A stretch of 64,000 nt of DNA from Leptolyngbya sp. NIES-3755 (lineage in GTDB: Bacteria; Cyanobacteriota; Cyanobacteriia; Leptolyngbyales; Leptolyngbyaceae): positions 4,411,030 to 4,475,029 of the forward strand of contig AP017308.1 of assembly GCA_001548435.1 (NCBI GenBank), in the 5' to 3' direction. Of this stretch, positions 1 through 64,000 are shown piece by piece (the stretch's first letter is position 1; every line of letters starts with the position of its first letter). Under the pieces are notes generated by a model. It was not told the DNA's origin. It saw only the letters and a program-made list of their open reading frames with translations, and searched no databases. The translations under genes and the position numbers were made by a program.

Positions 1-560
1 TCATTTCCAGCGATCGCTTGCTCAGTTCCCTTCGGACAAAATCCAGATTGCTCAAACTGAACCCGATTTTGAGGTAGAAAACAAACGGTTGACCAACCTG
101 CTTGTGCGGGAGAATAATTGTTGCCGTTTGAGGTGACTTGTCCCAAATTATTCACCGACTGTCCAACCTTCGGGTAAAAATCCCAGGGAGTCTCTTCACG
201 AAACGGCTCAAAGAAATTCGCATTAATTCCTACTTGAAGATAGAACTCGTCTACAAATTCGGTCACGGTTCGCGCTTGAGTTTCAGACCGATTGGGTGGA
301 ATCGCTTGGATTCCTGGAGTGACAAAGGGACGAATGCCTGGAGTTGTGAGATCGATCGCGATTTGATGCACCATCACTGGGCGCGGATCGGATAGAGCGC
401 GTCTTTCGTAAGTGATCCCTGGAAAGAGCGATCGCGTTTCATCGCTTCGAGGAGGTCGTGAAAATTGTGCCCGACTGTAGAGCGCGATCGGAATAATGAG
501 CAAAATCAGCACAAACAGACTCACGATTTTTCTAAAATTTGCTCGATCGCGTTGCAACAT
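1..560 (-). CDS. Phosphodiester glycosidase (NAGPA-domain) family protein, 3' end outside window
   Basis: The gene reads leftward and runs off the window edge; 186 codons are visible. Residues 12-28 form one hydrophobic segment that is a membrane anchor or uncleaved signal, so the rest is probably periplasmic or extracellular. The segment from about residue 58 fits the start of the phosphodiester glycosidase (NAGPA, PF09992) fold seen in proteins labelled exopolysaccharide biosynthesis; the motif GINANFF (111-117) resembles the family's conserved GxNxxFF region. The likely role is hydrolysis or modification of a sugar-phosphodiester in envelope glycan, which is inference. The start ATG lies 38 bases from a divergent ATG, so both genes share a tiny intergenic region. 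The catalytic C-terminal part cannot be seen. Confidence 0.75.
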   Translation of the reverse strand, partial: MLQRDRANFRKIVSLFVLILLIIPIALYSRAQFSRPPRSDETRSLFPGITYERRALSDPRPVMVHQIAIDLTTPGIRPFVTPGIQAIPPNRSETQARTVTEFVDEFYLQVGINANFFEPFREETPWDFYPKVGQSVNNLGQVTSNGNNYSPAQAGWSTVCFLPQNRVQFEQSGFCPKGTEQAIAGN

Positions 561-598
561 AGCTATAAATTAAATGTGCGCGACAGTCTTCCTCAACT
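561..598. promoter_or_regulatory. Very short divergent intergenic region
   Basis: Only 38 bases separate two divergent ATG codons. The stretch is AT-rich at its left end (TATAAATTAAAT) and could hold a -10 element for the plus-strand gene. Neither start has a convincing Shine-Dalgarno sequence, so leaderless transcripts or slightly later starts are possible. No operator is recognisable. Confidence 0.25.
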
Positions 599-1510
599 AT
601 GACCCATTTTATTAATCGTGATTTGCGGAATCGATCGTTTCGGAAAAAGAATTTTGCGTTGACGAATTTTCGGGGGGCTGATATCCGAGGCTGCGATTTT
701 TCTGGGGCGATTCTGAGCGGTTCTGATTTTGCCAATGTGAAAGCGGGATTGTCGTTGCGGCAAAGAATTTATTTAGGATTATTGGTATTTGCGATCGTGC
801 TGTTTGCAGGCGATGTAATGTCACGATTATTTTTTAATACGATCGGACAATCACCCTTAGATTTCACAACGCCTCATGTTCCGTTATTTTATGGAATTGT
901 GAATTTGGCGGGAATCACTTCTGCGATCGCGGCACTGACATTAAAGACAAAGCTTGGAAGAATTTCAACGATCGTGACGGGCGCATTAGTCGGAGCAATT
1001 TTGGCGTTCGGTGTCGCGTTCTTTTATCCAGGATTGCTGTCACATTGGATTTTTCCACCGAACAAACCGATCTTTAGTACTCAAGAATGGTTGCATGGAA
1101 TCTTATCGTTTCTCGATGAGCAGAATACGACGATCGCAATTTACAGCGCTCCAGTCGGCGTAGGAATCATGCTGCTGTTTGCAAAATTTCGTCGTAGAAC
1201 GAGCTTTAAAGTAACGGTTAGCGTTTTAGGAACGATTGCAAGTTATGTGGCGACTTTTTTCTGGAGTACGATCGCGAATGCGTTTTTTGGCAATCAAAAT
1301 TCTACATTCGGCATTGTCTTCAGCATTGTGACGCTCATTTATTTAGCGTTGACTTTCATATCTGTGAATCGAATCGTCTATGAATTGCAAAATGCGATCG
1401 GGACTTCATTTCGGGGTGCAGAATTAACCCATGCCCGATTCGAGTATGCAGACTTACGCAATACGGACTTTTCTCAAGCGATCGGATTTTCACCGTATGA
1501 GATAAAGTAG
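599..1510 (+). CDS. Pentapeptide-repeat integral membrane protein
   Basis: The 303-residue protein has A(D/N)LXX-type pentapeptide repeats at both ends (about residues 22-47, for example FRGADIRGCDFSGA, and about 268-300, for example FRGAELTHARFEYADL). Between them lie about six hydrophobic segments (roughly 55-75, 95-115, 119-142, 183-198, 207-230, 238-256). Pentapeptide repeats fold as a right-handed quadrilateral beta helix, and fusion to a membrane domain is common in cyanobacteria, but no biochemical role is established for this arrangement. The repeats probably face the cytoplasm. It is followed after 22 bases by a small membrane protein gene and could be co-transcribed with it. Confidence 0.8.
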   Translation: MTHFINRDLRNRSFRKKNFALTNFRGADIRGCDFSGAILSGSDFANVKAGLSLRQRIYLGLLVFAIVLFAGDVMSRLFFNTIGQSPLDFTTPHVPLFYGIVNLAGITSAIAALTLKTKLGRISTIVTGALVGAILAFGVAFFYPGLLSHWIFPPNKPIFSTQEWLHGILSFLDEQNTTIAIYSAPVGVGIMLLFAKFRRRTSFKVTVSVLGTIASYVATFFWSTIANAFFGNQNSTFGIVFSIVTLIYLALTFISVNRIVYELQNAIGTSFRGAELTHARFEYADLRNTDFSQAIGFSPYEIK

Positions 1511-1532
1511 GAAAACTCAATTTTCATTTTGA

Positions 1533-1820
1533 ATGATGGAACTTTTACTTTTAGCGGGCGCAGTGATTATCACGGGTGCGGTCTTTTTCTGGCTTGTTCG
1601 AGTCATCAAAGCCACTTTGAAAACAGCACTTCTGATTGCAGCGATCATATTTGGACTGCAATTTTTTGGGATTGGACGCGATCGCATTTTCGCCCAGATT
1701 CAACAGATTGTGAATTACTTCTGGCGCTTAATTCCTGGACAGCAATCTTTTAATCCTGATGCCGTAATGCACCAAGTCACACAAATTGTATCCTTGGTGC
1801 TGGAACGGTTTTCGAGCTAG
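1533..1820 (+). CDS. Small two-segment membrane protein, unknown function
   Basis: A 95-residue protein that I do not recognise. It starts at a double ATG and has two hydrophobic stretches, about residues 3-24 and 28-47, then an amphipathic C-terminal half with little charge. It follows the pentapeptide-repeat gene closely on the same strand, which suggests a shared transcript. Its stop codon overlaps the end of the convergent ABC permease gene by four bases, so the two messages would share a short antisense 3' end. Open frame, hydrophobic pattern and position support it as real; no function can be assigned. Confidence 0.6.
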   Translation: MMELLLLAGAVIITGAVFFWLVRVIKATLKTALLIAAIIFGLQFFGIGRDRIFAQIQQIVNYFWRLIPGQQSFNPDAVMHQVTQIVSLVLERFSS

Positions 1821-2590
1821 TATCCGCCTAACTTGCCGCGTCGCTTCGTTTCCCGTTCTGACCAGCGAAATAGAACCATCCCGATCGAGAAATAAACAAT
1901 TCCATTCAAAAACGCCGCTCCCAAAGCGACCCAATCCAATCCCGACTGCCGCGCCATCAAGTCCCGCATCACGCCCGCGCCCGTCGTCATTGGAATCAAA
2001 TATCCTAAGTATCGCTGTAAGCCTGTCCAAGTCTCAGTTGGAATCGTCAATATAAACAGAAATGAGAAGTTCAGAATTCCGGCAAGTTGTTGAACGGTTT
2101 TGAAAATCAGTGTCAGACTCCCGATCGCGAATGCAAGCCCATACGCACCGAGAATTACAGTAATCAACGGCAGGATCAACGCTGGAGAAAACGCAAGCCA
2201 TCTTCCAGTGATTGCCATGATGAATATCAGTACAAATCCAATGACAACAAGTTGAAAAACAAGATCAGAAACCGCTCTCATCAGTAAAGTTTTTCTGACG
2301 TTGAACGGGGAGATGAATAATTGCTCTAACGTTCCGACTTGTGCTTCTCGCTGCAAAGTTGCATTCACGCCATTCATGATAAAGATGATCAGCGACCATA
2401 GAATATATCCGACAATCACAGCATCTAAGCGATCGCCAAATCGAACAGTCCCTCCAGCAATATATCCAACGCTCAGGAACAGTCCGTAAAACGTCACGGT
2501 CAAGGCAATCACACCGCCAAAAATCTCGTGTGCGTAACGCTTATATTGAATCCAACTCCATTTAAGCTGTGCGACAAATAACTCAAACAT
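1817..2590 (-). CDS. ABC-2 type transporter permease
   Basis: A 257-residue membrane protein with about six hydrophobic segments and the layout of ABC-2 exporters: a cytoplasmic N-terminal helix (FVAQLKWSWIQYKRY), then TM1 at about 22-46 and a later run of four segments ending near residue 245. It would form the channel half of an exporter with the ATPase encoded immediately upstream; the ATPase stop TAA is followed directly by this ATG, so the two are translationally coupled. The substrate is not evident; relatives export drugs, lipids or glycans. The gene ends against a convergent small ORF. Confidence 0.85.
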   Translation of the reverse strand: MFELFVAQLKWSWIQYKRYAHEIFGGVIALTVTFYGLFLSVGYIAGGTVRFGDRLDAVIVGYILWSLIIFIMNGVNATLQREAQVGTLEQLFISPFNVRKTLLMRAVSDLVFQLVVIGFVLIFIMAITGRWLAFSPALILPLITVILGAYGLAFAIGSLTLIFKTVQQLAGILNFSFLFILTIPTETWTGLQRYLGYLIPMTTGAGVMRDLMARQSGLDWVALGAAFLNGIVYFSIGMVLFRWSERETKRRGKLGGY

Positions 2591-3502
2591 TTATTGCTTC
2601 ACCAATTTCAAGAACACATCGACTAAATTCGCTTGATCTTTCTCAACTCGAATAATAGATAAAGGCTTCAAAATCTCTAACGCCTGATACAGCCATTCTG
2701 TTTGGCGAATATAAACCGTTTTGCCTTCGATCACGGCATCGATCGAGCTTAATTTACTGATGCGATCGCGATCCAATTCCTGCTCTAGTTCAATCCGATA
2801 CGAATCCCCAGAAAATTGCTGAATCAACGTCTCGGTTCTTTCCTGAGCAACGATTTCACCTTGTCGAATAATGGCAACTCGATCGGACAATTCTTCAGCA
2901 ATATCTAACTGGTGTGTCGTTAATAAAATCGCCCGTCCTTCCGCCGCAATCTCTCGCACTAATCGTTTCACCGTTTGAGTCGCTTCCACATCTAATCCGA
3001 GGGTTGGTTCGTCGAGTAAAAGTAACTGTGGTTCGTGAATCAGTGCAACCGCGATCGCGAGTTTCTGCTGCATTCCACGTGAGAGATTTTGCACGATCGT
3101 AGTTCGCTTCGGCATCAATTCAAATCGCTCTAATAAGCTCTTCGCTCTTTGACGCGCCACATACCCGCTTAATCCCCGCAGCACTCCGAAGTACTCCAGA
3201 TTCTCTTCAGGAGTCAACCGCCAATAAACGTTTCGGTTGCCTTCGAGCACGGCTCCGACCGATTTAAGCGCGATCGAGTGTTGATGCGGATCACGTCCAG
3301 CGATTTTCACCTGTCCTCGATCGGGCAAAATCAATCCCGCAATCATTTTAATCGTGGTCGTTTTCCCGGCTCCATTTGCACCCAAAAACGCCAACACCTC
3401 ACAGCTTTCGATATTAAAAGAAACGTTTCTGACCGCCTCCACGGTTTTTCCGCCGCTTCGATACGTCTTCTGTAACTGTTCAACTTCTAGAACTTGCATC
3501 AA
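2591..3502 (-). CDS. ABC transporter ATP-binding protein (ABC-2 exporter partner)
   Basis: A 303-residue ABC ATPase. Walker A is GANGAGKTT at 41-49, the signature is LSRGM at 140-144 and Walker B is LLLLDEP at 160-166, followed by the switch histidine in TTHQLD. The C-terminal 80 residues form the accessory domain typical of CcmA/DrrA-type exporter ATPases. It should power the permease encoded directly downstream. The start is an ATG pair (MMQVLEV). Upstream is a roughly 190-base region shared with the divergent lyase gene. Substrate unknown. Confidence 0.9.
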   Translation of the reverse strand: MMQVLEVEQLQKTYRSGGKTVEAVRNVSFNIESCEVLAFLGANGAGKTTTIKMIAGLILPDRGQVKIAGRDPHQHSIALKSVGAVLEGNRNVYWRLTPEENLEYFGVLRGLSGYVARQRAKSLLERFELMPKRTTIVQNLSRGMQQKLAIAVALIHEPQLLLLDEPTLGLDVEATQTVKRLVREIAAEGRAILLTTHQLDIAEELSDRVAIIRQGEIVAQERTETLIQQFSGDSYRIELEQELDRDRISKLSSIDAVIEGKTVYIRQTEWLYQALEILKPLSIIRVEKDQANLVDVFLKLVKQ

Positions 3503-3624
3503 CCTTCACACGTTGCGTTTTGTTTCCATGATGACAGACCGACGCTTCTACCTGTGGTCTATTGCTCATCTCCTCATTCCTGAGTATATTAAAATTTGTT
3601 AAATTGATCTTGATTAATTCCTAC

Positions 3625-3642
3625 GGAAGTGGATCAACTTCC
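3625..3642. promoter_or_regulatory. 18-bp imperfect palindrome upstream of the bilin lyase gene
   Basis: GGAAGTGGATCAACTTCC is an inverted repeat with one mismatched pair, about 50 bases before the lyase start and in the divergent intergenic region with the ABC operon. Its length and symmetry suit a dimeric regulator's operator. No regulator can be named from sequence. Confidence 0.3.
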
Positions 3643-3692
3643 AGGTTTGATCGTATAAGTCTCTTAGCTACTATCTCAAAGGAGCGGTGTCT

Positions 3693-4229
3693 GTGACTGT
3701 ATCTATACTTTCCTCTAAAACGGACGACCAGTTGATCGAAGCATTCTTCCAGCAATCCGAAGGGCAATGGCGATCGGAACGTCGATATTACACACTGCCA
3801 GACGGTGAAGCCAAAGAAGTGGTCAGCTTTATTACCATCCGGTTTTTGGAGCAAGGATCGCCTGAGTTGATCGAACTTGCCCGCCTGCATGAACTCGAAA
3901 ATGAAACCGCGATGACCTGCGGTGCAGCCGTGACTTGGGACAGCGAAAACACCGTCTCCGGACGCACAGAATCAAAAGGATCGACGTTATTTGGTGTGAT
4001 TGGCTCTGTGTTGTATCGCGATCGCGGTTTTGCGACCTCTAAACCCATCACCGCAGGCTTCTATTTCAACAATCCGGATACGCTGTGCCTCAGAACTGAG
4101 TACAAAGGTTCAGTGTTTGAAGAAGAACTGAAATTAATCGGCGGTAAATATCGGACCCGTCAAACGATCATCTCCCGTGCTGGCGAACAGCAGATGATCG
4201 GACAATATCTCGAAAAGCGTGTTGGGTAA
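3693..4229 (+). CDS. Phycobiliprotein lyase, CpcS/CpeS family
   Basis: A protein of about 178 residues matching the CpcS/CpeS (T-type beta-barrel) chromophore lyases that attach bilins to cysteine-82-type sites on phycobiliproteins. Recognisable pieces are the N-terminal FFQQSEGQWRSERRYYTL, the middle SFITIRFLE and the C-terminal GGKYRTRQTIISRAGEQ. The clean ribosome site AAAGGAG ends 2 bases before a GTG at 3687 but 8 bases before the in-frame GTG at 3693, so I place the start at 3693. It stands alone, with no phycobilisome structural gene in the window, as is usual for these lyases. A terminator hairpin follows. Which phycobiliprotein is the target cannot be told. Confidence 0.85.
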   Translation: MTVSILSSKTDDQLIEAFFQQSEGQWRSERRYYTLPDGEAKEVVSFITIRFLEQGSPELIELARLHELENETAMTCGAAVTWDSENTVSGRTESKGSTLFGVIGSVLYRDRGFATSKPITAGFYFNNPDTLCLRTEYKGSVFEEELKLIGGKYRTRQTIISRAGEQQMIGQYLEKRVG

Positions 4230-4238
4230 GAGATTTAG

Positions 4239-4269
4239 AAAGGTGGGGAAGGGATTTCTCACCTTTTTT
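4239..4269 (+). terminator. Rho-independent terminator after the lyase gene
   Basis: AAAGGTG pairs with CACCTTT across a 14-base loop that can itself pair further, and six T follow. It lies ten bases past the lyase stop and separates it from the convergent RND operon end. Confidence 0.75.
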
Positions 4270-4273
4270 ATCG

Positions 4274-7200
4274 CTACGAGTGACTGGCGTAAGGTGTGCG
4301 GTTTGCATTCCTTTCTGACAATTTGGATCGCCATGCTTCGAGGTACAAATAGAACACTGGCGTGAGATAGAGCGTTAGAATCTGCGAGAACAACAATCCG
4401 CCGACGATCGCAATTCCCAACGGGCGACGAGATTCTGATCCAGAACCGACTCCTAAAGCGATCGGTAACGTTCCAATCAGGGCTGCCATCGTAGTCATCA
4501 TGATCGGACGGAATCGAACCAGGCAAGCTTCGGAAATGGCATCTAGAGCATTTTTTCCTTCATGTCGCTGACGTTCGATCGCGAAATCGACAAGCATGAT
4601 GCCGTTTTTCTTCACGATGCCGACGAGCAGAATTAAACCAATAAAAGAATAGAGATTGAGTTCGACTTGAAAGATCAACAAGGTGAGCAATGCACCAAAG
4701 CCCGCAGAAGGTAAGCCCGATAGAATTGTCAGCGGATGGATAAAGTCCTCGTAGAGAATGCCGAGAATTAGATAAATAACGACGATCGACACTAACAACA
4801 GCAATCCTAAATCACCAAAAGACTGTTGAAATACCTGAGATGATCCCTGAAAACTAGCGGTCACTGTCGAAGGTAAAACTGCTTTTGCTGCTTGTTTAAT
4901 TGCGTCGGTGGCTTGACTGAGTGAAACACCCGGAACCGTATCAAAAGAGATCGTCGCTGAAGATAGTCCAGATAAATGATTGATTGTTAGAGGACTGACC
5001 GTTTGATTCAATGATGCGATCGCGCTAAGGGGAATTGATTGTCCAGTGTTCGATCTCACATAAAGCATCGACAAAGCACTTGGATCTCGTTGATACTCTG
5101 GCTTTAATTCCATCACCACATAATATTGATTATCTGGTGTGTAGATTGTTGAAATTTGTCCAGAGCCGTAAGCATCACCGAGCGCTTTCTCAACTTGTGA
5201 TGCCGTAACGTTCAGACTTGAAGCTTTATCATGATCGACTTTGACTTCGACTTGCGGCGTACTCAGTTGTAAATCACTATCAACTCCACGTAATCCTTGA
5301 ATCGATCGGACTTTTTCAAGTAGTAGCGGAATGGATTGTCTCAGATCCTCAATGTTCAGGCTTTGCAGTGTGAATTGATAAGTGGAATTCGTTTGCTGAC
5401 CTCCGATCGGGATTGCAGGGGGCGATCGCAGAAATGCTTGGATTCCCGGAACTCGTCGGAGCTTGGGAGTTAGTTCTTGAACGATTTCATCTGCACTCAG
5501 TTTCCGCTCGGATCGAGGTTTTAAGCGAACATTAATCCGTCCCGAATTCGTAGAACCGTTGGGACCGCCTGAGCCAACTGTCGAATTAATCGCTTCAATG
5601 TTCGGGTCTTGTCGCAGAATATCAATCACCGCTTGCTGGTGTCGCAACATATCATCAAAGGAAATATCTTGAGCCGCTTTGGTATTACCCATCAATTGTC
5701 CAGTATCTTCAGTGGGAATAAATCCTTTCGGAACTAGAACAAATAAGTAACCTGTGAGCAGTAATAGAATCACAGAGCCGATCAGGGTCATTCGACGATG
5801 TTGCAGCACTGGATTGAGTGTCGATTGATAGCCTTGTAATAACAGATCAAAGGCGCGTTCAGAAATGCGGTAGAAGCGACTCCGTTGATATGAATGAGAT
5901 GAACTGAGAAATCGACTACATAACATTGGAGTCAGTGTTAACGAGACGAAGCCTGACACCAAAATTGCAATAGAAATCGTAATCGCAAATTCATGAAACA
6001 ATCGACCGATCAAGCCACTCATAAAAATGATCGGGATAAAAACCGCAACTAATGAAAGCGTCATTGAGACGATCGTAAAACTGATTTCTCTCGATCCTTT
6101 CAACGCGGCTTGCATCGGTGATTCACCCAGTTCTTGATGCCGCACAATGTTTTCTAAAACGACGATCGCATCATCTACGACAAATCCAACAGACAGCGTT
6201 AACGCCATCATGGAGATATTATCGAGCGAGAAATTGAGCAGATACATCGCAGCGAATGTTCCTACGATCGCAACAGGCAGAGCCAAACTCGGAATCAATG
6301 TTGCAGTTAAACTACGAAGGAATACGAAGATTACTAAAATGACAAGCGCGATCGAGAGCAGTAAAGTCAACTTCACATCATTGACTGAAGCTCGAATCGA
6401 TTGAGAGCGATCGTAGATAATGCCCATCTCGATCGATTGTGGAATCTGAGCCTTTAATGCAGGCAGTTGTGCTTTGATTGCATCGACAATTTCGACTGTG
6501 TTCGCATCCGGTTGAGGTTGAACAGCAAGTACGATCGCGGGCTGATTCGCGATCGTTTTATCACTATAAAGGTTAGAAATTTTATTGTTCTGAATATCGT
6601 CACTCACTTGAGCAACATCTTGAAGTCGAACCGCTGCTCCATTTTGGTAAGACACAATCAGCGATCGATACTGATCCGCGTTCATCAATTGCCCATTTGC
6701 CTGAATCAGATACCGTTTATCTGCACCGGAAAGGCTACCTGTTGGAAGCTCCACATTCGCGCTCTGTACCGCAGTTCTGACTTGATCCAGTCCAATTCCT
6801 TTCGCAGTAAGAGCTTGTGGATCTAGCTGAATCCGAACGGCGTATTGTTTCTGTCCATAGACTTGAACTTGTGCCACACCATTGATCATTGAGATCGGTT
6901 GTGCGATCGTAATTTCGGCAGCATCATCCACACTCGAAATTGGGAGCGTTTTGGAATAGAGATAGAGATAAAGAATGGGCGCAACCGACGGATTGACTTT
7001 CCGGTAGGATGGCGGTTTTGGCATTCCCGGTGGAAGTTGAGACGCGATCGCAGAAATTGCAGACTGAACATCTTTCGCAGCATCATCGACACGTCGATCG
7101 AAGTCAAACTGAAGTGAAATATTCGTACTTCCAGTTGAACTACTAGAGTTAAAAGAATTTAGCCCTGAAATCTCAGTAAATTGTCGTTCTAACGGGGCTG

Positions 7201-7390
7201 CGACTGCGGATGCCATTGTTTCAGGAGTGCCACCCGGAAGACTTGCAGACACACTGATAAACGGATAATCCACGTGCGGCAGGGCACTAATCGGTAAGAG
7301 AACATAGCTCATCAAGCCGAAGATCACAATTCCCAGCATCACGAGCGTGGTCATAACTGGACGACGAATAAAGATTTCTGAAACATTCAT
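4274..7390 (-). CDS. RND multidrug efflux pump permease (MdtB/MdtC-like), pump 1
   Basis: At 1038 residues this has the full length of hydrophobe/amphiphile efflux RND pumps. The N-terminus IFIRRPVMTTLVMLGIVIFG is TM1; the porter region carries the family phrases PGGTPETMA and APLERQF; TM4 carries the proton-relay pair in GFVVDDAIVVLEN; TM10-12 near the end include GIVKKNGIMLVDFA. It should use the proton gradient to expel drugs or envelope-toxic compounds through a TolC-like channel that is not encoded here. It is the last gene of a minus-strand operon with an adaptor, a second RND pump and a ClC channel. Paired pumps with one adaptor recall MdtA-MdtBC. The insertion element in the upstream pump gene may reduce its expression. 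Confidence 0.93.
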   Translation of the reverse strand: MNVSEIFIRRPVMTTLVMLGIVIFGLMSYVLLPISALPHVDYPFISVSASLPGGTPETMASAVAAPLERQFTEISGLNSFNSSSSTGSTNISLQFDFDRRVDDAAKDVQSAISAIASQLPPGMPKPPSYRKVNPSVAPILYLYLYSKTLPISSVDDAAEITIAQPISMINGVAQVQVYGQKQYAVRIQLDPQALTAKGIGLDQVRTAVQSANVELPTGSLSGADKRYLIQANGQLMNADQYRSLIVSYQNGAAVRLQDVAQVSDDIQNNKISNLYSDKTIANQPAIVLAVQPQPDANTVEIVDAIKAQLPALKAQIPQSIEMGIIYDRSQSIRASVNDVKLTLLLSIALVILVIFVFLRSLTATLIPSLALPVAIVGTFAAMYLLNFSLDNISMMALTLSVGFVVDDAIVVLENIVRHQELGESPMQAALKGSREISFTIVSMTLSLVAVFIPIIFMSGLIGRLFHEFAITISIAILVSGFVSLTLTPMLCSRFLSSSHSYQRSRFYRISERAFDLLLQGYQSTLNPVLQHRRMTLIGSVILLLLTGYLFVLVPKGFIPTEDTGQLMGNTKAAQDISFDDMLRHQQAVIDILRQDPNIEAINSTVGSGGPNGSTNSGRINVRLKPRSERKLSADEIVQELTPKLRRVPGIQAFLRSPPAIPIGGQQTNSTYQFTLQSLNIEDLRQSIPLLLEKVRSIQGLRGVDSDLQLSTPQVEVKVDHDKASSLNVTASQVEKALGDAYGSGQISTIYTPDNQYYVVMELKPEYQRDPSALSMLYVRSNTGQSIPLSAIASLNQTVSPLTINHLSGLSSATISFDTVPGVSLSQATDAIKQAAKAVLPSTVTASFQGSSQVFQQSFGDLGLLLLVSIVVIYLILGILYEDFIHPLTILSGLPSAGFGALLTLLIFQVELNLYSFIGLILLVGIVKKNGIMLVDFAIERQRHEGKNALDAISEACLVRFRPIMMTTMAALIGTLPIALGVGSGSESRRPLGIAIVGGLLFSQILTLYLTPVFYLYLEAWRSKLSERNANRTPYASHS

Positions 7391-7402
7391 AATTTCGTGC
7401 GC

Positions 7403-8665
7403 CTATTCGTGTACAAGAGTATTCAGCGATCGCAGTTGAGCTTTGATCAGAGGCATCTTCGGAGAGAGAAAGAATCCGACTAAGCTGGCGAACAATATCG
7501 GAGTAAACGGCGAAAATCCGGTGAGCTTGGTGAGCAATAATGTAGTGCTAATCGGAGTCCGAGTTACCGCTGCATTTAACGAAGCCATCACGGTAATCAT
7601 TGCTAACTCCGAATTAGTACCAGGAACGATTTGAGCGATCGCTTGTCCCAAACATGCCCCAGTGAAAAACAGCGGAATAATAAATCCACCGCGCCAAGCT
7701 CCATTAACGGTTATTGAAATCGCGACCATTTTCGCAGCGGCTAACCCAAATAGCGCGATCGCACTCATCTGGGTCTCTACGATTTCATTGAGTTGTTCAT
7801 GCCCAAAATACCGAGTTAACGGAAATAACAAGGCTATGCTTCCAAGAAACAATCCAGCGATCGTGGTTCGGACATAGATCGGTTGATGAATTCGCTCAAA
7901 CACTTGAGCAGAGAGTTTGAAAATTGAAATGAACACCCAAGCCGCGATCGCGCCGATGATTCCATAGCCACTGGCAAGTAAAAAGTCATTGACATTGCTC
8001 AAGTGATACTGGGGAAACTCCCAAGTCGGACCGATGCCCATATGAGTGATGACCACGAACACAACATAGCTCGAACAGCTTGAGACGATCGCAGGCAAGA
8101 TCGCTTCGTAGTATTCCACGACATTTTGGTGATGCAGAATTTCCAGGGCGAAAAATGCTCCGCCTAACGGTGCACCAAACAAAGCAGTGAACCCGGCTGC
8201 CATGCCTGCTAAACTTAGCGATCGCACATTTTCCCCGGTTAGGTGTAGTCGATCGGCAAGCCAAGTTCCCAACGATCCGGTCACTTGCACCATTGGCGCT
8301 TCCGGTCCTAAACTGCCTCCTGCCGAAATGCTCGCTAGTGAACTAAGAATCATCGCAGGATTTTTTCGCGCTTCGATCCGTCCACCAGACGAATGAATGT
8401 TATCCACAATAAAACTGATTTCGCCCGGATTGCCAAGTTGATGAATGATCAAACCAATGACCAAACCTGCGATCGACATCACCCCTAACACTGTGATGCC
8501 TTGAAACGATTGGAGAGTATGCATCAGCCAATCGAGGACGCTCCAATACAATCCCGCGAACAATCCGCACACGGCTCCCAGTCCAATCCAGCAGATGATC
8601 CAAGGGGTTGCAGTGAAATTCTGGTTGAACCAATGCAACAATCGATTTTGAGACGGTGTAGACAT
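7403..8665 (-). CDS. ClC-family chloride channel/transporter
   Basis: A 420-residue polytopic protein of the ClC fold. The glutamate-gate loop appears as GPEAP (120-124, family form GREGP), keeping the gating Glu122. The GxFxP anion loop appears as GGFIIP (326-331). The helix carrying the proton-transfer glutamate in E. coli ClC reads FFALEILHH (171-179), and the position I align with the internal proton glutamate (E203) is isoleucine, so it may be a passive channel rather than a Cl-/H+ exchanger. A canonical GSGIP loop is not visible near residue 85. It sits 6 bases after RND pump 2 and 12 bases before RND pump 1, all on one strand, so it belongs to the efflux operon. Confidence 0.88.
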   Translation of the reverse strand: MSTPSQNRLLHWFNQNFTATPWIICWIGLGAVCGLFAGLYWSVLDWLMHTLQSFQGITVLGVMSIAGLVIGLIIHQLGNPGEISFIVDNIHSSGGRIEARKNPAMILSSLASISAGGSLGPEAPMVQVTGSLGTWLADRLHLTGENVRSLSLAGMAAGFTALFGAPLGGAFFALEILHHQNVVEYYEAILPAIVSSCSSYVVFVVITHMGIGPTWEFPQYHLSNVNDFLLASGYGIIGAIAAWVFISIFKLSAQVFERIHQPIYVRTTIAGLFLGSIALLFPLTRYFGHEQLNEIVETQMSAIALFGLAAAKMVAISITVNGAWRGGFIIPLFFTGACLGQAIAQIVPGTNSELAMITVMASLNAAVTRTPISTTLLLTKLTGFSPFTPILFASLVGFFLSPKMPLIKAQLRSLNTLVHE

Positions 8666-9461
8666 AGGTTGTTAAGGCTGTGGGTTTGTGCGTTGTGGTC
8701 CGATCGACATAAATCGAGCAAATCGAGTGTGTATTAATTTTTTACGCCATGCCTCCATATAGATGTAGAACACTGGAGTTAGATACAGCGTCAGGATTTG
8801 CGAGAAGATTAACCCACCCACGACAGCAATTCCCAAAGGACGGCGCGATTCGGAACCTGCACCAAAGCCGATCGCGATCGGTAACGTTCCCATCAAGGCT
8901 GCCATCGTGGTCATCATAATTGGACGAAATCGCACGAGGCAGGCTTGGTATATTGCTTCAGAGGGCTTCTTCTCTTCGTCTCGTTGTGCTTCGATCGCAA
9001 AGTCCACCATCATGATGCCGTTCTTTTTGACAATGCCCACTAGAAGCATAATGCCAATGAAGGAATACACATTGAGTTCGATATGAAAGAACATCAAAGT
9101 TAGCAAAGCTCCAAATCCAGCACTGGGAAGACCTGAGAGAATTGTGATTGGGTGAATAAAGTCTTCGTAGAGAATTCCTAGAATCAGATAAATCACCAAA
9201 ATCGCAATCAGCAGCAAGATCAGTAGACTAGGAATCGAGCTTTGGAATACTTGGCTCGCTCCTTGAAAACTGGTCGTGATGTTGTTGGGAATAGTGCTAT
9301 TGACTAAACTATCGATCGCATTCGTCGCCTCGCTCAAAGCCACACTAGGAGCCAAATTAAACGAAATCGTTGCTGCATTCATTCGTCCGACATGATTGAC
9401 CATGAGCGGCGCGGTTCCAGGTGCGATCGTAGCAAAGGTACTCAAAGGAACCACTGTTAAA

Positions 9462-9519
9462 GTACTATTCGTTGAAGTTCCAGTCGTACTACTTGTTGAA
9501 GTTCCAGTACTATTCGCAG
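9462..9519. repeat. Short tandem repeat (units of 24 and 21 bp plus a partial unit) in RND pump 2
   Basis: GTAC-headed units begin at 9462, 9486 and 9507, and the core GTTGAAGTTCCAGT occurs twice. It encodes a Thr/Ser-rich stretch (TGTSTSSTTGTSTNST) absent from the equivalent place in pump 1, so it looks like a slipped-strand expansion in a loop. Confidence 0.7.
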
Positions 9520-10849
9520 TTACATAAAGCTGCATCAAAGCATTAGGATCTTGCTGATACTGTGGTTCAAGTTCCAAAATGACTTTGTACTCATTTGATG
9601 CTGCGTAAATTGTAGAGACTTGATAAGCACCGTAAGCATTTCGCAGCGTATCTTCAATCTGCTGAGGAGTAATTCCAAGAGTTGCAGCTTTATCTCGATC
9701 GATGTTCAGTTGTATCTGTGAAGTCATTTGTAAGTCACTATTCACATCCTGAATCTGCGATAGTCCTTTCAATTTATCCACCAGTTGCGGAACATACTGC
9801 TGTAGAGGTGCAACACTCGAACTTTGAAGCATTAATTGATATAGTCCAGTGGTTTGCTGAGTTCCAACGGGAATGACGGGCGGATTTTGTAAAAAGACTT
9901 GAATGCCGGGGATTGTCGCGAGTTGCGATCGTAAATTCTGAATAATCTCGTCTGCGGTTTGCTGCCGTTTGGCGCGGTCTTTTAATCGAATTAGCAAACT
10001 ACCAGAATTCGTTGGAGCCGCATTAGAACCGCCACCAATATTAGAATTCACCACATCTACATTCGGATTTTGTCGAATCAAATTGACTGCTGCTTGTTGA
10101 TGTCGGACTAAGTTATCAAACGAAGCATCTTGAGCCGCTTGCGTCGTTGCCGTAATTTGTCCTTTATCTTCACTTGGAATAAACCCTTTGGGAACAACCA
10201 CAAATAAAGCGATCGTTACAATAAACATTGCTGCACCCAGAATCATCGTCGTGCGGTGATACTTCAGAACTTTCTTCAGGCTCCAATCATAAAGACCTAG
10301 AACACGATCGAACACTGCTTCTGATGCCCGATACAATCGACTCTGCCGCGCACGATTCGCTGGACGCAAAAATCGACTACATAACATTGGAGTCAGACTG
10401 AGAGAAACAAAGCCAGAGACTAGAATTGAAACTGCGATCGTCACTGCAAATTCATGAAATAATCGCCCTAACAATCCCTGCATAAACAGCATCGGGATGA
10501 ACACTGCGACCAATGAAAGCGTCATCGATAGAACGGTAAAACTAATTTCTCTTGATCCTGCTAATGCAGCTTCGAGCGGGCGTTTTCCCATTTCCACATG
10601 GCGCACAATGTTTTCGAGAACCACGATCGCATCATCCACGACAAAGCCAACCGATAACGTTAATGCCATCATTGAAAGGTTATCAAGCGAATAGCCTAAC
10701 AAGTGCATGATCGCAAAAGTTCCAATTAGCGAAATCGGTAACGCTAAGCTTGGAATGATCGTTGCAGAGAGATTTCTAAGGAAGATAAAAATAACTAAGA
10801 CAACCAGGGAAATGGTGAGAATTAACGTGAATCGGACATCATCGATCGA

Positions 10850-10858
10850 ATCTCGAAT
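10850..10858. repeat. Target-site duplication, left copy
   Basis: ATCTCGAAT directly abuts the left terminal repeat of the insertion sequence and is repeated exactly at its right side. Confidence 0.95.
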
Positions 10859-10876
10859 GGGAGCGTGTCACCTTCT
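10859..10876 (+). repeat. Left terminal inverted repeat of the insertion sequence
   Basis: GGGAGCGTGTCACCTTCT, matching the right end perfectly over 18 bases; similarity fades after that. Confidence 0.93.
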
Positions 10877-10926
10877 GAGGAGAAAAATGAGAATAAAGGA
10901 AACCGATTCCTGAAGAGGTTCCCGCG

Positions 10927-11136
10927 ATGACTCCTGAAGACCAACAAGCGCTGAATGCCCATGTTCAAGCGATTGCAAAAATCTTGTACAACGATGCTGA
11001 CAAAAGCCAGATAACGAATTTGGCAGAAATCGAAGCGATGGTGCGAACTCAAGTGCAACAGCACGTCACACCAGGATTAGGGAGTTTTTTATCACAGCAG
11101 TTACCGCCACAACTGAAGGCTACCCGCGACGGTTGA
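10927..11136 (+). CDS. Transposase ORF A of the insertion sequence (N-terminal part)
   Basis: A 69-codon frame with an AGAGG-type ribosome site nine bases before its ATG. The product is a helical N-terminal region (LNAHVQAIAKILYN) without catalytic residues. Its last codons run past a slippery heptamer, and a -1 shift there joins it to ORF B. On its own it may act as a regulator or DNA-binding partial product, as ORF A proteins of other families do. Confidence 0.75.
   Translation: MTPEDQQALNAHVQAIAKILYNDADKSQITNLAEIEAMVRTQVQQHVTPGLGSFLSQQLPPQLKATRDG
11085..11091 (+). promoter_or_regulatory. Candidate programmed -1 ribosomal frameshift site
   Basis: T TTT TTA in the zero frame of ORF A fits the X XXY YYZ rule. 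Slipping back one base turns the Phe54-Leu55 codons into Phe-Phe and continues as ITAVTATTEGYPRRLKS into ORF B, giving a fused protein of about 366 residues. The site lies 42 bases before the overlap of the two frames. Confidence 0.7.
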
Positions 11137-12026
11137 AAAGTATCTTAGGAGAACTGCAATTGACGAGTGAACAAGCGACACGATTAGGGGTATCTGCGAG
11201 AAGCCAAATGAGTCCTTACTTGGAAGCGTGCTGTTTGAGAGCGAGTGCAACGGTTTCCTATGCCCGCGCAGAACGAGACATCGCGGTGTATACAGGAATG
11301 CGCGTCAGCGCCAAAACGCAACAACGATTAGTCCAGCGACAACCGTGGGAAGAACTTGAACCCGAAGCGCCAGAGCCGATTCTGGAAATCAGTATTGATG
11401 GCGGCAATGTGAAGTTAACCAGTGGCACTCAAGACGAACCGGACTGGCGACAGTACAAAGCCGTTCGCATCAATGGCAAGGGAGAAAGTCGAGCTTGGTT
11501 TCAGGACAATGAGGCATTGGTCGCAACAGTGAGCGCGCGTCCGATGGCAGAGGTCGTTGTCTGTCTGGGCGATGGACACGACGGCATCTGGAACTTGCAT
11601 CAGCAGATCGTCGCGTTGAGCGAGCAACGGATTGAGATTCTCGATTGGTATCATCTCAAGGAGAACTTGTTCAAGTTATCGAGCGACGAAATCGACCGAG
11701 AACAGATAGAAGCTCAGTTATGGAAAGGAGATGTGAGCGCTGCTCTAGCCCAATTAGCGGCGTGTCCCTCCGATGAGGCAGAGCGGTTTTGCAACTATCT
11801 GCTGAAGCATCAACATCGGATTGTGAACTACGACTACTACGCGGCTGAGGAGCTATGTTCGATTGGGTCAGGAGCCGTGGAATCGTTGGTCAAACAAATT
11901 GATCAACGGTTGCAGATTGTTGGAGGTCGGTGGAAAGCGGAGCATATTCCGAAAGTGCTGGCACAACGCTGTGCTTATCTCAATGAGCAACTGAATCCCA
12001 CGACATCTATTCTCTCAAGAAGGTGA
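11133..12026 (+). CDS. ISKra4-like transposase ORF B (catalytic part)
   Basis: A 297-codon frame whose only nominal start is a TTG overlapping the ORF A stop; it is more likely expressed as a -1 frameshift fusion with ORF A. Candidate DDE residues are the Asp in EISIDGGNVK, the Asp in VCLGDGHDGIW and the Glu in GSGAVESLVK, with a conserved tail GGRWKAEHI. It would cut and join the element's ends. The frame is intact and the stop lies in the right inverted repeat, so the element may still be active. Confidence 0.88.
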   Translation: MKSILGELQLTSEQATRLGVSARSQMSPYLEACCLRASATVSYARAERDIAVYTGMRVSAKTQQRLVQRQPWEELEPEAPEPILEISIDGGNVKLTSGTQDEPDWRQYKAVRINGKGESRAWFQDNEALVATVSARPMAEVVVCLGDGHDGIWNLHQQIVALSEQRIEILDWYHLKENLFKLSSDEIDREQIEAQLWKGDVSAALAQLAACPSDEAERFCNYLLKHQHRIVNYDYYAAEELCSIGSGAVESLVKQIDQRLQIVGGRWKAEHIPKVLAQRCAYLNEQLNPTTSILSRR

Positions 12027-12035
12027 CACGCTCCC
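12018..12035 (-). repeat. Right terminal inverted repeat of the insertion sequence
   Basis: Read on the minus strand this is GGGAGCGTGTCACCTTCT, identical to the left end. It contains the stop codon of transposase ORF B. Confidence 0.93.
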
Positions 12036-12044
12036 ATCTCGAAT
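12036..12044. repeat. Target-site duplication, right copy
   Basis: ATCTCGAAT, an exact copy of the nine bases at the left side of the element. Confidence 0.95.
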
Positions 12045-13022
12045 CGACTGTGACGCATCGTAAAGAACACCAATTTCGACTGATCCAGGAATTTGCTCTT
12101 TGAGATCAGGTAGCAGCTTTTTAATCGTATCTACCACCTGTACAGTATTGGTTCCAGGCTGTCTCTGAATCGTTAGAATAATGGCGCGAGTATCATTCAA
12201 CCAGCTTGCGATATCCGCATCTTCAACTCCATCAATAACGCGCCCCAATTGATTCAAATAAACGGGCGAACCATCTTTATAAGCAACAATCAATTTTTGA
12301 TATGCCGCTGCGTCTTCAAGCTGTCCATTTGTTTGAACTGTATAGTTCTTGTGATCCCCCGAAAGACTTCCGGTAGGAAGATTCACATTCCCTTGCTGAA
12401 TTGCCGTTTGAACTTGATCGAGTCCGATTTGCCGACTTGCTAACTGAGTCGGATCAAGCTGGATTCGAGCCGCGTACTTTTGCGAACCGTAGACTTGAAC
12501 TTGAGCAACACCGCTGATTGTCGAAAGCTTCTGTGCAAGATAGGTCTCTGCAAAATTATCAACTTGAGATAACGGAAGTGTAGGCGAATCCAGATATAGA
12601 TACAGAATTGGCTGATCGGCTGGATTAACTTTACTATAAGTCGGTGGATTTGGAAGATCGCTGGGAATTTGACCCGATGCGGATGCGATCGCAGCTTCTA
12701 CATCTTGCGCGGCATCGTCAATTCCACGACTCAGATTAAATTGCAGTGTTAGTTGAGTCTTGCCATAAGTACTCGTAGAATTGAGCGAATCCAGTCCAGC
12801 AATGCTCGAAAATTGTTTCTCCAAAGGACGCGCCACCGAAGCCGCCATTGTTTCGGGACTCGCTCCAGGTCGTGCTGCGGTCACCTGAATCGTCGGATAG
12901 TCCACATTCGGCAAATCGCTAATGGGAAGGACACGATAGCCCATTAACCCGAAAATGACGATCGCTGCCATTACAAGCGTGGTCATAATCGGGCGACGCA
13001 CAAACAATTCAGAAAGGTTCAT
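12036..13022 (-). pseudogene. RND efflux pump 2, N-terminal part (gene split by insertion sequence)
   Basis: This is the 5' third of the second RND pump gene. Its ATG overlaps the adaptor gene's stop by four bases (ATGA), a sign of translational coupling. It contains TM1 (FVRRPIMTTLVMAAIVIFG), the first porter subdomains with PGASPETMA and RPLEKQF, and stops being RND-like at SQSIRD. In the present state the reading frame continues a few codons into the insertion sequence and ends at 12015, giving a 335-residue truncated protein that lacks most transmembrane segments and cannot pump. The matching C-terminal part lies on the other side of the element. Confidence 0.9.
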
Positions 13023-14503
13023 GATGCGTCTCCCGTGGATTGTTTGCGATGGTGCTCTGAAGTAGATGGCTGCGCTGAACTATCCTTAACCCGAATCTTG
13101 CTCCCCGTCACTAGATTCGATTGCCCATCTGTCACCACTTGATCACCCGGTTGAACCCCTTTTTGAATCACATCTAATCCATCGACGGTCAAACTTGCAA
13201 CCACTGGAACATTCTCGACCGTACTATCTGGTTTCACAACAAATACAAACTGCCCATTCGGACCATTTTGAACGGCTTGTGTTGGAACAACTGTTGCATT
13301 CGGTTCTTGAGCGAGCGTTAAAGTCGTATTCACAAATTGCCCTGGAAAGAGTTGTCCTTGAGAATTATCGAACTCACCCAACAGTTGAATCGTGCCAGTC
13401 GAACTATCCACAGTGTTATTCACAAACGAAAGCAATCCTGAAATCGATCGATTCGATCCGGTAAACGCAACATCAACTTTCAGCTTGCCATTCTCTAGAT
13501 GCTTCTGAAGTTCTGGCAGTTCGGATTCTGGGACTGAAAACGAAACTTGAATCGGGCGAACCTTTTCAATGACCACTAATGGATTGGTTCCGTTTGCTTG
13601 AACCACATTCCCTTCAGTCACCAGTACATCCCCTGCACGACCGTCGATCGGTGAATAGATTTTCGTATAAGAAGCTTGCACTTTCGTATTGTCCAAGGCT
13701 CCACCATCCGCACTCACCACCGCTTGGGCATTTTCGATTCCAGCTTGATCCCCTTTAACTACCGTTTCTGCATTCTGAATCGCCACTTCATCACTTCTGA
13801 CCACCGCTTCTGCATTCGCGATCGCGGCTTGATCAGATTCCAATGTGGCTGCGGCTGCCTTACTATTGGTCGAATACTGTTGCGCTTGATCTTGGCTGAT
13901 TGCTCCTTGCTTGAAGAGATTGTTATACCGATCGCTTTGTGCCTGTGCGAGTTGTGCCTGTGCTTGATCTTTTGCTAGAGTTGCCTGCGCTTGTCGAACT
14001 AATCCTTGATCTTTGGCTAAAGTCGCTCGTGCTTGCTCAATCTGTCCTTGATCCTTGATCATCGTGGCTCTAGATTGTTGAACCTGAGCTTGATCTTTCG
14101 CAACTGTTCCTTGAGCTTGCTGAATCGTGGCATTTTGCGATCGATCATCTAACGTAAACAGTAATTGTCCTTTATGCACTTCCTGACCTTTTTTAAAGAA
14201 CACCCCAGTAATCCTTCCCGTTGCTTGAGGTGTCACCGAAACTGTCGAATCCGACTGCACATGCCCGATCGCGCTAATCTGCACCGGAACCGTTTTTGGG
14301 ACCGCAGTTGCAATCGTGACGGGCGTAATTTGACTTTTGGTATCGCGTCCTGCTTTATCCGGTTTTGAGAAGTGCGATCGCAGTCCAAAAAATCCAGCCG
14401 TTCCAAGCAATAAGATCCCCAAAGCGAGTCCAATTCGTTTACGCTTTGGTCGATCGAGCTTCACTGGCTCAGAAGCAATTTCATGTGGAATTTCATGCGT
14501 CAT
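13019..14503 (-). CDS. RND efflux periplasmic adaptor (membrane fusion protein) with extended coiled coil
   Basis: A 494-residue MdtA/AcrA-type adaptor that would link the RND pump to an outer-membrane channel. Residues 24-41 form a membrane anchor. A beta-barrel/lipoyl half-motif (about 85-120, GRITGVFFKKGQEVHKGQ) is followed by a long helical hairpin (about 121-276) and then the second lipoyl half (YSPIDGRAGDVLV) and barrel domains. The hairpin is built from 14-residue repeats, four in each arm, so it is longer than I would expect for an AcrA-type adaptor. It starts the efflux operon after a possible small ORF and overlaps the pump 2 start by four bases. Confidence 0.93.
   Translation of the reverse strand: MTHEIPHEIASEPVKLDRPKRKRIGLALGILLLGTAGFFGLRSHFSKPDKAGRDTKSQITPVTIATAVPKTVPVQISAIGHVQSDSTVSVTPQATGRITGVFFKKGQEVHKGQLLFTLDDRSQNATIQQAQGTVAKDQAQVQQSRATMIKDQGQIEQARATLAKDQGLVRQAQATLAKDQAQAQLAQAQSDRYNNLFKQGAISQDQAQQYSTNSKAAAATLESDQAAIANAEAVVRSDEVAIQNAETVVKGDQAGIENAQAVVSADGGALDNTKVQASYTKIYSPIDGRAGDVLVTEGNVVQANGTNPLVVIEKVRPIQVSFSVPESELPELQKHLENGKLKVDVAFTGSNRSISGLLSFVNNTVDSSTGTIQLLGEFDNSQGQLFPGQFVNTTLTLAQEPNATVVPTQAVQNGPNGQFVFVVKPDSTVENVPVVASLTVDGLDVIQKGVQPGDQVVTDGQSNLVTGSKIRVKDSSAQPSTSEHHRKQSTGDAS
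13679..13846 (-). repeat. Four 42-bp (14-residue) repeats, descending coiled-coil arm of the adaptor
   Basis: Residues 220-275 are four in-register units: TLESDQAAIANAEA, VVRSDEVAIQNAET, VVKGDQAGIENAQA and VVSADGGALDNTKV. Each is two heptads. The repeats are clear in protein and only partly conserved in DNA. Confidence 0.8.
13940..14107 (-). repeat. Four 42-bp (14-residue) repeats, ascending coiled-coil arm of the adaptor
   Basis: Residues 133-188 are four in-register units: TVAKDQAQVQQSRA, TMIKDQGQIEQARA, TLAKDQGLVRQAQA and TLAKDQAQAQLAQA. They mirror the four units of the other arm, so both helices have grown by the same number of heptads. Confidence 0.8.
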
Positions 14504-14539
14504 AGTTCAGCCTCTTTTTCCAAAATCGCAACTCTAAAA

Positions 14540-14701
14540 TCACTTCGTAGCTTTGAGCGTAGCTTTCACAGGAAAATTTCCCCAAAGTGTGGGATTCATC
14601 GGTTGACTGTCTGCCGCTTCAGGATGCAGTGGAATCGAAGCTGCAACAATGCCAACTCCAGCAAAGAGAATCAAAATCCGAATCGGTAAATTGACTTGCA
14701 T
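14540..14701 (-). CDS. Possible 53-residue single-span membrane protein heading the RND operon
   Basis: An open frame of 53 codons begins MQVNLPIRILILFAGVGIVA, a typical membrane or signal segment, and continues to a short polar tail (NPTLWGNFPVKATLKATK). It lies 36 bases upstream of the adaptor gene on the same strand and fills otherwise empty sequence. There is no strong ribosome site before the ATG. Small membrane proteins that bind RND pumps are known (AcrZ), but no similarity is claimed; it could equally be a signal-peptide relic or a chance frame. Confidence 0.4.
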   Translation of the reverse strand: MQVNLPIRILILFAGVGIVAASIPLHPEAADSQPMNPTLWGNFPVKATLKATK

Positions 14702-14840
14702 TAGAGCGATCGTTCTTCACGTTTACATGCTCATCTTAGAAGCCATGCTTAGACTGCACATGACATCAGACTCCTAATTTCGATCGTCAAAAAGTACTCA
14801 AATCGGTGTGACTTTTTTCCTAGTTTGCGGATGAACTCAT

Positions 14841-16049
14841 TTACCCGACTAATTGAGCCACTCGAAATGCAGAGGTGATTGCACCTTCATGTAAACCATC
14901 CCCTAGATACGCGCCTGCATGATAGGTATGGTATTCTCCATTCATGGCAATCACTTGGTCTCGGTATCGAAACGCCTCGGTCGTATAATGTGGTGTGTGA
15001 TGAAGCTGCTGGTGAATGATGCGATCGCGATTGAGACAATCTTCTAGCTGAAAGGATAAGAAATACGGCTGAGCCGAAGACAGACCACAAAGCTGATTGA
15101 GATAGCCGTGATAACCCCAGCGCTCGCCACATTGAACAAAATCAAACTCTGAAGGATGGTGCAAATTATAGTGTTGGTAGATTGAACAATCCGTATGAAC
15201 GGTTGTGATCACATCGTTCGCTTTCCAGCTTGAAAAGTAGCTCAATTCTGCCTCAGTTGGGTTCGCGAGTAATGCAAGCACTTGATCCGGTGGAGTCGCA
15301 AACACAACTTTATCAAATTCTTGAGTTTCGCCATTCAACTGCTCGATTTTCACGCCCTCAGGACTTCTAAAAATATGAGCAATCTCGCTACTAATCTGAA
15401 TTTCTCCCCTGAAACGCTCTAAGATTTTCTCAATGTAATGATAAACGCCACCTTTGACTCTCAACCAGCCGACTGTAAGATAGTCTCGTAGCATGGGAAT
15501 CGCAAGCTGTGCTGGAAAATCATCAATCAACTCAAGAGGCATCGAATAGCTATATAAAATTAGTAGCTTTAACCACAGACTTCCAAGACGCTGATCCAAA
15601 TAGTTGCCAAGCGATCGCTGATCCACATTCTGCACAGTCGCAAATCGCGATTTGAACCATAAGAGAGCCGAATGGGCATAAATTGATTGAAATCGCAGCG
15701 TTTCGATCCATCGTTGAACTCCGGTGAAATTATTTGCGATCGCAACTTTTGAAAATCGGCGGTCTCTAGCAGAGAGCAGCATTGAACCCACCTGAACCGG
15801 AACTAGCTCTACTTCTAGCTCTTCCATCAATGTAATAAAATGACGAAATGCAGTCGGAAACTCTAGCACCCCACCTTCTAAAATTTGATCACAGTCAGCA
15901 ACATTCGGTTGGACGTTTTTGTTCAAAGTGCGAATATGTCCTCCTAACATCGGTTGCCGTTCAAATACAGTGACACCATGCCCTTGTCGATCAAGCAAGT
16001 ACGCGGTCGCCATGCCACTTGCGCCGCCGCCAATCACAGCGATTCTCAT
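14841..16049 (-). CDS. FAD-dependent oxidoreductase, amine oxidase-like
   Basis: A 402-residue flavoprotein. The N-terminal dinucleotide-binding motif is GGGASGMATAYLL (8-20), followed by an acidic residue in VFERQPMLGGH. The middle and C-terminal parts (KVVFATPPDQVLALL; the end MNGEYHTYHAGAYLGDGLHEG) fit the flavin amine oxidase/protoporphyrinogen oxidase superfamily. Bacterial relatives often sit near fatty-acid or carotenoid modification genes. The substrate is unknown. It lies 34 bases after another FAD oxidoreductase on the same strand, so the two probably act together on one hydrophobic substrate (inference). Confidence 0.8.
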   Translation of the reverse strand: MRIAVIGGGASGMATAYLLDRQGHGVTVFERQPMLGGHIRTLNKNVQPNVADCDQILEGGVLEFPTAFRHFITLMEELEVELVPVQVGSMLLSARDRRFSKVAIANNFTGVQRWIETLRFQSIYAHSALLWFKSRFATVQNVDQRSLGNYLDQRLGSLWLKLLILYSYSMPLELIDDFPAQLAIPMLRDYLTVGWLRVKGGVYHYIEKILERFRGEIQISSEIAHIFRSPEGVKIEQLNGETQEFDKVVFATPPDQVLALLANPTEAELSYFSSWKANDVITTVHTDCSIYQHYNLHHPSEFDFVQCGERWGYHGYLNQLCGLSSAQPYFLSFQLEDCLNRDRIIHQQLHHTPHYTTEAFRYRDQVIAMNGEYHTYHAGAYLGDGLHEGAITSAFRVAQLVG

Positions 16050-16083
16050 TGTGACCTCTTTATGGATAGATGAACTTGGTCAA

Positions 16084-17622
16084 TCAGCCATCGCCTAAAA
16101 TCACATCGCCTGATAGTCGTTGATACAGTAGAGCGCCTGTCCAAATCGTGGGTGCAAAGCCTGGATAACCCGATGAAGCATTGCAAAAGTAAAAGCGATC
16201 GAGCGAAGTCAGATGATTCAATCGCCGCAGTCCCATATTGCGCGGTGTCAGTGCTGAACCGTATGAATTCCCTTGAGGACACCAACAATAGCGCTCATTC
16301 GTAGTCGGGCTTCCGGTGATTTGAAATACGATATGCTTTCTGAAATTTGGCACATAATATTTCTCCATCACATCCAGCATTGCATCCAGGATTTCTTGTT
16401 TCTTCTGCACGTAAGCTTTACGATCGCGATCGCGCAATTCCCGAAAGTACTGATAGTTCGCAACCGTGAGAAATTCGACGACTTGACAATCTTCAGGACA
16501 ATCTCGACTGGCGGTTGTCAGCAAAGTCGGAGTCGTGATTGCAAAGCTAGGATTTGAGAAATCATGTCGATCGTACATCTGTGCGAAAGCGTCGTTTAAG
16601 CTTTGATGTCCGGTGTGCGAGACATTCCACTTGCCGAATCCGTACTCTCGTAAGTCTAGATCTTTGACGACACAGTAAGCCATAAAATTCGAGGCAGAAT
16701 ACTCATAGTCCAGCTTTCGACGCACGGTTCTGGAGAATTTTTCTTCTCCAATCATCTTGGCAGCTTTCTGTGGATCAATGTTGCAGATGATCGTATCAGC
16801 CGTGAATTCATGCGTTTGATGGGTGGTGAGATCCATCGCCTGAACACCCGTCACAGTTTTACCTGTAAGTCTAAAATTGGTAACTTCATGATTGAGTAGA
16901 ACTTGCCCGCCGTTTGATTCGATCGCTTTGACGAATGAATTCACAACGTGCTCAAAATGGTGTGTCGCGTAGAATGCTCCAGCCTGATACCCTCTTAGTA
17001 AAGCAACCCAAGCATAAAATGAGAGTTGATTCGGAGGCAGTAAAAAATCAAGCCATTGTAGTGCAAGTAGAGTTTGAACGGCTTGGGGTAGCTTGAACTG
17101 ATCGAAAACGTCTTGAAGTGTGCTGTTGAGGTATTGCACTGCACAAAGAACTTCACCCGGAGCTTGGAGCAGTTCTGTCGGTTGAATAGGTGGAGCAAGT
17201 TTCTTTAAGCCCTTGCCCGTTTTTTCGACATCCTGCACAAAGCCTCGAATCGAATCTTGATGTTCAGGAAACAATGCAGATAAGCGTCGGATAACTTCTT
17301 CTGGCTCAGAGGGCATATCGAACGCATATCCTGGCATTCGCATGTGATCAAAGCCTAATGGATCGTAACGTTCAAAAGTAACCGCTTGATCTAAGCCCAA
17401 TTTCTTTAGCACCCGATTAACGGTTTGCCCTTCGCCACAATCCCAAACATAGTGAAGCTGAGCATTGAAGGTATATTGCTTTGCTATCGTGAAGGTATGC
17501 CCGAAACCACCTGGATGCTCATGAGCTTCAAGGACTTGCACAACCTTGCCTGCATTTGCCATCAGAGCACCAAACACCAACGCTGATAAACCACTGCCAA
17601 CAATCAGGTAATCCGGTTTCAT
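16084..17622 (-). CDS. CrtI/CrtH/RetSat-like FAD-dependent oxidoreductase
   Basis: A 512-residue protein with the N-terminal FAD motif GSGLSALVFGALMANAG (8-24) and the nearby EAHEHPGGFGHTF, typical of the phytoene desaturase, carotenoid isomerase and retinol saturase superfamily. The C-terminal FCNASSGYPGFAPTIWTGAL resembles the second FAD-contact region of that group. The likely reaction is desaturation, saturation or isomerisation of a polyene lipid; which one is not decidable. It is upstream of, and probably co-transcribed with, a second flavoprotein. Downstream of this operon lies the RND efflux operon. Confidence 0.8.
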   Translation of the reverse strand: MKPDYLIVGSGLSALVFGALMANAGKVVQVLEAHEHPGGFGHTFTIAKQYTFNAQLHYVWDCGEGQTVNRVLKKLGLDQAVTFERYDPLGFDHMRMPGYAFDMPSEPEEVIRRLSALFPEHQDSIRGFVQDVEKTGKGLKKLAPPIQPTELLQAPGEVLCAVQYLNSTLQDVFDQFKLPQAVQTLLALQWLDFLLPPNQLSFYAWVALLRGYQAGAFYATHHFEHVVNSFVKAIESNGGQVLLNHEVTNFRLTGKTVTGVQAMDLTTHQTHEFTADTIICNIDPQKAAKMIGEEKFSRTVRRKLDYEYSASNFMAYCVVKDLDLREYGFGKWNVSHTGHQSLNDAFAQMYDRHDFSNPSFAITTPTLLTTASRDCPEDCQVVEFLTVANYQYFRELRDRDRKAYVQKKQEILDAMLDVMEKYYVPNFRKHIVFQITGSPTTNERYCWCPQGNSYGSALTPRNMGLRRLNHLTSLDRFYFCNASSGYPGFAPTIWTGALLYQRLSGDVILGDG

Positions 17623-17861
17623 AGCATGGCATCCTGAACAATCAGAGATTTAGCCAGAACGGTAACGATAGGTGATTTTGTCTAGCCTCTAGCTAAAGGA
17701 GGATTTTGTCCCTTTAATAAAGGCAACGAGTCTGAATTCCATGATCTGAGATTAGACTTCCATCAATTGCTGAAGGCGTTGATCAATGTGCAGATATAAT
17801 TTTAGATAGCGACAAAATGCTAAAAGCGACATTTATCGCGCAAACGTGCAGGAAACCTTTC

Positions 17862-17910
17862 AGGGCAGCACCCAGAGTCGAACTGGGGGCGGAGGTTTTG
17901 CAGACCTCTC
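17862..17910 (-). tRNA. Partial tRNA-Cys(GCA): 3' half only
   Basis: On the minus strand the sequence folds as an anticodon arm GAGGT-CTGCAAA-ACCTC with anticodon GCA, a 4-base variable loop, a T arm CCCAG-TTCGACT-CTGGG, and a 3' acceptor strand TGCTGCC. The matching 5' acceptor (GGCAGCA) and a proper D arm are absent upstream, where CTCTC/GAGAG can form a different hairpin. This is what remains at one end of an element that integrated into a tRNA-Cys gene. A 6-bp pair (GAAACC 17852-17857 with GGTTTC 17930-17935) encloses it and may be chance. It is the only tRNA-like sequence I see in the 420-base gap around it. Confidence 0.6.
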
Positions 17911-17953
17911 AACCGAACGAGAGTTCAAGGGTTTCAGCATTCAATATAAATTG

Positions 17954-17973
17954 TTACCCCAAATTTACCCCAA
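17954..17973. repeat. Two 9-bp direct repeats beside the tRNA fragment
   Basis: TTACCCCAA occurs twice with an 11-base period, about 45 bases from the tRNA-Cys fragment. Direct repeats of this size next to a tRNA attachment core resemble arm-type binding sites of tyrosine integrases. No integrase gene is in the window. Confidence 0.4.
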
Positions 17974-18044
17974 CTGATTAGGATTACTTCTGTCAGAATT
18001 TCTTGATATTTTGAAGTTTCAAGAGCATCGAAGAAGAGAACTAC

Positions 18045-20246
18045 CTAATTCTCGATCGCACTGGTCGCGACTGAACGTTCGGCATACCGTTGGGGTGTGC
18101 CATACGCTTGCCCGCGTGTTCCATTCGCAACAATCCCCAGAATCGGAATGTGAGCCGTTTCTAGATTCTCGATCGCGTCCATCACAGCGGAGCGAATGGT
18201 CTTTCTCAAAGTCGCAACCAGAATCAGTCCGCCTGCTTGGGAGGCGAGTAGGCTACTATCCGCAAGGTTGAGAACCGGAGGCGTGTCATAAATCACGAGA
18301 TCAAATGCAGCTTGTAAATCCTCCATTAAAGCTTGCATTTTTTGGCTCGAAAGCAATTCTGTGGGTTCAGCCGGAATTTGTCCAGAAGGTAACACAAACA
18401 ATCCACCCCGACCTGCAATTCGCATGAGGGCATTTCCGCCTTGGGCTTGAGGTGTAATCGGACTAATCGCGCTGTTAAAGTCAAAATTGTCGAGCAGTAG
18501 ATCGCTCAAGCCTATCTGATTGGGCAGATCTAACAAGGTGCTAATTTGAGGACTGCGAAGATCCGCATCCACGAGCAAAACTCTTTGTCCCATTGCTGCC
18601 GCCGCTTGAGCAAGAAACAGAGAGATTGTAGATTTGCCGTCTCCGGGTTGAGCTGAACTAATGACGATCGATTTTCTAGGCGATTTCCCGTTGAGGTGAC
18701 GGATCGTGGTGTTGAGCGATCGGAATGCTTCAGAAAATAGAAACTGCATTGAAGAGTTGGCAGCATTGGAGCGATTGAGCATGGCACTCCAACCTGAACT
18801 TTCATAGAGCGAGGGATAGTGAGGAATTGCTCCGAGTAGTGGTAGTTTTGCTTGCTTCTTCAGGTCAGAGGGCGATCGGAACGTGTTGTCCAGTTTTTCG
18901 AGCAGAAAGGCAACCGCCGCCGCTGCAAGTAATCCAGTCAGTGCACCGACAAGTAAGTTTTGAGGAGTAGATGTCAAGGGCACTTGGGGACTACCAGGCG
19001 GAGCAATTAACTGCCAGGACACCGTTTTTTGGGCGACTTCAGCCTGGAACATTTCTCGCATTTGTAGCAGGCGGTTGAGGCTTTCTGTCGCCACGGTGAG
19101 TTCGCGCTGAAGATCGGTGAATTGTCGCGATGTGATTGGGAGTTGTTGAGCTTGCTGCTGCCAATACTGAGTCGCATTGTCGATCGCAGAAAGTCGCACT
19201 TGTAGAATTGCCATTTGGCTCTCGATCGTGGATAGTCGATCGCCTAACACTCGACTCGCTTCTTGACGAAGCAGGGGTAATAATCGATCGCGCTGTTTCT
19301 GTAAGGCATTTAAGGTTGGATTGTCTCCTCGGAAACGCGCTTGCTCGATCGCGATTCGTCGCTCTAGTGCTTGGAGTTCACCAAAAAATTGTTGATAAGA
19401 CTGAGCTTGAGATAGAGCGACTCTGGCACCGGATTGATCGGCAAGACTGTTGTAAGCCTGCTGCACTTCTGCAAGCTGATTCCCTACTTCTAATCGCTGT
19501 TGTTCTAGAGCAGTCAGTTGACTATCGACCTGACCTGATTTGGTTTGGGGATCAACGATCGTGCGCTGCTGTCGGAAAGCTTGAAGTTGACGCTGTAGAG
19601 CATCAACCCGATTCTGAGTCTTCTTCAGTTGATCATTGACAAACTCAACGCCTTGACGCAAGTTACTTTGTCGCTCTTGCTGGCTATACCGCAAATAGCC
19701 TTCGGCAACTTTATCCAGGACAAACTTGACTCTTTGAGCATCTGAGTCTTGATAACTGACTTCGATGAGTTTCGATTGTGGCGGCTGTGTCACCGTGAGT
19801 CCGGACACTAAGACACCGTAGTTAAATCCGGGATACTGTGCCTGAATTTTTTGTGCGATCGGCTCTAGAATTTTGGGACTGCGAAGAACTTGGATCTGCG
19901 ATCGATAATCTAAGCCACCAGAGTTAGCAGCCCCTGTGAGTCTGGGTAACGCTTGATTGTCGGTGATCGGCTCAACGAGCAATTGAAAAGCGCTGCTATA
20001 CGTTGGCTGTCTAGTAAAGGACTGATACCAACTAATGCCAGAGACGACACTTGCGACCCCAATCATCACGATCGCACGTCGTCGCACAACATCCAAAATC
20101 GGTGCTAGGCTCCAACCGCCTTCTTCGGTTGAGGCAGCGGGAGTCGAGGGATAAGTCAGAATCGGTAGTAACTTCCCATTCGTTTCAGCAGATGCGGGGG
20201 AGGAGTTAGTGTTTTTCACGGGGCAAGATGGATAAACAATTCGCAA
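18045..20246 (-). CDS. Polysaccharide co-polymerase / tyrosine autokinase (Wzc-like)
   Basis: A 733-residue fusion of a Wzz chain-length domain and a BY-kinase. The N-terminal membrane segment is at about 58-78, a long coiled-coil region spans about 150-400, and a second membrane segment lies near 430-450. The kinase domain has Walker A SAQPGDGKST (about 529), Walker A' VLLVDADLRSP and Walker B LVIYDTPP. The C-terminal tail has only two tyrosines, not the usual cluster. It should control length and export of exopolysaccharide with the SLBB protein encoded 45 bases upstream. The longest start is TTG; a GTG at 20219 is an alternative and shortens the tail by nine residues. Confidence 0.9.
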   Translation of the reverse strand: MRIVYPSCPVKNTNSSPASAETNGKLLPILTYPSTPAASTEEGGWSLAPILDVVRRRAIVMIGVASVVSGISWYQSFTRQPTYSSAFQLLVEPITDNQALPRLTGAANSGGLDYRSQIQVLRSPKILEPIAQKIQAQYPGFNYGVLVSGLTVTQPPQSKLIEVSYQDSDAQRVKFVLDKVAEGYLRYSQQERQSNLRQGVEFVNDQLKKTQNRVDALQRQLQAFRQQRTIVDPQTKSGQVDSQLTALEQQRLEVGNQLAEVQQAYNSLADQSGARVALSQAQSYQQFFGELQALERRIAIEQARFRGDNPTLNALQKQRDRLLPLLRQEASRVLGDRLSTIESQMAILQVRLSAIDNATQYWQQQAQQLPITSRQFTDLQRELTVATESLNRLLQMREMFQAEVAQKTVSWQLIAPPGSPQVPLTSTPQNLLVGALTGLLAAAAVAFLLEKLDNTFRSPSDLKKQAKLPLLGAIPHYPSLYESSGWSAMLNRSNAANSSMQFLFSEAFRSLNTTIRHLNGKSPRKSIVISSAQPGDGKSTISLFLAQAAAAMGQRVLLVDADLRSPQISTLLDLPNQIGLSDLLLDNFDFNSAISPITPQAQGGNALMRIAGRGGLFVLPSGQIPAEPTELLSSQKMQALMEDLQAAFDLVIYDTPPVLNLADSSLLASQAGGLILVATLRKTIRSAVMDAIENLETAHIPILGIVANGTRGQAYGTPQRYAERSVATSAIEN

Positions 20247-20291
20247 GTAAGCAATTTACAAGGGTGGAACACGAGCATTTGCACAGGTGAA

Positions 20292-22028
20292 CTAACGCAG
20301 GAAAAAGCCGAATGGTAGGATTTTTCCAAGAAAACCACCGACGCGATCCAGGGTGTCTTCGATTTTTGCACCACCAGAACGATCGACTAAAATCACGTCG
20401 TTGTTCCGCAGAATGGGGTTGCCTTTTTCATCCACGCCACGGGCAAAATCGATCGGGACGGCTTGACGCGATACGGTACCGTCTGGATTGAGTCGGAGCA
20501 GTTGAACGGATCGACGATTGGCGCGGCGATTGAAGCCTCCCGCCGATAAGAGCGCTTGATTGAGCGGACTATTGGGGGGAACTTGGACGGCTCCAGGAGA
20601 TTCGACTTCTCCGACGATGTTGACTCGAATTGCAGTCGGCGCAAAGGTAGAGCCACCAATTTGAGTGACTTCCGCAGCCGTGAGCGCAGTCCCTTTTGGA
20701 ATGACGATCGTATCTCCTTGTTGCAGCACGAGATCTTGAGTCGCATCGCCGCTCGATAACAGTTGCCACAGGTTGAGGCGCTTGGTTTGAGTGGTTCCTG
20801 AGCGGGTCGATCGACGGACTTCGACTTCGCGCACATTGGCAAGAGCGGTGATGCCTCCAGCCTGTTGAATCGCTTGACTGAGGGTGGGCAGTCCTCCTGT
20901 TGTGGCAGCGAGAACGATCGGTCCGGGTCGCATGACTTCACCGACTACGGTAATATTCAGGGCTTGTTTACTATCGCTTGCAAAGTTGGCGGTTGCGAGT
21001 TGTGAGGCTTCCGCGAGGTTGATGTCTGTATTGGTAGGAATGACAATGCTATCTCCATCTCGCAGGGTCAGATCTTGGCGGAGATCCCCGGTTTGTGTGA
21101 GTTCCCAGAGGTTGGCTTGAATGGTTAGAGCGGTGCCACCCGTTTGAGGACGGCGAATTGTGACTTTACGAGCATTTGCCGCTTGGGTGATGCCACCTGC
21201 TTGCTGAATTAATTGGGTGAGGGTGGGAAAGCTACTATTTTCTTGGTTGGTGAGGGCATAAGTACCAGGACGATTGATTTCTCCTGCGATCGCAACTCTC
21301 ACAGGACGGGTTGCTGTTAGGGTGACATCGACTCTCGGCTGATCTACGATCGGGGCGTACTTGGCAGCGATCGCGGCTTGAGCTTGCATCGGAGTCATTC
21401 CCCGCACTGATAAGGGTCCAACGAGATACAGATTGACGATGCCATTGACGAGGACTTGATAGTCGCGGCTGTATTCGGGGACGTTGAACAGTTCGACTCG
21501 AATGCGATCGCCTGCTCCGAGGGTGTAAGACGCATCGTCGATTTGAGTGGCGGGAACTTCTGGGGGGTTCTGAACCGGAAGTGGACTAGAGGATTGAACG
21601 GTAAGCGGTTTTGCGGGTTTTGCTTTGGGTTTTGGGGCGGATTGTGAGGGCAGCGATGATGCGATGATTTGATCGATCGGGATTTGATCGACGCGGATGC
21701 GAGAAATCTTGGGCTGAACTGGCGGGTTCTGCCGTGAGGTGAGTTTTAGTGGGGGAGTCTTCTGCTTAGGAGTGGACGGAAGGGGAGCAAACTGAAACGT
21801 TTGGGCTTCAGGCATGGGCACGATCGTTTCTGGAACTGCGATCGGATCAAGGGATTGAACGGATGCTGTTGAGGAATTTGGTTTGGTTTGGGTGTTGGAA
21901 GGTGTTGGAGTTGGGGGAGTGTCCGCAGTAGCGTTAGTGCGCCCCAATCCATAAGCGGCAAGGGTTGTAACGGTACCGAGAACAGCGACAGAAACACGAA
22001 CAGGAGTAGACTGCATAGATTCAACCAC
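20292..22028 (-). CDS. Polysaccharide export protein with SLBB domains (Wza-like)
   Basis: A 578-residue secreted protein. A hydrophobic segment near residues 13-30 is followed by a long Pro/Ser/Thr/Gln-rich region (about 35-160), then a Poly_export domain (YTLGAGDRIRVELFNVPEYS) and three SLBB repeats that start VRVAIAGEINRPGTY, ITVVGEVMRPGPIV and VNIVGEVESPGAV. No lipobox cysteine is evident, unlike classical Wza. It should form or gate the periplasm/outer-membrane conduit for exopolysaccharide, together with the autokinase downstream. The start is GTG or the ATG four codons later (22016). Confidence 0.9.
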   Translation of the reverse strand: MVESMQSTPVRVSVAVLGTVTTLAAYGLGRTNATADTPPTPTPSNTQTKPNSSTASVQSLDPIAVPETIVPMPEAQTFQFAPLPSTPKQKTPPLKLTSRQNPPVQPKISRIRVDQIPIDQIIASSLPSQSAPKPKAKPAKPLTVQSSSPLPVQNPPEVPATQIDDASYTLGAGDRIRVELFNVPEYSRDYQVLVNGIVNLYLVGPLSVRGMTPMQAQAAIAAKYAPIVDQPRVDVTLTATRPVRVAIAGEINRPGTYALTNQENSSFPTLTQLIQQAGGITQAANARKVTIRRPQTGGTALTIQANLWELTQTGDLRQDLTLRDGDSIVIPTNTDINLAEASQLATANFASDSKQALNITVVGEVMRPGPIVLAATTGGLPTLSQAIQQAGGITALANVREVEVRRSTRSGTTQTKRLNLWQLLSSGDATQDLVLQQGDTIVIPKGTALTAAEVTQIGGSTFAPTAIRVNIVGEVESPGAVQVPPNSPLNQALLSAGGFNRRANRRSVQLLRLNPDGTVSRQAVPIDFARGVDEKGNPILRNNDVILVDRSGGAKIEDTLDRVGGFLGKILPFGFFLR

Positions 22029-22191
22029 TCGTTAAGCCTGAGCGAAATAAGCAAAGTTTGATACTGACTTTCCTCACTGGGTACTGATACAAGGATGATC
22101 CGGGTTTATCAGGATGAAGCGATCGGAAAACTACAAAGTTTTCATGAAGGTCTACGATCGTTCTGAGTGTAAATACGCTGTAGAATTTCAG

Positions 22192-22228
22192 CAAAAAACA
22201 GTCGGAAGCATCTAGACTTCCAACTGTT
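22192..22228 (-). terminator. Rho-independent terminator after PEP-CTERM gene 1
   Basis: On the minus strand AACAGTTGGAAG pairs with CTTCCGACTGTT (12 bp with one wobble) across an 8-base loop, followed by a T run. It lies about 20 bases after the stop and isolates this gene from the export operon. Confidence 0.8.
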
Positions 22229-22245
22229 CAGTTTTTAGAGGAGCG

Positions 22246-22908
22246 TTAATCGATCGATTTCTCTTTCTTTTTCAGTTGTTTTCTCCGCATCATTGCACCG
22301 ACCCCAAGAGCAATACCGGAACCTACGATCGTAAACGGTTCAGGAACAGCGCTGGTGTTGAAATCATCGATGGCGAACTGAAAACCACTCTGAGCAAAGC
22401 CAGCAGAACTGCCGCCAGAAGAAGACAATCTGATCGTATCAATGTTGTTGAATGTGCTGAAGGTTGCCAGAAGTGGCGCATTCGTGTTTGTCTGAACGGT
22501 TTGGGTGTTCTGAAGCACTCCATTGACGAAGCTTTCGATCGTGATATCGAGATTGTTTCTCCAAACCGCAGTCAGGGCTGCACCGAGAAAGTTAAATCGA
22601 TCGCCGTTTGATCGACGAATGGTAATCGGACTATCAAATCCATTGAAGGCAACATTGGAGCCTGAAACCGCAGCAACACTGTAACCGGATGGAACAAACT
22701 GAGTCGTGTTGGTGCTGACATAGTAGCCCGTTGTTCCCCAATCGAATCCTGCGTAGTTGTTAGGAATCGGTAGACCATCTTCGGGGGGAGTGGTAGGCAG
22801 ATCGTCAAAGTTGACTAAACCAAACGCATGGGCTGAAAGGGGAGCAGCACAAGTGAGCAGCGCTGTACCGATTGCAGAGATCGCGAACTTAGGAAGAGTG
22901 AATGACAT
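22246..22908 (-). CDS. PEP-CTERM sorting-domain secreted protein 1
   Basis: A 220-residue secreted protein starting MSFTLPKFAISAIGTALLT, a signal peptide ending near AHA. An in-frame start 20 codons earlier exists but would bury the signal; AGGA lies ten bases before the chosen ATG. The body is rich in Asn, Thr, Ser and Gly with no catalytic motif. The C-terminus is a PEP-CTERM signal: VPEPFTIVG, a hydrophobic span, then a basic tail RRKQLKKK. It should be transported by Sec, anchored briefly in the membrane and processed by the exosortase encoded about 5 kb away. Its C-terminus is nearly the same as that of the next PEP-CTERM gene, suggesting duplication. Confidence 0.9.
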   Translation of the reverse strand: MSFTLPKFAISAIGTALLTCAAPLSAHAFGLVNFDDLPTTPPEDGLPIPNNYAGFDWGTTGYYVSTNTTQFVPSGYSVAAVSGSNVAFNGFDSPITIRRSNGDRFNFLGAALTAVWRNNLDITIESFVNGVLQNTQTVQTNTNAPLLATFSTFNNIDTIRLSSSGGSSAGFAQSGFQFAIDDFNTSAVPEPFTIVGSGIALGVGAMMRRKQLKKKEKSID

Positions 22909-23087
22909 ATTGGAGCGTCCTGAAGTTAGGGGAAAAACGATAGATACTCCCTCAACAAACCTGCTCAAGTCAATCTTGCTGCTAAGCTAGCACGGATCAT
23001 CATTTCCTGCGAGAAAGCGATCGATAGGATAATCCTCATCGATCGCGATAATTAAGTGAGCTTTCGATCAGTACAACTCGTGAGAGT

Positions 23088-23732
23088 TTAACCGATCGAT
23101 TTCTCTTTCTTCTGTTGCTTTTTCCGCATCATTGCGCCAACACCGAGCGCGACTGTCGAACCTACGATCGTAAACGGCTCTGGCACAGCATTGGGAGCAT
23201 TGTCAAATTGAGCATACAAAGTAGCATGAGAGAGATCAGGCTGTCGCCCTCCATTATTCAAGAAATTAGCAGTAGACCAACTACCAGATAAAGGTGTTGC
23301 CGATCCAAAGTGGTAGTAGGCGTAATCATTAGCTGCCTTCAAAGCAATAATGAAGGAACTCAGAACCTTGCCAGAAGGAATGGTAATGCCGCCGATGTTC
23401 CAAGTGCCAGTCTGTCCAATACTAGCAACAGTGAAGCCATTAACAGTACTTCCACTAGCCGAGGGATCATTGACTCGACCAACATTAGTCCAGCCAGTCC
23501 CCCAAGCAGCGGATAAACCAGGAACTGTACTGATTTTGCTAGTAAGATCAGTTAGTGAATCATTACCATTGTACACACCTGCACAACTATCTGCACCTGA
23601 TACTACAGCAGAACAAGGACGAACAGTGCCTGTTCCCCCGTATACCGTAAATGCGGAGGCAGGTTTTACCGCTGTGGTCATGGCAATGCTCACTGCTGCT
23701 GCCGCGATCGGCAAAACAGGATTGAATTTCAT
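23088..23732 (-). CDS. PEP-CTERM sorting-domain secreted protein 2
   Basis: A 214-residue secreted protein. The start MKFNPVLPIAAAAVSIAMT is chosen because GGAG lies eight bases before it and the signal peptide begins at once; the longer frame adds ten unlikely residues. The body contains two cysteines (RPCSAVVSGADSCAG) that may pair. The C-terminal signal is VPEPFTIVGSTVALG plus a basic tail RKKQQKKEK. The protein should be an exosortase substrate on the cell surface. Upstream is 480 bases of AT-rich DNA without a gene, which leaves room for complex regulation. Confidence 0.88.
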   Translation of the reverse strand: MKFNPVLPIAAAAVSIAMTTAVKPASAFTVYGGTGTVRPCSAVVSGADSCAGVYNGNDSLTDLTSKISTVPGLSAAWGTGWTNVGRVNDPSASGSTVNGFTVASIGQTGTWNIGGITIPSGKVLSSFIIALKAANDYAYYHFGSATPLSGSWSTANFLNNGGRQPDLSHATLYAQFDNAPNAVPEPFTIVGSTVALGVGAMMRKKQQKKEKSIG

Positions 23733-23780
23733 TGATAAAACTCCATCTAAGTTAATGTACATTCTGAATCAACCATCCAA

Positions 23781-23802
23781 AACAGTTCAGACTATCACTG
23801 TT
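23781..23802. promoter_or_regulatory. Inverted repeat upstream of PEP-CTERM gene 2
   Basis: AACAGT and ACTGTT are separated by ten bases, 49 bases upstream of the gene's start. This is one helical turn plus, the spacing of a dimeric repressor site. The surrounding interval (23733-24212) is AT-rich and otherwise holds only a terminator. Confidence 0.25.
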
Positions 23803-24137
23803 CAAGAGTTTAGAGATTGATTGATGCTCCCTGAAACGAAATCACCCTAGAAAACAGTTGATAGATTGCACTAGACGATCAAAACTAAGGCGTTTTAACT
23901 TGTTCACTTTGCCTACTAATTGGCATCAAGTAAAATATATCACACATGTAAAAAACTAAGCGAAATTTTTAGTAAAAAAATGAATATAAAGTAAATCATT
24001 TTATTCCTAAATTGTTGATACAAGAATCTTCTCTTCAAAACTAAACTTTTTAACAGTCAAGCTTCAATAAAACTAGACAAATTTGAATACAGGAATTCGC
24101 TAGAAACTCTAACAAGCGATAATTAGAATGCGAATCA

Positions 24138-24171
24138 ACAAAAAACCATCGACTTATTTTCGTCAATGGTT
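24138..24171 (-). terminator. Rho-independent terminator ending the exosortase operon
   Basis: On the minus strand AACCATTGAC pairs with GTCGATGGTT (10 bp, one mismatch) around an 8-base loop, followed by TTTTTTG. It lies about 42 bases past the stop of the last gene in the operon. Confidence 0.75.
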
Positions 24172-24212
24172 CTCCCAAAAACAAGTTGTATTCCTATTAA
24201 TAGAAATATCAA

Positions 24213-25538
24213 TCATCCCTCTGAAGAAACCGATCGTAGCGAATACTGAAACTCATCCTCATTCAGTACAGATTGATACACTACATTTGCGTACTGTCGA
24301 GCAATAATCTCTGGCGTGAATCGAGCTTTCATATAACGTCGTCCCGATCGACCCATTCGTTCAACTAACTTCGGATCAGCAACCAAACTCCGAATAAAAT
24401 TCGCCAATCCTAGTCCATCCCCGTTGCTAAAACAAGCCCCACATTCCGCCTCATCAAACATTGATCGAAGATAAGAATGCTCCTCACAAATTGCCGCGAT
24501 CGGGCGACTCGCAGCCAAAGCAGAATACAACTTACTCGGCGCGACAATCCCCTCCATTCCGGGCTTCACGCTCACTAGCGACAAATCACACGCAGTCAAC
24601 GAAAATGGAAGATCCGCTTTATCTTGATACGGCAAAAGCTTAAAATTTTTCAGATCTAATCGATCGAGCTTTTCAATCAATCGATCGCGTTGAGCACCAC
24701 TGCCAATCACCAAAAACAGAACCGGATCATCTCGAAGTTCCTGAGCCGCTGCCACAATCGTTTCAATGTCATGACAACGCCCCATGTTGCCCGAATACAG
24801 CACTACAAATTTGTCCACTAACTCATGCTCTTGAGCAAACCAATTCTCCTGCTTCGGAATCGGTGTAATCAAATTCGGATCAGCCCAACTATGCACGATC
24901 GCAATCTTGTCTGCCACTTCAGGACATTTCGCCACAATTCGCGCTTTCATCGAAGAACTTAACACAATAATCCGGGTCGCTCGTTTCCAAACTCGTCGGT
25001 TCACCGCATCCCACGATCGCACAATCCAATGATTTGCAGGCTTAATCCCTAGCTCTACCGCCACATCTGGATAAAGATCGTAGAGTAAACAGATGTACGG
25101 CGTACCAAACAACCAATTTGCTAAAAACCCAAGAATCGGTAAAAACGGTGGCGCAGTGGTTAGCATTAACAAATCGCCCCGATTGTGCGATCGCAATAAA
25201 TACAATGCCGATCGCAAAACGAACATTAACCCATTCAAAGCCTTTCCACGAATCCGATTAGGGAACAGTTGAGCCGTACGCGATCGACGAACTAAAAGCT
25301 GGTGGGATCGCTCGATCGCAGGCGCTTCCGATCGACTAAACGCATAGCCAGGTTGTCCGGTAAAGACCTGCACAGACAATCCTTCTGGCTGCAAATTGCG
25401 AGACAATTCCTCAATCAACTGTCCGGTCGCAGCAAAATCCGGAGGAAAGAACTGTGTCAGAATCGAAAACTGAACTTGAGTGGGTGGAAGCTCCAAAGAA
25501 CGAGCGGGTGCTGAGACAGCCGTGCCTCTTCTTGTCAT
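24213..25538 (-). CDS. Glycosyltransferase family 4 (WcaI-like)
   Basis: A 441-residue GT-B enzyme. The N-terminal domain contains FFPPDFAATGQLIEELS, the loop by which many WcaI/colanic-type transferases bind acceptor; the C-terminal nucleotide-sugar domain contains VVLYSGNMGRCHDIET and the acidic region with GMEGIVAPSKLYSALAASRP, where the E-x7-E pattern is loose. It should transfer a sugar to a lipid-linked glycan at the inner face of the membrane. It is the last gene of the exosortase operon, 89 bases after the unrecognised coiled-coil protein, and a terminator follows. This links glycan synthesis with protein sorting in a single transcript. Confidence 0.88.
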   Translation of the reverse strand: MTRRGTAVSAPARSLELPPTQVQFSILTQFFPPDFAATGQLIEELSRNLQPEGLSVQVFTGQPGYAFSRSEAPAIERSHQLLVRRSRTAQLFPNRIRGKALNGLMFVLRSALYLLRSHNRGDLLMLTTAPPFLPILGFLANWLFGTPYICLLYDLYPDVAVELGIKPANHWIVRSWDAVNRRVWKRATRIIVLSSSMKARIVAKCPEVADKIAIVHSWADPNLITPIPKQENWFAQEHELVDKFVVLYSGNMGRCHDIETIVAAAQELRDDPVLFLVIGSGAQRDRLIEKLDRLDLKNFKLLPYQDKADLPFSLTACDLSLVSVKPGMEGIVAPSKLYSALAASRPIAAICEEHSYLRSMFDEAECGACFSNGDGLGLANFIRSLVADPKLVERMGRSGRRYMKARFTPEIIARQYANVVYQSVLNEDEFQYSLRSVSSEG

Positions 25539-25627
25539 ACAATCAATCCTTATCTGGGAACGAGAACTCTAATCAACTGGGGCGAAACATGACAAAACGT
25601 ATGACAATCTGAGTGCAAAAACACGGT

Positions 25628-26482
25628 CTACATTGAACCCTTTACGGTCATTCGTAGTAGGTTGAGAATCTGAGCTTCCTGAGCAGTCAGATCACTTCTG
25701 CCTTGAGCGATCGTCGTTTGCTGAGCTTCAAGCGACTGCTTCGCCCAAGTCCTGAGCGCACATCGTTTAGGGTAAGCAAACCAAATCATCATGGGACCGA
25801 CAATAAACATTGCGGCGATAAATGCCCAAGTCCAAGTGAACCAAGGTTTTAGAGCAAGCGTTGTGAGGATCAGACTTAAGACCGGAAGATATTCATAGAA
25901 AAACTCTAATCGTTTGGCTCTCTGAAGGAGTCTACGTTTCTGACAAGCGATCGGAGCGAGTTGTCGCAGCATTAGCTCCTCGTAGAACTCGTGAATCAAC
26001 TGTTGATAGTTCGATAATTCTTGCTGAAGTGAAGCTTCGTCACCGTCTAACACTCGTTCCAACAGTAAATCAAAGTTGATCTTGGCAAAAACGCGATCGT
26101 AGAGCTTTAGATTCAGCGATCGGATCGTCTGTAAATTCGTTTGTAGCCGAGTACAGAGCTTTTCAAACCGCATCTGTCGCGATTGAATCTCCTGAAGGAC
26201 TTGCTGATGTCGATTTCGACAGATTTGATGATGAGCTTGGTGCTCTGGCTGCTGCACAATCAAACTGAGACTGTCCGAAATCTGAATCAGTTCACGAAAT
26301 GAACACTGTAGAATTCGGGCAGGTCGTGAGAAGGTCGCGATCGCACTCACCAGCGAAGCCTGAGTGATCGTTTCAGAATGACTCAGATTCGTGGAATGAA
26401 CAACAGCGATTAACAATGCTTGTTCATCAGAACTCAGACTCGGCTGATGAAAAACCGTCAGACAATGTGGAGAATTCATCAT
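25628..26482 (-). CDS. Unrecognised coiled-coil protein with two membrane segments, in the exosortase operon
   Basis: I do not recognise this 284-residue protein. Residues 75-190 are strongly helical and charged, probably coiled coil (QVLQEIQSRQMRFEKLCTRL). Two hydrophobic segments lie at about 198-212 and 216-236, then a polar helical tail. There is no signal peptide, so it is probably a cytoplasmic-facing inner-membrane protein anchored near its C-terminus. It lies between the HpsJ-like gene and the GT gene of the same operon, 65 and 89 bases away. The setting suggests a role in coupling exosortase and polysaccharide machinery; that is inference. Confidence 0.7.
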   Translation of the reverse strand: MMNSPHCLTVFHQPSLSSDEQALLIAVVHSTNLSHSETITQASLVSAIATFSRPARILQCSFRELIQISDSLSLIVQQPEHQAHHQICRNRHQQVLQEIQSRQMRFEKLCTRLQTNLQTIRSLNLKLYDRVFAKINFDLLLERVLDGDEASLQQELSNYQQLIHEFYEELMLRQLAPIACQKRRLLQRAKRLEFFYEYLPVLSLILTTLALKPWFTWTWAFIAAMFIVGPMMIWFAYPKRCALRTWAKQSLEAQQTTIAQGRSDLTAQEAQILNLLRMTVKGSM

Positions 26483-26547
26483 GGTAGGTGGGGGCGATCG
26501 AGCAGTTGATTCAGTCGTAACTTGTACGGAGCAGCGATACTAGATTT

Positions 26548-27273
26548 TTAACCGCCCACATTCGCAGTGGCGCGTAATCCTGAACGGCGTTTGCGTCTTG
26601 ACCAACCACTAAAGCGCCAGAGCGAGAAGAATAAGACACTAGAGATAAATGCGCCGATGCCCCATTTAGTGGCACTCTTGTACAGGGCAGTGGCTTGGTT
26701 CGATTTTGCCGTCTCCGCTTGAGATTTCACGTTATTTCTGACCTGTTCTACTTCAGTAAGAAGCTGATTTTTAAGATCTGTGGGCGAGTTGACGTTAGCA
26801 GGAGGATTGCCTTGACGATTGAGGTTTTGCAGCAGCGTGGTTAGGTCTTGCGAACTGGCACTGCCGACTCGTTGTTCTAACTGTTGAAGCTGACTGATTT
26901 GAGCATTGACTTGATTGTTCAATTGGGCAGTGTTTTGAACATTCAGGCGCAAGGTCAACATCAGGAGCAGTGGAACCATCAATAGAAACACAACACTCGC
27001 AACGAGCGATCCCCAGGACAGGAGTTTGACGATCGCTTTTTCCCAGCGCTGCCGCAAATCGGTTTCACCAAAAAACACCAGCGGTAGTGCCAGCAAGGGA
27101 ACAGCGACCCGTTCAATGATCGCACCAATAGAATTAAACGTCCAAGCGACATCAAGCCAGCGAACCGGAAACAGAATGTTGATCCAATCGACGATCGCGA
27201 AAATGATCAAACCGTAACCAACAATGCGAAAAGCAGCGATCGAGGATAATTCTGAAGAATCTTGAGATTTCAT
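26548..27273 (-). CDS. HpsJ-family membrane protein (exosortase-associated)
   Basis: A 241-residue protein resembling HpsJ of the hormogonium polysaccharide locus and the HpsJ-like proteins beside cyanoexosortases. The N-terminal part has the typical FRIVGYGLIIFAIVDWI and ERVAVPLLALPLVFFGE segments (TM regions about 13-33, 50-66, 81-105). A coiled-coil periplasmic or cytoplasmic segment follows (about 110-200, rich in Gln and Asn) and a last membrane span at about 206-222 with a basic tail RRKRR. Its exact activity is unknown; HpsJ is needed for surface polysaccharide and motility in filamentous cyanobacteria. It is the third gene of the exosortase operon. Confidence 0.78.
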   Translation of the reverse strand: MKSQDSSELSSIAAFRIVGYGLIIFAIVDWINILFPVRWLDVAWTFNSIGAIIERVAVPLLALPLVFFGETDLRQRWEKAIVKLLSWGSLVASVVFLLMVPLLLMLTLRLNVQNTAQLNNQVNAQISQLQQLEQRVGSASSQDLTTLLQNLNRQGNPPANVNSPTDLKNQLLTEVEQVRNNVKSQAETAKSNQATALYKSATKWGIGAFISSVLFFSLWRFSGWSRRKRRSGLRATANVGG

Positions 27274-27315
27274 GGGTTAGAGTTTCTGGAAGTTGAGAAA
27301 AATCGAAAAATGGTC

Positions 27316-28008
27316 TTACATCAGTTGGAAACGGGGTTGCCACCACTGATACCACTCGATCCAGGCTTGTTCGAGAATTTGATAAGCTTGTTCCGGAGTG
27401 CGATTTTGCAGCGGCATTTGGAAATGAACAACGAGGCAGCGTTGATCACGTAATTCAGAAAGACCCACTAACCAAAGCAAAGGGCGCTCTGAAAGTAAGT
27501 CATTCACGTTGCGATTGTGTTGAAACTGCATCCCGGTGAATGTGCTTTCACCGCGACCATTGATACAGCTTGTGAGATGGGCTTTCTGTTGTTCAACGAA
27601 GACTCCATAAAACCCAACATTGTCTTTCTGTCGCACTGATAACTCAAGCTGGCTCTTAGATTTCAGCAGCGGCGTAAAAGTTTGAAGAATGGGTTTGACA
27701 TCGCCATTGCTAACGGGAAAGTAACGAATGGTGACTTCTAATGGAGTGCCATTTTTGAGATAGCGATACTGCCGATTCTGAATCGTATTGGCTTCTTTTA
27801 GTCCTGCATTTGGAATAATTTTGCTTTCTATTGCTTGCCAATCTGAGAGCGGAATCGAGTCTGGAAGTTCGATCGCTATATTCTCTGTACGAGCGGTCGC
27901 GGGCTTTGTCAGGAACAATGTTCTTGCAAATGTTAAAGTAATTGCAAAGAATGTGAGTCCGAGTAATCCCAGTCGTGCGGATTGCCAGAAAGAAGTTTGG
28001 TTTCGCAT
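27316..28008 (-). CDS. Cyanoexosortase system-associated protein (EpsI-like)
   Basis: A 230-residue protein with one N-terminal membrane segment (about 11-33) and a soluble, probably periplasmic domain. The pattern HLTSCINGRGESTFTGMQF (about 145-163) matches the conserved region of small proteins that accompany cyanoexosortases, related to EpsI. It starts three bases after the exosortase stop, so the two are translationally coupled. Such proteins are thought to assist the exosortase or link it to polysaccharide export, but no mechanism is proven. The subtype (A-associated versus others) is my best guess from motif resemblance. Confidence 0.78.
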   Translation of the reverse strand: MRNQTSFWQSARLGLLGLTFFAITLTFARTLFLTKPATARTENIAIELPDSIPLSDWQAIESKIIPNAGLKEANTIQNRQYRYLKNGTPLEVTIRYFPVSNGDVKPILQTFTPLLKSKSQLELSVRQKDNVGFYGVFVEQQKAHLTSCINGRGESTFTGMQFQHNRNVNDLLSERPLLWLVGLSELRDQRCLVVHFQMPLQNRTPEQAYQILEQAWIEWYQWWQPRFQLM

Positions 28009-28011
28009 GGA

Positions 28012-28872
28012 CTACCATTCCTCCTCTTCTTCAAGGGTTGGGTCTTCGTCTCTCAGCAACCAGTAGTAACAGATTGCCCCAACGATCGAGACTGCCAGCA
28101 TTGAAAATACGAGCGATCCGTTCCCATTATGCCAGTAGCCGAAAGCTTCATCATTTCCAGGAGCTGAGAGTACCGCTAAAACTGCCACGCGCACTGCATT
28201 AGTGAGGAATGCGATCGCAATTCCAACAATCGGCAAGACGATTCGCTGCATCCAAGTGGTGGGAAACATCAAAAAGGCTAAGCCGACGAATTTGAGGACT
28301 TGCAGAATCACAACAATGCCAGAGCAACCATGATAAACCTCGATCGAGGCTCCGGTGGACAGCATGATAAAGACTCCTTGCCGCTGTACCTCAAAGCCTG
28401 CAATCCAGAGCAGAACCGTTGTAAATCGGGCAGTGATCGGAGAAATTTCGATAAAGGCTAACGCAGTGGGTGGCAGTGCTAACAGCGTGAAGACGACGAA
28501 CTCACGCCAGTACGATCGGATATGTTTGAATCCTGAGGCAAGCAGCGCTAAACCGAGTCCGGTAATCAGTGGGAATAGTCTCAGGAACAGTCCTAGATCG
28601 GGCAGGATATGAATTCGGATCAGCGCGATCGCGATCAATCCAAATCCAACCAAACTGGCAAGAACGCTGCTATTGAATACTAAATCGTCGCGTTTTCGCC
28701 ACACCAGTGAAACAGCCGCCGCCCAAAATACAAAAGCATTCCCCTGAAATTCAGGCAGATCACTTTGCCAAACCAGCGAGAGGTGGATTGCCATCAGACC
28801 TGCACCGATCGCAAGGAGCCAGTACTTTGGGATTCGCAGCAGTTGAGTAGGTTCAGAGAGTACAAGTTTCAT
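28012..28872 (-). CDS. Cyanoexosortase (PEP-CTERM protein-sorting transpeptidase)
   Basis: A 286-residue membrane protein with about eight hydrophobic segments. The catalytic triad expected for exosortases is present: Cys183 in YHGCSGI, Arg228 in NAVRVAVLAVL and His248 in GYWHNGNGS. It should cleave PEP-CTERM signals of secreted proteins at the outer face of the inner membrane and pass them to another acceptor; three substrates are encoded nearby. The C-terminal end is very acidic (DEDPTLEEEEEW). The subtype is probably A-like, but I cannot exclude a related class. It is the first gene of a five-gene operon. Confidence 0.9.
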   Translation of the reverse strand: MKLVLSEPTQLLRIPKYWLLAIGAGLMAIHLSLVWQSDLPEFQGNAFVFWAAAVSLVWRKRDDLVFNSSVLASLVGFGLIAIALIRIHILPDLGLFLRLFPLITGLGLALLASGFKHIRSYWREFVVFTLLALPPTALAFIEISPITARFTTVLLWIAGFEVQRQGVFIMLSTGASIEVYHGCSGIVVILQVLKFVGLAFLMFPTTWMQRIVLPIVGIAIAFLTNAVRVAVLAVLSAPGNDEAFGYWHNGNGSLVFSMLAVSIVGAICYYWLLRDEDPTLEEEEEW

Positions 28873-28983
28873 GAGAGAGTCTCACCGAGAACAGGCTGCT
28901 AGATATCAGTGCAGATGCGGATAGGGTCAATCTGGAACACTTACGCGGATTGGCGTAGAAAGTCTGCTGCAATGTATGAGATG

Positions 28984-29775
28984 CTAGGGAGTAATTCTTC
29001 TAAATCGAATTGTGGGTCCTGTCTGTGGAGGTGCGTAGCCTGAGAATGGCGTGTTGTATGACCACTGAAGCCGCTGTCCATTTGGCTGACCATCACTAAT
29101 TCCAACGGTAGCACTACCCCCATTATTGTTCGCCACGCCACTTCCGAAGAAGGTATCTGCGTAAGAAAGAAGAATGTCGCCAGAATTCTCAAACAGCACT
29201 GCCTGGAATGTAATATCTCCGCCGTTGTTTGTTCCGCCAACTCCCGCTTGATTCCATTGCACGATCAATCGTCGATCGCCCTGTTGTTGGGTTCCCCGTA
29301 CAGCATAGAAAGCTGTACCGTAGCTACCACCAAAATCTAAATCATCCCAGAAAGCCGCGATCGTAGGTCCAATATTTGTGGTCAAACTATTCAAGTTAAG
29401 ATTTTCGGGACGAGAATCAGTGGCAGGAGGAGAAGTCGAAGTGCCCAAAGCTAAAAAGCCATTCGAGCTAACCTGAAATCGATTGTAATCAACCCCGAAG
29501 AACCTGAAACTAAAGTTAAGTGATGTTGGTAGAAGCGCTGTGGAATTGTCATTGTTCAGTACAGAGTCTGCCGACGTAATATTTTCAAAGCTATAAGCCT
29601 CTAAACTTGCTCTATAGCCTCCTCCTGTAATGCTCGTTGCAGATGCAGTTTGTAATGTGCTGAGAATTCCAACACCTGCTAATACAGCAGTTAGCGCAGT
29701 GAGTGAACTGAGATTGCCGATCGTAAATAGAGACAGCGCGATCGACATTAGCGATCGCTTTAACGTAACCCGCAT
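28984..29775 (-). CDS. Secreted nidogen-like (NIDO) domain protein without PEP-CTERM signal
   Basis: A 263-residue secreted protein. The start MRVTLKRSLMSIALSLFTIG gives a signal peptide, and GGGGAAA precedes it by a few bases; an upstream in-frame extension of 44 codons lacks signal character. The body fits the NIDO domain: FRFFGVDYNRFQVSSNGFLA, then TIAAFWDDLDFGG and RLIVQWNQAG. The protein ends IRFRRITP with no PEP motif, no hydrophobic span and no basic tail, so it is not an obvious exosortase substrate despite lying just upstream of the exosortase gene. Likely role: surface or matrix protein (inference). Confidence 0.8.
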   Translation of the reverse strand: MRVTLKRSLMSIALSLFTIGNLSSLTALTAVLAGVGILSTLQTASATSITGGGYRASLEAYSFENITSADSVLNNDNSTALLPTSLNFSFRFFGVDYNRFQVSSNGFLALGTSTSPPATDSRPENLNLNSLTTNIGPTIAAFWDDLDFGGSYGTAFYAVRGTQQQGDRRLIVQWNQAGVGGTNNGGDITFQAVLFENSGDILLSYADTFFGSGVANNNGGSATVGISDGQPNGQRLQWSYNTPFSGYAPPQTGPTIRFRRITP

Positions 29776-29936
29776 GAGATTTCCCCAAACCAAGATAACA
29801 TCAGGACGAAACCACAACAGAACCGCGATCGTGCTGCGAAGTTCGGAACACGATCGTTGATCTGCTACTTGCCTGATAGAACACCCTGATGTGCGATCGC
29901 GGATCATTAGAATGCGATCGCAATGATTAAGTCGAA

Positions 29937-30686
29937 TTAGTCCACTTTCTGGGCTGCCAATTGACGCTTTTTGCGCTTCCGCTGCATCATGCCACCGACA
30001 CCTAAAGCAACCGCACTACCCAACATCGTAAACGGCTCAGGCACAGCAGAGAAGCCAGTCGCGATGCTATAGCCCCCATTTGTACGTTGTCCGCCCCAAC
30101 CGAGCAGAAGACCAGCCACTGAAATGTTCGGAGTCCGATTCGGTCCACCAATTCCTAAGAAGTAACTGCCCGCAGACAACAACAGCGGCGAAATCGTCGA
30201 ACTTCCTCCTGCAATCTGTTGAATCGTATTTGGTGCGCTTTCTCTAAACAACCAAAGCGTTGGATTCACTAACCCTGCAACCGTTTGTCCTCTGATCGGA
30301 TTAGGTACAGGAGTAGAACCAATCGAATTTGGGATTGTGAAACCCCTTGGTGTTGCAGTCGCGTTAAAGATAAAAGCATCTGACAGGCTAAATCTGAACA
30401 AGTCAGTGCCCGTTTCGCCGAGTGAAAATGGAGAAATCGCTCCTAAGATCGTGTTGCTTGCATTGGGAGCGCCAAGGTTGAGTGCATTGCTGAGAATATC
30501 TCCCGCGTCGCTCGTTAGCCCTTGGCTATTTGGAATCGTGACATTAACAATCGGAATCGTTGTCGTCGATTCACCGTTTGCAACTGTAAATGCTTGGGCA
30601 GCACCGATCGAGCCAAGCGTCGCGATCGCAGTTCCAGCCGCAGCCAGCCCGACTCGCTGGATTGAAGTTAACAAATTGAAAGCCAT
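29937..30686 (-). CDS. PEP-CTERM sorting-domain secreted protein 3
   Basis: A 249-residue secreted protein. The start MAFNLLTSIQRVGLAAAGT is preceded by AGGG at eight bases; a longer in-frame start would displace the signal peptide, which ends near AQA. The body (GETGTDLFRFSL, then LLSAGSYFLGIGG) has the beta-rich look of bacterial pre-peptidase C-terminal-type domains. The C-terminal signal is VPEPFTMLGSAVALG with the basic tail QRKRKKRQ. It should be processed by the exosortase encoded 1.1 kb downstream on the same strand. Confidence 0.88.
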   Translation of the reverse strand: MAFNLLTSIQRVGLAAAGTAIATLGSIGAAQAFTVANGESTTTIPIVNVTIPNSQGLTSDAGDILSNALNLGAPNASNTILGAISPFSLGETGTDLFRFSLSDAFIFNATATPRGFTIPNSIGSTPVPNPIRGQTVAGLVNPTLWLFRESAPNTIQQIAGGSSTISPLLLSAGSYFLGIGGPNRTPNISVAGLLLGWGGQRTNGGYSIATGFSAVPEPFTMLGSAVALGVGGMMQRKRKKRQLAAQKVD

Positions 30687-31081
30687 AAGTAGCCCTAAGT
30701 GATGGTCGTTAAATTTCATCTGCATGAACGTCCCTGACGAATAGATGCAATGAGCAGAGGTCATTCGCCTAGCATCACCCTGAGCGTGAAACCACGATAC
30801 GATCGCAGTCCCGCAAAAACCGATTCAGTATCATTACAGCGTATTTTCTGTAGCTGACACCCGTATCACATCTCTCGAAGTACTGTACCTCAGTATGTGC
30901 CAGAAAATCACGTGTAAAAGCGAACTTCACACGAACTTTACGCCACCACTTTAGCGCAAAGCATCCGTAATCACCGCATCTAAATATTAATCTTTTACAA
31001 AGGATACACGATCTTCTCTGAGATTTCTCCTGACTCACCCAAAGACCCCTGTATAAGAAAAAGAAATAGCACACCCGTGCT
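30687..31081. other. Gene-poor divergent region between PEP-CTERM gene 3 and wzm
   Basis: No convincing gene lies here. It should contain the promoters of the two divergent genes. AT-rich stretches such as TAAATATTAAT near 30980 are compatible with promoter elements, but I cannot fix a -35/-10 pair or an operator. Confidence 0.4.
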
Positions 31082-31099
31082 GTGATCCTTTCTGAACCT

Positions 31100-31930
31100 A
31101 TGAGTAGTCTGCCCCCAAACGAGTTGGTCATTTCTGCAAATCGAGTCGAACGCCAGTACTGGCAAGACCTTTGGCGTTACCGAGAACTCTTATATTTCCT
31201 CGCGTGGCGGGATCTACTGGTGCGATACAAGCAAACCGCGATCGGGGTTGCCTGGGCACTTATCCGCCCCTTTATGACAATGGTGGTGTTTACGGTGATC
31301 TTTGGGGGTATCGCCAAACTGCCCTCAGACGGAATTCCGTATCCGATCCTGGTCTTTAGCGGTATGTTACCGTGGCAATTTTTTGCGAGTGCTCTAAGTG
31401 ACTGTAGCAATAGTCTCGTTGGCAATGCTCACCTTCTGTCTAAAGTTTACTTCCCGCGTCTAATTGTGCCGATCGCAGCGATCACGGTCAGTTTTGTCGA
31501 TTTACTGGTTTCAGGCATGATTCTACTAGGCTTGATGGCTTGGTATAATTTCGTCCCTTCGTGGCGGATTCTGACCCTACCCTTATTTGTGTTGATGGCT
31601 GCGATCGCAGCGATGGGCGTGGGGTTGTGGATGGCGGGATTAAATGTGAAGTACCGCGACTTTCGCTTTATTTTGCCGTTTATTCTGCAATTTGGTCTGT
31701 ACATTTCACCCGTTGGGTTTCAGACGAGCGTGATTGCTCCAGAATGGCGGCTCTTGTATTCGATCAATCCGATGGTCGGGGTGATTGATGGGTTTCGCTG
31801 GGCGATTTTGGGCAATGTGTCGATCGATCCGCTTGGGTTTAGTTTGTCGATCGCGTTAATTTTGATCTTGTTTCTGACCGGAATTCGCTACTTCCGCAAA
31901 GTCGAACGTACCTTCGTGGATTTGGTGTAA
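31100..31930 (+). CDS. wzm: Polysaccharide ABC exporter permease (Wzm)
   Basis: A 276-residue ABC-2 permease of the polysaccharide/polyol-phosphate export type. The N-terminal cytoplasmic helix WRYRELLYFLAWRDLLVRYK is the hallmark of Wzm proteins, followed by GVAWALIRPF and six membrane segments. Residues near the C-terminus (SPVGFQ, YSINPMVGVIDGFRWA) are also family-typical. It should carry a finished lipid-linked glycan across the inner membrane with Wzt. A GTG six codons earlier (31082) is an alternative start. Its partner wzt lies 3.9 kb away, separated by the inverted dTDP-rhamnose operon. Confidence 0.9.
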   Translation: MSSLPPNELVISANRVERQYWQDLWRYRELLYFLAWRDLLVRYKQTAIGVAWALIRPFMTMVVFTVIFGGIAKLPSDGIPYPILVFSGMLPWQFFASALSDCSNSLVGNAHLLSKVYFPRLIVPIAAITVSFVDLLVSGMILLGLMAWYNFVPSWRILTLPLFVLMAAIAAMGVGLWMAGLNVKYRDFRFILPFILQFGLYISPVGFQTSVIAPEWRLLYSINPMVGVIDGFRWAILGNVSIDPLGFSLSIALILILFLTGIRYFRKVERTFVDLV

Positions 31931-31936
31931 GTTGAC

Positions 31937-31955
31937 CTGAGATCAAGGTTCTCAG
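31937..31955 (+). terminator. Hairpin between convergent wzm and rfbB, weak terminator candidate
   Basis: CTGAGA and TCTCAG form a 6-bp stem with a 7-base loop just after the wzm stop. No T run follows, so factor-independent termination is doubtful. Confidence 0.25.
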
Positions 31956-32008
31956 AGATCAATCAGTAAACTCGCCCATTCTCGCCTTTAAAGCGATCGC
32001 GAATCACT

Positions 32009-33097
32009 TCATAACGCATATACCCGCTCATAGTAAGCTTGCAACTCAGCCGACAACAGCGATCGCCACCACTGCGAATGGTTCAAATACCACAGCACTG
32101 TTTTACGCAATCCAGTCTCAATGCTCTCCTGAGGTTGCCAGCCTAATTGAGTTCTAATCTTTGTGGCATCGATCGCATAACGCCGATCGTGTCCTGGACG
32201 ATCGCGCACATAGGTAATCAATTCCTCACAGGGACGAACAGGTAAATCGGGTGCAAGTTCATTCATTAATCGACAGAGCGATCGCACTAAATCAATGTTT
32301 TTAACTTCATTACAGCCGCCAATATTGTAAGTTTCGCCCAGTTGACCAGCGTGAATCACACAATCCAAAGCGCGGCAATGATCTTCGACATAGAGCCAAT
32401 CGCGGATATTTTGACCATCGCCATACACAGGTAAAGGCTTGCCGAGCAGCATATTGATGCACATTAATGGGATCAGCTTCTCAGGGAAATGATACGCCCC
32501 ATAGTTATTTGAACAATTGGTTGTCAGAGTGGGCAATTCATAGGTCTCGAAGTATGACCGCACAAAATGATCGCTACTCGCTTTAGAGGCAGAATAGGGA
32601 CTATTGGGGGCATAGCGCGTCAGTTCTGTAAAGGCTGGATCATCCGGTGCTAAACTTCCATACACCTCATCCGTAGAGACGTGCAAAAATCGCAACGTTT
32701 CAGGCGATCGATGAGTCTGCCAATGCTGTCGAAAGGCTTCGAGTAGCGTGAAGGTTCCGATTACGTTCGTTTGCACAAATGCCAAAGGATTCAGAATTGA
32801 GCGATCGACATGAGATTCTGCGGCGAAATGCGCGATCGTATCTATCTCCTCGCTCTTAAGGATCTGATCCACTAAAGCGCGATCGCAGACATTCCCCTGC
32901 ACAAAACGAAAGGTTTCAAACGGTTCTAGTGCCTGTAAGTTGGCACGATTTCCGGCATAGGTCAGCGCATCCAAAACCACAATGCGATCGTTCGGATAGC
33001 GCTGAGACCAGTAATGGACAAAGTTCGTGCCAATAAAGCCCGCGCCGCCTGTAATGAGTAATCGTCGCGGGTTTCTATCAAAGAGGAGTTCGGTCAT
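32009..33097 (-). CDS. rfbB: dTDP-glucose 4,6-dehydratase
   Basis: A 362-residue short-chain dehydrogenase/reductase that converts dTDP-glucose to dTDP-4-keto-6-deoxyglucose, the second step to dTDP-L-rhamnose. The NAD-binding motif is GGAGFIG (17-23); STDEVYG lies at 141-147 and the catalytic Tyr168 and Lys172 are in YSASK. The sequence RDWLYVEDHCRA is also typical. It is the last gene of a four-gene minus-strand operon rfbC-rfbD-rfbA-rfbB, five bases after rfbA. It ends convergently with wzm. Confidence 0.95.
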   Translation of the reverse strand: MTELLFDRNPRRLLITGGAGFIGTNFVHYWSQRYPNDRIVVLDALTYAGNRANLQALEPFETFRFVQGNVCDRALVDQILKSEEIDTIAHFAAESHVDRSILNPLAFVQTNVIGTFTLLEAFRQHWQTHRSPETLRFLHVSTDEVYGSLAPDDPAFTELTRYAPNSPYSASKASSDHFVRSYFETYELPTLTTNCSNNYGAYHFPEKLIPLMCINMLLGKPLPVYGDGQNIRDWLYVEDHCRALDCVIHAGQLGETYNIGGCNEVKNIDLVRSLCRLMNELAPDLPVRPCEELITYVRDRPGHDRRYAIDATKIRTQLGWQPQESIETGLRKTVLWYLNHSQWWRSLLSAELQAYYERVYAL

Positions 33098-33102
33098 GAT
33101 GG

Positions 33103-34176
33103 TTAGGATTCAAGCTCAATTTGGCAATCGTCCCCGACTAAAAATCGCAGGGCTTTTGGTGGGCGATTGGTGCAGATCAACTGTGCACGTTGTCCAATCA
33201 CACTATCTACAATTCGACGATGAATGCAGATTTTAGCATCGTGCAGAATCACACTATGCTCCAGATCCACACCCGACAACATCACACGATCGCTAATGCT
33301 GCTATAAGGACCGACAAAGCAGTTTTCGATCAGACAATTCTCGCCAATAATCACCGGACCTCGAATCGTGGAATTGAGGATGCGCGATCCCGCTCCAATC
33401 TGAACCCGTCCAATGATTTGGCTGGTTTTATCCACGTCGCCTTGAACCTCGGTACACAAGCAAGTATCTAGAATAATTCGATTTGCTTCTAAAAGATCAT
33501 CCTTCTTGCCCGTATCCAGCCACCAGCCTTGAAGTTGACGCGCTTCGACCGTGTATTGTTGATCAATCAAACATTGAATTGCATCGGTAATTTCTAACTC
33601 TCCCCGTGCGGAAGGTCGAATTTGATCGATCGCAGCATGGATCGCAGGTGTGAAAAAGTAAACGCCGACTAAGGCGAGATCTGAGGGCGGATCTTTCGGT
33701 TTTTCAACCAGTTTTAGCACTCGTCCTCGATCGTCAATTTCAGCCACCCCAAACGCGGAAGGATTGGCAACAGAGTGCAATAGAATTAAGGCTTCCGCTT
33801 GCTGAGCTTTGAACTCTGACAATAGTTTTTGGAGATTTTCTTGAATCAGGTTATCTCCCAAAAACATTGCAAACGGAGCATCTTTGAGAAATGATCGAGC
33901 AACTTTCACCGCATGAGCTAACCCAGCCGGTTGGTCTTGCAAAATGTAAGTAATCTCGGCTCCAAAGCGATCGCCATTTCCCGTTTTTGCTTTGACTTCT
34001 TCGCCTGTTTCTGGACTGATAATAATCCCAATCTCTGTAATGCCTGCTGCCACAAGTGCTTCAATCCCGTACCACAAGATCGGCTTGTTCACGACAGGAA
34101 CGAGTTGTTTTGCGCCTGTGTAAGTCAACGGGCGTAACCGCGTTCCCTTTCCGCCACTGAGAATGATTGCTTTCAT
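33103..34176 (-). CDS. rfbA: Glucose-1-phosphate thymidylyltransferase, long form
   Basis: A 357-residue nucleotidyltransferase that makes dTDP-glucose from glucose-1-phosphate and dTTP. The N-terminal motif GGKGTRLRP (8-16) and FLGDN (about 108-112, metal/nucleotide binding) are intact. The C-terminal third has hexapeptide-repeat character (SRILNSTIRGPVIIGENCLI), making this the long RmlA type rather than the about 290-residue enzyme. It overlaps rfbD by four bases, so the operon is translationally coupled. Product feeds rfbB for rhamnose synthesis. Confidence 0.93.
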   Translation of the reverse strand: MKAIILSGGKGTRLRPLTYTGAKQLVPVVNKPILWYGIEALVAAGITEIGIIISPETGEEVKAKTGNGDRFGAEITYILQDQPAGLAHAVKVARSFLKDAPFAMFLGDNLIQENLQKLLSEFKAQQAEALILLHSVANPSAFGVAEIDDRGRVLKLVEKPKDPPSDLALVGVYFFTPAIHAAIDQIRPSARGELEITDAIQCLIDQQYTVEARQLQGWWLDTGKKDDLLEANRIILDTCLCTEVQGDVDKTSQIIGRVQIGAGSRILNSTIRGPVIIGENCLIENCFVGPYSSISDRVMLSGVDLEHSVILHDAKICIHRRIVDSVIGQRAQLICTNRPPKALRFLVGDDCQIELES

Positions 34177-35060
34177 CGGGATTCACCGGGATGGATCGTT
34201 TGAAATTCTGGAAGTCTCTGTCTTAATTCTTGCCGCCAATGGACTGGAACTAAATCGATCGCTTGATTCAACTTATAGGACGAGAGAACTGAATAAGCAG
34301 GACGCTGAGCAGGTGTCGGATAGTCTGACGTATCGATCGGAATGACTCGATTCACTTGTAGGGGAAATCCTAGCTGTTGCGCCTCTTCAAAAATCGCGAT
34401 CGCAAAGTCATACCAACTTGCAACCCCACTATTTGTGAAATGGTAAGTTCCGAACAAAGAGTGATGTGCAGCTTGGGTGATCACTTGAGCGATCGAGTGA
34501 ACTGAAGTAGGAGTCCCCACTTGATCGGCTACGATTCGCAGTTCCTCGCGCTCTGTCCCCAATCGCAGCATTGTTTTCACAAAATTACTTTTACCTTGTG
34601 CGCCATATACCCAAGCCGTTCTGAGAATGAAGTGTCGATCGCACAGTTGCCGAATCCAAGCTTCTCCCTCTAGCTTCGAGCGTCCATACACATTAAGGGG
34701 ATTTTCGCGATCGCCCTCTTGATAAGGTGTACTCTGCGTTCCATCAAAGACATAATCTGTAGACACATGAATCAGCGTTGCACCGATTTGATCTGCTGAG
34801 GCTGCCATCACTTTTGGCGCGATCGCATTAATCGCATCAGCGAGTTCTGGTTCTGTTTCGGCTCGATCAACTGCGGTATAAGCTGCCGCATTACAAATAA
34901 TCTGAGGCTTGACGGCTTCAATACGAGCAGTAATTTGATCGGGTTGAGTCAGATCAAGCTCGTTCCGGGTTGTAGAAATTACAGTTCCGACTGAAGAAAG
35001 CGAGCGAGCAAGTTCTTGTCCCAGTTGTCCATTGCTGCCAATCAGCAAAATTACACTCAT
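34173..35060 (-). CDS. rfbD: dTDP-4-dehydrorhamnose reductase
   Basis: A 295-residue reductase giving dTDP-L-rhamnose. The cofactor motif is GSNGQLG (8-14); STDYVFDG and YGRSKLEGE (catalytic Tyr and Lys) are present, and the later HFTNSGVASWYDFA is typical of RmlD. The gene overlaps rfbA and rfbC by four bases each. It completes the last step of the pathway encoded here; all four genes are present and look intact. Confidence 0.94.
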   Translation of the reverse strand: MSVILLIGSNGQLGQELARSLSSVGTVISTTRNELDLTQPDQITARIEAVKPQIICNAAAYTAVDRAETEPELADAINAIAPKVMAASADQIGATLIHVSTDYVFDGTQSTPYQEGDRENPLNVYGRSKLEGEAWIRQLCDRHFILRTAWVYGAQGKSNFVKTMLRLGTEREELRIVADQVGTPTSVHSIAQVITQAAHHSLFGTYHFTNSGVASWYDFAIAIFEEAQQLGFPLQVNRVIPIDTSDYPTPAQRPAYSVLSSYKLNQAIDLVPVHWRQELRQRLPEFQTIHPGESR

Positions 35061-35599
35061 ACGAAAACCTCAGCATCCCTAAATCGTTGTCCTGCTTGAT
35101 CTTTTTTCGACAAAATTGGCGATCGAATTGACCAATCGATCGCAAGATCGGGATCATTCCAAGCTATACAGCGTTCATGCTGAGGCGCATAATAATCTGT
35201 CGTTTTGTAGAGAACTTCTGCGGCATCAGACACGACTAAAAACCCGTGTGCAAAGCCAGGTGGAACCCAAAGCTGTCGTCGATTTTCGGCACTTAACAGA
35301 CAACTCGCCCACTGTCCAAAATACGGTGAGCTTTTTCGCAAATCCACTGCAATATCTAAGATCGCTCCCGCAATCACTCTGACTAATTTGCCTTGGGGTT
35401 GATGAATTTGATAGTGCAAGCCGCGCAAAACACCAGAAGCGGAACGAGAATGATTGTCTTGTACGAACTGTACTTTTTCACCCAGCAGTCGATCGAACTG
35501 TTGCTGATTGAAGCTCTCGAAAAAAAATCCTCGATCGTCGCCAAAAATTTGAGGCTCAAGGATCAAAACGTCGGGCAGACGGGTTTGTAAAGTAGTCAT
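35057..35599 (-). CDS. rfbC: dTDP-4-dehydrorhamnose 3,5-epimerase
   Basis: A 180-residue cupin-fold epimerase. The family patch GVLRGLHYQ carries the catalytic His, and WVPPGFAHGF is the second conserved block; the length is normal. It is the first gene of the rfb operon and overlaps rfbD by four bases. Its ATG faces a 228-base intergenic region shared with wzt, which is transcribed the other way. Confidence 0.94.
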   Translation of the reverse strand: MTTLQTRLPDVLILEPQIFGDDRGFFFESFNQQQFDRLLGEKVQFVQDNHSRSASGVLRGLHYQIHQPQGKLVRVIAGAILDIAVDLRKSSPYFGQWASCLLSAENRRQLWVPPGFAHGFLVVSDAAEVLYKTTDYYAPQHERCIAWNDPDLAIDWSIRSPILSKKDQAGQRFRDAEVFV

Positions 35600-35827
35600 T
35601 AGGGGGCTAAGTAAATTTATGGGTTTTAGCGATCGTAAACTTACCTAGTTTTTCTCCGGGAATTGGGCTTCTCCGGGATTATCCTGACTGATCTCTGTAA
35701 ACTTCCGGACAGCGCAATGTAAAGGTATAAAAAAGAGATTAGCCAGTTCAGAAATTGTCCTGATCGAAATCGAAATTCTTGTACATAGAGTCAGTGTTTT
35801 GTTTTTTTATACTGCTCCCTGTGTTGC
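35600..35827. promoter_or_regulatory. Divergent promoter region between rfbC and wzt
   Basis: The stretch between the divergent starts must hold both promoters. TATACT at 35808-35813 after a T run is a plausible -10 box for wzt, but no good -35 is found at 16-18 bases upstream (TTGTAC lies 23 bases away). Nothing else is recognisable. Confidence 0.3.
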
Positions 35828-37138
35828 ATGAGTATGGGTGATCCAATTATTCGGGTTGAGAATCTGAGCAAGCGTTATACGTTGACTCATCAAGAGCAAC
35901 AGCGCCATGCTACCTTGCGGGATGCACTGAGTCATAAATTTTCTACGATCGCTCGTCCTTTTCAGCGCGGAGAGAAAGCAAGCCAGACCAATATTGAGGA
36001 ATTTTGGGCGCTGAAAGATGTGTCCTTTGAGATTCAACAAGGCGATCGAGTGGGTATTATCGGACGCAATGGGGCAGGCAAGTCAACGCTGTTAAAAATT
36101 CTCAGTCGGATTACGGAACCCACAAGCGGCGAGATCCGGATTAAGGGTCGAGTTGCAAGTTTACTAGAAGTCGGCACTGGATTTCACCCTGAACTCACGG
36201 GACGAGAAAACATCTTTCTCAACGGCGCAATTCTGGGAATGAGCAAAGCAGAGATTAAGCGCAAATTTGATGAGATTGTCGCGTTTGCTGAAATTGAGAA
36301 GTTCGTTGACACGCCCGTAAAACGCTACTCGTCTGGAATGTATGTGCGGTTGGCATTTGCAGTTGCAGCACATTTAGAGCCAGAGGTTTTGATCATTGAC
36401 GAAGTGTTAGCCGTTGGAGATGTTCAGTTCCAGAAAAAATGTCTTGGCAAGATGGAAGACGTGGCAGAAGAAGGACGTACAGTGATTTACGTGAGCCACA
36501 ACATGGAAACTGTACTTCGACTTTGTAATAAAGCGATCTTACTCAATAAAGGATCAGTCCAGTTTCAGGGGAATACAACACAAGCCGTCAACTTATATTT
36601 CAAGTCTGGACAAGGGACGACTGCACAGAGACAATGGCGAGATCGCAATCAGGCTCCGGGTGATGATATCGTCCGATTAGTTGAAGCAAAAGTTCACGAT
36701 GAATCTGGAGTCGTTCAAGAAAACTTGGATATCACACAACCTATCGGAATTACGATGGTTTATGAGATTCTCAAGGACAATCAGCAATTTACTCAATCAA
36801 TCAATCTATTTAATAGTCATGGCATTCATATCTTGAGTTCCCATGATTTAGATGCGGCTGCTAACTTGAAACCTCGCGATCGAGGAATCTACGCATCAAC
36901 GATGTGGATTCCAGCGAACTTCCTAGCAGAAGGACTGACGATCATTAGTGTTGCTGCTCTAGAACCAGAGCCTTTCAAGCTACATTTCCATGAGTTAGAA
37001 GCTGTAGCGTTTAACGTTGTTGATTCAATGAATGGCACTTCTGCAAGGGGCGCATTTCTCGGCGCATTTCCTGGTGTTGTGCGACCAATTTTAGACTGGG
37101 ACACCGTTCGATTAGTTGAATCAAAAGTAGCCACCTAA
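35828..37138 (+). CDS. wzt: Polysaccharide ABC exporter ATPase with C-terminal glycan-binding domain (Wzt)
   Basis: A 436-residue ABC ATPase of the O-antigen/teichoic-acid type. Walker A is GRNGAGKST (79-87), the signature is YSSGM (167-171) and Walker B is LIIDE (188-192) in the family phrase VLIIDEVLAVGD. Residues about 280-436 form the beta-sandwich domain of long Wzt proteins, which recognises the terminal modification of the exported glycan. This suggests that a chain-end cap, for example by one of the downstream methyltransferases or transferases, signals export. It opens the 28-kb plus-strand gene run. Confidence 0.92.
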   Translation: MSMGDPIIRVENLSKRYTLTHQEQQRHATLRDALSHKFSTIARPFQRGEKASQTNIEEFWALKDVSFEIQQGDRVGIIGRNGAGKSTLLKILSRITEPTSGEIRIKGRVASLLEVGTGFHPELTGRENIFLNGAILGMSKAEIKRKFDEIVAFAEIEKFVDTPVKRYSSGMYVRLAFAVAAHLEPEVLIIDEVLAVGDVQFQKKCLGKMEDVAEEGRTVIYVSHNMETVLRLCNKAILLNKGSVQFQGNTTQAVNLYFKSGQGTTAQRQWRDRNQAPGDDIVRLVEAKVHDESGVVQENLDITQPIGITMVYEILKDNQQFTQSINLFNSHGIHILSSHDLDAAANLKPRDRGIYASTMWIPANFLAEGLTIISVAALEPEPFKLHFHELEAVAFNVVDSMNGTSARGAFLGAFPGVVRPILDWDTVRLVESKVAT

Positions 37139-37145
37139 AAAATAT

Positions 37146-38210
37146 ATGGACAGTTTCGTTAGCATCTGCGTTCCAACTTACAACGGAGAACAATATATCC
37201 GAGAATGCTTAGACAGCATTTTAGCTCAGAGTTTTACAAATTTTGAAGTTTTAATTGTTGATGATCAGTCCTCTGATCAAACAATGTCTATTTCGCTTGA
37301 ATATGCTCGGCGCGACCAGCGAATTAAAGTGATTCAAAACGAGTCCAATTTAGGGTTGGTTGGCAACTGGAACCGATGTGTCCAACTAGCGCGTGGAGAA
37401 TGGATTAAGTTCGTTTTTCAAGATGACTTAATCCTGCCAAATTGCTTAGAGAAGCTACTTGAAGCGACTAAGCTAGGGATTCCTATTGTTTTCTGTCGTA
37501 GGGAGTTCATTTTTGAACACGGCATCTCTGAAGAACTAAAGGGCTACTATCGAGATTTGCAATTACCTGAAAAATTTCTTCCAAATGCCAGCAAGATTAC
37601 ATCTGAAGAGTTTTGCCAAAGCGTACTTGACAACTTGTGGGTCAACTTTATTGGAGAGCCTACCTCTATGCTGTTGCATCGTAGTGTGTTTCAACAGTTT
37701 GGAGCATTCAATCCAAACCTGATTCAACTCTGTGATCTGGAGTATTGGACTAGAATCGCGAGTAGTACAGGCATTGCATACGTGCCAGAGTACTTGGCGG
37801 CATTTCGCGTCCATCAAAAGTCAACCAGTCAACTTAACCATAGCGAGAATGATTTTCGTCGCAGCTTAGATCCTCTGGTTATGCTACACATGTTTTCGTA
37901 TCATCATTACTATGAAAATTTGCGACTGACAGCAACCCACTCTAAAAACCCTATAGATTTTAAGAAAAGATTTCTAAGGGTTGCATACGTTGAGGCAAAC
38001 AGAACAAAATTCATGAGGAGAGGCTTATCAGACTCTGAAGCTAACAAAGTCACTAAGGTCTGGAATGACCTGGTGGATTTGTTGCCGGAGTTGAACTTAA
38101 AGAAAACTGAGACCCTGAAGCAAAAATTTATAACCAAGAAGATTCAAGTGAGACGACGTTTTCACCAATCCGACATTGTTAAAGATCGGTGTTACTCGTC
38201 ATACCTTTAA
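37146..38210 (+). CDS. Glycosyltransferase family 2
   Basis: A 354-residue GT-A transferase. The N-terminal SICVPTYNGEQYIRECLDSI is the nucleotide-binding start of GT2, IVDDQSSDQT follows, and the metal-binding acidic pair is in FVFQDDLILP (about 93-102). The C-terminal part has an amphipathic basic region. It lies 7 bases after wzt. Its DNA is AT-richer than that of the neighbours and lies in the HIP1-free stretch. Donor and acceptor are unknown. Confidence 0.88.
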   Translation: MDSFVSICVPTYNGEQYIRECLDSILAQSFTNFEVLIVDDQSSDQTMSISLEYARRDQRIKVIQNESNLGLVGNWNRCVQLARGEWIKFVFQDDLILPNCLEKLLEATKLGIPIVFCRREFIFEHGISEELKGYYRDLQLPEKFLPNASKITSEEFCQSVLDNLWVNFIGEPTSMLLHRSVFQQFGAFNPNLIQLCDLEYWTRIASSTGIAYVPEYLAAFRVHQKSTSQLNHSENDFRRSLDPLVMLHMFSYHHYYENLRLTATHSKNPIDFKKRFLRVAYVEANRTKFMRRGLSDSEANKVTKVWNDLVDLLPELNLKKTETLKQKFITKKIQVRRRFHQSDIVKDRCYSSYL

Positions 38211-38258
38211 AAGATTGATACTGCCTGAATTACCAACTTATTGCCCTCTTGATTCATC

Positions 38259-39224
38259 ATGCCTAAAGTCAGTGTCATCATTCCAAACTACAACCATGCA
38301 CGGTTCTTAGAGCAGCGCATCCAAAGTATTCTGAACCAAACTTATCAGGACTTTGAAATTATCTATCTTGATGACGCTTCAACCGACAATAGCAACGAAG
38401 TTTTTGCTCAATTTAAAGACGATCGACGAATTCGTTCTATCCTGAATCAAACGAATAGCGGCTCTCCGTTCAAACAGTGGAACAAAGGCATCAAAGCTGC
38501 AACCGGAGACTATATTTGGATTGCCGAGTCTGATGACTATGCTGCGCCAGATCTCCTAGAAACACTTGTGCCACTTTTAGATGAGCATCCGCAGGTTGGA
38601 ATTGCTTACGGTCAGTCTCAACTCGTTGATGAAGCAGGAAACTTGGATAAAACAATGCACTACTGGACAGACGACCTAGATGTTCAACGCTGGAGAAATT
38701 CCTTTATCAGTCGTGGCATTGAAGAATGTAAAACCTATCTAGCTCTCAAAAATACGATTCCGAATGCTAGTGCAGTGTTAATTCGGCGACAGTCACTTGA
38801 AGCGATCGGGTATGCAGAAGAATCGCTGTTTCTTTGCGGCGATTGGATGACCTGGATTAAAATTCTACTTCAATTCGATCTTGCATTTAGCGCAAAGGTG
38901 TTGAACTATTACCGTTACTCAAACACTTCGGTAAGAGCCAAATCTCGTTCAGATGCGTTGGATCTCTATGAACAGATACAGATTTTTGCATTCTTGCAAC
39001 AAAATGTGCCCATTTCTGGGAAGGTTGCGAAAAAGCTCAAAGGACAATTCGTTTACTGCTGGGTATGGCTGATACTACAGCAACACACACTAAGCCTGAA
39101 GCGAAATTTTGAACTCTACAAAGCATCAAAACAGTTTGATACTTGGCTTGAATTAAGGCTTCTTAAGCAGTTCTACCAGCAAACTATCAGCTCGAAGAAG
39201 CCTGCTAAGGTTGCACTCCAATAA
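38259..39224 (+). CDS. Glycosyltransferase family 2
   Basis: A 321-residue GT-A enzyme starting KVSVIIPNYNHARFLEQRI, with YLDDASTDNS and the metal-binding DxD-like ESDDYA (about residue 90). NSGSPFKQWNKGIKAATGDY is a characteristic loop of a GT2 subgroup often found in cyanobacterial glycan clusters. It follows the previous GT2 by 48 bases. Substrates unknown. Confidence 0.88.
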   Translation: MPKVSVIIPNYNHARFLEQRIQSILNQTYQDFEIIYLDDASTDNSNEVFAQFKDDRRIRSILNQTNSGSPFKQWNKGIKAATGDYIWIAESDDYAAPDLLETLVPLLDEHPQVGIAYGQSQLVDEAGNLDKTMHYWTDDLDVQRWRNSFISRGIEECKTYLALKNTIPNASAVLIRRQSLEAIGYAEESLFLCGDWMTWIKILLQFDLAFSAKVLNYYRYSNTSVRAKSRSDALDLYEQIQIFAFLQQNVPISGKVAKKLKGQFVYCWVWLILQQHTLSLKRNFELYKASKQFDTWLELRLLKQFYQQTISSKKPAKVALQ

Positions 39225-39315
39225 TAAGAAAATTCCGTTCACAAAAGATACAGCTACATCTATGCCGTTTCTCTGCTTGCCCAACCTTATCATCAAAGAC
39301 TAGGAGTTAGCTTAA

Positions 39316-40239
39316 ATGACTCAACTCATAAATGAAGAGCAATACATTAACTTGGTCTGTACGATCGACGAAAATTATGTGCAACACTGCGCTGTAATGC
39401 TCATGTCTCTGGTGAGCAACACGACTTGGAGAAGGCTTCGTGTTTTCATTGTCCATAATGGTATTCGGCATCAGCAAGCAAATAAACTCTCTAATTTCCT
39501 TAAAAAGTTAGGGTATATCGTTGCTCTAATCGAGATAGATAGTTCTTGTTTAAGTAAAGCGCCTGTCAACCATCACATTACTTTGGCAACGTACTACAGA
39601 TTGCTCTTGCCAGAATTGTTGGAGCATACAATCAAGAAAATCATTTTCTTAGATGTGGATTTGATTATTAGAGAAGATATTTCAAGACTTTGGCAGATTG
39701 ATGTTGATCACTATAGTCATGCTGCGGTTGAAGACTTTGGAATCGATAGTGAGTATAAGGACAGACTTGGACTTTTAAAGGAAACCAGATACTTTAACGC
39801 TGGAGTATTACTTATCAATCTTGAGTATTGGAGGAATCATAATATTAGGAAACTTGCACTTGACTTTATCAATTCATTTCCTGAAAAAATCACATACTGG
39901 GATCAAGATGCCTTAAATTACGCTCTGCAAGAGAAATGGTATCCTTTAGCGCCTCAATGGAACGTCACAACAGTTAATTTTCATCCCACATTTCAAAGCG
40001 AGAAATCTACCCTTCAAGGCAAAGAGAGTGAACCCTCAATTATTCACTTTGCAGGTGGCGGAGCCTACAAGCCTTGGCATTATTACTGCACTCATCCCTA
40101 CAAAAATGAATATTATCACTATTTATCTAAAACTCCTTGGCGTAGATTCATTCCCATTGGCAAGCCAACACTATTGAGCAGAATCAAGTCTAGAGCAAAG
40201 CACCTTCTCAAGATTCACAATCCAGGGGTGACATACTGA
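39316..40239 (+). CDS. Glycosyltransferase family 8
   Basis: A 307-residue GT-A retaining transferase. The metal-binding motif is DVD in IIFLDVDLII (about 114-123), FNAGVLLINLEYWR follows, and the nucleotide-sugar loop near the end reads HFAGGGAYKPWHYY, all typical of GT8 (LPS galactosyl/glucosyltransferases). The nearest gene downstream begins at its stop codon (TGATG, one-base overlap). Base composition is AT-rich compared with the genes further right. Confidence 0.9.
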   Translation: MTQLINEEQYINLVCTIDENYVQHCAVMLMSLVSNTTWRRLRVFIVHNGIRHQQANKLSNFLKKLGYIVALIEIDSSCLSKAPVNHHITLATYYRLLLPELLEHTIKKIIFLDVDLIIREDISRLWQIDVDHYSHAAVEDFGIDSEYKDRLGLLKETRYFNAGVLLINLEYWRNHNIRKLALDFINSFPEKITYWDQDALNYALQEKWYPLAPQWNVTTVNFHPTFQSEKSTLQGKESEPSIIHFAGGGAYKPWHYYCTHPYKNEYYHYLSKTPWRRFIPIGKPTLLSRIKSRAKHLLKIHNPGVTY

Positions 40240-41165
40240 TGAGCACTTGTAGTCTCTTAATTCCCTGCCATAACGCCGCTCAGTACTTACCTCGACTGTG
40301 GGAAACCATCCGATCGCAAACGGTTCCATTCGATGAGATTCTGTGTTACGACGACGGAAGTACAGATAACACGGCTGAGATTGCAGAACAATTTGGTGCA
40401 ACCGTAATTCGCAGTGAAGTTTGTCGAGGAGCCGCTTTTGCTCGTAACCGACTGGCTGAGGCAGCGACTTGTTCTTGGATTCATTTTCATGATGCAGATG
40501 ATACGCTTCATCCTGAGTTTCTCGCACAAACGCAAGCAAGAATTCAACCTGAAATTGATGTGATTGTATCTAACGTCGATTGGATTGATGAAACCACACA
40601 AGAGATCCTGATTCCGCGTCGATACAGTCAACAAGCTTTAGAAGAAAATGCCTTAGCAGCAACCCTAACGAATCCGATCGGTGTGATTGGCTGTCTCTAT
40701 CGCAAAGCAGTCTTTTTGTCGATCGCAGGTTTTGACCCGTCTTTTCAATGTTGGGAAGATGCTGATCTGCACATTCGGTTCGCCGCAGCAGGCGCGAAAT
40801 TCAGCGTTGTGGAAACTGTTTTAGCTTACTCTTTGCGGCACGATCGAGGTTTGAGTCGAGACCAACTGGCTTGTACAAAGTGTCGGCTGCAACTGCTCCA
40901 AAACTATGCAGAACAGTTTGGGTCATTACATCGTTTAATTGCTGAAGAAGCAGAACGGGTTGCAGTCTATTTATTGATCCAAAAGCACGATCGACAGACA
41001 GCACAGCAAGCAGTCCAACTTTGTCTGTCATTAGGTCAGCATCCGCCAACAACCCAGAATCCAATTTTGAAACTACTCAAAGCGTTCCTACCCACTTTAC
41101 AGTCTTTGTATCTTCAACAATGTCTGAGAAATCCGAAACTGTTGTTGGGGAGCAGCCGATGTTAA
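40239..41165 (+). CDS. Glycosyltransferase family 2
   Basis: A 308-residue GT-A enzyme with SLLIPCHNAAQYLPRLWETI, YDDGSTDNT, and the acidic metal site HDADDTLHPEF (about 87-97). CWEDADLHIRFAAAG is the family's acceptor-side acidic motif. The ATG overlaps the stop of the GT8 gene by one base and the following acyltransferase starts seven bases before this gene's end, showing tight coupling. Confidence 0.9.
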   Translation: MSTCSLLIPCHNAAQYLPRLWETIRSQTVPFDEILCYDDGSTDNTAEIAEQFGATVIRSEVCRGAAFARNRLAEAATCSWIHFHDADDTLHPEFLAQTQARIQPEIDVIVSNVDWIDETTQEILIPRRYSQQALEENALAATLTNPIGVIGCLYRKAVFLSIAGFDPSFQCWEDADLHIRFAAAGAKFSVVETVLAYSLRHDRGLSRDQLACTKCRLQLLQNYAEQFGSLHRLIAEEAERVAVYLLIQKHDRQTAQQAVQLCLSLGQHPPTTQNPILKLLKAFLPTLQSLYLQQCLRNPKLLLGSSRC

Positions 41166-41761
41166 CGCTTGAGTCACCCTCCACTAAAAATAGCCATCCG
41201 CCAAAACTACGATCGCTGCTCAGTCGCGTTCAGCAGTTCCAGAATGTTTGGTGGCAATTTTGGTTGAGACTGCATGGAATTCAAATCGCACCTTCTTGTA
41301 CAACAAGCGTCGGCGTTACGGCTCGATTGGGAGTCGCTCACAGTCAATCTGGCACGATTGAGATTGAAGCGCGATCGCGGCTGGAACAAGGTGTCGTTTT
41401 AGAGGCTTGGGGCGGTTCGATCAAGATCGCTGAAGATGTATTCATTGGACCTTATACAGTGATCTATGGGCAGGGTGGCGTAACCATTGGCAAAGATTCA
41501 CTGATCGCCATGCACTGTCGCATTCTCTCTTCTAATCATGCGATTCCTGATCGATCGCGTAGAATTCGTTGGGAATCGGATGTCCATCTGCCGACTACGA
41601 TCGGGGAAGATGTTTGGCTCGGTGCGGGTGTGACCGTGTTGGGAGGCGTAACGATCGGTGATGGCTGTGTGGTCGGGGCAGGAGCAGTTGTGACAAAAGA
41701 TTTGCCCCCTTATTCGATCGCAGTGGGTGTTCCTGCAAAAATCGTGAGGACACGAGCATGA
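41159..41761 (+). CDS. Hexapeptide-repeat acyltransferase (left-handed beta helix)
   Basis: A 200-residue transferase with the turns VFIGPYTVIYGQGGVTIG, a catalytic-type His in LSSNHAIPD, and the end TIGDGCVVGAGAVVTKDLPP and GVPAKIVR, all typical of O-acetyltransferases of the WcaF/NodL group. It likely O-acetylates a sugar of the exopolysaccharide with acetyl-CoA. A longer in-frame start at 41021 would overlap the previous gene by 145 bases; I prefer the ATG at 41159 because GGGGAG precedes it by seven bases. Confidence 0.87.
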   Translation: MLTLESPSTKNSHPPKLRSLLSRVQQFQNVWWQFWLRLHGIQIAPSCTTSVGVTARLGVAHSQSGTIEIEARSRLEQGVVLEAWGGSIKIAEDVFIGPYTVIYGQGGVTIGKDSLIAMHCRILSSNHAIPDRSRRIRWESDVHLPTTIGEDVWLGAGVTVLGGVTIGDGCVVGAGAVVTKDLPPYSIAVGVPAKIVRTRA

Positions 41762-42876
41762 ATCCTACCATTCAGTTCTTCTTAGCGCCCACTGAAACCT
41801 TATCACGTCAGTTCTATTTTCATGATTGTATTGCGCTGGCAGAGGGATTTCGAGAGTTAGAAATCGAATTTAGAGGCAATATTAACTATTGGCAAGAACC
41901 AGAGACAACATCGTTTTTGATTCAACAAGCTGCGGATTCATTTCGATCAACTATCAATATATTCAGCATTTATTACTTTCAAAATAATCCTAAAAAATAT
42001 TCAGAGATTGATCCAGACAAGATCAATATTGTGCTCGATACAAACGATGGCATTGGAGTTCTATGCTACGTCTCAGAATTGCAAAACGTCGATCTCATTC
42101 TGCGGGCACATTATCATCGAGAGCAATCCTATCCAAACTTTGTCAAGCCTTGGGCATTTGGTCTCACACATAGAATCATTCATGAATTACAAAAAACAGA
42201 ATCACTCAAGCCTGAAGAGCGCGTATTTTCCAGCTTTCGTCACGATCATAATATTCGTCGGCTTGCCTTAGCTCAAATGAATCCCATTATTAAAAAACGC
42301 TATGCGATCTATGAAAAGACCTCGCCATCTGCGATCGCAGATGATCAACTATCGAATGAGCAAACCAAAGGCAGACACGACCGCGATTATTTTCAACGCC
42401 TGAACCAGTCTTTATTAACCTACTGCTTTGGAGGAAACTATCAACTCAAAATGCCACTTTATCGAGATTTGTCGTCTAGACTCCACAGAAAATGGATTCA
42501 AACAAGGGAAAAGCTGCTTCGGCAAATGATTCGACCACAGACCTATGATGAGTACCTTAATTTTATTGCTCGATATCAGCAGCACTACTACATCAATCAA
42601 TTTGATAGCTGGCGACTTTGGGAATCACTCGTCTCTAACTCTGTTCCGATTCATCTTGACTTTGAAGAGAACGGGTTTGTCCTGCCCGTAATGCCTGAAA
42701 ACTTCAAACACTATTGGGGAGTGACCGGACTGGATTTTGAACAAAGCGCGATCGCGCTATTAGAAGCCAACCGAGATCACCTCGAAACGATCGCGTTTGC
42801 CGGAAAACAATGGGCGCTAGAACACTATTCTCCGATTGCTCAAGCTCAACGACTTCTGAACTATCTCAAGCCATGA
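41758..42876 (+). CDS. Exostosin-like / unusual glycosyltransferase-like protein
   Basis: A 372-residue protein that I can place only loosely. It has no signal peptide. The C-terminal segment INQFDSWRLWESLVSNSVPI (about 279-298) resembles the exostosin (GT47) nucleotide-sugar region, where a Ser-x-Arg-x-x-Glu pattern selects donor. The N-terminal 200 residues show no clear motif. It overlaps the genes on both sides by four bases, so it belongs to the coupled run. A role in adding a sugar to the glycan is likely from context; donor and fold remain uncertain. Confidence 0.6.
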   Translation: MNPTIQFFLAPTETLSRQFYFHDCIALAEGFRELEIEFRGNINYWQEPETTSFLIQQAADSFRSTINIFSIYYFQNNPKKYSEIDPDKINIVLDTNDGIGVLCYVSELQNVDLILRAHYHREQSYPNFVKPWAFGLTHRIIHELQKTESLKPEERVFSSFRHDHNIRRLALAQMNPIIKKRYAIYEKTSPSAIADDQLSNEQTKGRHDRDYFQRLNQSLLTYCFGGNYQLKMPLYRDLSSRLHRKWIQTREKLLRQMIRPQTYDEYLNFIARYQQHYYINQFDSWRLWESLVSNSVPIHLDFEENGFVLPVMPENFKHYWGVTGLDFEQSAIALLEANRDHLETIAFAGKQWALEHYSPIAQAQRLLNYLKP

Positions 42877-43811
42877 ATCCCTTGATTTCAGTCATCATTC
42901 CCACGCATAACCCGAACCTCGCACGACTTGAGCGCACGATCGCGGGACTGCGATCGCAGTCTCTACCGATCACTCAGTGGGAGCTTCTGATTGTTGATAA
43001 TGCTTCAGATTACTCGATCGAGATCGATACAGATTGGCATCCCAATGTCCGCATCATTCAGGAAAATCAACTCGGTCTCACCCGCGCCAGACTTGCTGGA
43101 ATTCGAGCGAGTCGGGGACAGCATCTTGTCTTTGTTGATGATGACAATGTGCTAGAGGCGAACTATCTCAACCAAATTGTTGAAATTTTTCAAGTGCATT
43201 TCACACTCGGCGCGATCGGTGGCAAGTCGCTGCCAGAATTTGAAATCGAACCAGAGCCTTGGGTTAAAGCATTTTGGGGATGCTTAGCACTGCGTGACTT
43301 AGGAGAGACAGAACAGCTTTACTTCTATGATCCCAAAACTGGAGACACAAAGCAGCATCCAGATTTTGCGCCGATTGGGGCAGGAATGGCACTCCAGAGA
43401 ACAGCCGCGCTCCAATATGTTCAAATCATTCTCGATGATCCTGCTCGATTAGCGCTCGATCGTACCGGACGCAGCCTGCAATCGGGCGGAGACTGTGATA
43501 TCAATCTCACGTTGATCAATCTGGGCTGGGGTGTAGGGTATTTTCCGCAACTCGAACTCACTCATCTGATCTCTGCCAATCGATTAACAAAATCGTACTT
43601 AGCACGATTGAATCGGTCGATCGCGAAATCGTGGATACAAGTGCTGGATGCTCATCAGATTCGACCTTGGCGCAAGATTTCCCGCTGGAGTGTGTTTCCC
43701 AGACAGCTTAAAGCATTTGTGTCTTATCAACCTTGGAAAAGTCCGATCGAGTACATTCGCTGGCAAGGAGCGTGTGGAGCTTTTGAAGGACAAAGCCTAC
43801 TGCCTGACTGA
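42873..43811 (+). CDS. Glycosyltransferase family 2
   Basis: A 312-residue GT-A enzyme starting MNPLISVIIPTHNPNLARLE, with LLIVDNASD and the metal motif FVDDDNVLEANYL (about 88-100). The start overlaps the previous stop (ATGA); a longer in-frame start 63 bases earlier is less likely. The C-terminal end shows no membrane span. It probably adds one sugar of the repeat. Confidence 0.89.
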   Translation: MNPLISVIIPTHNPNLARLERTIAGLRSQSLPITQWELLIVDNASDYSIEIDTDWHPNVRIIQENQLGLTRARLAGIRASRGQHLVFVDDDNVLEANYLNQIVEIFQVHFTLGAIGGKSLPEFEIEPEPWVKAFWGCLALRDLGETEQLYFYDPKTGDTKQHPDFAPIGAGMALQRTAALQYVQIILDDPARLALDRTGRSLQSGGDCDINLTLINLGWGVGYFPQLELTHLISANRLTKSYLARLNRSIAKSWIQVLDAHQIRPWRKISRWSVFPRQLKAFVSYQPWKSPIEYIRWQGACGAFEGQSLLPD

Positions 43812-43832
43812 ATCAACCCAGTTTCCAAACTA

Positions 43833-44885
43833 ATGTCGCTATCCTCTCGCCCCAGAAAGACCATGATGCTTGATTTATCAGTAATCATCCCTGCCTACAA
43901 TCGAGCAGAACTGCTGCGACAGACGCTTTGTAGTCTCAATCAAGCCCTGCAAACCCTCAAAGCCGAAATCATTGTGGTTGACGATGGCTCAGCAGAACCT
44001 TTAGAACAACAGCTATCCGGTACGATCGATTTTCCAGTACGCTTCCTTCGCCAATCGAATCAGGGATCGTTAATCGCTCGACATCACGGGTTAGCTCATG
44101 CGATCGGCAAATATGTGTTTTTCATTGATTCGGATGATCAGGTTCATCCAGACAAGTTTCGGGTTCAAATTGCTTGTCTTGAGGAGCATCAAGCAGATGT
44201 TTGCTACTCAGATGAATCTGTCGCAACCCTCAACGATGAGCAGTCTACACTCTCGATCGTAAATCAGCGATCGCTCCCGTTTACCACTGATCCCGTTGAA
44301 CTCTATCTAAAAATTCAACCGACTCCGGGCAATCTGATTTTTCGGAGAGAGTACATCACCCAGCACTTTGCCAATCCGATCGTGCCGCCACAGCGATCGT
44401 TATCCCCGGCTGGAGACATCTGGATCTACTACAATTTGATGATTTATCCTGCCAAAATTGTCAAAGTCGATCAGCCTTACACGATCTACATTCAGCACGA
44501 ACAAGATCGCTACTCAAATTGTTGGGAAGCGATCGGAATTGCTTCGTTATTGATGACGCTGATTTTTCTCAAGCATTGTCCGAATCAAGAGTCTACCCTA
44601 CCCGTTCGTAGACAGATTGGCGAGTCTGCTCTGGTGTCATGGCGCAAACTGCCGCGAAATTTTCATGCCGAGTTTGAATCAAAAGTTTTAGAAATCTGGA
44701 AAACTGCGCCACCGACCCCGATCGAGAATTTAGGCGGTCGTCTGTTCCAAAAGCTCGCCAAACTCATTGGCATCGAAAACACAGCAAGACTACTCAGGCG
44801 AATTCAACGACCAGACTATTCCAAAATCCAAACCCTTGATCGTCAAACACTCAACACGCTCATGCAATCCCTCTCGAATCTCTAA
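43833..44885 (+). CDS. Glycosyltransferase family 2
   Basis: A 350-residue GT-A enzyme with DLSVIIPAYNRAELLRQTL, IVVDDGSAEP and the metal site FFIDSDDQVHPDKF. GNLIFRREY is the usual third region. The first ten residues may be untranslated, because the ATG pair at 43863 (MMLDLS) is a better GT2 beginning. It follows the previous GT2 by 21 bases. Substrates unknown. Confidence 0.88.
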   Translation: MSLSSRPRKTMMLDLSVIIPAYNRAELLRQTLCSLNQALQTLKAEIIVVDDGSAEPLEQQLSGTIDFPVRFLRQSNQGSLIARHHGLAHAIGKYVFFIDSDDQVHPDKFRVQIACLEEHQADVCYSDESVATLNDEQSTLSIVNQRSLPFTTDPVELYLKIQPTPGNLIFRREYITQHFANPIVPPQRSLSPAGDIWIYYNLMIYPAKIVKVDQPYTIYIQHEQDRYSNCWEAIGIASLLMTLIFLKHCPNQESTLPVRRQIGESALVSWRKLPRNFHAEFESKVLEIWKTAPPTPIENLGGRLFQKLAKLIGIENTARLLRRIQRPDYSKIQTLDRQTLNTLMQSLSNL

Positions 44886-44890
44886 TTTCC

Positions 44891-45865
44891 ATGATGACCC
44901 GCACCCCCAGTCAACATTTACGCCGATTCTCCAAACAGTTAAAGCTGGGTGCGTTGTTCTATCGCCTTTACTACGCACCCAGAGGTTTTGTGACCTCGCT
45001 CATGCGGGAAGGACTCCTCGATCGTGCAATCAACAACAAAGCCAGAGCGCAAATGGAGCGAGCAGCCTATGATCTAAACCCCTTACCAATTTCCACTGCT
45101 CCAGCGTTTGACATTCACTTTCTCACAGGCAAAAGATTCTGGTATCAGACTTGTTTCTGTGCCTACTCAATGGCGCAATATAGCCCGATTCCGCTTCGTC
45201 CTGTGATTCATGATGATGGTTCTCTAGAGCAAGCTTACCAAGACGAACTGCGCCGCATTTTTCCGAATGTCCGAATTATCCTGCATTCAGAAATTAAAAA
45301 CCGGATTGAAACTGATCTGCCGATCGCTAAATTTCCTTCTCTACGAGAGCGACGATCGAACTATCCCCACATGCGGAAGATCACAGACATTCACGCAGGT
45401 TCAACGGGCTGGAAGCTCGTTTTAGATTCAGATATGTTGTTCTTTCGCTCTCCAACTTTACTGACAGACTGGCTACAATCTCCGCAGCATCCCTGTCATA
45501 TGATTGATGTCGAGCCATCGTATGGCTACTCCAGAACGCTCATGACCGAACTCGCTCAAGCATCGATCGCGGATCAACTCAACGTTGGCATCTGTGGACT
45601 AAACAGCGACGAGATCGACTGGGAGCAGCTAGAGTTTTGGTGCAAAACACTGATTGAACAGCAGGGAACGCATTACTACCAGGAGCAAGCCTTAGTCGCA
45701 ATGCTGATGGCGGGAAGATCTTGCACGATCGCACCTACACAAGACTACATTGTGAAACCCGATCGTGAAGAAGCGATCCATCCCCAAGCAGTCTTACATC
45801 ACTATGTCGCAGACTCTAAGCCTTGGTACTTCCGTTATGCCTGGAAACATATTGCTGCACTATGA
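44891..45865 (+). CDS. GT-A-like protein with DSD motif, family not recognised
   Basis: A 324-residue protein. KLVLDSDMLFF (about 177-187) is a metal-binding DxD motif at the end of a GT-A-type strand, and the end HHYVADSKPWYFRYAWKH resembles a GT8-like closing region (H-x-x-x-KPW). The N-terminal 80 residues are not typical of GT8. It overlaps the next gene by four bases and starts five bases after the previous stop. Glycosyltransferase activity is likely; the family is not assigned. Confidence 0.7.
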   Translation: MMTRTPSQHLRRFSKQLKLGALFYRLYYAPRGFVTSLMREGLLDRAINNKARAQMERAAYDLNPLPISTAPAFDIHFLTGKRFWYQTCFCAYSMAQYSPIPLRPVIHDDGSLEQAYQDELRRIFPNVRIILHSEIKNRIETDLPIAKFPSLRERRSNYPHMRKITDIHAGSTGWKLVLDSDMLFFRSPTLLTDWLQSPQHPCHMIDVEPSYGYSRTLMTELAQASIADQLNVGICGLNSDEIDWEQLEFWCKTLIEQQGTHYYQEQALVAMLMAGRSCTIAPTQDYIVKPDREEAIHPQAVLHHYVADSKPWYFRYAWKHIAAL

Positions 45866-46677
45866 AAGATACAAATAAAGTCATTCAAGGGTTATGGATT
45901 GGAGGAGAGCTTTCTACAATGGAACAGCTTTCGATTCAGTCTTTTCTTCAAAACGGGCATGAGTATCATCTCTATACTTATGAGCCTGTTAAAAATATCC
46001 CGAAAGGCACGATCGTGAAAGATGGGCGCGAGATTTTGTCTAGCGATCGCATTTTTACTTATCAATCTGGCTTTGGTAAAGGGAGCTATGCGGGCTTTGC
46101 TGACTTGTTCCGGTTTCACCTGCTGCACAAAAAAGGCGGCTGGTGGACAGACACTGACGTGATTTGCTTAAAACCCTTTGACTTTGAGGCAGAATCTGTG
46201 ATTGCTTCGAGCTATGAGGGTGAATGGGGAAATTGTGCCAATATCTGTGTTCTCAAGCTTGTGCACAATAGTGAATTGACTACAGAGTTAGTCGCTCGTT
46301 GCGAAAGCCTTGATCCCACTCAAGTCGGGTATGGCGATACAGGTTCAATCTTGCTGCAACGACTATTACCAGAATTGAGCAATCCACAAAATATTGCAGC
46401 ACCTGAAACCTTTTGCCCAATTAGCTGGAGAGCTGTTAACAAGATTGTTCGCCACGATCCCGCTCTGACCCCGCAAACCTTCGTTCAAGCTGTTAAAGAT
46501 CAGATTCGTCCGATCGTTCGTCCCTACACCCATCCAGGGCGAGTGACCCATAAGAGCTATGCACTCCATTTATGGAATGAAATCTGGCGACAAAATCAGA
46601 TCGATAAAAACGCGACTTATAGCCCTAACTGTTGGTACGAACGACTCAAACGCCGCTACTCTATCTCACCTGCATAA
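45862..46677 (+). CDS. GT32-like glycosyltransferase (DXD sugar-binding region)
   Basis: A 271-residue transferase whose ATG overlaps the previous stop. VIQGLWIGGELSTMEQLSIQ starts the GT-A fold, then SYAGFADLFRFHLLHKKGG and the metal motif in WWTDTDVICLKPF, the pattern of OCH1/capsular transferases with a DXD sugar-binding region. SYALHLWNEIWR near the end is typical too. It would add a hexose to the glycan. A longer in-frame start 13 codons upstream lies inside the preceding gene and is unlikely. Confidence 0.87.
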   Translation: MKDTNKVIQGLWIGGELSTMEQLSIQSFLQNGHEYHLYTYEPVKNIPKGTIVKDGREILSSDRIFTYQSGFGKGSYAGFADLFRFHLLHKKGGWWTDTDVICLKPFDFEAESVIASSYEGEWGNCANICVLKLVHNSELTTELVARCESLDPTQVGYGDTGSILLQRLLPELSNPQNIAAPETFCPISWRAVNKIVRHDPALTPQTFVQAVKDQIRPIVRPYTHPGRVTHKSYALHLWNEIWRQNQIDKNATYSPNCWYERLKRRYSISPA

Positions 46678-46682
46678 CTCCT

Positions 46683-47717
46683 ATGAAACCGCTCGTTTCG
46701 ATTCTGATTCCTGCCTATAACGCCGAACAATATTTAGCAGACACACTCGATTCTGCTCTCGCACAGACTTGGGACAATCTCGAAATCCTTGTTGTCGATG
46801 ATGGCTCTAAAGACAATACATTGGCGATCGCTAAACAATACGAGTCGAAGGTGGTCAAAGTCATTCACCAACCGAATCAAGGACAAAGCGCCTCTGAAAA
46901 TCGAGCACTTGAAGCGGCTCAGGGTGACTTTATCCAGTACCTAGATGCAGATGACTTACTAGCTCCCGATAAGATCGAGCGGCAAATTCAGTGTCTTGGA
47001 GATCGCAACTCTCCCTACGTTGCAGCAGGAGAATGGGCACGGTTTTATCACACTCCGTCAGAAGCACGCTTTACACCCCAAGCTCTCTGGGCAGATTTTC
47101 TCCCGACTGACTGGCTCATCACAGCTTGGGGAGGAAGCTATATGATGCACGGAGCAGCCTGGTTAATTCCTCGCTCTATCTCAGATCGAGCAGGCGGATG
47201 GAATGCAGACCTCTCCCTGATCAATGATTTTGAATACTTTAGTCGGATTTTATTAGCGAGTGAAGGCGTAAAATTTTGCTGGGGTGCAAAAACCTACTAC
47301 CGCTCTGGTAGTTCTAGCAATCTCAGCGGAACAAAGTCCTATACGGCATGGAAATCAGCAGTTCTATCAATGAAACTTGGGACTCAGCATCTCCTCTCGG
47401 TTGAAGATAGCTCACGTACTCGTCGGGCTTGTGCCAATGCTTTGCAGGGATTACTCTATACCCTCTATCCTGATGCTCCAGACTTGAGACAGGACTTAGA
47501 GCAGCAGATTCAGTACCTTGGAGGTTCAGATCTCGCTTTACCAGGAGGTCCAGCGTTACAAATTCTATCTCGTTTGATCGGATGGCAACGCGCAAAACAT
47601 CTTCAAAAGCAGATTTATCACTGTGGATATCAAAAACTGGCGCTTGGTTGGCGATTTTCACAATGGAGACAGAATCTAGCCTATCAAGCTCAATCTGGAT
47701 CTGTAAGTGAGAAATAG
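46683..47717 (+). CDS. Glycosyltransferase family 2
   Basis: A 344-residue GT-A enzyme: PLVSILIPAYNAEQYLADTL, ILVVDDGSKDNT and the metal site QYLDADDLLAPDKIE. HGAAWLIPR and INDFEYFSRIL are usual acceptor-side regions. The ATG chosen follows the previous stop by five bases; an upstream in-frame start lies inside that gene. Substrates unknown. Confidence 0.9.
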   Translation: MKPLVSILIPAYNAEQYLADTLDSALAQTWDNLEILVVDDGSKDNTLAIAKQYESKVVKVIHQPNQGQSASENRALEAAQGDFIQYLDADDLLAPDKIERQIQCLGDRNSPYVAAGEWARFYHTPSEARFTPQALWADFLPTDWLITAWGGSYMMHGAAWLIPRSISDRAGGWNADLSLINDFEYFSRILLASEGVKFCWGAKTYYRSGSSSNLSGTKSYTAWKSAVLSMKLGTQHLLSVEDSSRTRRACANALQGLLYTLYPDAPDLRQDLEQQIQYLGGSDLALPGGPALQILSRLIGWQRAKHLQKQIYHCGYQKLALGWRFSQWRQNLAYQAQSGSVSEK

Positions 47718-47721
47718 AGTC

Positions 47722-48906
47722 ATGAGAATTTTCTTAAGCTGTCAGCAATCTCAAGTCCGTCATCCTGTCCCAGCTTATAGTTTTTGGCAGACATATTTCA
47801 AAGCTGGTATTGAAGAGGCAGGGCATACTTGGACAGATGATGTCGAGATCGATTGGGCTGAGGGGCTAGTTTATTCTGATCCTCAAGCCCTGAAACAGTG
47901 GCGCGATCGAGTCTGGAGTCGTACGATCGACATCATTCGACAACAACACCAACAGCAGCCCATTGATCTGTTTCTCAGCTATCTATTCCCAAAACAAGTT
48001 GAGCCTAGTGCAATTCGCGCAATTCAAGACCTTGGAATCCCTTGCGTCAATTTCTTTTGTGATAATGTCCGGCAACTGCGCCAAGTTCCGCGATCGTTCT
48101 ATCCGTTTGATCTCCACTGGGTTCCGGAGTATGCTGCCTTAAGACTTTATCAACGGGCGAAGCTCAACTATCTCCATGCGCCAATGCCTGTCTGGATTGC
48201 GGCTGAGCAACGGACTTGGAACCATGCTGAAATTGACAGTGTAAGCTTTATCGGCTCTTACGATATCCAACGTGCAGCATTGCTTAACCAGGTGATCAAG
48301 TTAGGCGGCGAAATCGAACTTCGAGGTGCAGGATGGAGTTCTGAATTTACTGCTAAACCTTTATTTCAGCCGAAAAGTCGCTGGCAGACCTTGAAGAATC
48401 AATGGCAGTTTATTGCGGAACAAGGAGCTTCAGCTTGGATCAGAAAGCTCCAAAGTAAATCGATTCCTAGTATTCCAAGCTCTACATTCTCGGCTTGGGT
48501 AAAACCTCAACCTGATGCAGAAGCTTACATCGAGATTCTTCAGAAGAGTCGCATTACTTTGGGCATTAACCGCTATCCCAGTTTTCACTATTCTTTCACT
48601 CAGCCGCATACCTATTCTCGAATGCGAGACATTGAAGCACCGATGATGGGTGCGTGTTACCTTACCGAGTGGGCAGAAGGCTTAGAGCATCTCTACGAAC
48701 TAGGCGAGGAAATTGAAATTTATCGAACGGCTGAAGAGCTAGTTGAAAAAATTCAGTATCTCAACGCCGATCCTGCAAAGCGACGAACAATCCGGCAGAA
48801 AGGACAACGGCGTGCTCTTTCAGAGCATACGATCGCTAAAAGTTTAAGCAAAATCCAGGCGTATCTGGGACTGACCGAGCAAAAATTCTTCGTATCCCTA
48901 TCATGA
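47722..48906 (+). CDS. CgeB-like glycosyltransferase (DUF3880-type, GT-B)
   Basis: A 394-residue GT-B-like protein starting MRIFLSCQQSQVRHP. The middle IPCVNFFCDNVRQL is the Rossmann region of CgeB-type transferases, and the end RMRDIEAPMMGACYLTEWAEGL followed by FR-like EIEIYRTAEELVEKI is their conserved C-terminal nucleotide-sugar domain. The start is placed at the ATG five bases after the previous stop rather than the GTG at 47707. It overlaps the next gene by four bases. Confidence 0.8.
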   Translation: MRIFLSCQQSQVRHPVPAYSFWQTYFKAGIEEAGHTWTDDVEIDWAEGLVYSDPQALKQWRDRVWSRTIDIIRQQHQQQPIDLFLSYLFPKQVEPSAIRAIQDLGIPCVNFFCDNVRQLRQVPRSFYPFDLHWVPEYAALRLYQRAKLNYLHAPMPVWIAAEQRTWNHAEIDSVSFIGSYDIQRAALLNQVIKLGGEIELRGAGWSSEFTAKPLFQPKSRWQTLKNQWQFIAEQGASAWIRKLQSKSIPSIPSSTFSAWVKPQPDAEAYIEILQKSRITLGINRYPSFHYSFTQPHTYSRMRDIEAPMMGACYLTEWAEGLEHLYELGEEIEIYRTAEELVEKIQYLNADPAKRRTIRQKGQRRALSEHTIAKSLSKIQAYLGLTEQKFFVSLS

Positions 48907-49946
48907 AGATCTTTTTCCCTAGCGATCACTGTCCAGAACTGTGGCAGCGGCAAAAGATTGAGCAGTTTGTTGCAGATCTAAAACAGCAAAGTCGAACGGT
49001 TGCTCCCCAATGTCACGAGGTCGTTTCTCATACAGAAGCAGCCGATATTTTTGTGTTTGCGACTCATGTTGCAGGGTTTGATCTGTTTAATTCTAATTTT
49101 TACTTTGATCTTAGACATCATCGATTTGTGAAACAGTTCCCCGATCGCTGTTTTCTTTGGGATGATAAAGATTTTCCGCTCCCAATCCTGCCAGGGCTAT
49201 ACGCTTCACTGCATCAACGAGATTTTGACTCGCGAGAACATCGATCGTTTTGCTATTCCTCTGCCACGAATCCCTACATTGAAGAGCAGGTTCATCACAA
49301 TGATATTCAGCCCGATTTACTTGTTAGTTTTGTCGGATCGATTTCGTCACCGATTAGAGCAAGATTGTTCGAGATCGATTTTCAGCGATCGGATGTCTTC
49401 ATTCAGAAGAGTTTGAATCTTTGGGATGGACTGTTAACCGACGATAGACATCAAGTTTTACAGATTGAATATGCGAAGCTCCTCTTGCGAAGTCGCTTTG
49501 TGCTCTGTCCAAGAGGAAACGGAGTCTCTTCTTACCGACTGTTTGAAACGATGCAGGCGGGTCGAGTTCCAGTCATTCTTGCAAAAGGTTGGGTCTTTCC
49601 TGAAGGATGCGATTGGGAGAAGTTTTCACTGCGAATCGATGAACGTCAGATCGACCAACTTCCGCAGCTTCTAGTCCAATACGAACCTCAAGCTCAAACA
49701 ATGGGTGCACTGGCTCGAAAAGCTTGGGAGACTTGGTTTGATCCAGCAATTCGAGTTCATGCGATCGCGGAGCTAATTCAATCGATTCAACAGACCTGTC
49801 CCCAGCGCTCGTATTTCTGGCGAAGCTGGCAGCAACGATTGATCATCGCTCGATATGTGAGCCGTCATCGAAAAGGGCAACTACAGCGGCAGATTCATCG
49901 ACAAATCGGAACGCTTTTATCCGGAATCACAAAATCAGGGCATTGA
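48903..49946 (+). CDS. Exostosin-family (GT47-like) glycosyltransferase
   Basis: A 347-residue protein. SRFVLCPRGNGVSSYRLFET (about 199-218) followed by MQAGRVPVILAKGWVFP is the classic exostosin nucleotide-sugar binding stretch, with the basic and acidic residues expected. The N-terminal part contains DIFVFATHVAGF and an acceptor-side region without cysteines pattern. No membrane span is visible, so it is cytosolic or peripheral. It overlaps the CgeB-like gene by four bases. Confidence 0.82.
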   Translation: MKIFFPSDHCPELWQRQKIEQFVADLKQQSRTVAPQCHEVVSHTEAADIFVFATHVAGFDLFNSNFYFDLRHHRFVKQFPDRCFLWDDKDFPLPILPGLYASLHQRDFDSREHRSFCYSSATNPYIEEQVHHNDIQPDLLVSFVGSISSPIRARLFEIDFQRSDVFIQKSLNLWDGLLTDDRHQVLQIEYAKLLLRSRFVLCPRGNGVSSYRLFETMQAGRVPVILAKGWVFPEGCDWEKFSLRIDERQIDQLPQLLVQYEPQAQTMGALARKAWETWFDPAIRVHAIAELIQSIQQTCPQRSYFWRSWQQRLIIARYVSRHRKGQLQRQIHRQIGTLLSGITKSGH

Positions 49947-49988
49947 CTGACAGTTCAAATTCACCTACGTTCAGCCAAGGTCGCACTT

Positions 49989-51251
49989 ATGATTACCAAT
50001 CTAGCCTTAAAAAAATCTCAGCTTTTCAGTCCATTTGTGCCTGATCCACCCAATCGCACCCGTCGCGCTTTTGATTGGGCACTGGAAGGGCTACGAGGAT
50101 ATGCTGCGCTTGCTGTTGGTTTTTATCATGTGCTCGGTCCAGACCTTGATCCAGGGTTTCAGCCCAATCGTCTTTGGGGATATGTCAACCCAGGTCCAGC
50201 CTGTGTTTTACTCTTTTTTGTACTTTCCGGATACGTGATCGGTTTAACCACAACGGCTGATTTTTCGCGTCAGGAAATGATTCGCTATCTTATTCGGCGC
50301 ACGATTCGCCTCGTACCGATTTATTGGATCGCGATCGTCTGTTCGCTTCCCTTTGCAACTGGGGATAGTTGGGGAACTATTCTTGGCAATGCGCTCTTTC
50401 TACAAGGGCTTATAGTTCCTGTCATTACTGGGAATGGTGCATTGTGGAGCTTGAGTTATGAAGTCGTATTTTACTTACTCTTTCTCCTCATTTGGTGGCT
50501 GAGACCGAAAGTGATTACAGTTTTTGCGATCGCGACTGGATTGTGCTTGCTCGGATGGCTGATTCTATCCTCAGCATTTGGGATACAGATTCTAGCAAGT
50601 TTCTCGACGGGGTTCTTGTTTTGGCTCGTGGGCTTGTGGCTGGCTTGGAAAGTCGAACCGTCTTCTGATCAAAAGCGAATTCCTCTATTCAGTTATTTAT
50701 GCTTGTTTATCGCATTTTTCCACGTTCGACCCTTTGGGATTTTGTTTCAAGTTTTAGGGTGGTCTAATCCCCAGATTGGGCGTGTCAACTTAGCGACGGT
50801 TGGATGGTTGCCGATTTGTCTATTGCTAATTGCGGGCGTTGCACGTCGAGAATTTCCCGGATTTAAGTGGCTGCAAGTGATTTGTTTATTGGTTCCGATC
50901 GCTAATCTGATTCCAATCATTCTGAGAGGTCGTCTGTTTCAGCAAGATTTTTGGATTTTACTGGCAGTCATTTCGCTCCTCGCGATCGCGCTTTGGCGAG
51001 TCCGGATTGCTCCTACTGCTCTGAAAATCTTTGCTCCAATTGGACAAATTTCTTATGCGTTTTATGTGATTCATTTGCCTGTGATGGAAGCGATTCGGCA
51101 ATTCTTTCCCATTCGAGGAACGCTCTGGAGCTATTCGTTGCGATTGATGATTTGGTTCGGACTCTCGATCGGATTGTCGATTCTACTAGAGCGAATTCTA
51201 CAGCCCATAATTCGCACAAAACTCACCCCACTGCTGATCCGTTTAACATGA
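49989..51251 (+). CDS. Membrane acyltransferase 3 (OafA/YrhL-type)
   Basis: A 420-residue membrane protein with about ten hydrophobic segments. The N-terminal WALEGLRGYAALAVGFYHVL has the family's Arg and the candidate catalytic His in FYHV, and FVLSGYVIG and IRRTIRLVPIYWIA are the next conserved blocks. It should transfer an acetyl or other acyl group to a sugar during polysaccharide assembly in the membrane. It lies 42 bases after the exostosin-like gene and overlaps the next by four bases. Confidence 0.9.
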   Translation: MITNLALKKSQLFSPFVPDPPNRTRRAFDWALEGLRGYAALAVGFYHVLGPDLDPGFQPNRLWGYVNPGPACVLLFFVLSGYVIGLTTTADFSRQEMIRYLIRRTIRLVPIYWIAIVCSLPFATGDSWGTILGNALFLQGLIVPVITGNGALWSLSYEVVFYLLFLLIWWLRPKVITVFAIATGLCLLGWLILSSAFGIQILASFSTGFLFWLVGLWLAWKVEPSSDQKRIPLFSYLCLFIAFFHVRPFGILFQVLGWSNPQIGRVNLATVGWLPICLLLIAGVARREFPGFKWLQVICLLVPIANLIPIILRGRLFQQDFWILLAVISLLAIALWRVRIAPTALKIFAPIGQISYAFYVIHLPVMEAIRQFFPIRGTLWSYSLRLMIWFGLSIGLSILLERILQPIIRTKLTPLLIRLT

Positions 51252-52528
51252 CTGCTGCTCTCAATACCATTACCCTCGCCCATCCCGCTCCCACACCATT
51301 TGTTCAACAAGTGGGACGAGCACTCTATGAAGCAAATCTTCTCAGTCAGTTCGCAACGACGATCGTTTATCGCCCAGATCACGGTCTGACTAAAACATTG
51401 ACAACTTTGAGCGATCGGATTCACTTCGATCTCGCAAAACAACTCTCTCGTAGAGCCATCACAGAGTTTCCGCTGACTCTGGTAAAAGACCATCCTTGGT
51501 ATGAGATTTTGCAACTGTGTATCGGTCGAGTGGATCGCGATCGACGATTCAGCGATTGGTTCTTTCATCGCGGGCTGAATGCTTACGATCATTGGGTTGC
51601 TCAAGAAACAGTGCGATCGAGTCAGGCAGTTTATGGATATGAAACGGCTTGCCTTGCAACATTTGAAGCAGCAAAACGAAAGGGAATTGCTTGTATTTAT
51701 GATGTTCCAGCACCAGAACATGAATTTGTCGAAAATCTACTTTCTCAGGAACTTCAGCGCTATCCCGAACTAGAAACACCCTACCGCAAGTATGTGAAAC
51801 AGCGACAGGCAGAACGCACACAGCGACGTAGACGAGAATGGGAGCTTGCAGATGTCGTGATTGCAAATTCTGAATTTACGAAAGCGTCTTATGCGGCGGC
51901 TGGATTGGATGTGACAAAAGTTCGAGTCGTTCCTTATGGGGCACCACCTGTGAACTCAGCGGCAGTGAAAGAACCGCGATCGCAGACGGTTCCAACACAG
52001 TTTCTATGGGCAGGAACCTTCAGTATCCGCAAAGGAGCACATTATTTACTTCAGGCATGGCAGCAACTACAACCCCAGCAAGCCCAACTCCAAGTTCTGG
52101 GATCAATGGGATTACCTGCCAGCTTGACGGCTGATCTTCCTGACTCTATTCACCTCTCTGGAACCGTTCCGCGCCCAGTGCTTTACGAACGATATCGCCA
52201 AGCGGATGTTCTCGTTTTCCCTACCCTTTGTGATGGATTTGGAATGGTTGTGACCGAAGCATTTGCTCAAGGCTTACCTGTGATTACGACCGATCGAGCA
52301 GGTGCAGCGGATTTGATTCAACCGGGAGTGAACGGGCTGATTGTTCCCGCAGGTGATCCTGACGCGCTGGTAGAAACATTGAACTGGTGTATGAATCATC
52401 GTGCAGAACTTCAAGCGATGCGCCAAGCTGCTTTAGAGACTGCCGCAAAATGGCAATGGTCAGATTATCGTCGATCGCTGATTGAGAACTTACGAGATGG
52501 GTTGAGTGCCGCAGGATTTACGCTATGA
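51248..52528 (+). CDS. Glycosyltransferase family 4
   Basis: A 426-residue GT-B enzyme starting MTAALNTITLAHPAPTPFVQ. The second domain contains QFLWAGTFSIRKGAHYLLQA and the donor-binding E-x7-E region in FPTLCDGFGMVVTEAFAQ, both typical. The ATG overlaps the acyltransferase stop; a much longer in-frame start inside that gene is rejected. The next gene overlaps by four bases. Confidence 0.88.
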   Translation: MTAALNTITLAHPAPTPFVQQVGRALYEANLLSQFATTIVYRPDHGLTKTLTTLSDRIHFDLAKQLSRRAITEFPLTLVKDHPWYEILQLCIGRVDRDRRFSDWFFHRGLNAYDHWVAQETVRSSQAVYGYETACLATFEAAKRKGIACIYDVPAPEHEFVENLLSQELQRYPELETPYRKYVKQRQAERTQRRRREWELADVVIANSEFTKASYAAAGLDVTKVRVVPYGAPPVNSAAVKEPRSQTVPTQFLWAGTFSIRKGAHYLLQAWQQLQPQQAQLQVLGSMGLPASLTADLPDSIHLSGTVPRPVLYERYRQADVLVFPTLCDGFGMVVTEAFAQGLPVITTDRAGAADLIQPGVNGLIVPAGDPDALVETLNWCMNHRAELQAMRQAALETAAKWQWSDYRRSLIENLRDGLSAAGFTL

Positions 52529-53742
52529 AGCGAGTGTGTTTAGTGAGTCCTGGTCATGTTGGCTCTAATCCTCGATTGGTAAAAGAAGCGGATAGTCTTT
52601 ACGCGGCAGGCTATCAGGTGCGAGTCGTGGCGGGAGACTACATGGCAGAAGTTCGCCCATTAGATGCCGCAATCTTATCCAAGGCAGAGTGGTCTTGGGT
52701 GCAAGTCGGGCTTGGATCTCGCGTTGACTATTCCAGCCGTCGAATTCGCCAAGAACTGGCGCGCAAGATTACTCAGAAAATGCCTCATCTAACTTGGGCA
52801 GTCTGGGCGCATAGTCCAATGAGCGATCGACTTGCAAAAGCAGCAATGGCAGAACCCGCTGATCTCTATATTGCTCATTGTTTAGCGGCTCTTCCTGCGG
52901 TTGCGATCGCAGCTAGACATCACAAGGCTCGTTTTGGATTTGATGCAGAAGACTTTCACACAGGCGAACTCGAAGATACACCCGAAAACCAGGCAGACAT
53001 TCAAATTCGCGATCGCATTGAACGCGCTTTACTGCCTCACTGTGCTCATCTCACCGCAGCTTCACCCAGGATCGCAGATGCCTATGCTAAACGCTATGGG
53101 GTTGAGATGGAGCCAATCTTGAACGTTTTTCCCCTATCCGAAGCACCGAATTCGCCCCCCAAGCATTCCAGACCCGTTCCTTCTCTCTATTGGTTCTCGC
53201 AGACGATCGGAGCAGGGAGAGGCATTGAAACGATCGTGCAGGCAATGGGACAGATGCAAACGCCTGTCGAGCTACATTTGCGTGGAATTCTCGCCGATGG
53301 CTATCGAGACCAACTGATGCAGTTAGCAGAAACGATGAACTTGTGCGATCGCATTCACTTTCTTCCGTCCGCTCCGCCCCCAGAGATGGTCAAACTCGCC
53401 GCACAACATGACATCGGTTTGTCGCTAGAACTCACTACTCCACGCAATCGCGATCTTTGTCTGACGAATAAAATCTTTACTTATCTGTTAGCGGGGCTAC
53501 CTGTGCTAATGAGCAGGACGCAAGCTCAATCAGAATTATCCCGACGACTCGGATCTGTCGCTGTATTAATAGATGTCCGTAATCCAACCGAGATTGCTAA
53601 GACACTCGATCGCTGGCTATCGAACCGGGATCATCTGATTCAAGCTCGTCAGCAAGCTTGGCAGTTAGGGCAAAGCCGCTATAACTGGGAGCGTGAGCAA
53701 GAACGCTTCTTAACCCGGATTGAAAAATCCCTGACCGCTTAA
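52525..53742 (+). CDS. Glycosyltransferase, GT4-like
   Basis: A 405-residue GT-B protein. The N-terminal domain has VCLVSPGHVGSNPRLVKEAD, a loop typical of this subgroup, and FGFDAEDFHTGE; the second domain includes SLYWFSQTIGAGRGIETIVQ and CLTNKIFTYLLAGLPVLMSR with the donor-site acidic residue less clear than in the neighbours. It overlaps the preceding transferase by four bases. Substrates unknown. Confidence 0.82.
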   Translation: MKRVCLVSPGHVGSNPRLVKEADSLYAAGYQVRVVAGDYMAEVRPLDAAILSKAEWSWVQVGLGSRVDYSSRRIRQELARKITQKMPHLTWAVWAHSPMSDRLAKAAMAEPADLYIAHCLAALPAVAIAARHHKARFGFDAEDFHTGELEDTPENQADIQIRDRIERALLPHCAHLTAASPRIADAYAKRYGVEMEPILNVFPLSEAPNSPPKHSRPVPSLYWFSQTIGAGRGIETIVQAMGQMQTPVELHLRGILADGYRDQLMQLAETMNLCDRIHFLPSAPPPEMVKLAAQHDIGLSLELTTPRNRDLCLTNKIFTYLLAGLPVLMSRTQAQSELSRRLGSVAVLIDVRNPTEIAKTLDRWLSNRDHLIQARQQAWQLGQSRYNWEREQERFLTRIEKSLTA

Positions 53743-53785
53743 GGACTCGCTTTTTCTTGTTCTCTTTATCACTGTAGAAACTGCT

Positions 53786-54529
53786 ATGAGTTGGAAATAT
53801 CAGGTTGGCAAAACGATGAATCGATCGGCTCGTTTCGTTGCAGCACGAATGCCAGTGTCTCGAAATTTTCCTCGTGGAAAAAGCTACGCTTATGACATTA
53901 GAAGATATCTAAAAGATAAACCGATTCAAACCATTTTTGATGCAGGCGCAAATGTTGGGCAAACCAGTCTGTTTTTGAGCGAACATTTTCTCAATGCTGA
54001 AATTTTTGCGTTTGAACCTGTGAAGGAAACCTACGAAACGCTTGTCAAAAACACACTCAAGAAGCCAAATATTCGACCTGTTCAGCTTGCTTTAGGCGAT
54101 CGAGAAGAAGAAAAATTAATCGAACTTAGAGCGTTTTCAGAAGTGAATACTTTAGTTAATTCATCTTCTCAGGTTACTTCTGAAAATACTGAAATGGTAA
54201 AAGCAACCACGCTGGATCAATTTTGCCAGCAGCACCAAATTGAGAGAATTAACCTACTAAAGATGGATGTTCAAGGCTATGAATTGAAGATCTTACAAGG
54301 TGCAAAATGTTTTCTTGAAAACTCGCTGGTTGATTTTATTTATTCAGAAGTTGATTTCAATAAAACGAATCCAGAATGTCAAGATTTCGACGAGATCAAT
54401 ACATTTCTGAGCAACTATGGCTTTCATTTCTCCCGCTTTTATGAGGTTTGGTGTTGGGGCGAGGATAAGCAATATTTTGGATTTTGCAACGCACTGTTTG
54501 TGAATCAAAGGCTCATAGAATCAGCGTAA
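53786..54529 (+). CDS. FkbM-family methyltransferase 1
   Basis: A 247-residue SAM-dependent O-methyltransferase. The SAM motif is IFDAGANVGQTSLFLS (about 50-65), followed by IFAFEPVKETYETL, and INLLKMDVQGYELKILQGA is the FkbM signature that follows. It probably methylates a hydroxyl of a sugar, capping or decorating the glycan. It starts a small block with the second FkbM enzyme and is separated by 43 bases from the preceding GT. Confidence 0.9.
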   Translation: MSWKYQVGKTMNRSARFVAARMPVSRNFPRGKSYAYDIRRYLKDKPIQTIFDAGANVGQTSLFLSEHFLNAEIFAFEPVKETYETLVKNTLKKPNIRPVQLALGDREEEKLIELRAFSEVNTLVNSSSQVTSENTEMVKATTLDQFCQQHQIERINLLKMDVQGYELKILQGAKCFLENSLVDFIYSEVDFNKTNPECQDFDEINTFLSNYGFHFSRFYEVWCWGEDKQYFGFCNALFVNQRLIESA

Positions 54530-54568
54530 ACAGAACTGCACTTTATTGTCATCAAACCGAGTCTTCTT

Positions 54569-55336
54569 ATGAACTTCTCTGGAATTTCCTATCAATCGCC
54601 TCTGGGTAAACTGCTACGATCGCCGTTACAGTGGTTGCCTAAAGAAATGCAAGTGACGATTTTGCAGGGCAAGCTCAAAGGCAAACGCTGGACGGTTGGA
54701 TCGAGTCAGCATGGTTGCTGGTTGGGAAGTTACGAATACGATAAGCAGCAATTGTTAGAGCAGATGATCGAAGCAGGCAGTATTGTGTTCGATTTGGGTG
54801 CTCATGTAGGATTTCACACGCTGTTAGCTTCGGTGCTCGTGGGTTCATCTGGTCGTGTCTTTGCATTTGAGCCAATGCCGAAGAACTTATACTATTTGAA
54901 ACAGCACTTAAAGATGAATCAGATTCAGAATGTCACCGTGATTGAGGCTGCCATTTCTGATAGCGATGGAGTTGCATCGTTTGATCTAGCTGCGAGTAGC
55001 TTTCATGGACATTTAGCTGCACAAGGGAACTTACAAGTCAAAACTGTCAGTCTAGATAGTTTACTGAACCAAGGCGAAATTCCTCTGCCCGATTACATCA
55101 AAATGGATGTTGAAGGTGCGGAAGTTGCTGCATTACAGGGAATGAGAACGACTTTAGAGCGAGCACATCCGACGATCGTATTAGCGACTCACGGTGATGA
55201 GATTCAGCAACAGTGCCGCGAGTTATTAATGGCGATGGGATATCAGTTTCAGGTGATTGGAGATAAACCGCTGGAGAGTGCGGATGAGCTGCTGGTTTAT
55301 CATCCCAGTCGGTTGGCTAACAGAGTGCTGCAATGA
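54569..55336 (+). CDS. FkbM-family methyltransferase 2
   Basis: A 255-residue SAM-dependent methyltransferase: IVFDLGAHVGFHTLLASVLV, VFAFEPMPKNLYYLKQHLK and DYIKMDVEGAEVAALQG are the SAM and FkbM motifs. It is adjacent to but clearly different in sequence from the first FkbM gene, so this is probably not a recent duplicate. The next gene overlaps by four bases. Confidence 0.9.
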   Translation: MNFSGISYQSPLGKLLRSPLQWLPKEMQVTILQGKLKGKRWTVGSSQHGCWLGSYEYDKQQLLEQMIEAGSIVFDLGAHVGFHTLLASVLVGSSGRVFAFEPMPKNLYYLKQHLKMNQIQNVTVIEAAISDSDGVASFDLAASSFHGHLAAQGNLQVKTVSLDSLLNQGEIPLPDYIKMDVEGAEVAALQGMRTTLERAHPTIVLATHGDEIQQQCRELLMAMGYQFQVIGDKPLESADELLVYHPSRLANRVLQ

Positions 55337-56376
55337 GAATTTTACTAACGGCTGACCCTGAGCTTCCAGTTCCACCCACCTTGTATGGAGGGATCGAGCG
55401 AATTGTTGATTTGTTGATTACGCAACTCAAACAGCGTGGACACACGGTTGGATTAGTCGCGCACCGAGATTCAAACACGCTTGCCGATCGACAATTTGCC
55501 TGGAAAGGACGACGATCTCAGGACAAATGGGATGCGATTCAAAACACTTTGCTGCTCAAATCAGCGGTTCGTGACTTTCAACCGGATCTGATTCATAGCT
55601 TTTCGCGAATTCTCTATTTACTTCCACTCCTACGATCGACGATTCCCAAAGTTATGTCGTATCAGCGCTATCCGAGTGCGCGAACCACGAGTTGGGCAGT
55701 TAAACTGGCTGGAGAATCGCTGATCTTCACAGGCTGTAGTGAGTATATTTGTCGAACAGGTCGCGTTTCTGGAGGCATCTGGCATCCGATTCACAACTGT
55801 GTAGAAATTGAGAAATATACCTTTCGTCCTACTGTGGATGAAGATGCGCCGCTTGTGTTTCTGAGTCGAATTGAACGAATAAAAGGAGCACATACTGCGA
55901 TCGAGGCGGCTCGGCGATCGCATCGTCGGTTACTGATTGCTGGAAACTACAGCACAACTGGAGAAGCAGGACAGTACTGGCGCGAAGAGATTGAGCCGCA
56001 TTTAGGTAAAAATGGGATCGAGTATGTGGGTGCAGTAAATGACCCGCAGAAAAACGAATTGCTCGGTCAGGCAGCCGCGATGATCGTCCCGATCGAGTGG
56101 GATGAGCCGTTTGGAATTGTATTTGCCGAAGCCTTAGCCTGTGGAACGCCTGTGATCTCTTGTCCACGTGGGGCACTCCCGGAGATTGTGCGTCCAGGAA
56201 TCGATGGCTTTTTGATCGATTCAGTCGAAGCGGCGTGTGATGCGATCGCACAAGTTCCAGAGCTTGATCGATCAAAGTGCCGTCAACGAGCCGAACAATC
56301 GTTTGCTGCATCTGCGATCGTCACTCAGTATGAGCAGCTTTATCAAAAACAGATTCAATTCAAGAACTTGAGATAA
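55333..56376 (+). CDS. Glycosyltransferase family 4
   Basis: A 347-residue GT-B enzyme. PPTLYGGIERIVDLLITQL is the N-terminal acceptor-side loop typical of short GT4 proteins, VFLSRIERIKGAHTAIEA starts the donor domain, and EWDEPFGIVFAEALACGTPV contains the E-x7-E donor motif. It overlaps the preceding methyltransferase by four bases and is followed by 135 bases without a gene. Confidence 0.9.
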   Translation: MRILLTADPELPVPPTLYGGIERIVDLLITQLKQRGHTVGLVAHRDSNTLADRQFAWKGRRSQDKWDAIQNTLLLKSAVRDFQPDLIHSFSRILYLLPLLRSTIPKVMSYQRYPSARTTSWAVKLAGESLIFTGCSEYICRTGRVSGGIWHPIHNCVEIEKYTFRPTVDEDAPLVFLSRIERIKGAHTAIEAARRSHRRLLIAGNYSTTGEAGQYWREEIEPHLGKNGIEYVGAVNDPQKNELLGQAAAMIVPIEWDEPFGIVFAEALACGTPVISCPRGALPEIVRPGIDGFLIDSVEAACDAIAQVPELDRSKCRQRAEQSFAASAIVTQYEQLYQKQIQFKNLR

Positions 56377-56511
56377 AAACAGCAATGCTGCGATTAGAGA
56401 TAGCGAAGACAAGTCTCATTCTGAATGAGAGCATTGAGTATAAATTTATTCCTGATCAAGTCGCATATCCGCCGTATCTATAGGTGGTGTTTTCAGTGAT
56501 GGAGATGTGCT

Positions 56512-57834
56512 TTGGCTCGTCGAGTTCTCATAGTCAGCCCTCATTTTCCGCCCTTTAATGCGCCAGATCATCAGCGGATTAGAATGTCTTTGCCGTATTT
56601 TGAGGCTTTTGGCTGGAACCCGTGGATTTTGACCGTCGAAACAGAAACGATCGCAGGGACAAAAGATCCGTGGCTGCTGAAAACAGTGCCAGAAACGATA
56701 CCCATTACGCAAACGCCAGCACTTCCGATCAAGCTCACACAACGAGTCGGACTGGGAAATATTGGATGGCGATGTTTGCCGTATTTTCTGCAAATCGGCG
56801 ATCGCTTACTCAAGGAACAGAAGTTTGACCTGATCTATTTCTCCACGACCGTATTTTTAACAATGGGACTTGCAGCCCGATGGCGACAAAGATTTGATGT
56901 TCCTTATATTCTAGATTTTCAAGATCCTTGGCGCAGTGACTATTACCAGAATGCTCGAACTGCTGAGCGTCCCGGTGGACGATTCAAATACGGATTTGCT
57001 CAAACGGTTGCGAAGACTCTAGAACCTAGAGCCATGCGCCAGGTGAGTCATGTGATTAGCGTTTCGGCTGCCTATCCTCAAACCTTGAAACAACGCTATT
57101 CATGGCTTAGAGATGACCAGTTCACCGTGCTCCCGTTTGGTGCACCAGAAGCGGATTTTGAACAATTACCGACTTTGGGAATCAAGCAGCATATCTTTGA
57201 TCCGAAAGATGGGAAACGGCATTGGGTTTATGTGGGACGCGGTGGAGCAGACATGGCATTCTCACTCCGATCGCTCTTTTCCACCATTCGACAAGAACGC
57301 GATCGCAATCCTGAAGCTTGGCAATCGATTCAACTTCACTTTGTCGGAACAAGCTACGCAACCGACGATCGGGCTGAGAAAACGATCGAGCCGATTGCTC
57401 AAGAACTGGGTATCGGTGATTTAGTTCGAGAACATACGGTACGAATTCCCTACTTTGAAGCACTCCAAACGTTAGTAGACAGCGATGCCATTGTGCTGAT
57501 TGGCTCAGATGATCCGAGCTATACCGCCTCTAAGCTTTATCCTTGCATTCTCGCTCGTAAGCCAATTCTGGCGATCTTTCACGAGGCAAGTTCCGTCGTT
57601 TCGATTCTGCGATCGACGCAAGCTGGACAAGCTGTGACCTTTAATGCTCAGACAACTTGCGAACAGTTGCAACCCTCGATCGCACAAGCACTCAATCGTT
57701 TGATCGCTTTACCTCGTTCGTTTCAGCCTGATACAGATTGGTCTGCATTTGCACCTTACACCGCTAAAGAAATGACGCGGCAACAATGCACCATCTTCGA
57801 TCGTTGTCTTCTACCTACTCCAGTGCCCTCATGA
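56512..57834 (+). CDS. Glycosyltransferase, GT4-like
   Basis: A 440-residue GT-B protein: RRVLIVSPHFPPFNAPDHQR at the N-terminus, YILDFQDPWRSDYY in the first domain, HWVYVGRGGADMAF at the start of the second. The E-x7-E donor motif is not obvious, so the subfamily is distant. The start is TTG, with GGAG eight bases before it. The polymerase gene downstream begins inside its stop codon (ATGA). Confidence 0.82.
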   Translation: MARRVLIVSPHFPPFNAPDHQRIRMSLPYFEAFGWNPWILTVETETIAGTKDPWLLKTVPETIPITQTPALPIKLTQRVGLGNIGWRCLPYFLQIGDRLLKEQKFDLIYFSTTVFLTMGLAARWRQRFDVPYILDFQDPWRSDYYQNARTAERPGGRFKYGFAQTVAKTLEPRAMRQVSHVISVSAAYPQTLKQRYSWLRDDQFTVLPFGAPEADFEQLPTLGIKQHIFDPKDGKRHWVYVGRGGADMAFSLRSLFSTIRQERDRNPEAWQSIQLHFVGTSYATDDRAEKTIEPIAQELGIGDLVREHTVRIPYFEALQTLVDSDAIVLIGSDDPSYTASKLYPCILARKPILAIFHEASSVVSILRSTQAGQAVTFNAQTTCEQLQPSIAQALNRLIALPRSFQPDTDWSAFAPYTAKEMTRQQCTIFDRCLLPTPVPS

Positions 57835-59315
57835 CTCAAGCGACTCTCGAAGCCTTTCCCGTCCAACTCTCTCGCCAACGCCACGACCAATTGATGAGTG
57901 TATTTTGGTGTGGTGCGATCGCGCTTCTACTGTATGAAATTTATGGTGTGCAGACCGGATCGATCTTGAGTCAGGCGAGTGCCATCTTGATTACGATCGT
58001 CTCATTGATCCCGTTCTACTTGTGGTGTTCGGGTCGAGTGTTAGGAATGCCAGTCTTTCCGATGTTCGCTCTGACCTTTGTTTGGACTTATGCTTTCCCA
58101 CTGATTAGCAATCACCCGGTTGTGATCACGTATGCGCCCCAGAGCCATCTATTTGCTGCTGTAACCGTTGCAGGAACACTTTTACTTGGCACTTGGGTAT
58201 GGTATCGATTTGTCACGACCGTTCCCCCACAACCGAGCTACTATCGTGCTCTGGGAGTTCGGAAAGGGGATCAGTTTTTTCTGGTTGCCCTTGCTTCTAG
58301 CGTTGTCTTTAATGTCTGTAATGCCGCAGGATGGATCACGATTACAGGTCCGTTCTTTTCGATTATTCGGAACTCAACGTTAGGACTCACTGCGCTTTCT
58401 ACCTTTGTGCTGTGTTATCGTTTCGGCACTCGATCGCTCTCTCCGCGACAAATCGCGCTCTTAATCGGGCTAATTTTGAGCTTTGCTTTGACCGATGCGT
58501 TGAGCTTTCTCTTGATTGGAACGGCTTCAATTTCCATGATCGCGATCGCAGCCTATACGATCGGACGAAAACAAGTGCCGTTAATTGCGATCGCGGTTTT
58601 CTTTGCGTTGCTGACGTTTCTGAACTATGGCAAAGCAGATATGCGAGGAAAGTACTGGTTCTCGGATATCCAGCCGAACGTGGTTCCTTGGGAATATCCA
58701 GCCTTATATGGGGAATGGATTGATTACTCTTGGAAATTTGTTCAGAAGCGGGAAAGAAAGGAAACTGAGGAAGATCGATCGTTTACAGAACGCGCCAGCG
58801 TGGTTCAAATGCTGCTTCTCGCACAAAATCTAAGTCCAGAAAAGCTGCCTTATCTCAATGGCGCAACTTACGCGATTATTCCTCAAATTCTCGTTCCTCG
58901 GATCTTTGTTGAAAATCGTATTCGGAGTCAGGAAGGAACTCACATGCTGAGCGTTCATTATGGACTACAAAACGAGGAATCAACCCAAGTCACTTCGATT
59001 TCTTGGGGATTGTTGGCAGAAGCTTATGGTAATTTTGGCTTACTCGGCTGTGCGGGACTTGGGGTTGTGTTGGGCGCATTCTACGGAAAGGCAACACAAT
59101 TAAGCATTCATGCACCACTCTTATCAATCCGATCGCTCTTTACAATCCTGTTAGTGACGTTTGCCTTTCAAACTGAGTGGACAGCGGGAACTTATCTAGC
59201 AGCATTGGCGCAAACAAGCTATCTTTTGTTGGGAATTGCGATCGTCTTTATGGAGAACTATCGCGTTCCACCTTCTGCGATCGTGGCATTCCTGGAGGAC
59301 TCAAGACTCGAATGA
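57831..59315 (+). CDS. Wzy-like oligosaccharide repeat-unit polymerase
   Basis: A 494-residue membrane protein with about ten to twelve hydrophobic segments. The soluble loop before the last membrane segments contains LNYGKADMRGKYWF, close to the K-x-x-x-R-x-x-YW pattern of oligosaccharide repeat-unit polymerases. It would join lipid-linked repeats at the periplasmic face. The ATG overlaps the previous stop; an upstream start lies in the previous gene. Presence of this gene with an ABC exporter in one locus is unusual. No Wzx flippase is visible in this window. Confidence 0.8.
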   Translation: MTQATLEAFPVQLSRQRHDQLMSVFWCGAIALLLYEIYGVQTGSILSQASAILITIVSLIPFYLWCSGRVLGMPVFPMFALTFVWTYAFPLISNHPVVITYAPQSHLFAAVTVAGTLLLGTWVWYRFVTTVPPQPSYYRALGVRKGDQFFLVALASSVVFNVCNAAGWITITGPFFSIIRNSTLGLTALSTFVLCYRFGTRSLSPRQIALLIGLILSFALTDALSFLLIGTASISMIAIAAYTIGRKQVPLIAIAVFFALLTFLNYGKADMRGKYWFSDIQPNVVPWEYPALYGEWIDYSWKFVQKRERKETEEDRSFTERASVVQMLLLAQNLSPEKLPYLNGATYAIIPQILVPRIFVENRIRSQEGTHMLSVHYGLQNEESTQVTSISWGLLAEAYGNFGLLGCAGLGVVLGAFYGKATQLSIHAPLLSIRSLFTILLVTFAFQTEWTAGTYLAALAQTSYLLLGIAIVFMENYRVPPSAIVAFLEDSRLE

Positions 59316-60478
59316 AACGCCTCGCGATTATTACTTCTCATCCCATTCAGTACTACGCTCCTTGGTTTCGGCATCTTAGTACAGTGTTTGCTGTTCGAGT
59401 GTTTTATCTATGGGATTTTGGTGTGACTGAAACGCTGGATCAAGGCTTTCAGCAAGCAATTCAGTGGGATATTCCATTGCTCTCAGGCTATGACTATGAG
59501 TTTGTGCCGAATGTCAGTTCTGATCCAGGAACCCATCATTTCTGGGGCTTACAAAATCCATCTTTACTCGCGCAAGTGAAGCAATACCAACCGGACACCG
59601 TATTGCTGATGAACTATAACCACGCCAGTTTGTATCGCTTCTTGTGGAGTTGGACAGAGACACCGCTTTTGTTTCGGGGCGACTCGCATCGACTGATCCC
59701 CACTACTGGACTGAAAGCAACTGTGAGACGACAGATCATCTCAACGATCTATCGTCGGTTTGCAGCTTGTTTGTATGTGGGGAAAGCAAACTATGAGTAC
59801 TTTCGGTTTCATCAGGTTGCTCCAGAGCGATTATTTTTTTCACCTCATGCGATCGACAACGATCGATTCATTTCACAAGCCGCTCAAAATCAAGCGATCG
59901 ATTGGAAACAGCACTTAGGGATTCCACTGGATCATTCAGTCATCTTGTTTGCCGGAAAGTTTGAACCAAAAAAACGTCCGCTCGATCTCCTCCACGCCTT
60001 TCTCAAAGCTAACCTTTCTCAAGTTGCACTCTTATTTGTGGGAGCAGGATCGCTGGAAGCTGAACTGAAAACAACTGCTGCAAATCACCCGAATATTTAC
60101 TTTGCACCGTTTCAGAATCAAAGTCAGATGCCGCGAACTTATGCGATCGCAGATGTGATGGTGTTACCGAGCTATGGTGCTTGGGAAACGTGGGGTCTTG
60201 CAGTCAATGAAGCGATGTGTCTCGAATGTCCAGTGATTGTCAGTTCTCATGTCGGCTGCGCTCAAGATTTAGTGACTCCGTTTGAAACAGGTTTGATGTT
60301 TCCGGCAGGGGATGTCCAAGCGTTGGCTGAATGTTTACGAGAAGCATTTTCGGATCACAATCGCCTTCAAACCTGGGGCAAAAATAGCAGAACTCGGATT
60401 GCTCAATATTGCTATGAAACTGCAACGACTGGCTTGCAGACTGCCATGACTACACTGCTGCCTGAAGCGCAGGAATGA
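59312..60478 (+). CDS. Glycosyltransferase family 4
   Basis: A 388-residue GT-B enzyme starting KRLAIITSHPIQYYAPWFR, a subgroup that binds a lipid-linked acceptor by this loop. VILFAGKFEPKKRPLDLLHA opens the donor domain, and GAWETWGLAVNEAMCLECPV has the E-x7-E motif. The ATG overlaps the polymerase stop; a longer in-frame start inside that gene is unlikely. Confidence 0.9.
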   Translation: MKRLAIITSHPIQYYAPWFRHLSTVFAVRVFYLWDFGVTETLDQGFQQAIQWDIPLLSGYDYEFVPNVSSDPGTHHFWGLQNPSLLAQVKQYQPDTVLLMNYNHASLYRFLWSWTETPLLFRGDSHRLIPTTGLKATVRRQIISTIYRRFAACLYVGKANYEYFRFHQVAPERLFFSPHAIDNDRFISQAAQNQAIDWKQHLGIPLDHSVILFAGKFEPKKRPLDLLHAFLKANLSQVALLFVGAGSLEAELKTTAANHPNIYFAPFQNQSQMPRTYAIADVMVLPSYGAWETWGLAVNEAMCLECPVIVSSHVGCAQDLVTPFETGLMFPAGDVQALAECLREAFSDHNRLQTWGKNSRTRIAQYCYETATTGLQTAMTTLLPEAQE

Positions 60479-60485
60479 ACTGAAG

Positions 60486-61637
60486 ATGTTACACGTCAAC
60501 ACCCGATTGCACCTGTGGATTCCTGAATTGTTTACATCCAAAGGAGGAATTCAATCTTACTCCGCTTACTTTCTCGCTGCTCTACAGCGGAGTATTCCAC
60601 CCACCCAGATAGAGGTCTTTCTCAAAAATGATGCGATCGCAAATTTACCCCTACCCTCGAACCCCCAATGGCACCAATGGCATTGTGCAGGTCACTATCC
60701 CCCTTCACTGCGAACGCTGCTATTTTCGGCTCAACTGCTGAAGTATGGCATTCAATCCCGTCCCAATTTAGTGATTACCACGCATCTGAACTTTACTCTT
60801 GCTGCTAGTGTGCTAAAGCGCCTCGCAAATGTTCCTTATTGGACAGTCGCACATGGCATCGAAGCTTGGGATATTAACAAACCCGCGCTCAGAACTGCTT
60901 TGCACCACGCCGATCGCATTCTGGCAGTGAGTCGCTACACCGGCGATCGCTTGATTCAAGAACAGGGATTAGATCCGAAAAAAGTTGTTGTCCTGCCGAA
61001 TACGTTTGATAGCGATCGCTTTCAAATCACTGAGAAACCAATTCATCTATTGAAAAAGTATCAGTTACAGCCCGATCAGCCGATCATTCTCACGGTCTGC
61101 CGATTAGCTCCTCAAGAACGCTACAAAGGGTATGACCAAGTTTTAGCAGCATTGCCTCTGATTCGTCAGGCAATTCCGCAGGTTCATTATATGATTGTCG
61201 GTCAGGGTAGCGATCGTCCGAGAATTGAACAATTAATCTCAGACCTAAATCTGCAAAACTGTGTCACGCTGGCGGGCTTCGTCCCAGATCAAGAGTTGTG
61301 TGATTACTACAATTTCTGTGATGTGTTTGCGATGCCGAGTAAGCGAGAAGGATTTGGAATTGTCTATCTAGAAGCGATGGCTTGTGGAAAACCTGTGTTG
61401 GGTGGAAATCAAGACGGCTCGATCGATGCACTTTGCCAAGGTAAATTAGGGGCATTAGTCGATCCAGAAGACATCAGCACAATTGCAACAACAATCACCC
61501 AAATCTTGCAAAAACACTATCCGAACCCGCTCCTCTATGAGCCGCATCTGCTAAGACAGCAGGTGATTGAAACATTTGGTTTCAAGAAATTTCAAGCCAC
61601 GCTGAGCGATTTAGTGATGTCTGCCGAACCGAATTGA
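60486..61637 (+). CDS. Glycosyltransferase family 4
   Basis: A 383-residue GT-B enzyme. FTSKGGIQSYSAYFLAAL is the N-terminal acceptor-side motif, ILTVCRLAPQERYKGYDQVL opens the donor domain, and SKREGFGIVYLEAMACGKPV contains E-x7-E. GSIDALCQGKLGALVDPED is the usual following loop. It lies seven bases after the previous GT4 gene. Confidence 0.9.
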   Translation: MLHVNTRLHLWIPELFTSKGGIQSYSAYFLAALQRSIPPTQIEVFLKNDAIANLPLPSNPQWHQWHCAGHYPPSLRTLLFSAQLLKYGIQSRPNLVITTHLNFTLAASVLKRLANVPYWTVAHGIEAWDINKPALRTALHHADRILAVSRYTGDRLIQEQGLDPKKVVVLPNTFDSDRFQITEKPIHLLKKYQLQPDQPIILTVCRLAPQERYKGYDQVLAALPLIRQAIPQVHYMIVGQGSDRPRIEQLISDLNLQNCVTLAGFVPDQELCDYYNFCDVFAMPSKREGFGIVYLEAMACGKPVLGGNQDGSIDALCQGKLGALVDPEDISTIATTITQILQKHYPNPLLYEPHLLRQQVIETFGFKKFQATLSDLVMSAEPN

Positions 61638-61673
61638 TTTTTGAGCTTTCATTTACTTCGTTGGTATTTTTTT

Positions 61674-63458
61674 ATGTGCGGAATTGCTGGACTGATTGTT
61701 CCAAATTACTCAGTTGACCAGATTAAACAGATGGGTCAACGAATGCAGGCTGCAATCCAACATCGCGGACCCGATGATCAGGGCATTTATCTTGCACCCA
61801 CTCAACAGACTGCACTGATTCACACCCGATTGTCGATCCTCGATTTGAGTACAGCCGGACATCAACCTATGTCAACTCCTGACGGACGCTACTGGATCAG
61901 CTTTAACGGCGAAATCTACAACTTTCGTCAACTGAAAGCAGAGCTAGAACATCAAGGCGATCGCTTTCAATCGCAAACCGATACTGAAGTACTGCTGAGA
62001 CTCTATCAACGCGATGGTGAAGCTTGCGTCAACTCTCTTAGAGGAATGTTTGCTTTTGCGATTTGGGATGAATGGGAGCAGACTTGCTTCATCGCACGTG
62101 ACCCGTTAGGCATTAAGCCTCTGTATTACTGGCAGTCTGGAAACAAACTGGTCTTTGCTTCAGAACTAAAAGCGGTACTGGCATCAGGCTTGCCTAGTCG
62201 ATCGCTCAATCCCACAGGGTTATACGGCTATCTTACGACCGGATCAGTTCCAGAACCGCATACATTACTAGAAGATATCTACTGTTTGCCTGCTGGACAC
62301 ACGTTACTCTGGCAACGGGGAGAAACGACCACAAATCACTATTGGCAAATTCAATTTGGTGCAGAGTCGATCGCGCCTGAAACTGCGATCGAGCAAGTTC
62401 GAGCCGCTTTGATCGATTCAGTCCGGCACCATTTTGTGAGTGATGTTCCGGTCGGTGTCTTTTTGAGCGGCGGCATTGATTCTACTGCGGTCGTTGCCTT
62501 GTCGCGTCAAATTCAATCTGGAGAGTTGCGAACGTACTCGATCGGTTTTGAAGAATCCGACTGGAGCGAAAGCACGATCGCTCATCAAGTTGCTCAAGAA
62601 TTTGAGACAGAACACACCGAGTGGATACTCGATGGGGCAACAGCACGATCGCTCTTACCGAAATTCTTGAGCGCGATCGATCAGCCCAGCATTGATGGCT
62701 TTAACACCTTTTGTGTGTCTCACCTCACCCAGTTGAATGGAACCAAAGTTGTTTTATCTGGACTCGGTGGAGATGAACTTTTCAATGGGTACAACTCATC
62801 TGAGAAAGTGCCTCAACTGGTCGATTTTGCCACTCGACTGCAACCGATCAAACCGCTTGTTTCAGCGATCGGTGCGGGATTAGAACAATGGACAGGTTCG
62901 GGACGCTACCGACGACTGGGCGATTTTCTACAGCGACCCGCAACCTTAGCCAATGCGTATCGTAGTTTTCGGGGAATCTTCACGCATACAGAAGCGTGTC
63001 AAATTTCTCAAAGTTACACAGGTCAGAGCATGCCGCGACGGGATGCTTCGACGGTGATTCCAGAACAGCCTTCTACGACTGATGTGATCAGTTGGTTAGA
63101 GTTGACTCAATATATGCGAAACCAACTGTTGCGCGAAAGTGATGTGATGAGCATGACTTGGGGCTTAGAGTTGCGCGTTCCTTTTGTCGATGCCACCCTG
63201 CTTGATGCGATCGCACAAATTCCAAGCGACATCCGACTGCAACCGGGTAAACAACTCCTGACGCAAGCGGTTCCAGAAGTCCCAACCTGGGTGCGCGATC
63301 GACCAAAGCAAGGATTTTATTTTCCCTTCCAAGTGTGGATGGACGGCGCTTGGAAAGATTACTTTCAGGCAGTGGATTGTCCCAAAAGCATTCCGTTAAA
63401 AAACTGGTATCGTCGCTGGAGTCTGGCAGTTTTACAGCACTGGTGGCAGCAGATTTAA
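61674..63458 (+). CDS. asnB: Asparagine synthase-type amidotransferase
   Basis: A 594-residue two-domain enzyme. The N-terminal glutaminase domain begins at the nucleophile Cys2 (MCGIAGLI) with RGPDDQG (31-37) and FNGEIYN (77-83); the synthetase domain has the PP-loop SGGIDST (265-271). It makes a carboxamide from glutamine and ATP. In the middle of a glycan locus this is more likely to amidate a sugar carboxylate than to make free asparagine, as in the amidotransferases of exosortase-linked polysaccharide operons; that is inference. The ATG is placed at MCGIAG rather than an earlier in-frame codon because the nucleophile must be residue 2. Confidence 0.92.
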   Translation: MCGIAGLIVPNYSVDQIKQMGQRMQAAIQHRGPDDQGIYLAPTQQTALIHTRLSILDLSTAGHQPMSTPDGRYWISFNGEIYNFRQLKAELEHQGDRFQSQTDTEVLLRLYQRDGEACVNSLRGMFAFAIWDEWEQTCFIARDPLGIKPLYYWQSGNKLVFASELKAVLASGLPSRSLNPTGLYGYLTTGSVPEPHTLLEDIYCLPAGHTLLWQRGETTTNHYWQIQFGAESIAPETAIEQVRAALIDSVRHHFVSDVPVGVFLSGGIDSTAVVALSRQIQSGELRTYSIGFEESDWSESTIAHQVAQEFETEHTEWILDGATARSLLPKFLSAIDQPSIDGFNTFCVSHLTQLNGTKVVLSGLGGDELFNGYNSSEKVPQLVDFATRLQPIKPLVSAIGAGLEQWTGSGRYRRLGDFLQRPATLANAYRSFRGIFTHTEACQISQSYTGQSMPRRDASTVIPEQPSTTDVISWLELTQYMRNQLLRESDVMSMTWGLELRVPFVDATLLDAIAQIPSDIRLQPGKQLLTQAVPEVPTWVRDRPKQGFYFPFQVWMDGAWKDYFQAVDCPKSIPLKNWYRRWSLAVLQHWWQQI

Positions 63459-63551
63459 ACGATCGACTCAAAATTGCAGTTCGATCTGTCCTGATTCGCG
63501 ATCGACAAATTGTACTTCTAAGTAGCCCCTTGTTTCAGAGAATGTAAGTAG

Positions 63552-64000
63552 ATGTCCGATGAATTCCCGGCGGCGCTGCTCGATCAAGCCAAACCACATC
63601 AATCATTTGACCCTCAAGCTCTGAAAGTGTGTCATGTGATTGCTTGTATTAATCAAAACATTGGTGGACCTGCCCTCTCAGTCACCCATCTGACCGAAGC
63701 TCTGAGCCAAACCGCGATCGAGCCGCATCTCTGGACGCTCCACTATCCTGAGCATGGTTCACAACTCCAACCTTCTGGAGTTCAGCTTCATAGTTATCCA
63801 GCTACCTTTCTCACAAGATATGGTCGAGGATTTCATCCGATTGCCGATCGCGCCCTGCATGAATTAGCCGCACAAGACCTCGATCTAATTCACAATCATG
63901 GGGTGTGGATGTTTCCTAACCGCTATGCGCGTCAAGCTGCCCAACGTCATAATTTACCGCTCGTGATTTCGCCACGGGGAATGTTGGAGCCTTGGGCACT
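63552..64000 (+). CDS. Glycosyltransferase family 4, C-terminus beyond window
   Basis: The frame is open from its ATG to the window edge (149 codons). KVCHVIACINQNIGGPALSV and the later LIHNHGVWMFPNRYARQAA are the N-terminal acceptor-side features of GT4 enzymes with an H-x-H region; VISPRGMLEPWA is where the second domain is about to begin. It follows the amidotransferase by 93 bases. The donor domain is not visible. Confidence 0.8.
   Translation, partial: MSDEFPAALLDQAKPHQSFDPQALKVCHVIACINQNIGGPALSVTHLTEALSQTAIEPHLWTLHYPEHGSQLQPSGVQLHSYPATFLTRYGRGFHPIADRALHELAAQDLDLIHNHGVWMFPNRYARQAAQRHNLPLVISPRGMLEPWA

Follow-up and report, generated by a model that had tools for sequence, protein, structure and literature searches.

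A cyanoexosortase A operon carrying an orphan gene within a surface-polysaccharide cluster of Leptolyngbya sp. NIES-3755

Genes for protein sorting by exosortases and for the export of surface sugars lie together in the window described here, a stretch of 64,000 nucleotides of the Leptolyngbya sp. NIES-3755 genome (contig AP017308.1, positions 4,411,030 to 4,475,029). Five genes on its minus strand, at 24213-28872, constitute an ordinary cyanobacterial protein-sorting operon within a surface-sugar gene cluster. Three of them encode cyanoexosortase A (CrtA), its associated protein and an HpsJ-like protein, the fourth an orphan protein of 284 residues and the fifth a GT4 glycosyltransferase. We regard the locus as probably a dedicated CrtA module in an exopolysaccharide export cluster, the orphan being a gene of a variable locus and perhaps dispensable for CrtA systems in general.

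Organization of the five-gene run

All five open reading frames were found on one strand, and the names exosortase, associated protein, HpsJ-like protein and glycosyltransferase, proposed in an earlier note on this DNA, hold by curated family matches above cut-off. From CrtA to the GT4 gene, the ORF coordinates leave gaps of 3, 42, 65 and 89 bp, the last two bordering the orphan, and the five genes may be co-transcribed. The terminator placed after the GT4 gene by the same note is plausible. A hairpin at 24140..24175 (minus strand; -17.7 kcal/mol, z -3.93), 3' of that gene, is a probable intrinsic terminator: none of 200 shuffles folds equally well and its 3' arm ends with six T, a run that itself pairs in the outer stem of the folded structure. 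This hairpin is absent from the output of a simple consensus terminator scan, and the same scan, which thus misses such a site, reports no minus-strand terminator-like site upstream of CrtA. The transcription unit may extend upstream to two further genes on the same strand, at 28984-29907 and 29937-30764.

The cyanoexosortase A unit

CrtA (28012..28872, minus strand, 286 aa) scores 246.6 bits against TIGR03763 (cut-off 150). The conserved Cys, Arg and His of exosortases are catalytic; here they are Cys183, Arg228 and His248, a triad kept in 36 of 36 aligned exosortases. The cyanoexosortase A system-associated protein (27316..28008, minus strand, 230 aa) reaches 192 bits with TIGR04153 (cut-off 100), and the HpsJ-like, cyanoexosortase A-associated protein (26548..27273, minus strand, 241 aa) 254.2 bits with NF050013 (cut-off 140). 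These three belong to already-named families and form a recurrent unit. Assignment to the cyanoexosortase A class agrees with the adjacent TIGR04153 partner and with the PEP-CTERM targets found in the genome.

HpsJ-like A matches over cut-off number 35, namely the window, 33 others viewed in genomic context and one on a 3060-base contig (G043) that was left out. Among the 33 other loci the order is CrtA-partner-HpsJ in 26 and HpsJ-CrtA-partner in 4, while HpsJ stands alone in 3. The window thus resembles the known cyanoexosortase A system in that all three proteins exceed curated cut-offs and follow the common order, but differs in that its unit is followed by the orphan and a GT4 gene, an arrangement seen at none of the 33 other loci.

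Candidate cargo

Three genes for PEP-CTERM proteins flank the operon within 7 kb, all on the minus strand and all over the TIGR04155 cut-off of 21.6 bits: one at 29937..30764 with the signal VPEPFTMLGS (43.2 bits), and two with the signal VPEPFTIVGS at 23088..23762 (42.1 bits) and 22246..22968 (45.8 bits). A NIDO-domain protein encoded upstream of CrtA (28984..29907, minus strand; PF06119, 30.8 bits, cut-off 25) is without a PEP-CTERM end. Two models combined place 13 PEP-CTERM proteins of the genome over cut-off. The VPEPFT signal, a match noticed post hoc, is carried by all three beside the window CrtA and by 0 of the 10 others; some of those 10 may be false cargo, since, of 14 control genomes, 2 also yield matches over cut-off to one of the two models. 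This correspondence suggests that the window holds a dedicated sorting module.

The EpsH/PEP-CTERM system (PMC1569441) likewise has an exosortase in an exopolysaccharide locus and cargo with PEP-CTERM ends. According to that paper, however, the majority of PEP-CTERM genes each form an operon of their own, whereas the cargo genes of the window flank the exosortase.

Polysaccharide export and the hormogonium question

Downstream of the five-gene run, also on the minus strand, sit genes for a Wza-type polysaccharide export protein with Poly_export and SLBB domains (20292..22028; PF02563, PF10531 and PF22461 over cut-off) and for a Wzc-type chain-length protein with a tyrosine autokinase domain (18045..20246; TIGR01007, 130.9 bits, cut-off 108.05; PF02706 Wzz, 29.4 bits, cut-off 25.5). 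The glycosyltransferase of the run itself (24213..25538, minus strand, 441 aa) exceeds the cut-offs of PF00534 and PF13579. It is WcaI-like in that NF007640 (WcaI) is its best NCBIfam match, but its score of 128.6 bits lies below the curated cut-off of 276, outside that family. Of its matches elsewhere, 20 in number, 19 were viewed in context and one at 35% identity (G054) was left out. GT4 relatives adjoin a Wza-type gene in 4 of 16 places; in four places the domain lies within a protein of 822-861 residues, and the one tested against Pfam adds EAL and receiver domains.

The earlier note had tied the run to hormogonium-type polysaccharide, a link that proves weak. The window HpsJ is of the CrtA-associated type A and gives 54 bits against NF050014, the hormogonium polysaccharide HpsJ (cut-off 260). 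Moreover, in a Nostoc study (PMC12188702) the exosortase tied to hormogonium polysaccharide is CrtB, and the present genome has a separate CrtB locus at 5.339 Mb whose layout is much like the Nostoc locus shown there. With the Nostoc punctiforme locus the window shares an exosortase near Wza/Wzc genes and an associated protein, but the Nostoc exosortase is CrtB with a TIGR04533 partner, whereas the window has CrtA with TIGR04153. The main text of the synechan paper mentions neither exosortase, HpsJ nor cyanoexosortase, and the passages considered from the paper on ZepA and zinc (PMC10957091) contain nothing on CrtA loci.

The 284-residue orphan

The orphan gene (25628..26482, minus strand) looks real and resembles the adjacent genes in its codon statistics, scoring 0.13 log-odds per codon in its own frame and negative values in all five others. 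As first reported, its product is unrecognised, with no meaningful match in Pfam, NCBIfam, PHROGs, PADLOC or PDB sequences. Its description as a coiled-coil, double-span protein stands in part. It is predicted to be mostly helical by AlphaFold run without an alignment, and support for a coiled coil goes no further: the single-sequence model (mean pLDDT 55, pTM 0.26) is of insufficient quality to reveal a fold, and this low-confidence model found no Foldseek match at E <=0.001. Segment 215-233 is clearly hydrophobic; a second is weaker, peaking at 1.34 around residues 192-211. Two membrane spans are plausible, as a possible C-terminal membrane hairpin at about 191-236.

Several sub-threshold matches were considered. 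A relationship to the two-span SLATT proteins (NF033634, SLATT_1; 14.5 bits, cut-off 41, E 0.026) is unsupported because the reversed orphan sequence gives a chance match of the same strength (E 0.02). Matches to PspM (E 0.18), to CARF and to Antigen peptide transporter 2 are likewise under threshold and probably due to chance, and PADLOC gives only a sub-threshold match (E 0.017, 12.1 bits).

Relatives were sought widely. Among 58 related genomes and 42 genomes of the order, the protein was found in its own genome only, and 388 genomes of the class and 386 of the phylum gave no credible match beyond it. Genome and viral contigs, scanned by pattern with sensitivity to close relatives only, contained none, and plasmid and phage collections gave no match; these scans and collections may omit records of the window's own genome. 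In the phylum search, weak matches (E <=10) occurred in 70 genomes for the orphan vs 62 for the reversed control, the own genome being included in each. The best orphan E values were 1.9e-4 and 2.7e-4 vs 1.4e-3 for the best decoy, and at E <=0.01 there were nine orphan matches, four of them to one orthologous family, vs two for the decoy. The match at E 1.9e-4 (G281) is noise, its alignment crossing six stop codons, as is one from the search of the class (G503) that crosses two.

Role and origin of the orphan

The earlier proposal, which made the 284-residue protein a candidate new part of the sorting machinery, finds no support: in the genomes searched, no homologue was detected near exosortases or away from them, including at the 33 other HpsJ-A loci. 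Judged by these searches the protein is an orphan, and its general membership of CrtA systems is not demonstrated. A genuine, fast-evolving fourth component of CrtA systems, with relatives beyond sequence recognition, would fit a helical, probably membrane-associated protein that is in none of the family libraries searched and whose gene comes next after HpsJ among closely spaced genes of one strand. The other loci speak against it, however. The gene after HpsJ lies on the opposite strand in 18 of the 33 and on the same strand in 15, where it is CrtA in 4, and phmmer of the orphan against their ORFs of at least 60 residues gave 0 matches; yet in the same related genomes HpsJ-like A passes its cut-off in 32 of 58 and its CrtA is recognised by simple phmmer. 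We consider such a component quite unlikely.

Alternatively, the orphan may have no sorting or glycan role and simply ride as a passenger in a variable surface-polysaccharide island, with an unrelated function such as defence or envelope stress. The locus does look strain-variable, because the GT4 enzyme has no match at E <=1e-60 in seven other genomes of the genus and the window CrtA falls outside the clade of other CrtA common to five genomes of the genus (support 99/100). The SLATT_1 and PspM matches would point the same way, but the reversed sequence does as well as the former, the PADLOC match is below threshold, phage, viral and plasmid matches are lacking, and codon usage is native-like; on balance a passenger is unlikely. 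Distant kinship with a family of conserved cyanobacterial membrane proteins that are about 484 residues long (L066, L067, L068, L073) and occur in 50 of 58 genomes is extremely improbable. Four members match the N-terminal region of the orphan with 16-21 bits, and a profile of these four gives 21.9 bits vs -1.0 for the reversed orphan, but the four were selected because they matched; with a 34-member profile the score drops to 1.3 bits, which is also what the family member of the own genome scores.

Under the preferred reading, a dedicated CrtA module with an orphan gene, the three VPEPFT proteins would be secreted by Sec and anchored in the inner membrane via their C-terminal helix. The window CrtA, a transpeptidase-like enzyme with its Cys, Arg and His, would then process them at the PEP motif together with its partner and HpsJ-like A. 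The processed proteins may arrive at the cell surface alongside, or linked to, a polysaccharide built with the help of the GT4 enzyme and exported by the adjacent Wza/Wzc pair. As a guess, the orphan would be an accessory protein of the inner membrane, a helical hairpin whose two ends face the cytoplasm; it would tune the window exosortase or polysaccharide assembly and be dispensable for CrtA systems generally. A bolder version, in which a newly arisen membrane-hairpin adaptor physically couples the exosortase module to its own GT4/Wza/Wzc line, with six exosortases each having a distinct C-terminal signal, seems to us very unlikely.

Exosortase repertoire of the genome

By itself the orphan carries little weight unless relatives appear. 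More can be gained from its surroundings. The genome encodes six exosortases, four CrtA, one CrtB and one CrtC; a candidate cargo gene lies near four of the six, and the C-terminal signals are visibly different. Exosortase specificity, and the way in which sorted proteins meet exported polysaccharide, therefore become testable through signal swaps.

Organization of the cluster

The locus is a genuine gene cluster of an established type in which one gene is an orphan. The five-gene run as first described is correct in its coordinates, its minus strand and its family matches, and forms the middle of a larger cluster for surface polysaccharide and sorting. Read in the direction of transcription, this strand carries first a PEP-CTERM gene (29937-30764) and a NIDO-domain gene (28984-29907), then the genes for cyanoexosortase A (CrtA; 28012-28872), its TIGR04153 partner (27316-28008) and an HpsJ-like A protein (26548-27273), all three over their curated NCBIfam cut-offs, and finally the orphan 284-residue gene (25628-26482) and a GT4 glycosyltransferase gene (24213-25538). 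A minus-strand hairpin with six T at the end of its 3' arm follows (24140-24175). It folds at -17.7 kcal/mol, none of 200 shuffles folds equally well, and it is absent from the listing of the consensus terminator scan. Beyond it, the same strand continues with two PEP-CTERM genes (23088-23762 and 22246-22968) and then with genes of Wza type (20292-22028) and Wzc type (18045-20246). The other flank carries four rhamnose genes over cut-off and, matched below cut-off, permease and ATPase genes for an ABC-type polysaccharide exporter. Past the exporter and rhamnose genes, a long run of plus-strand ORFs occupies 37146-63458. Several of these read like glycosyltransferases, and three run against families gave one glycosyltransferase, one acyltransferase and one ORF without a match.

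The CrtA-partner-HpsJ unit and the orphan gene

The third family of the run already has a name in NCBIfam, 'HpsJ-like protein, cyanoexosortase A-associated'. We read in context 33 other matches to it, one of which is another copy from the same genome as the window; these loci are not independent, since the genomes are mutual relatives. The order CrtA-partner-HpsJ occurs in 26 of the 33 and HpsJ-CrtA-partner in four, while HpsJ stands alone in three (one at a contig end). All 36 aligned rows, among them the window, one CrtC and two that are CrtB-like, have the Cys, Arg and His that an exosortase should carry. The gene after HpsJ lies on the opposite strand in 18/33 loci and is CrtA itself in 4/33, and the orphan gene, present in the window, occurs in 0/33, which argues that the orphan is, as far as sequence can tell, no general component of CrtA systems. 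Its proposal as a new component thus finds no support beyond its own genome.

The orphan has ordinary codon statistics. Hydropathy suggests a C-terminal membrane hairpin with a weak first span, and the predicted structure is helical but a poor model. Searches of 58 relatives and of 42 genomes returned for the order found the window's own gene only; these sets overlap each other and the phylum (386) and class (388) sets. At E up to 10, orphan matches in the phylum extended to 70/386 genomes (own included) versus 62/386 for the reversed-sequence decoy. With E limited to 0.01, nine matches besides the own gene compare with two for the decoy; a limit of 0.001 leaves the own gene, one match through six stops and one in genome G094, against none for the decoy. 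In the class, matches at E up to 0.001 were confined to 3/388 genomes, namely the own gene, G094 and one match through two stops. Pattern scans, which reach close relatives only, did not find the orphan in genome and viral contigs, and tblastn gave no match in plasmids or phages.

Four of the nine matches, that in G094 among them, are members of a single conserved family of ~484 residues. The orphan scored 21.9 bits against a four-member profile of this family, but 1.3 bits once the profile held 34 members, and the similarity was taken as chance. The family itself, of membrane type, is present in 50/58 relatives (in the own genome at ~1.199 Mb, L143); a stop codon lies within the matched stretch in several genomes, among them the window's own.

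The GT4 glycosyltransferase

At E up to 1e-60, GT4 matches occur in 19/58 relatives (own genome included) and in 0/7 other genomes of the genus. Context was read at 19 of the 20 places outside the window. Besides the window, a Wza-type gene lies near GT4, within the listed 6.5 kb, at 4 of 16 of the places read (L105, L112, L114 and L115), at L112 on the opposite strand. Elsewhere GT4 forms the N-terminal part of a longer protein of 822-861 residues (L049:1982-4450, L051:10815-13373, L060:12151-14736), found 2.5-3.8 kb from an HpsJ-CrtA-partner set; L110:7029-9548 encodes a similar protein of 839 residues, with no CrtA in the listed part. In L049, the only one run against Pfam, EAL and response-regulator domains follow GT4, and such a protein is possibly a c-di-GMP-linked glycosyltransferase. 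The CrtA near the long GT4 of L049, L051 and L060 form one clade (96/91), so these cases may represent one event, and GT4 near CrtA at most two independent events.

Relation to hormogonium polysaccharide

A hormogonium-type link had been proposed for the window operon. Against the model for hormogonium HpsJ (cut-off 260) the window HpsJ scores only 54 bits, and a better match at 3.405 Mb reaches 255.3 bits, just below that cut-off. In Nostoc punctiforme, deletion of crtB abolished motility and biofilm formation, and the crtB locus includes Wza and Wzc genes (PMC12188702). The own-genome CrtB locus (5.339 Mb), arranged similarly to that of Nostoc, holds CrtB with its partner (TIGR04533), a Wzc-type gene and, by sub-cut-off matches, an aminotransferase and a Wza-type gene. 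Taken together, these data make it more likely that a hormogonium-type role would belong to the CrtB locus rather than to the window.

Exosortases and cargo signals in the own genome

The genome encodes six exosortases (L032, L127, L128, L129, L130 and the window): four CrtA (window, 0.474, 4.841 and 4.915 Mb), one CrtB and one CrtC (5.386 Mb). Another CrtA is common to 5/8 genomes of the genus, own one included; together with one copy from the family, these make up a clade (99/100) without the window CrtA, which has no clear placement in the tree and shares no more than 44% identity with any row. L128:7966-9491 and L129:8049-9450 are CrtA-partner pairs beside which, unlike in the window trio, no HpsJ-like gene was picked up.

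Two models together place 13 PEP-CTERM proteins of the genome over cut-off. A PEP-CTERM or PTPA-CTERM gene lies within ~6 kb of four of the six exosortases (window, L128, L129 and L130), whereas the 0.474-Mb CrtA and CrtB have no PEP-CTERM gene over cut-off nearby. The end VPEPFT is found in 3/3 window PEP-CTERM proteins versus 0/10 others; the neighbour of the 4.841-Mb CrtA ends IPEPITLMGS, that of the 4.915-Mb CrtA is a kinase-VIT-vWA protein ending VPEPAEIAGS, and that of CrtC is a PTPA-CTERM protein. These signal differences between loci, although spotted after the fact, argue for exosortase-specific cargo and suggest a dedicated sorting module in the window. The kinase-VIT-vWA protein (L129:4793-7828, ~4.912 Mb) has 1011 residues and carries a Ser/Thr kinase domain, VIT and vWA domains and the PEP-CTERM end; its gene lies directly upstream of a CrtA and partner.
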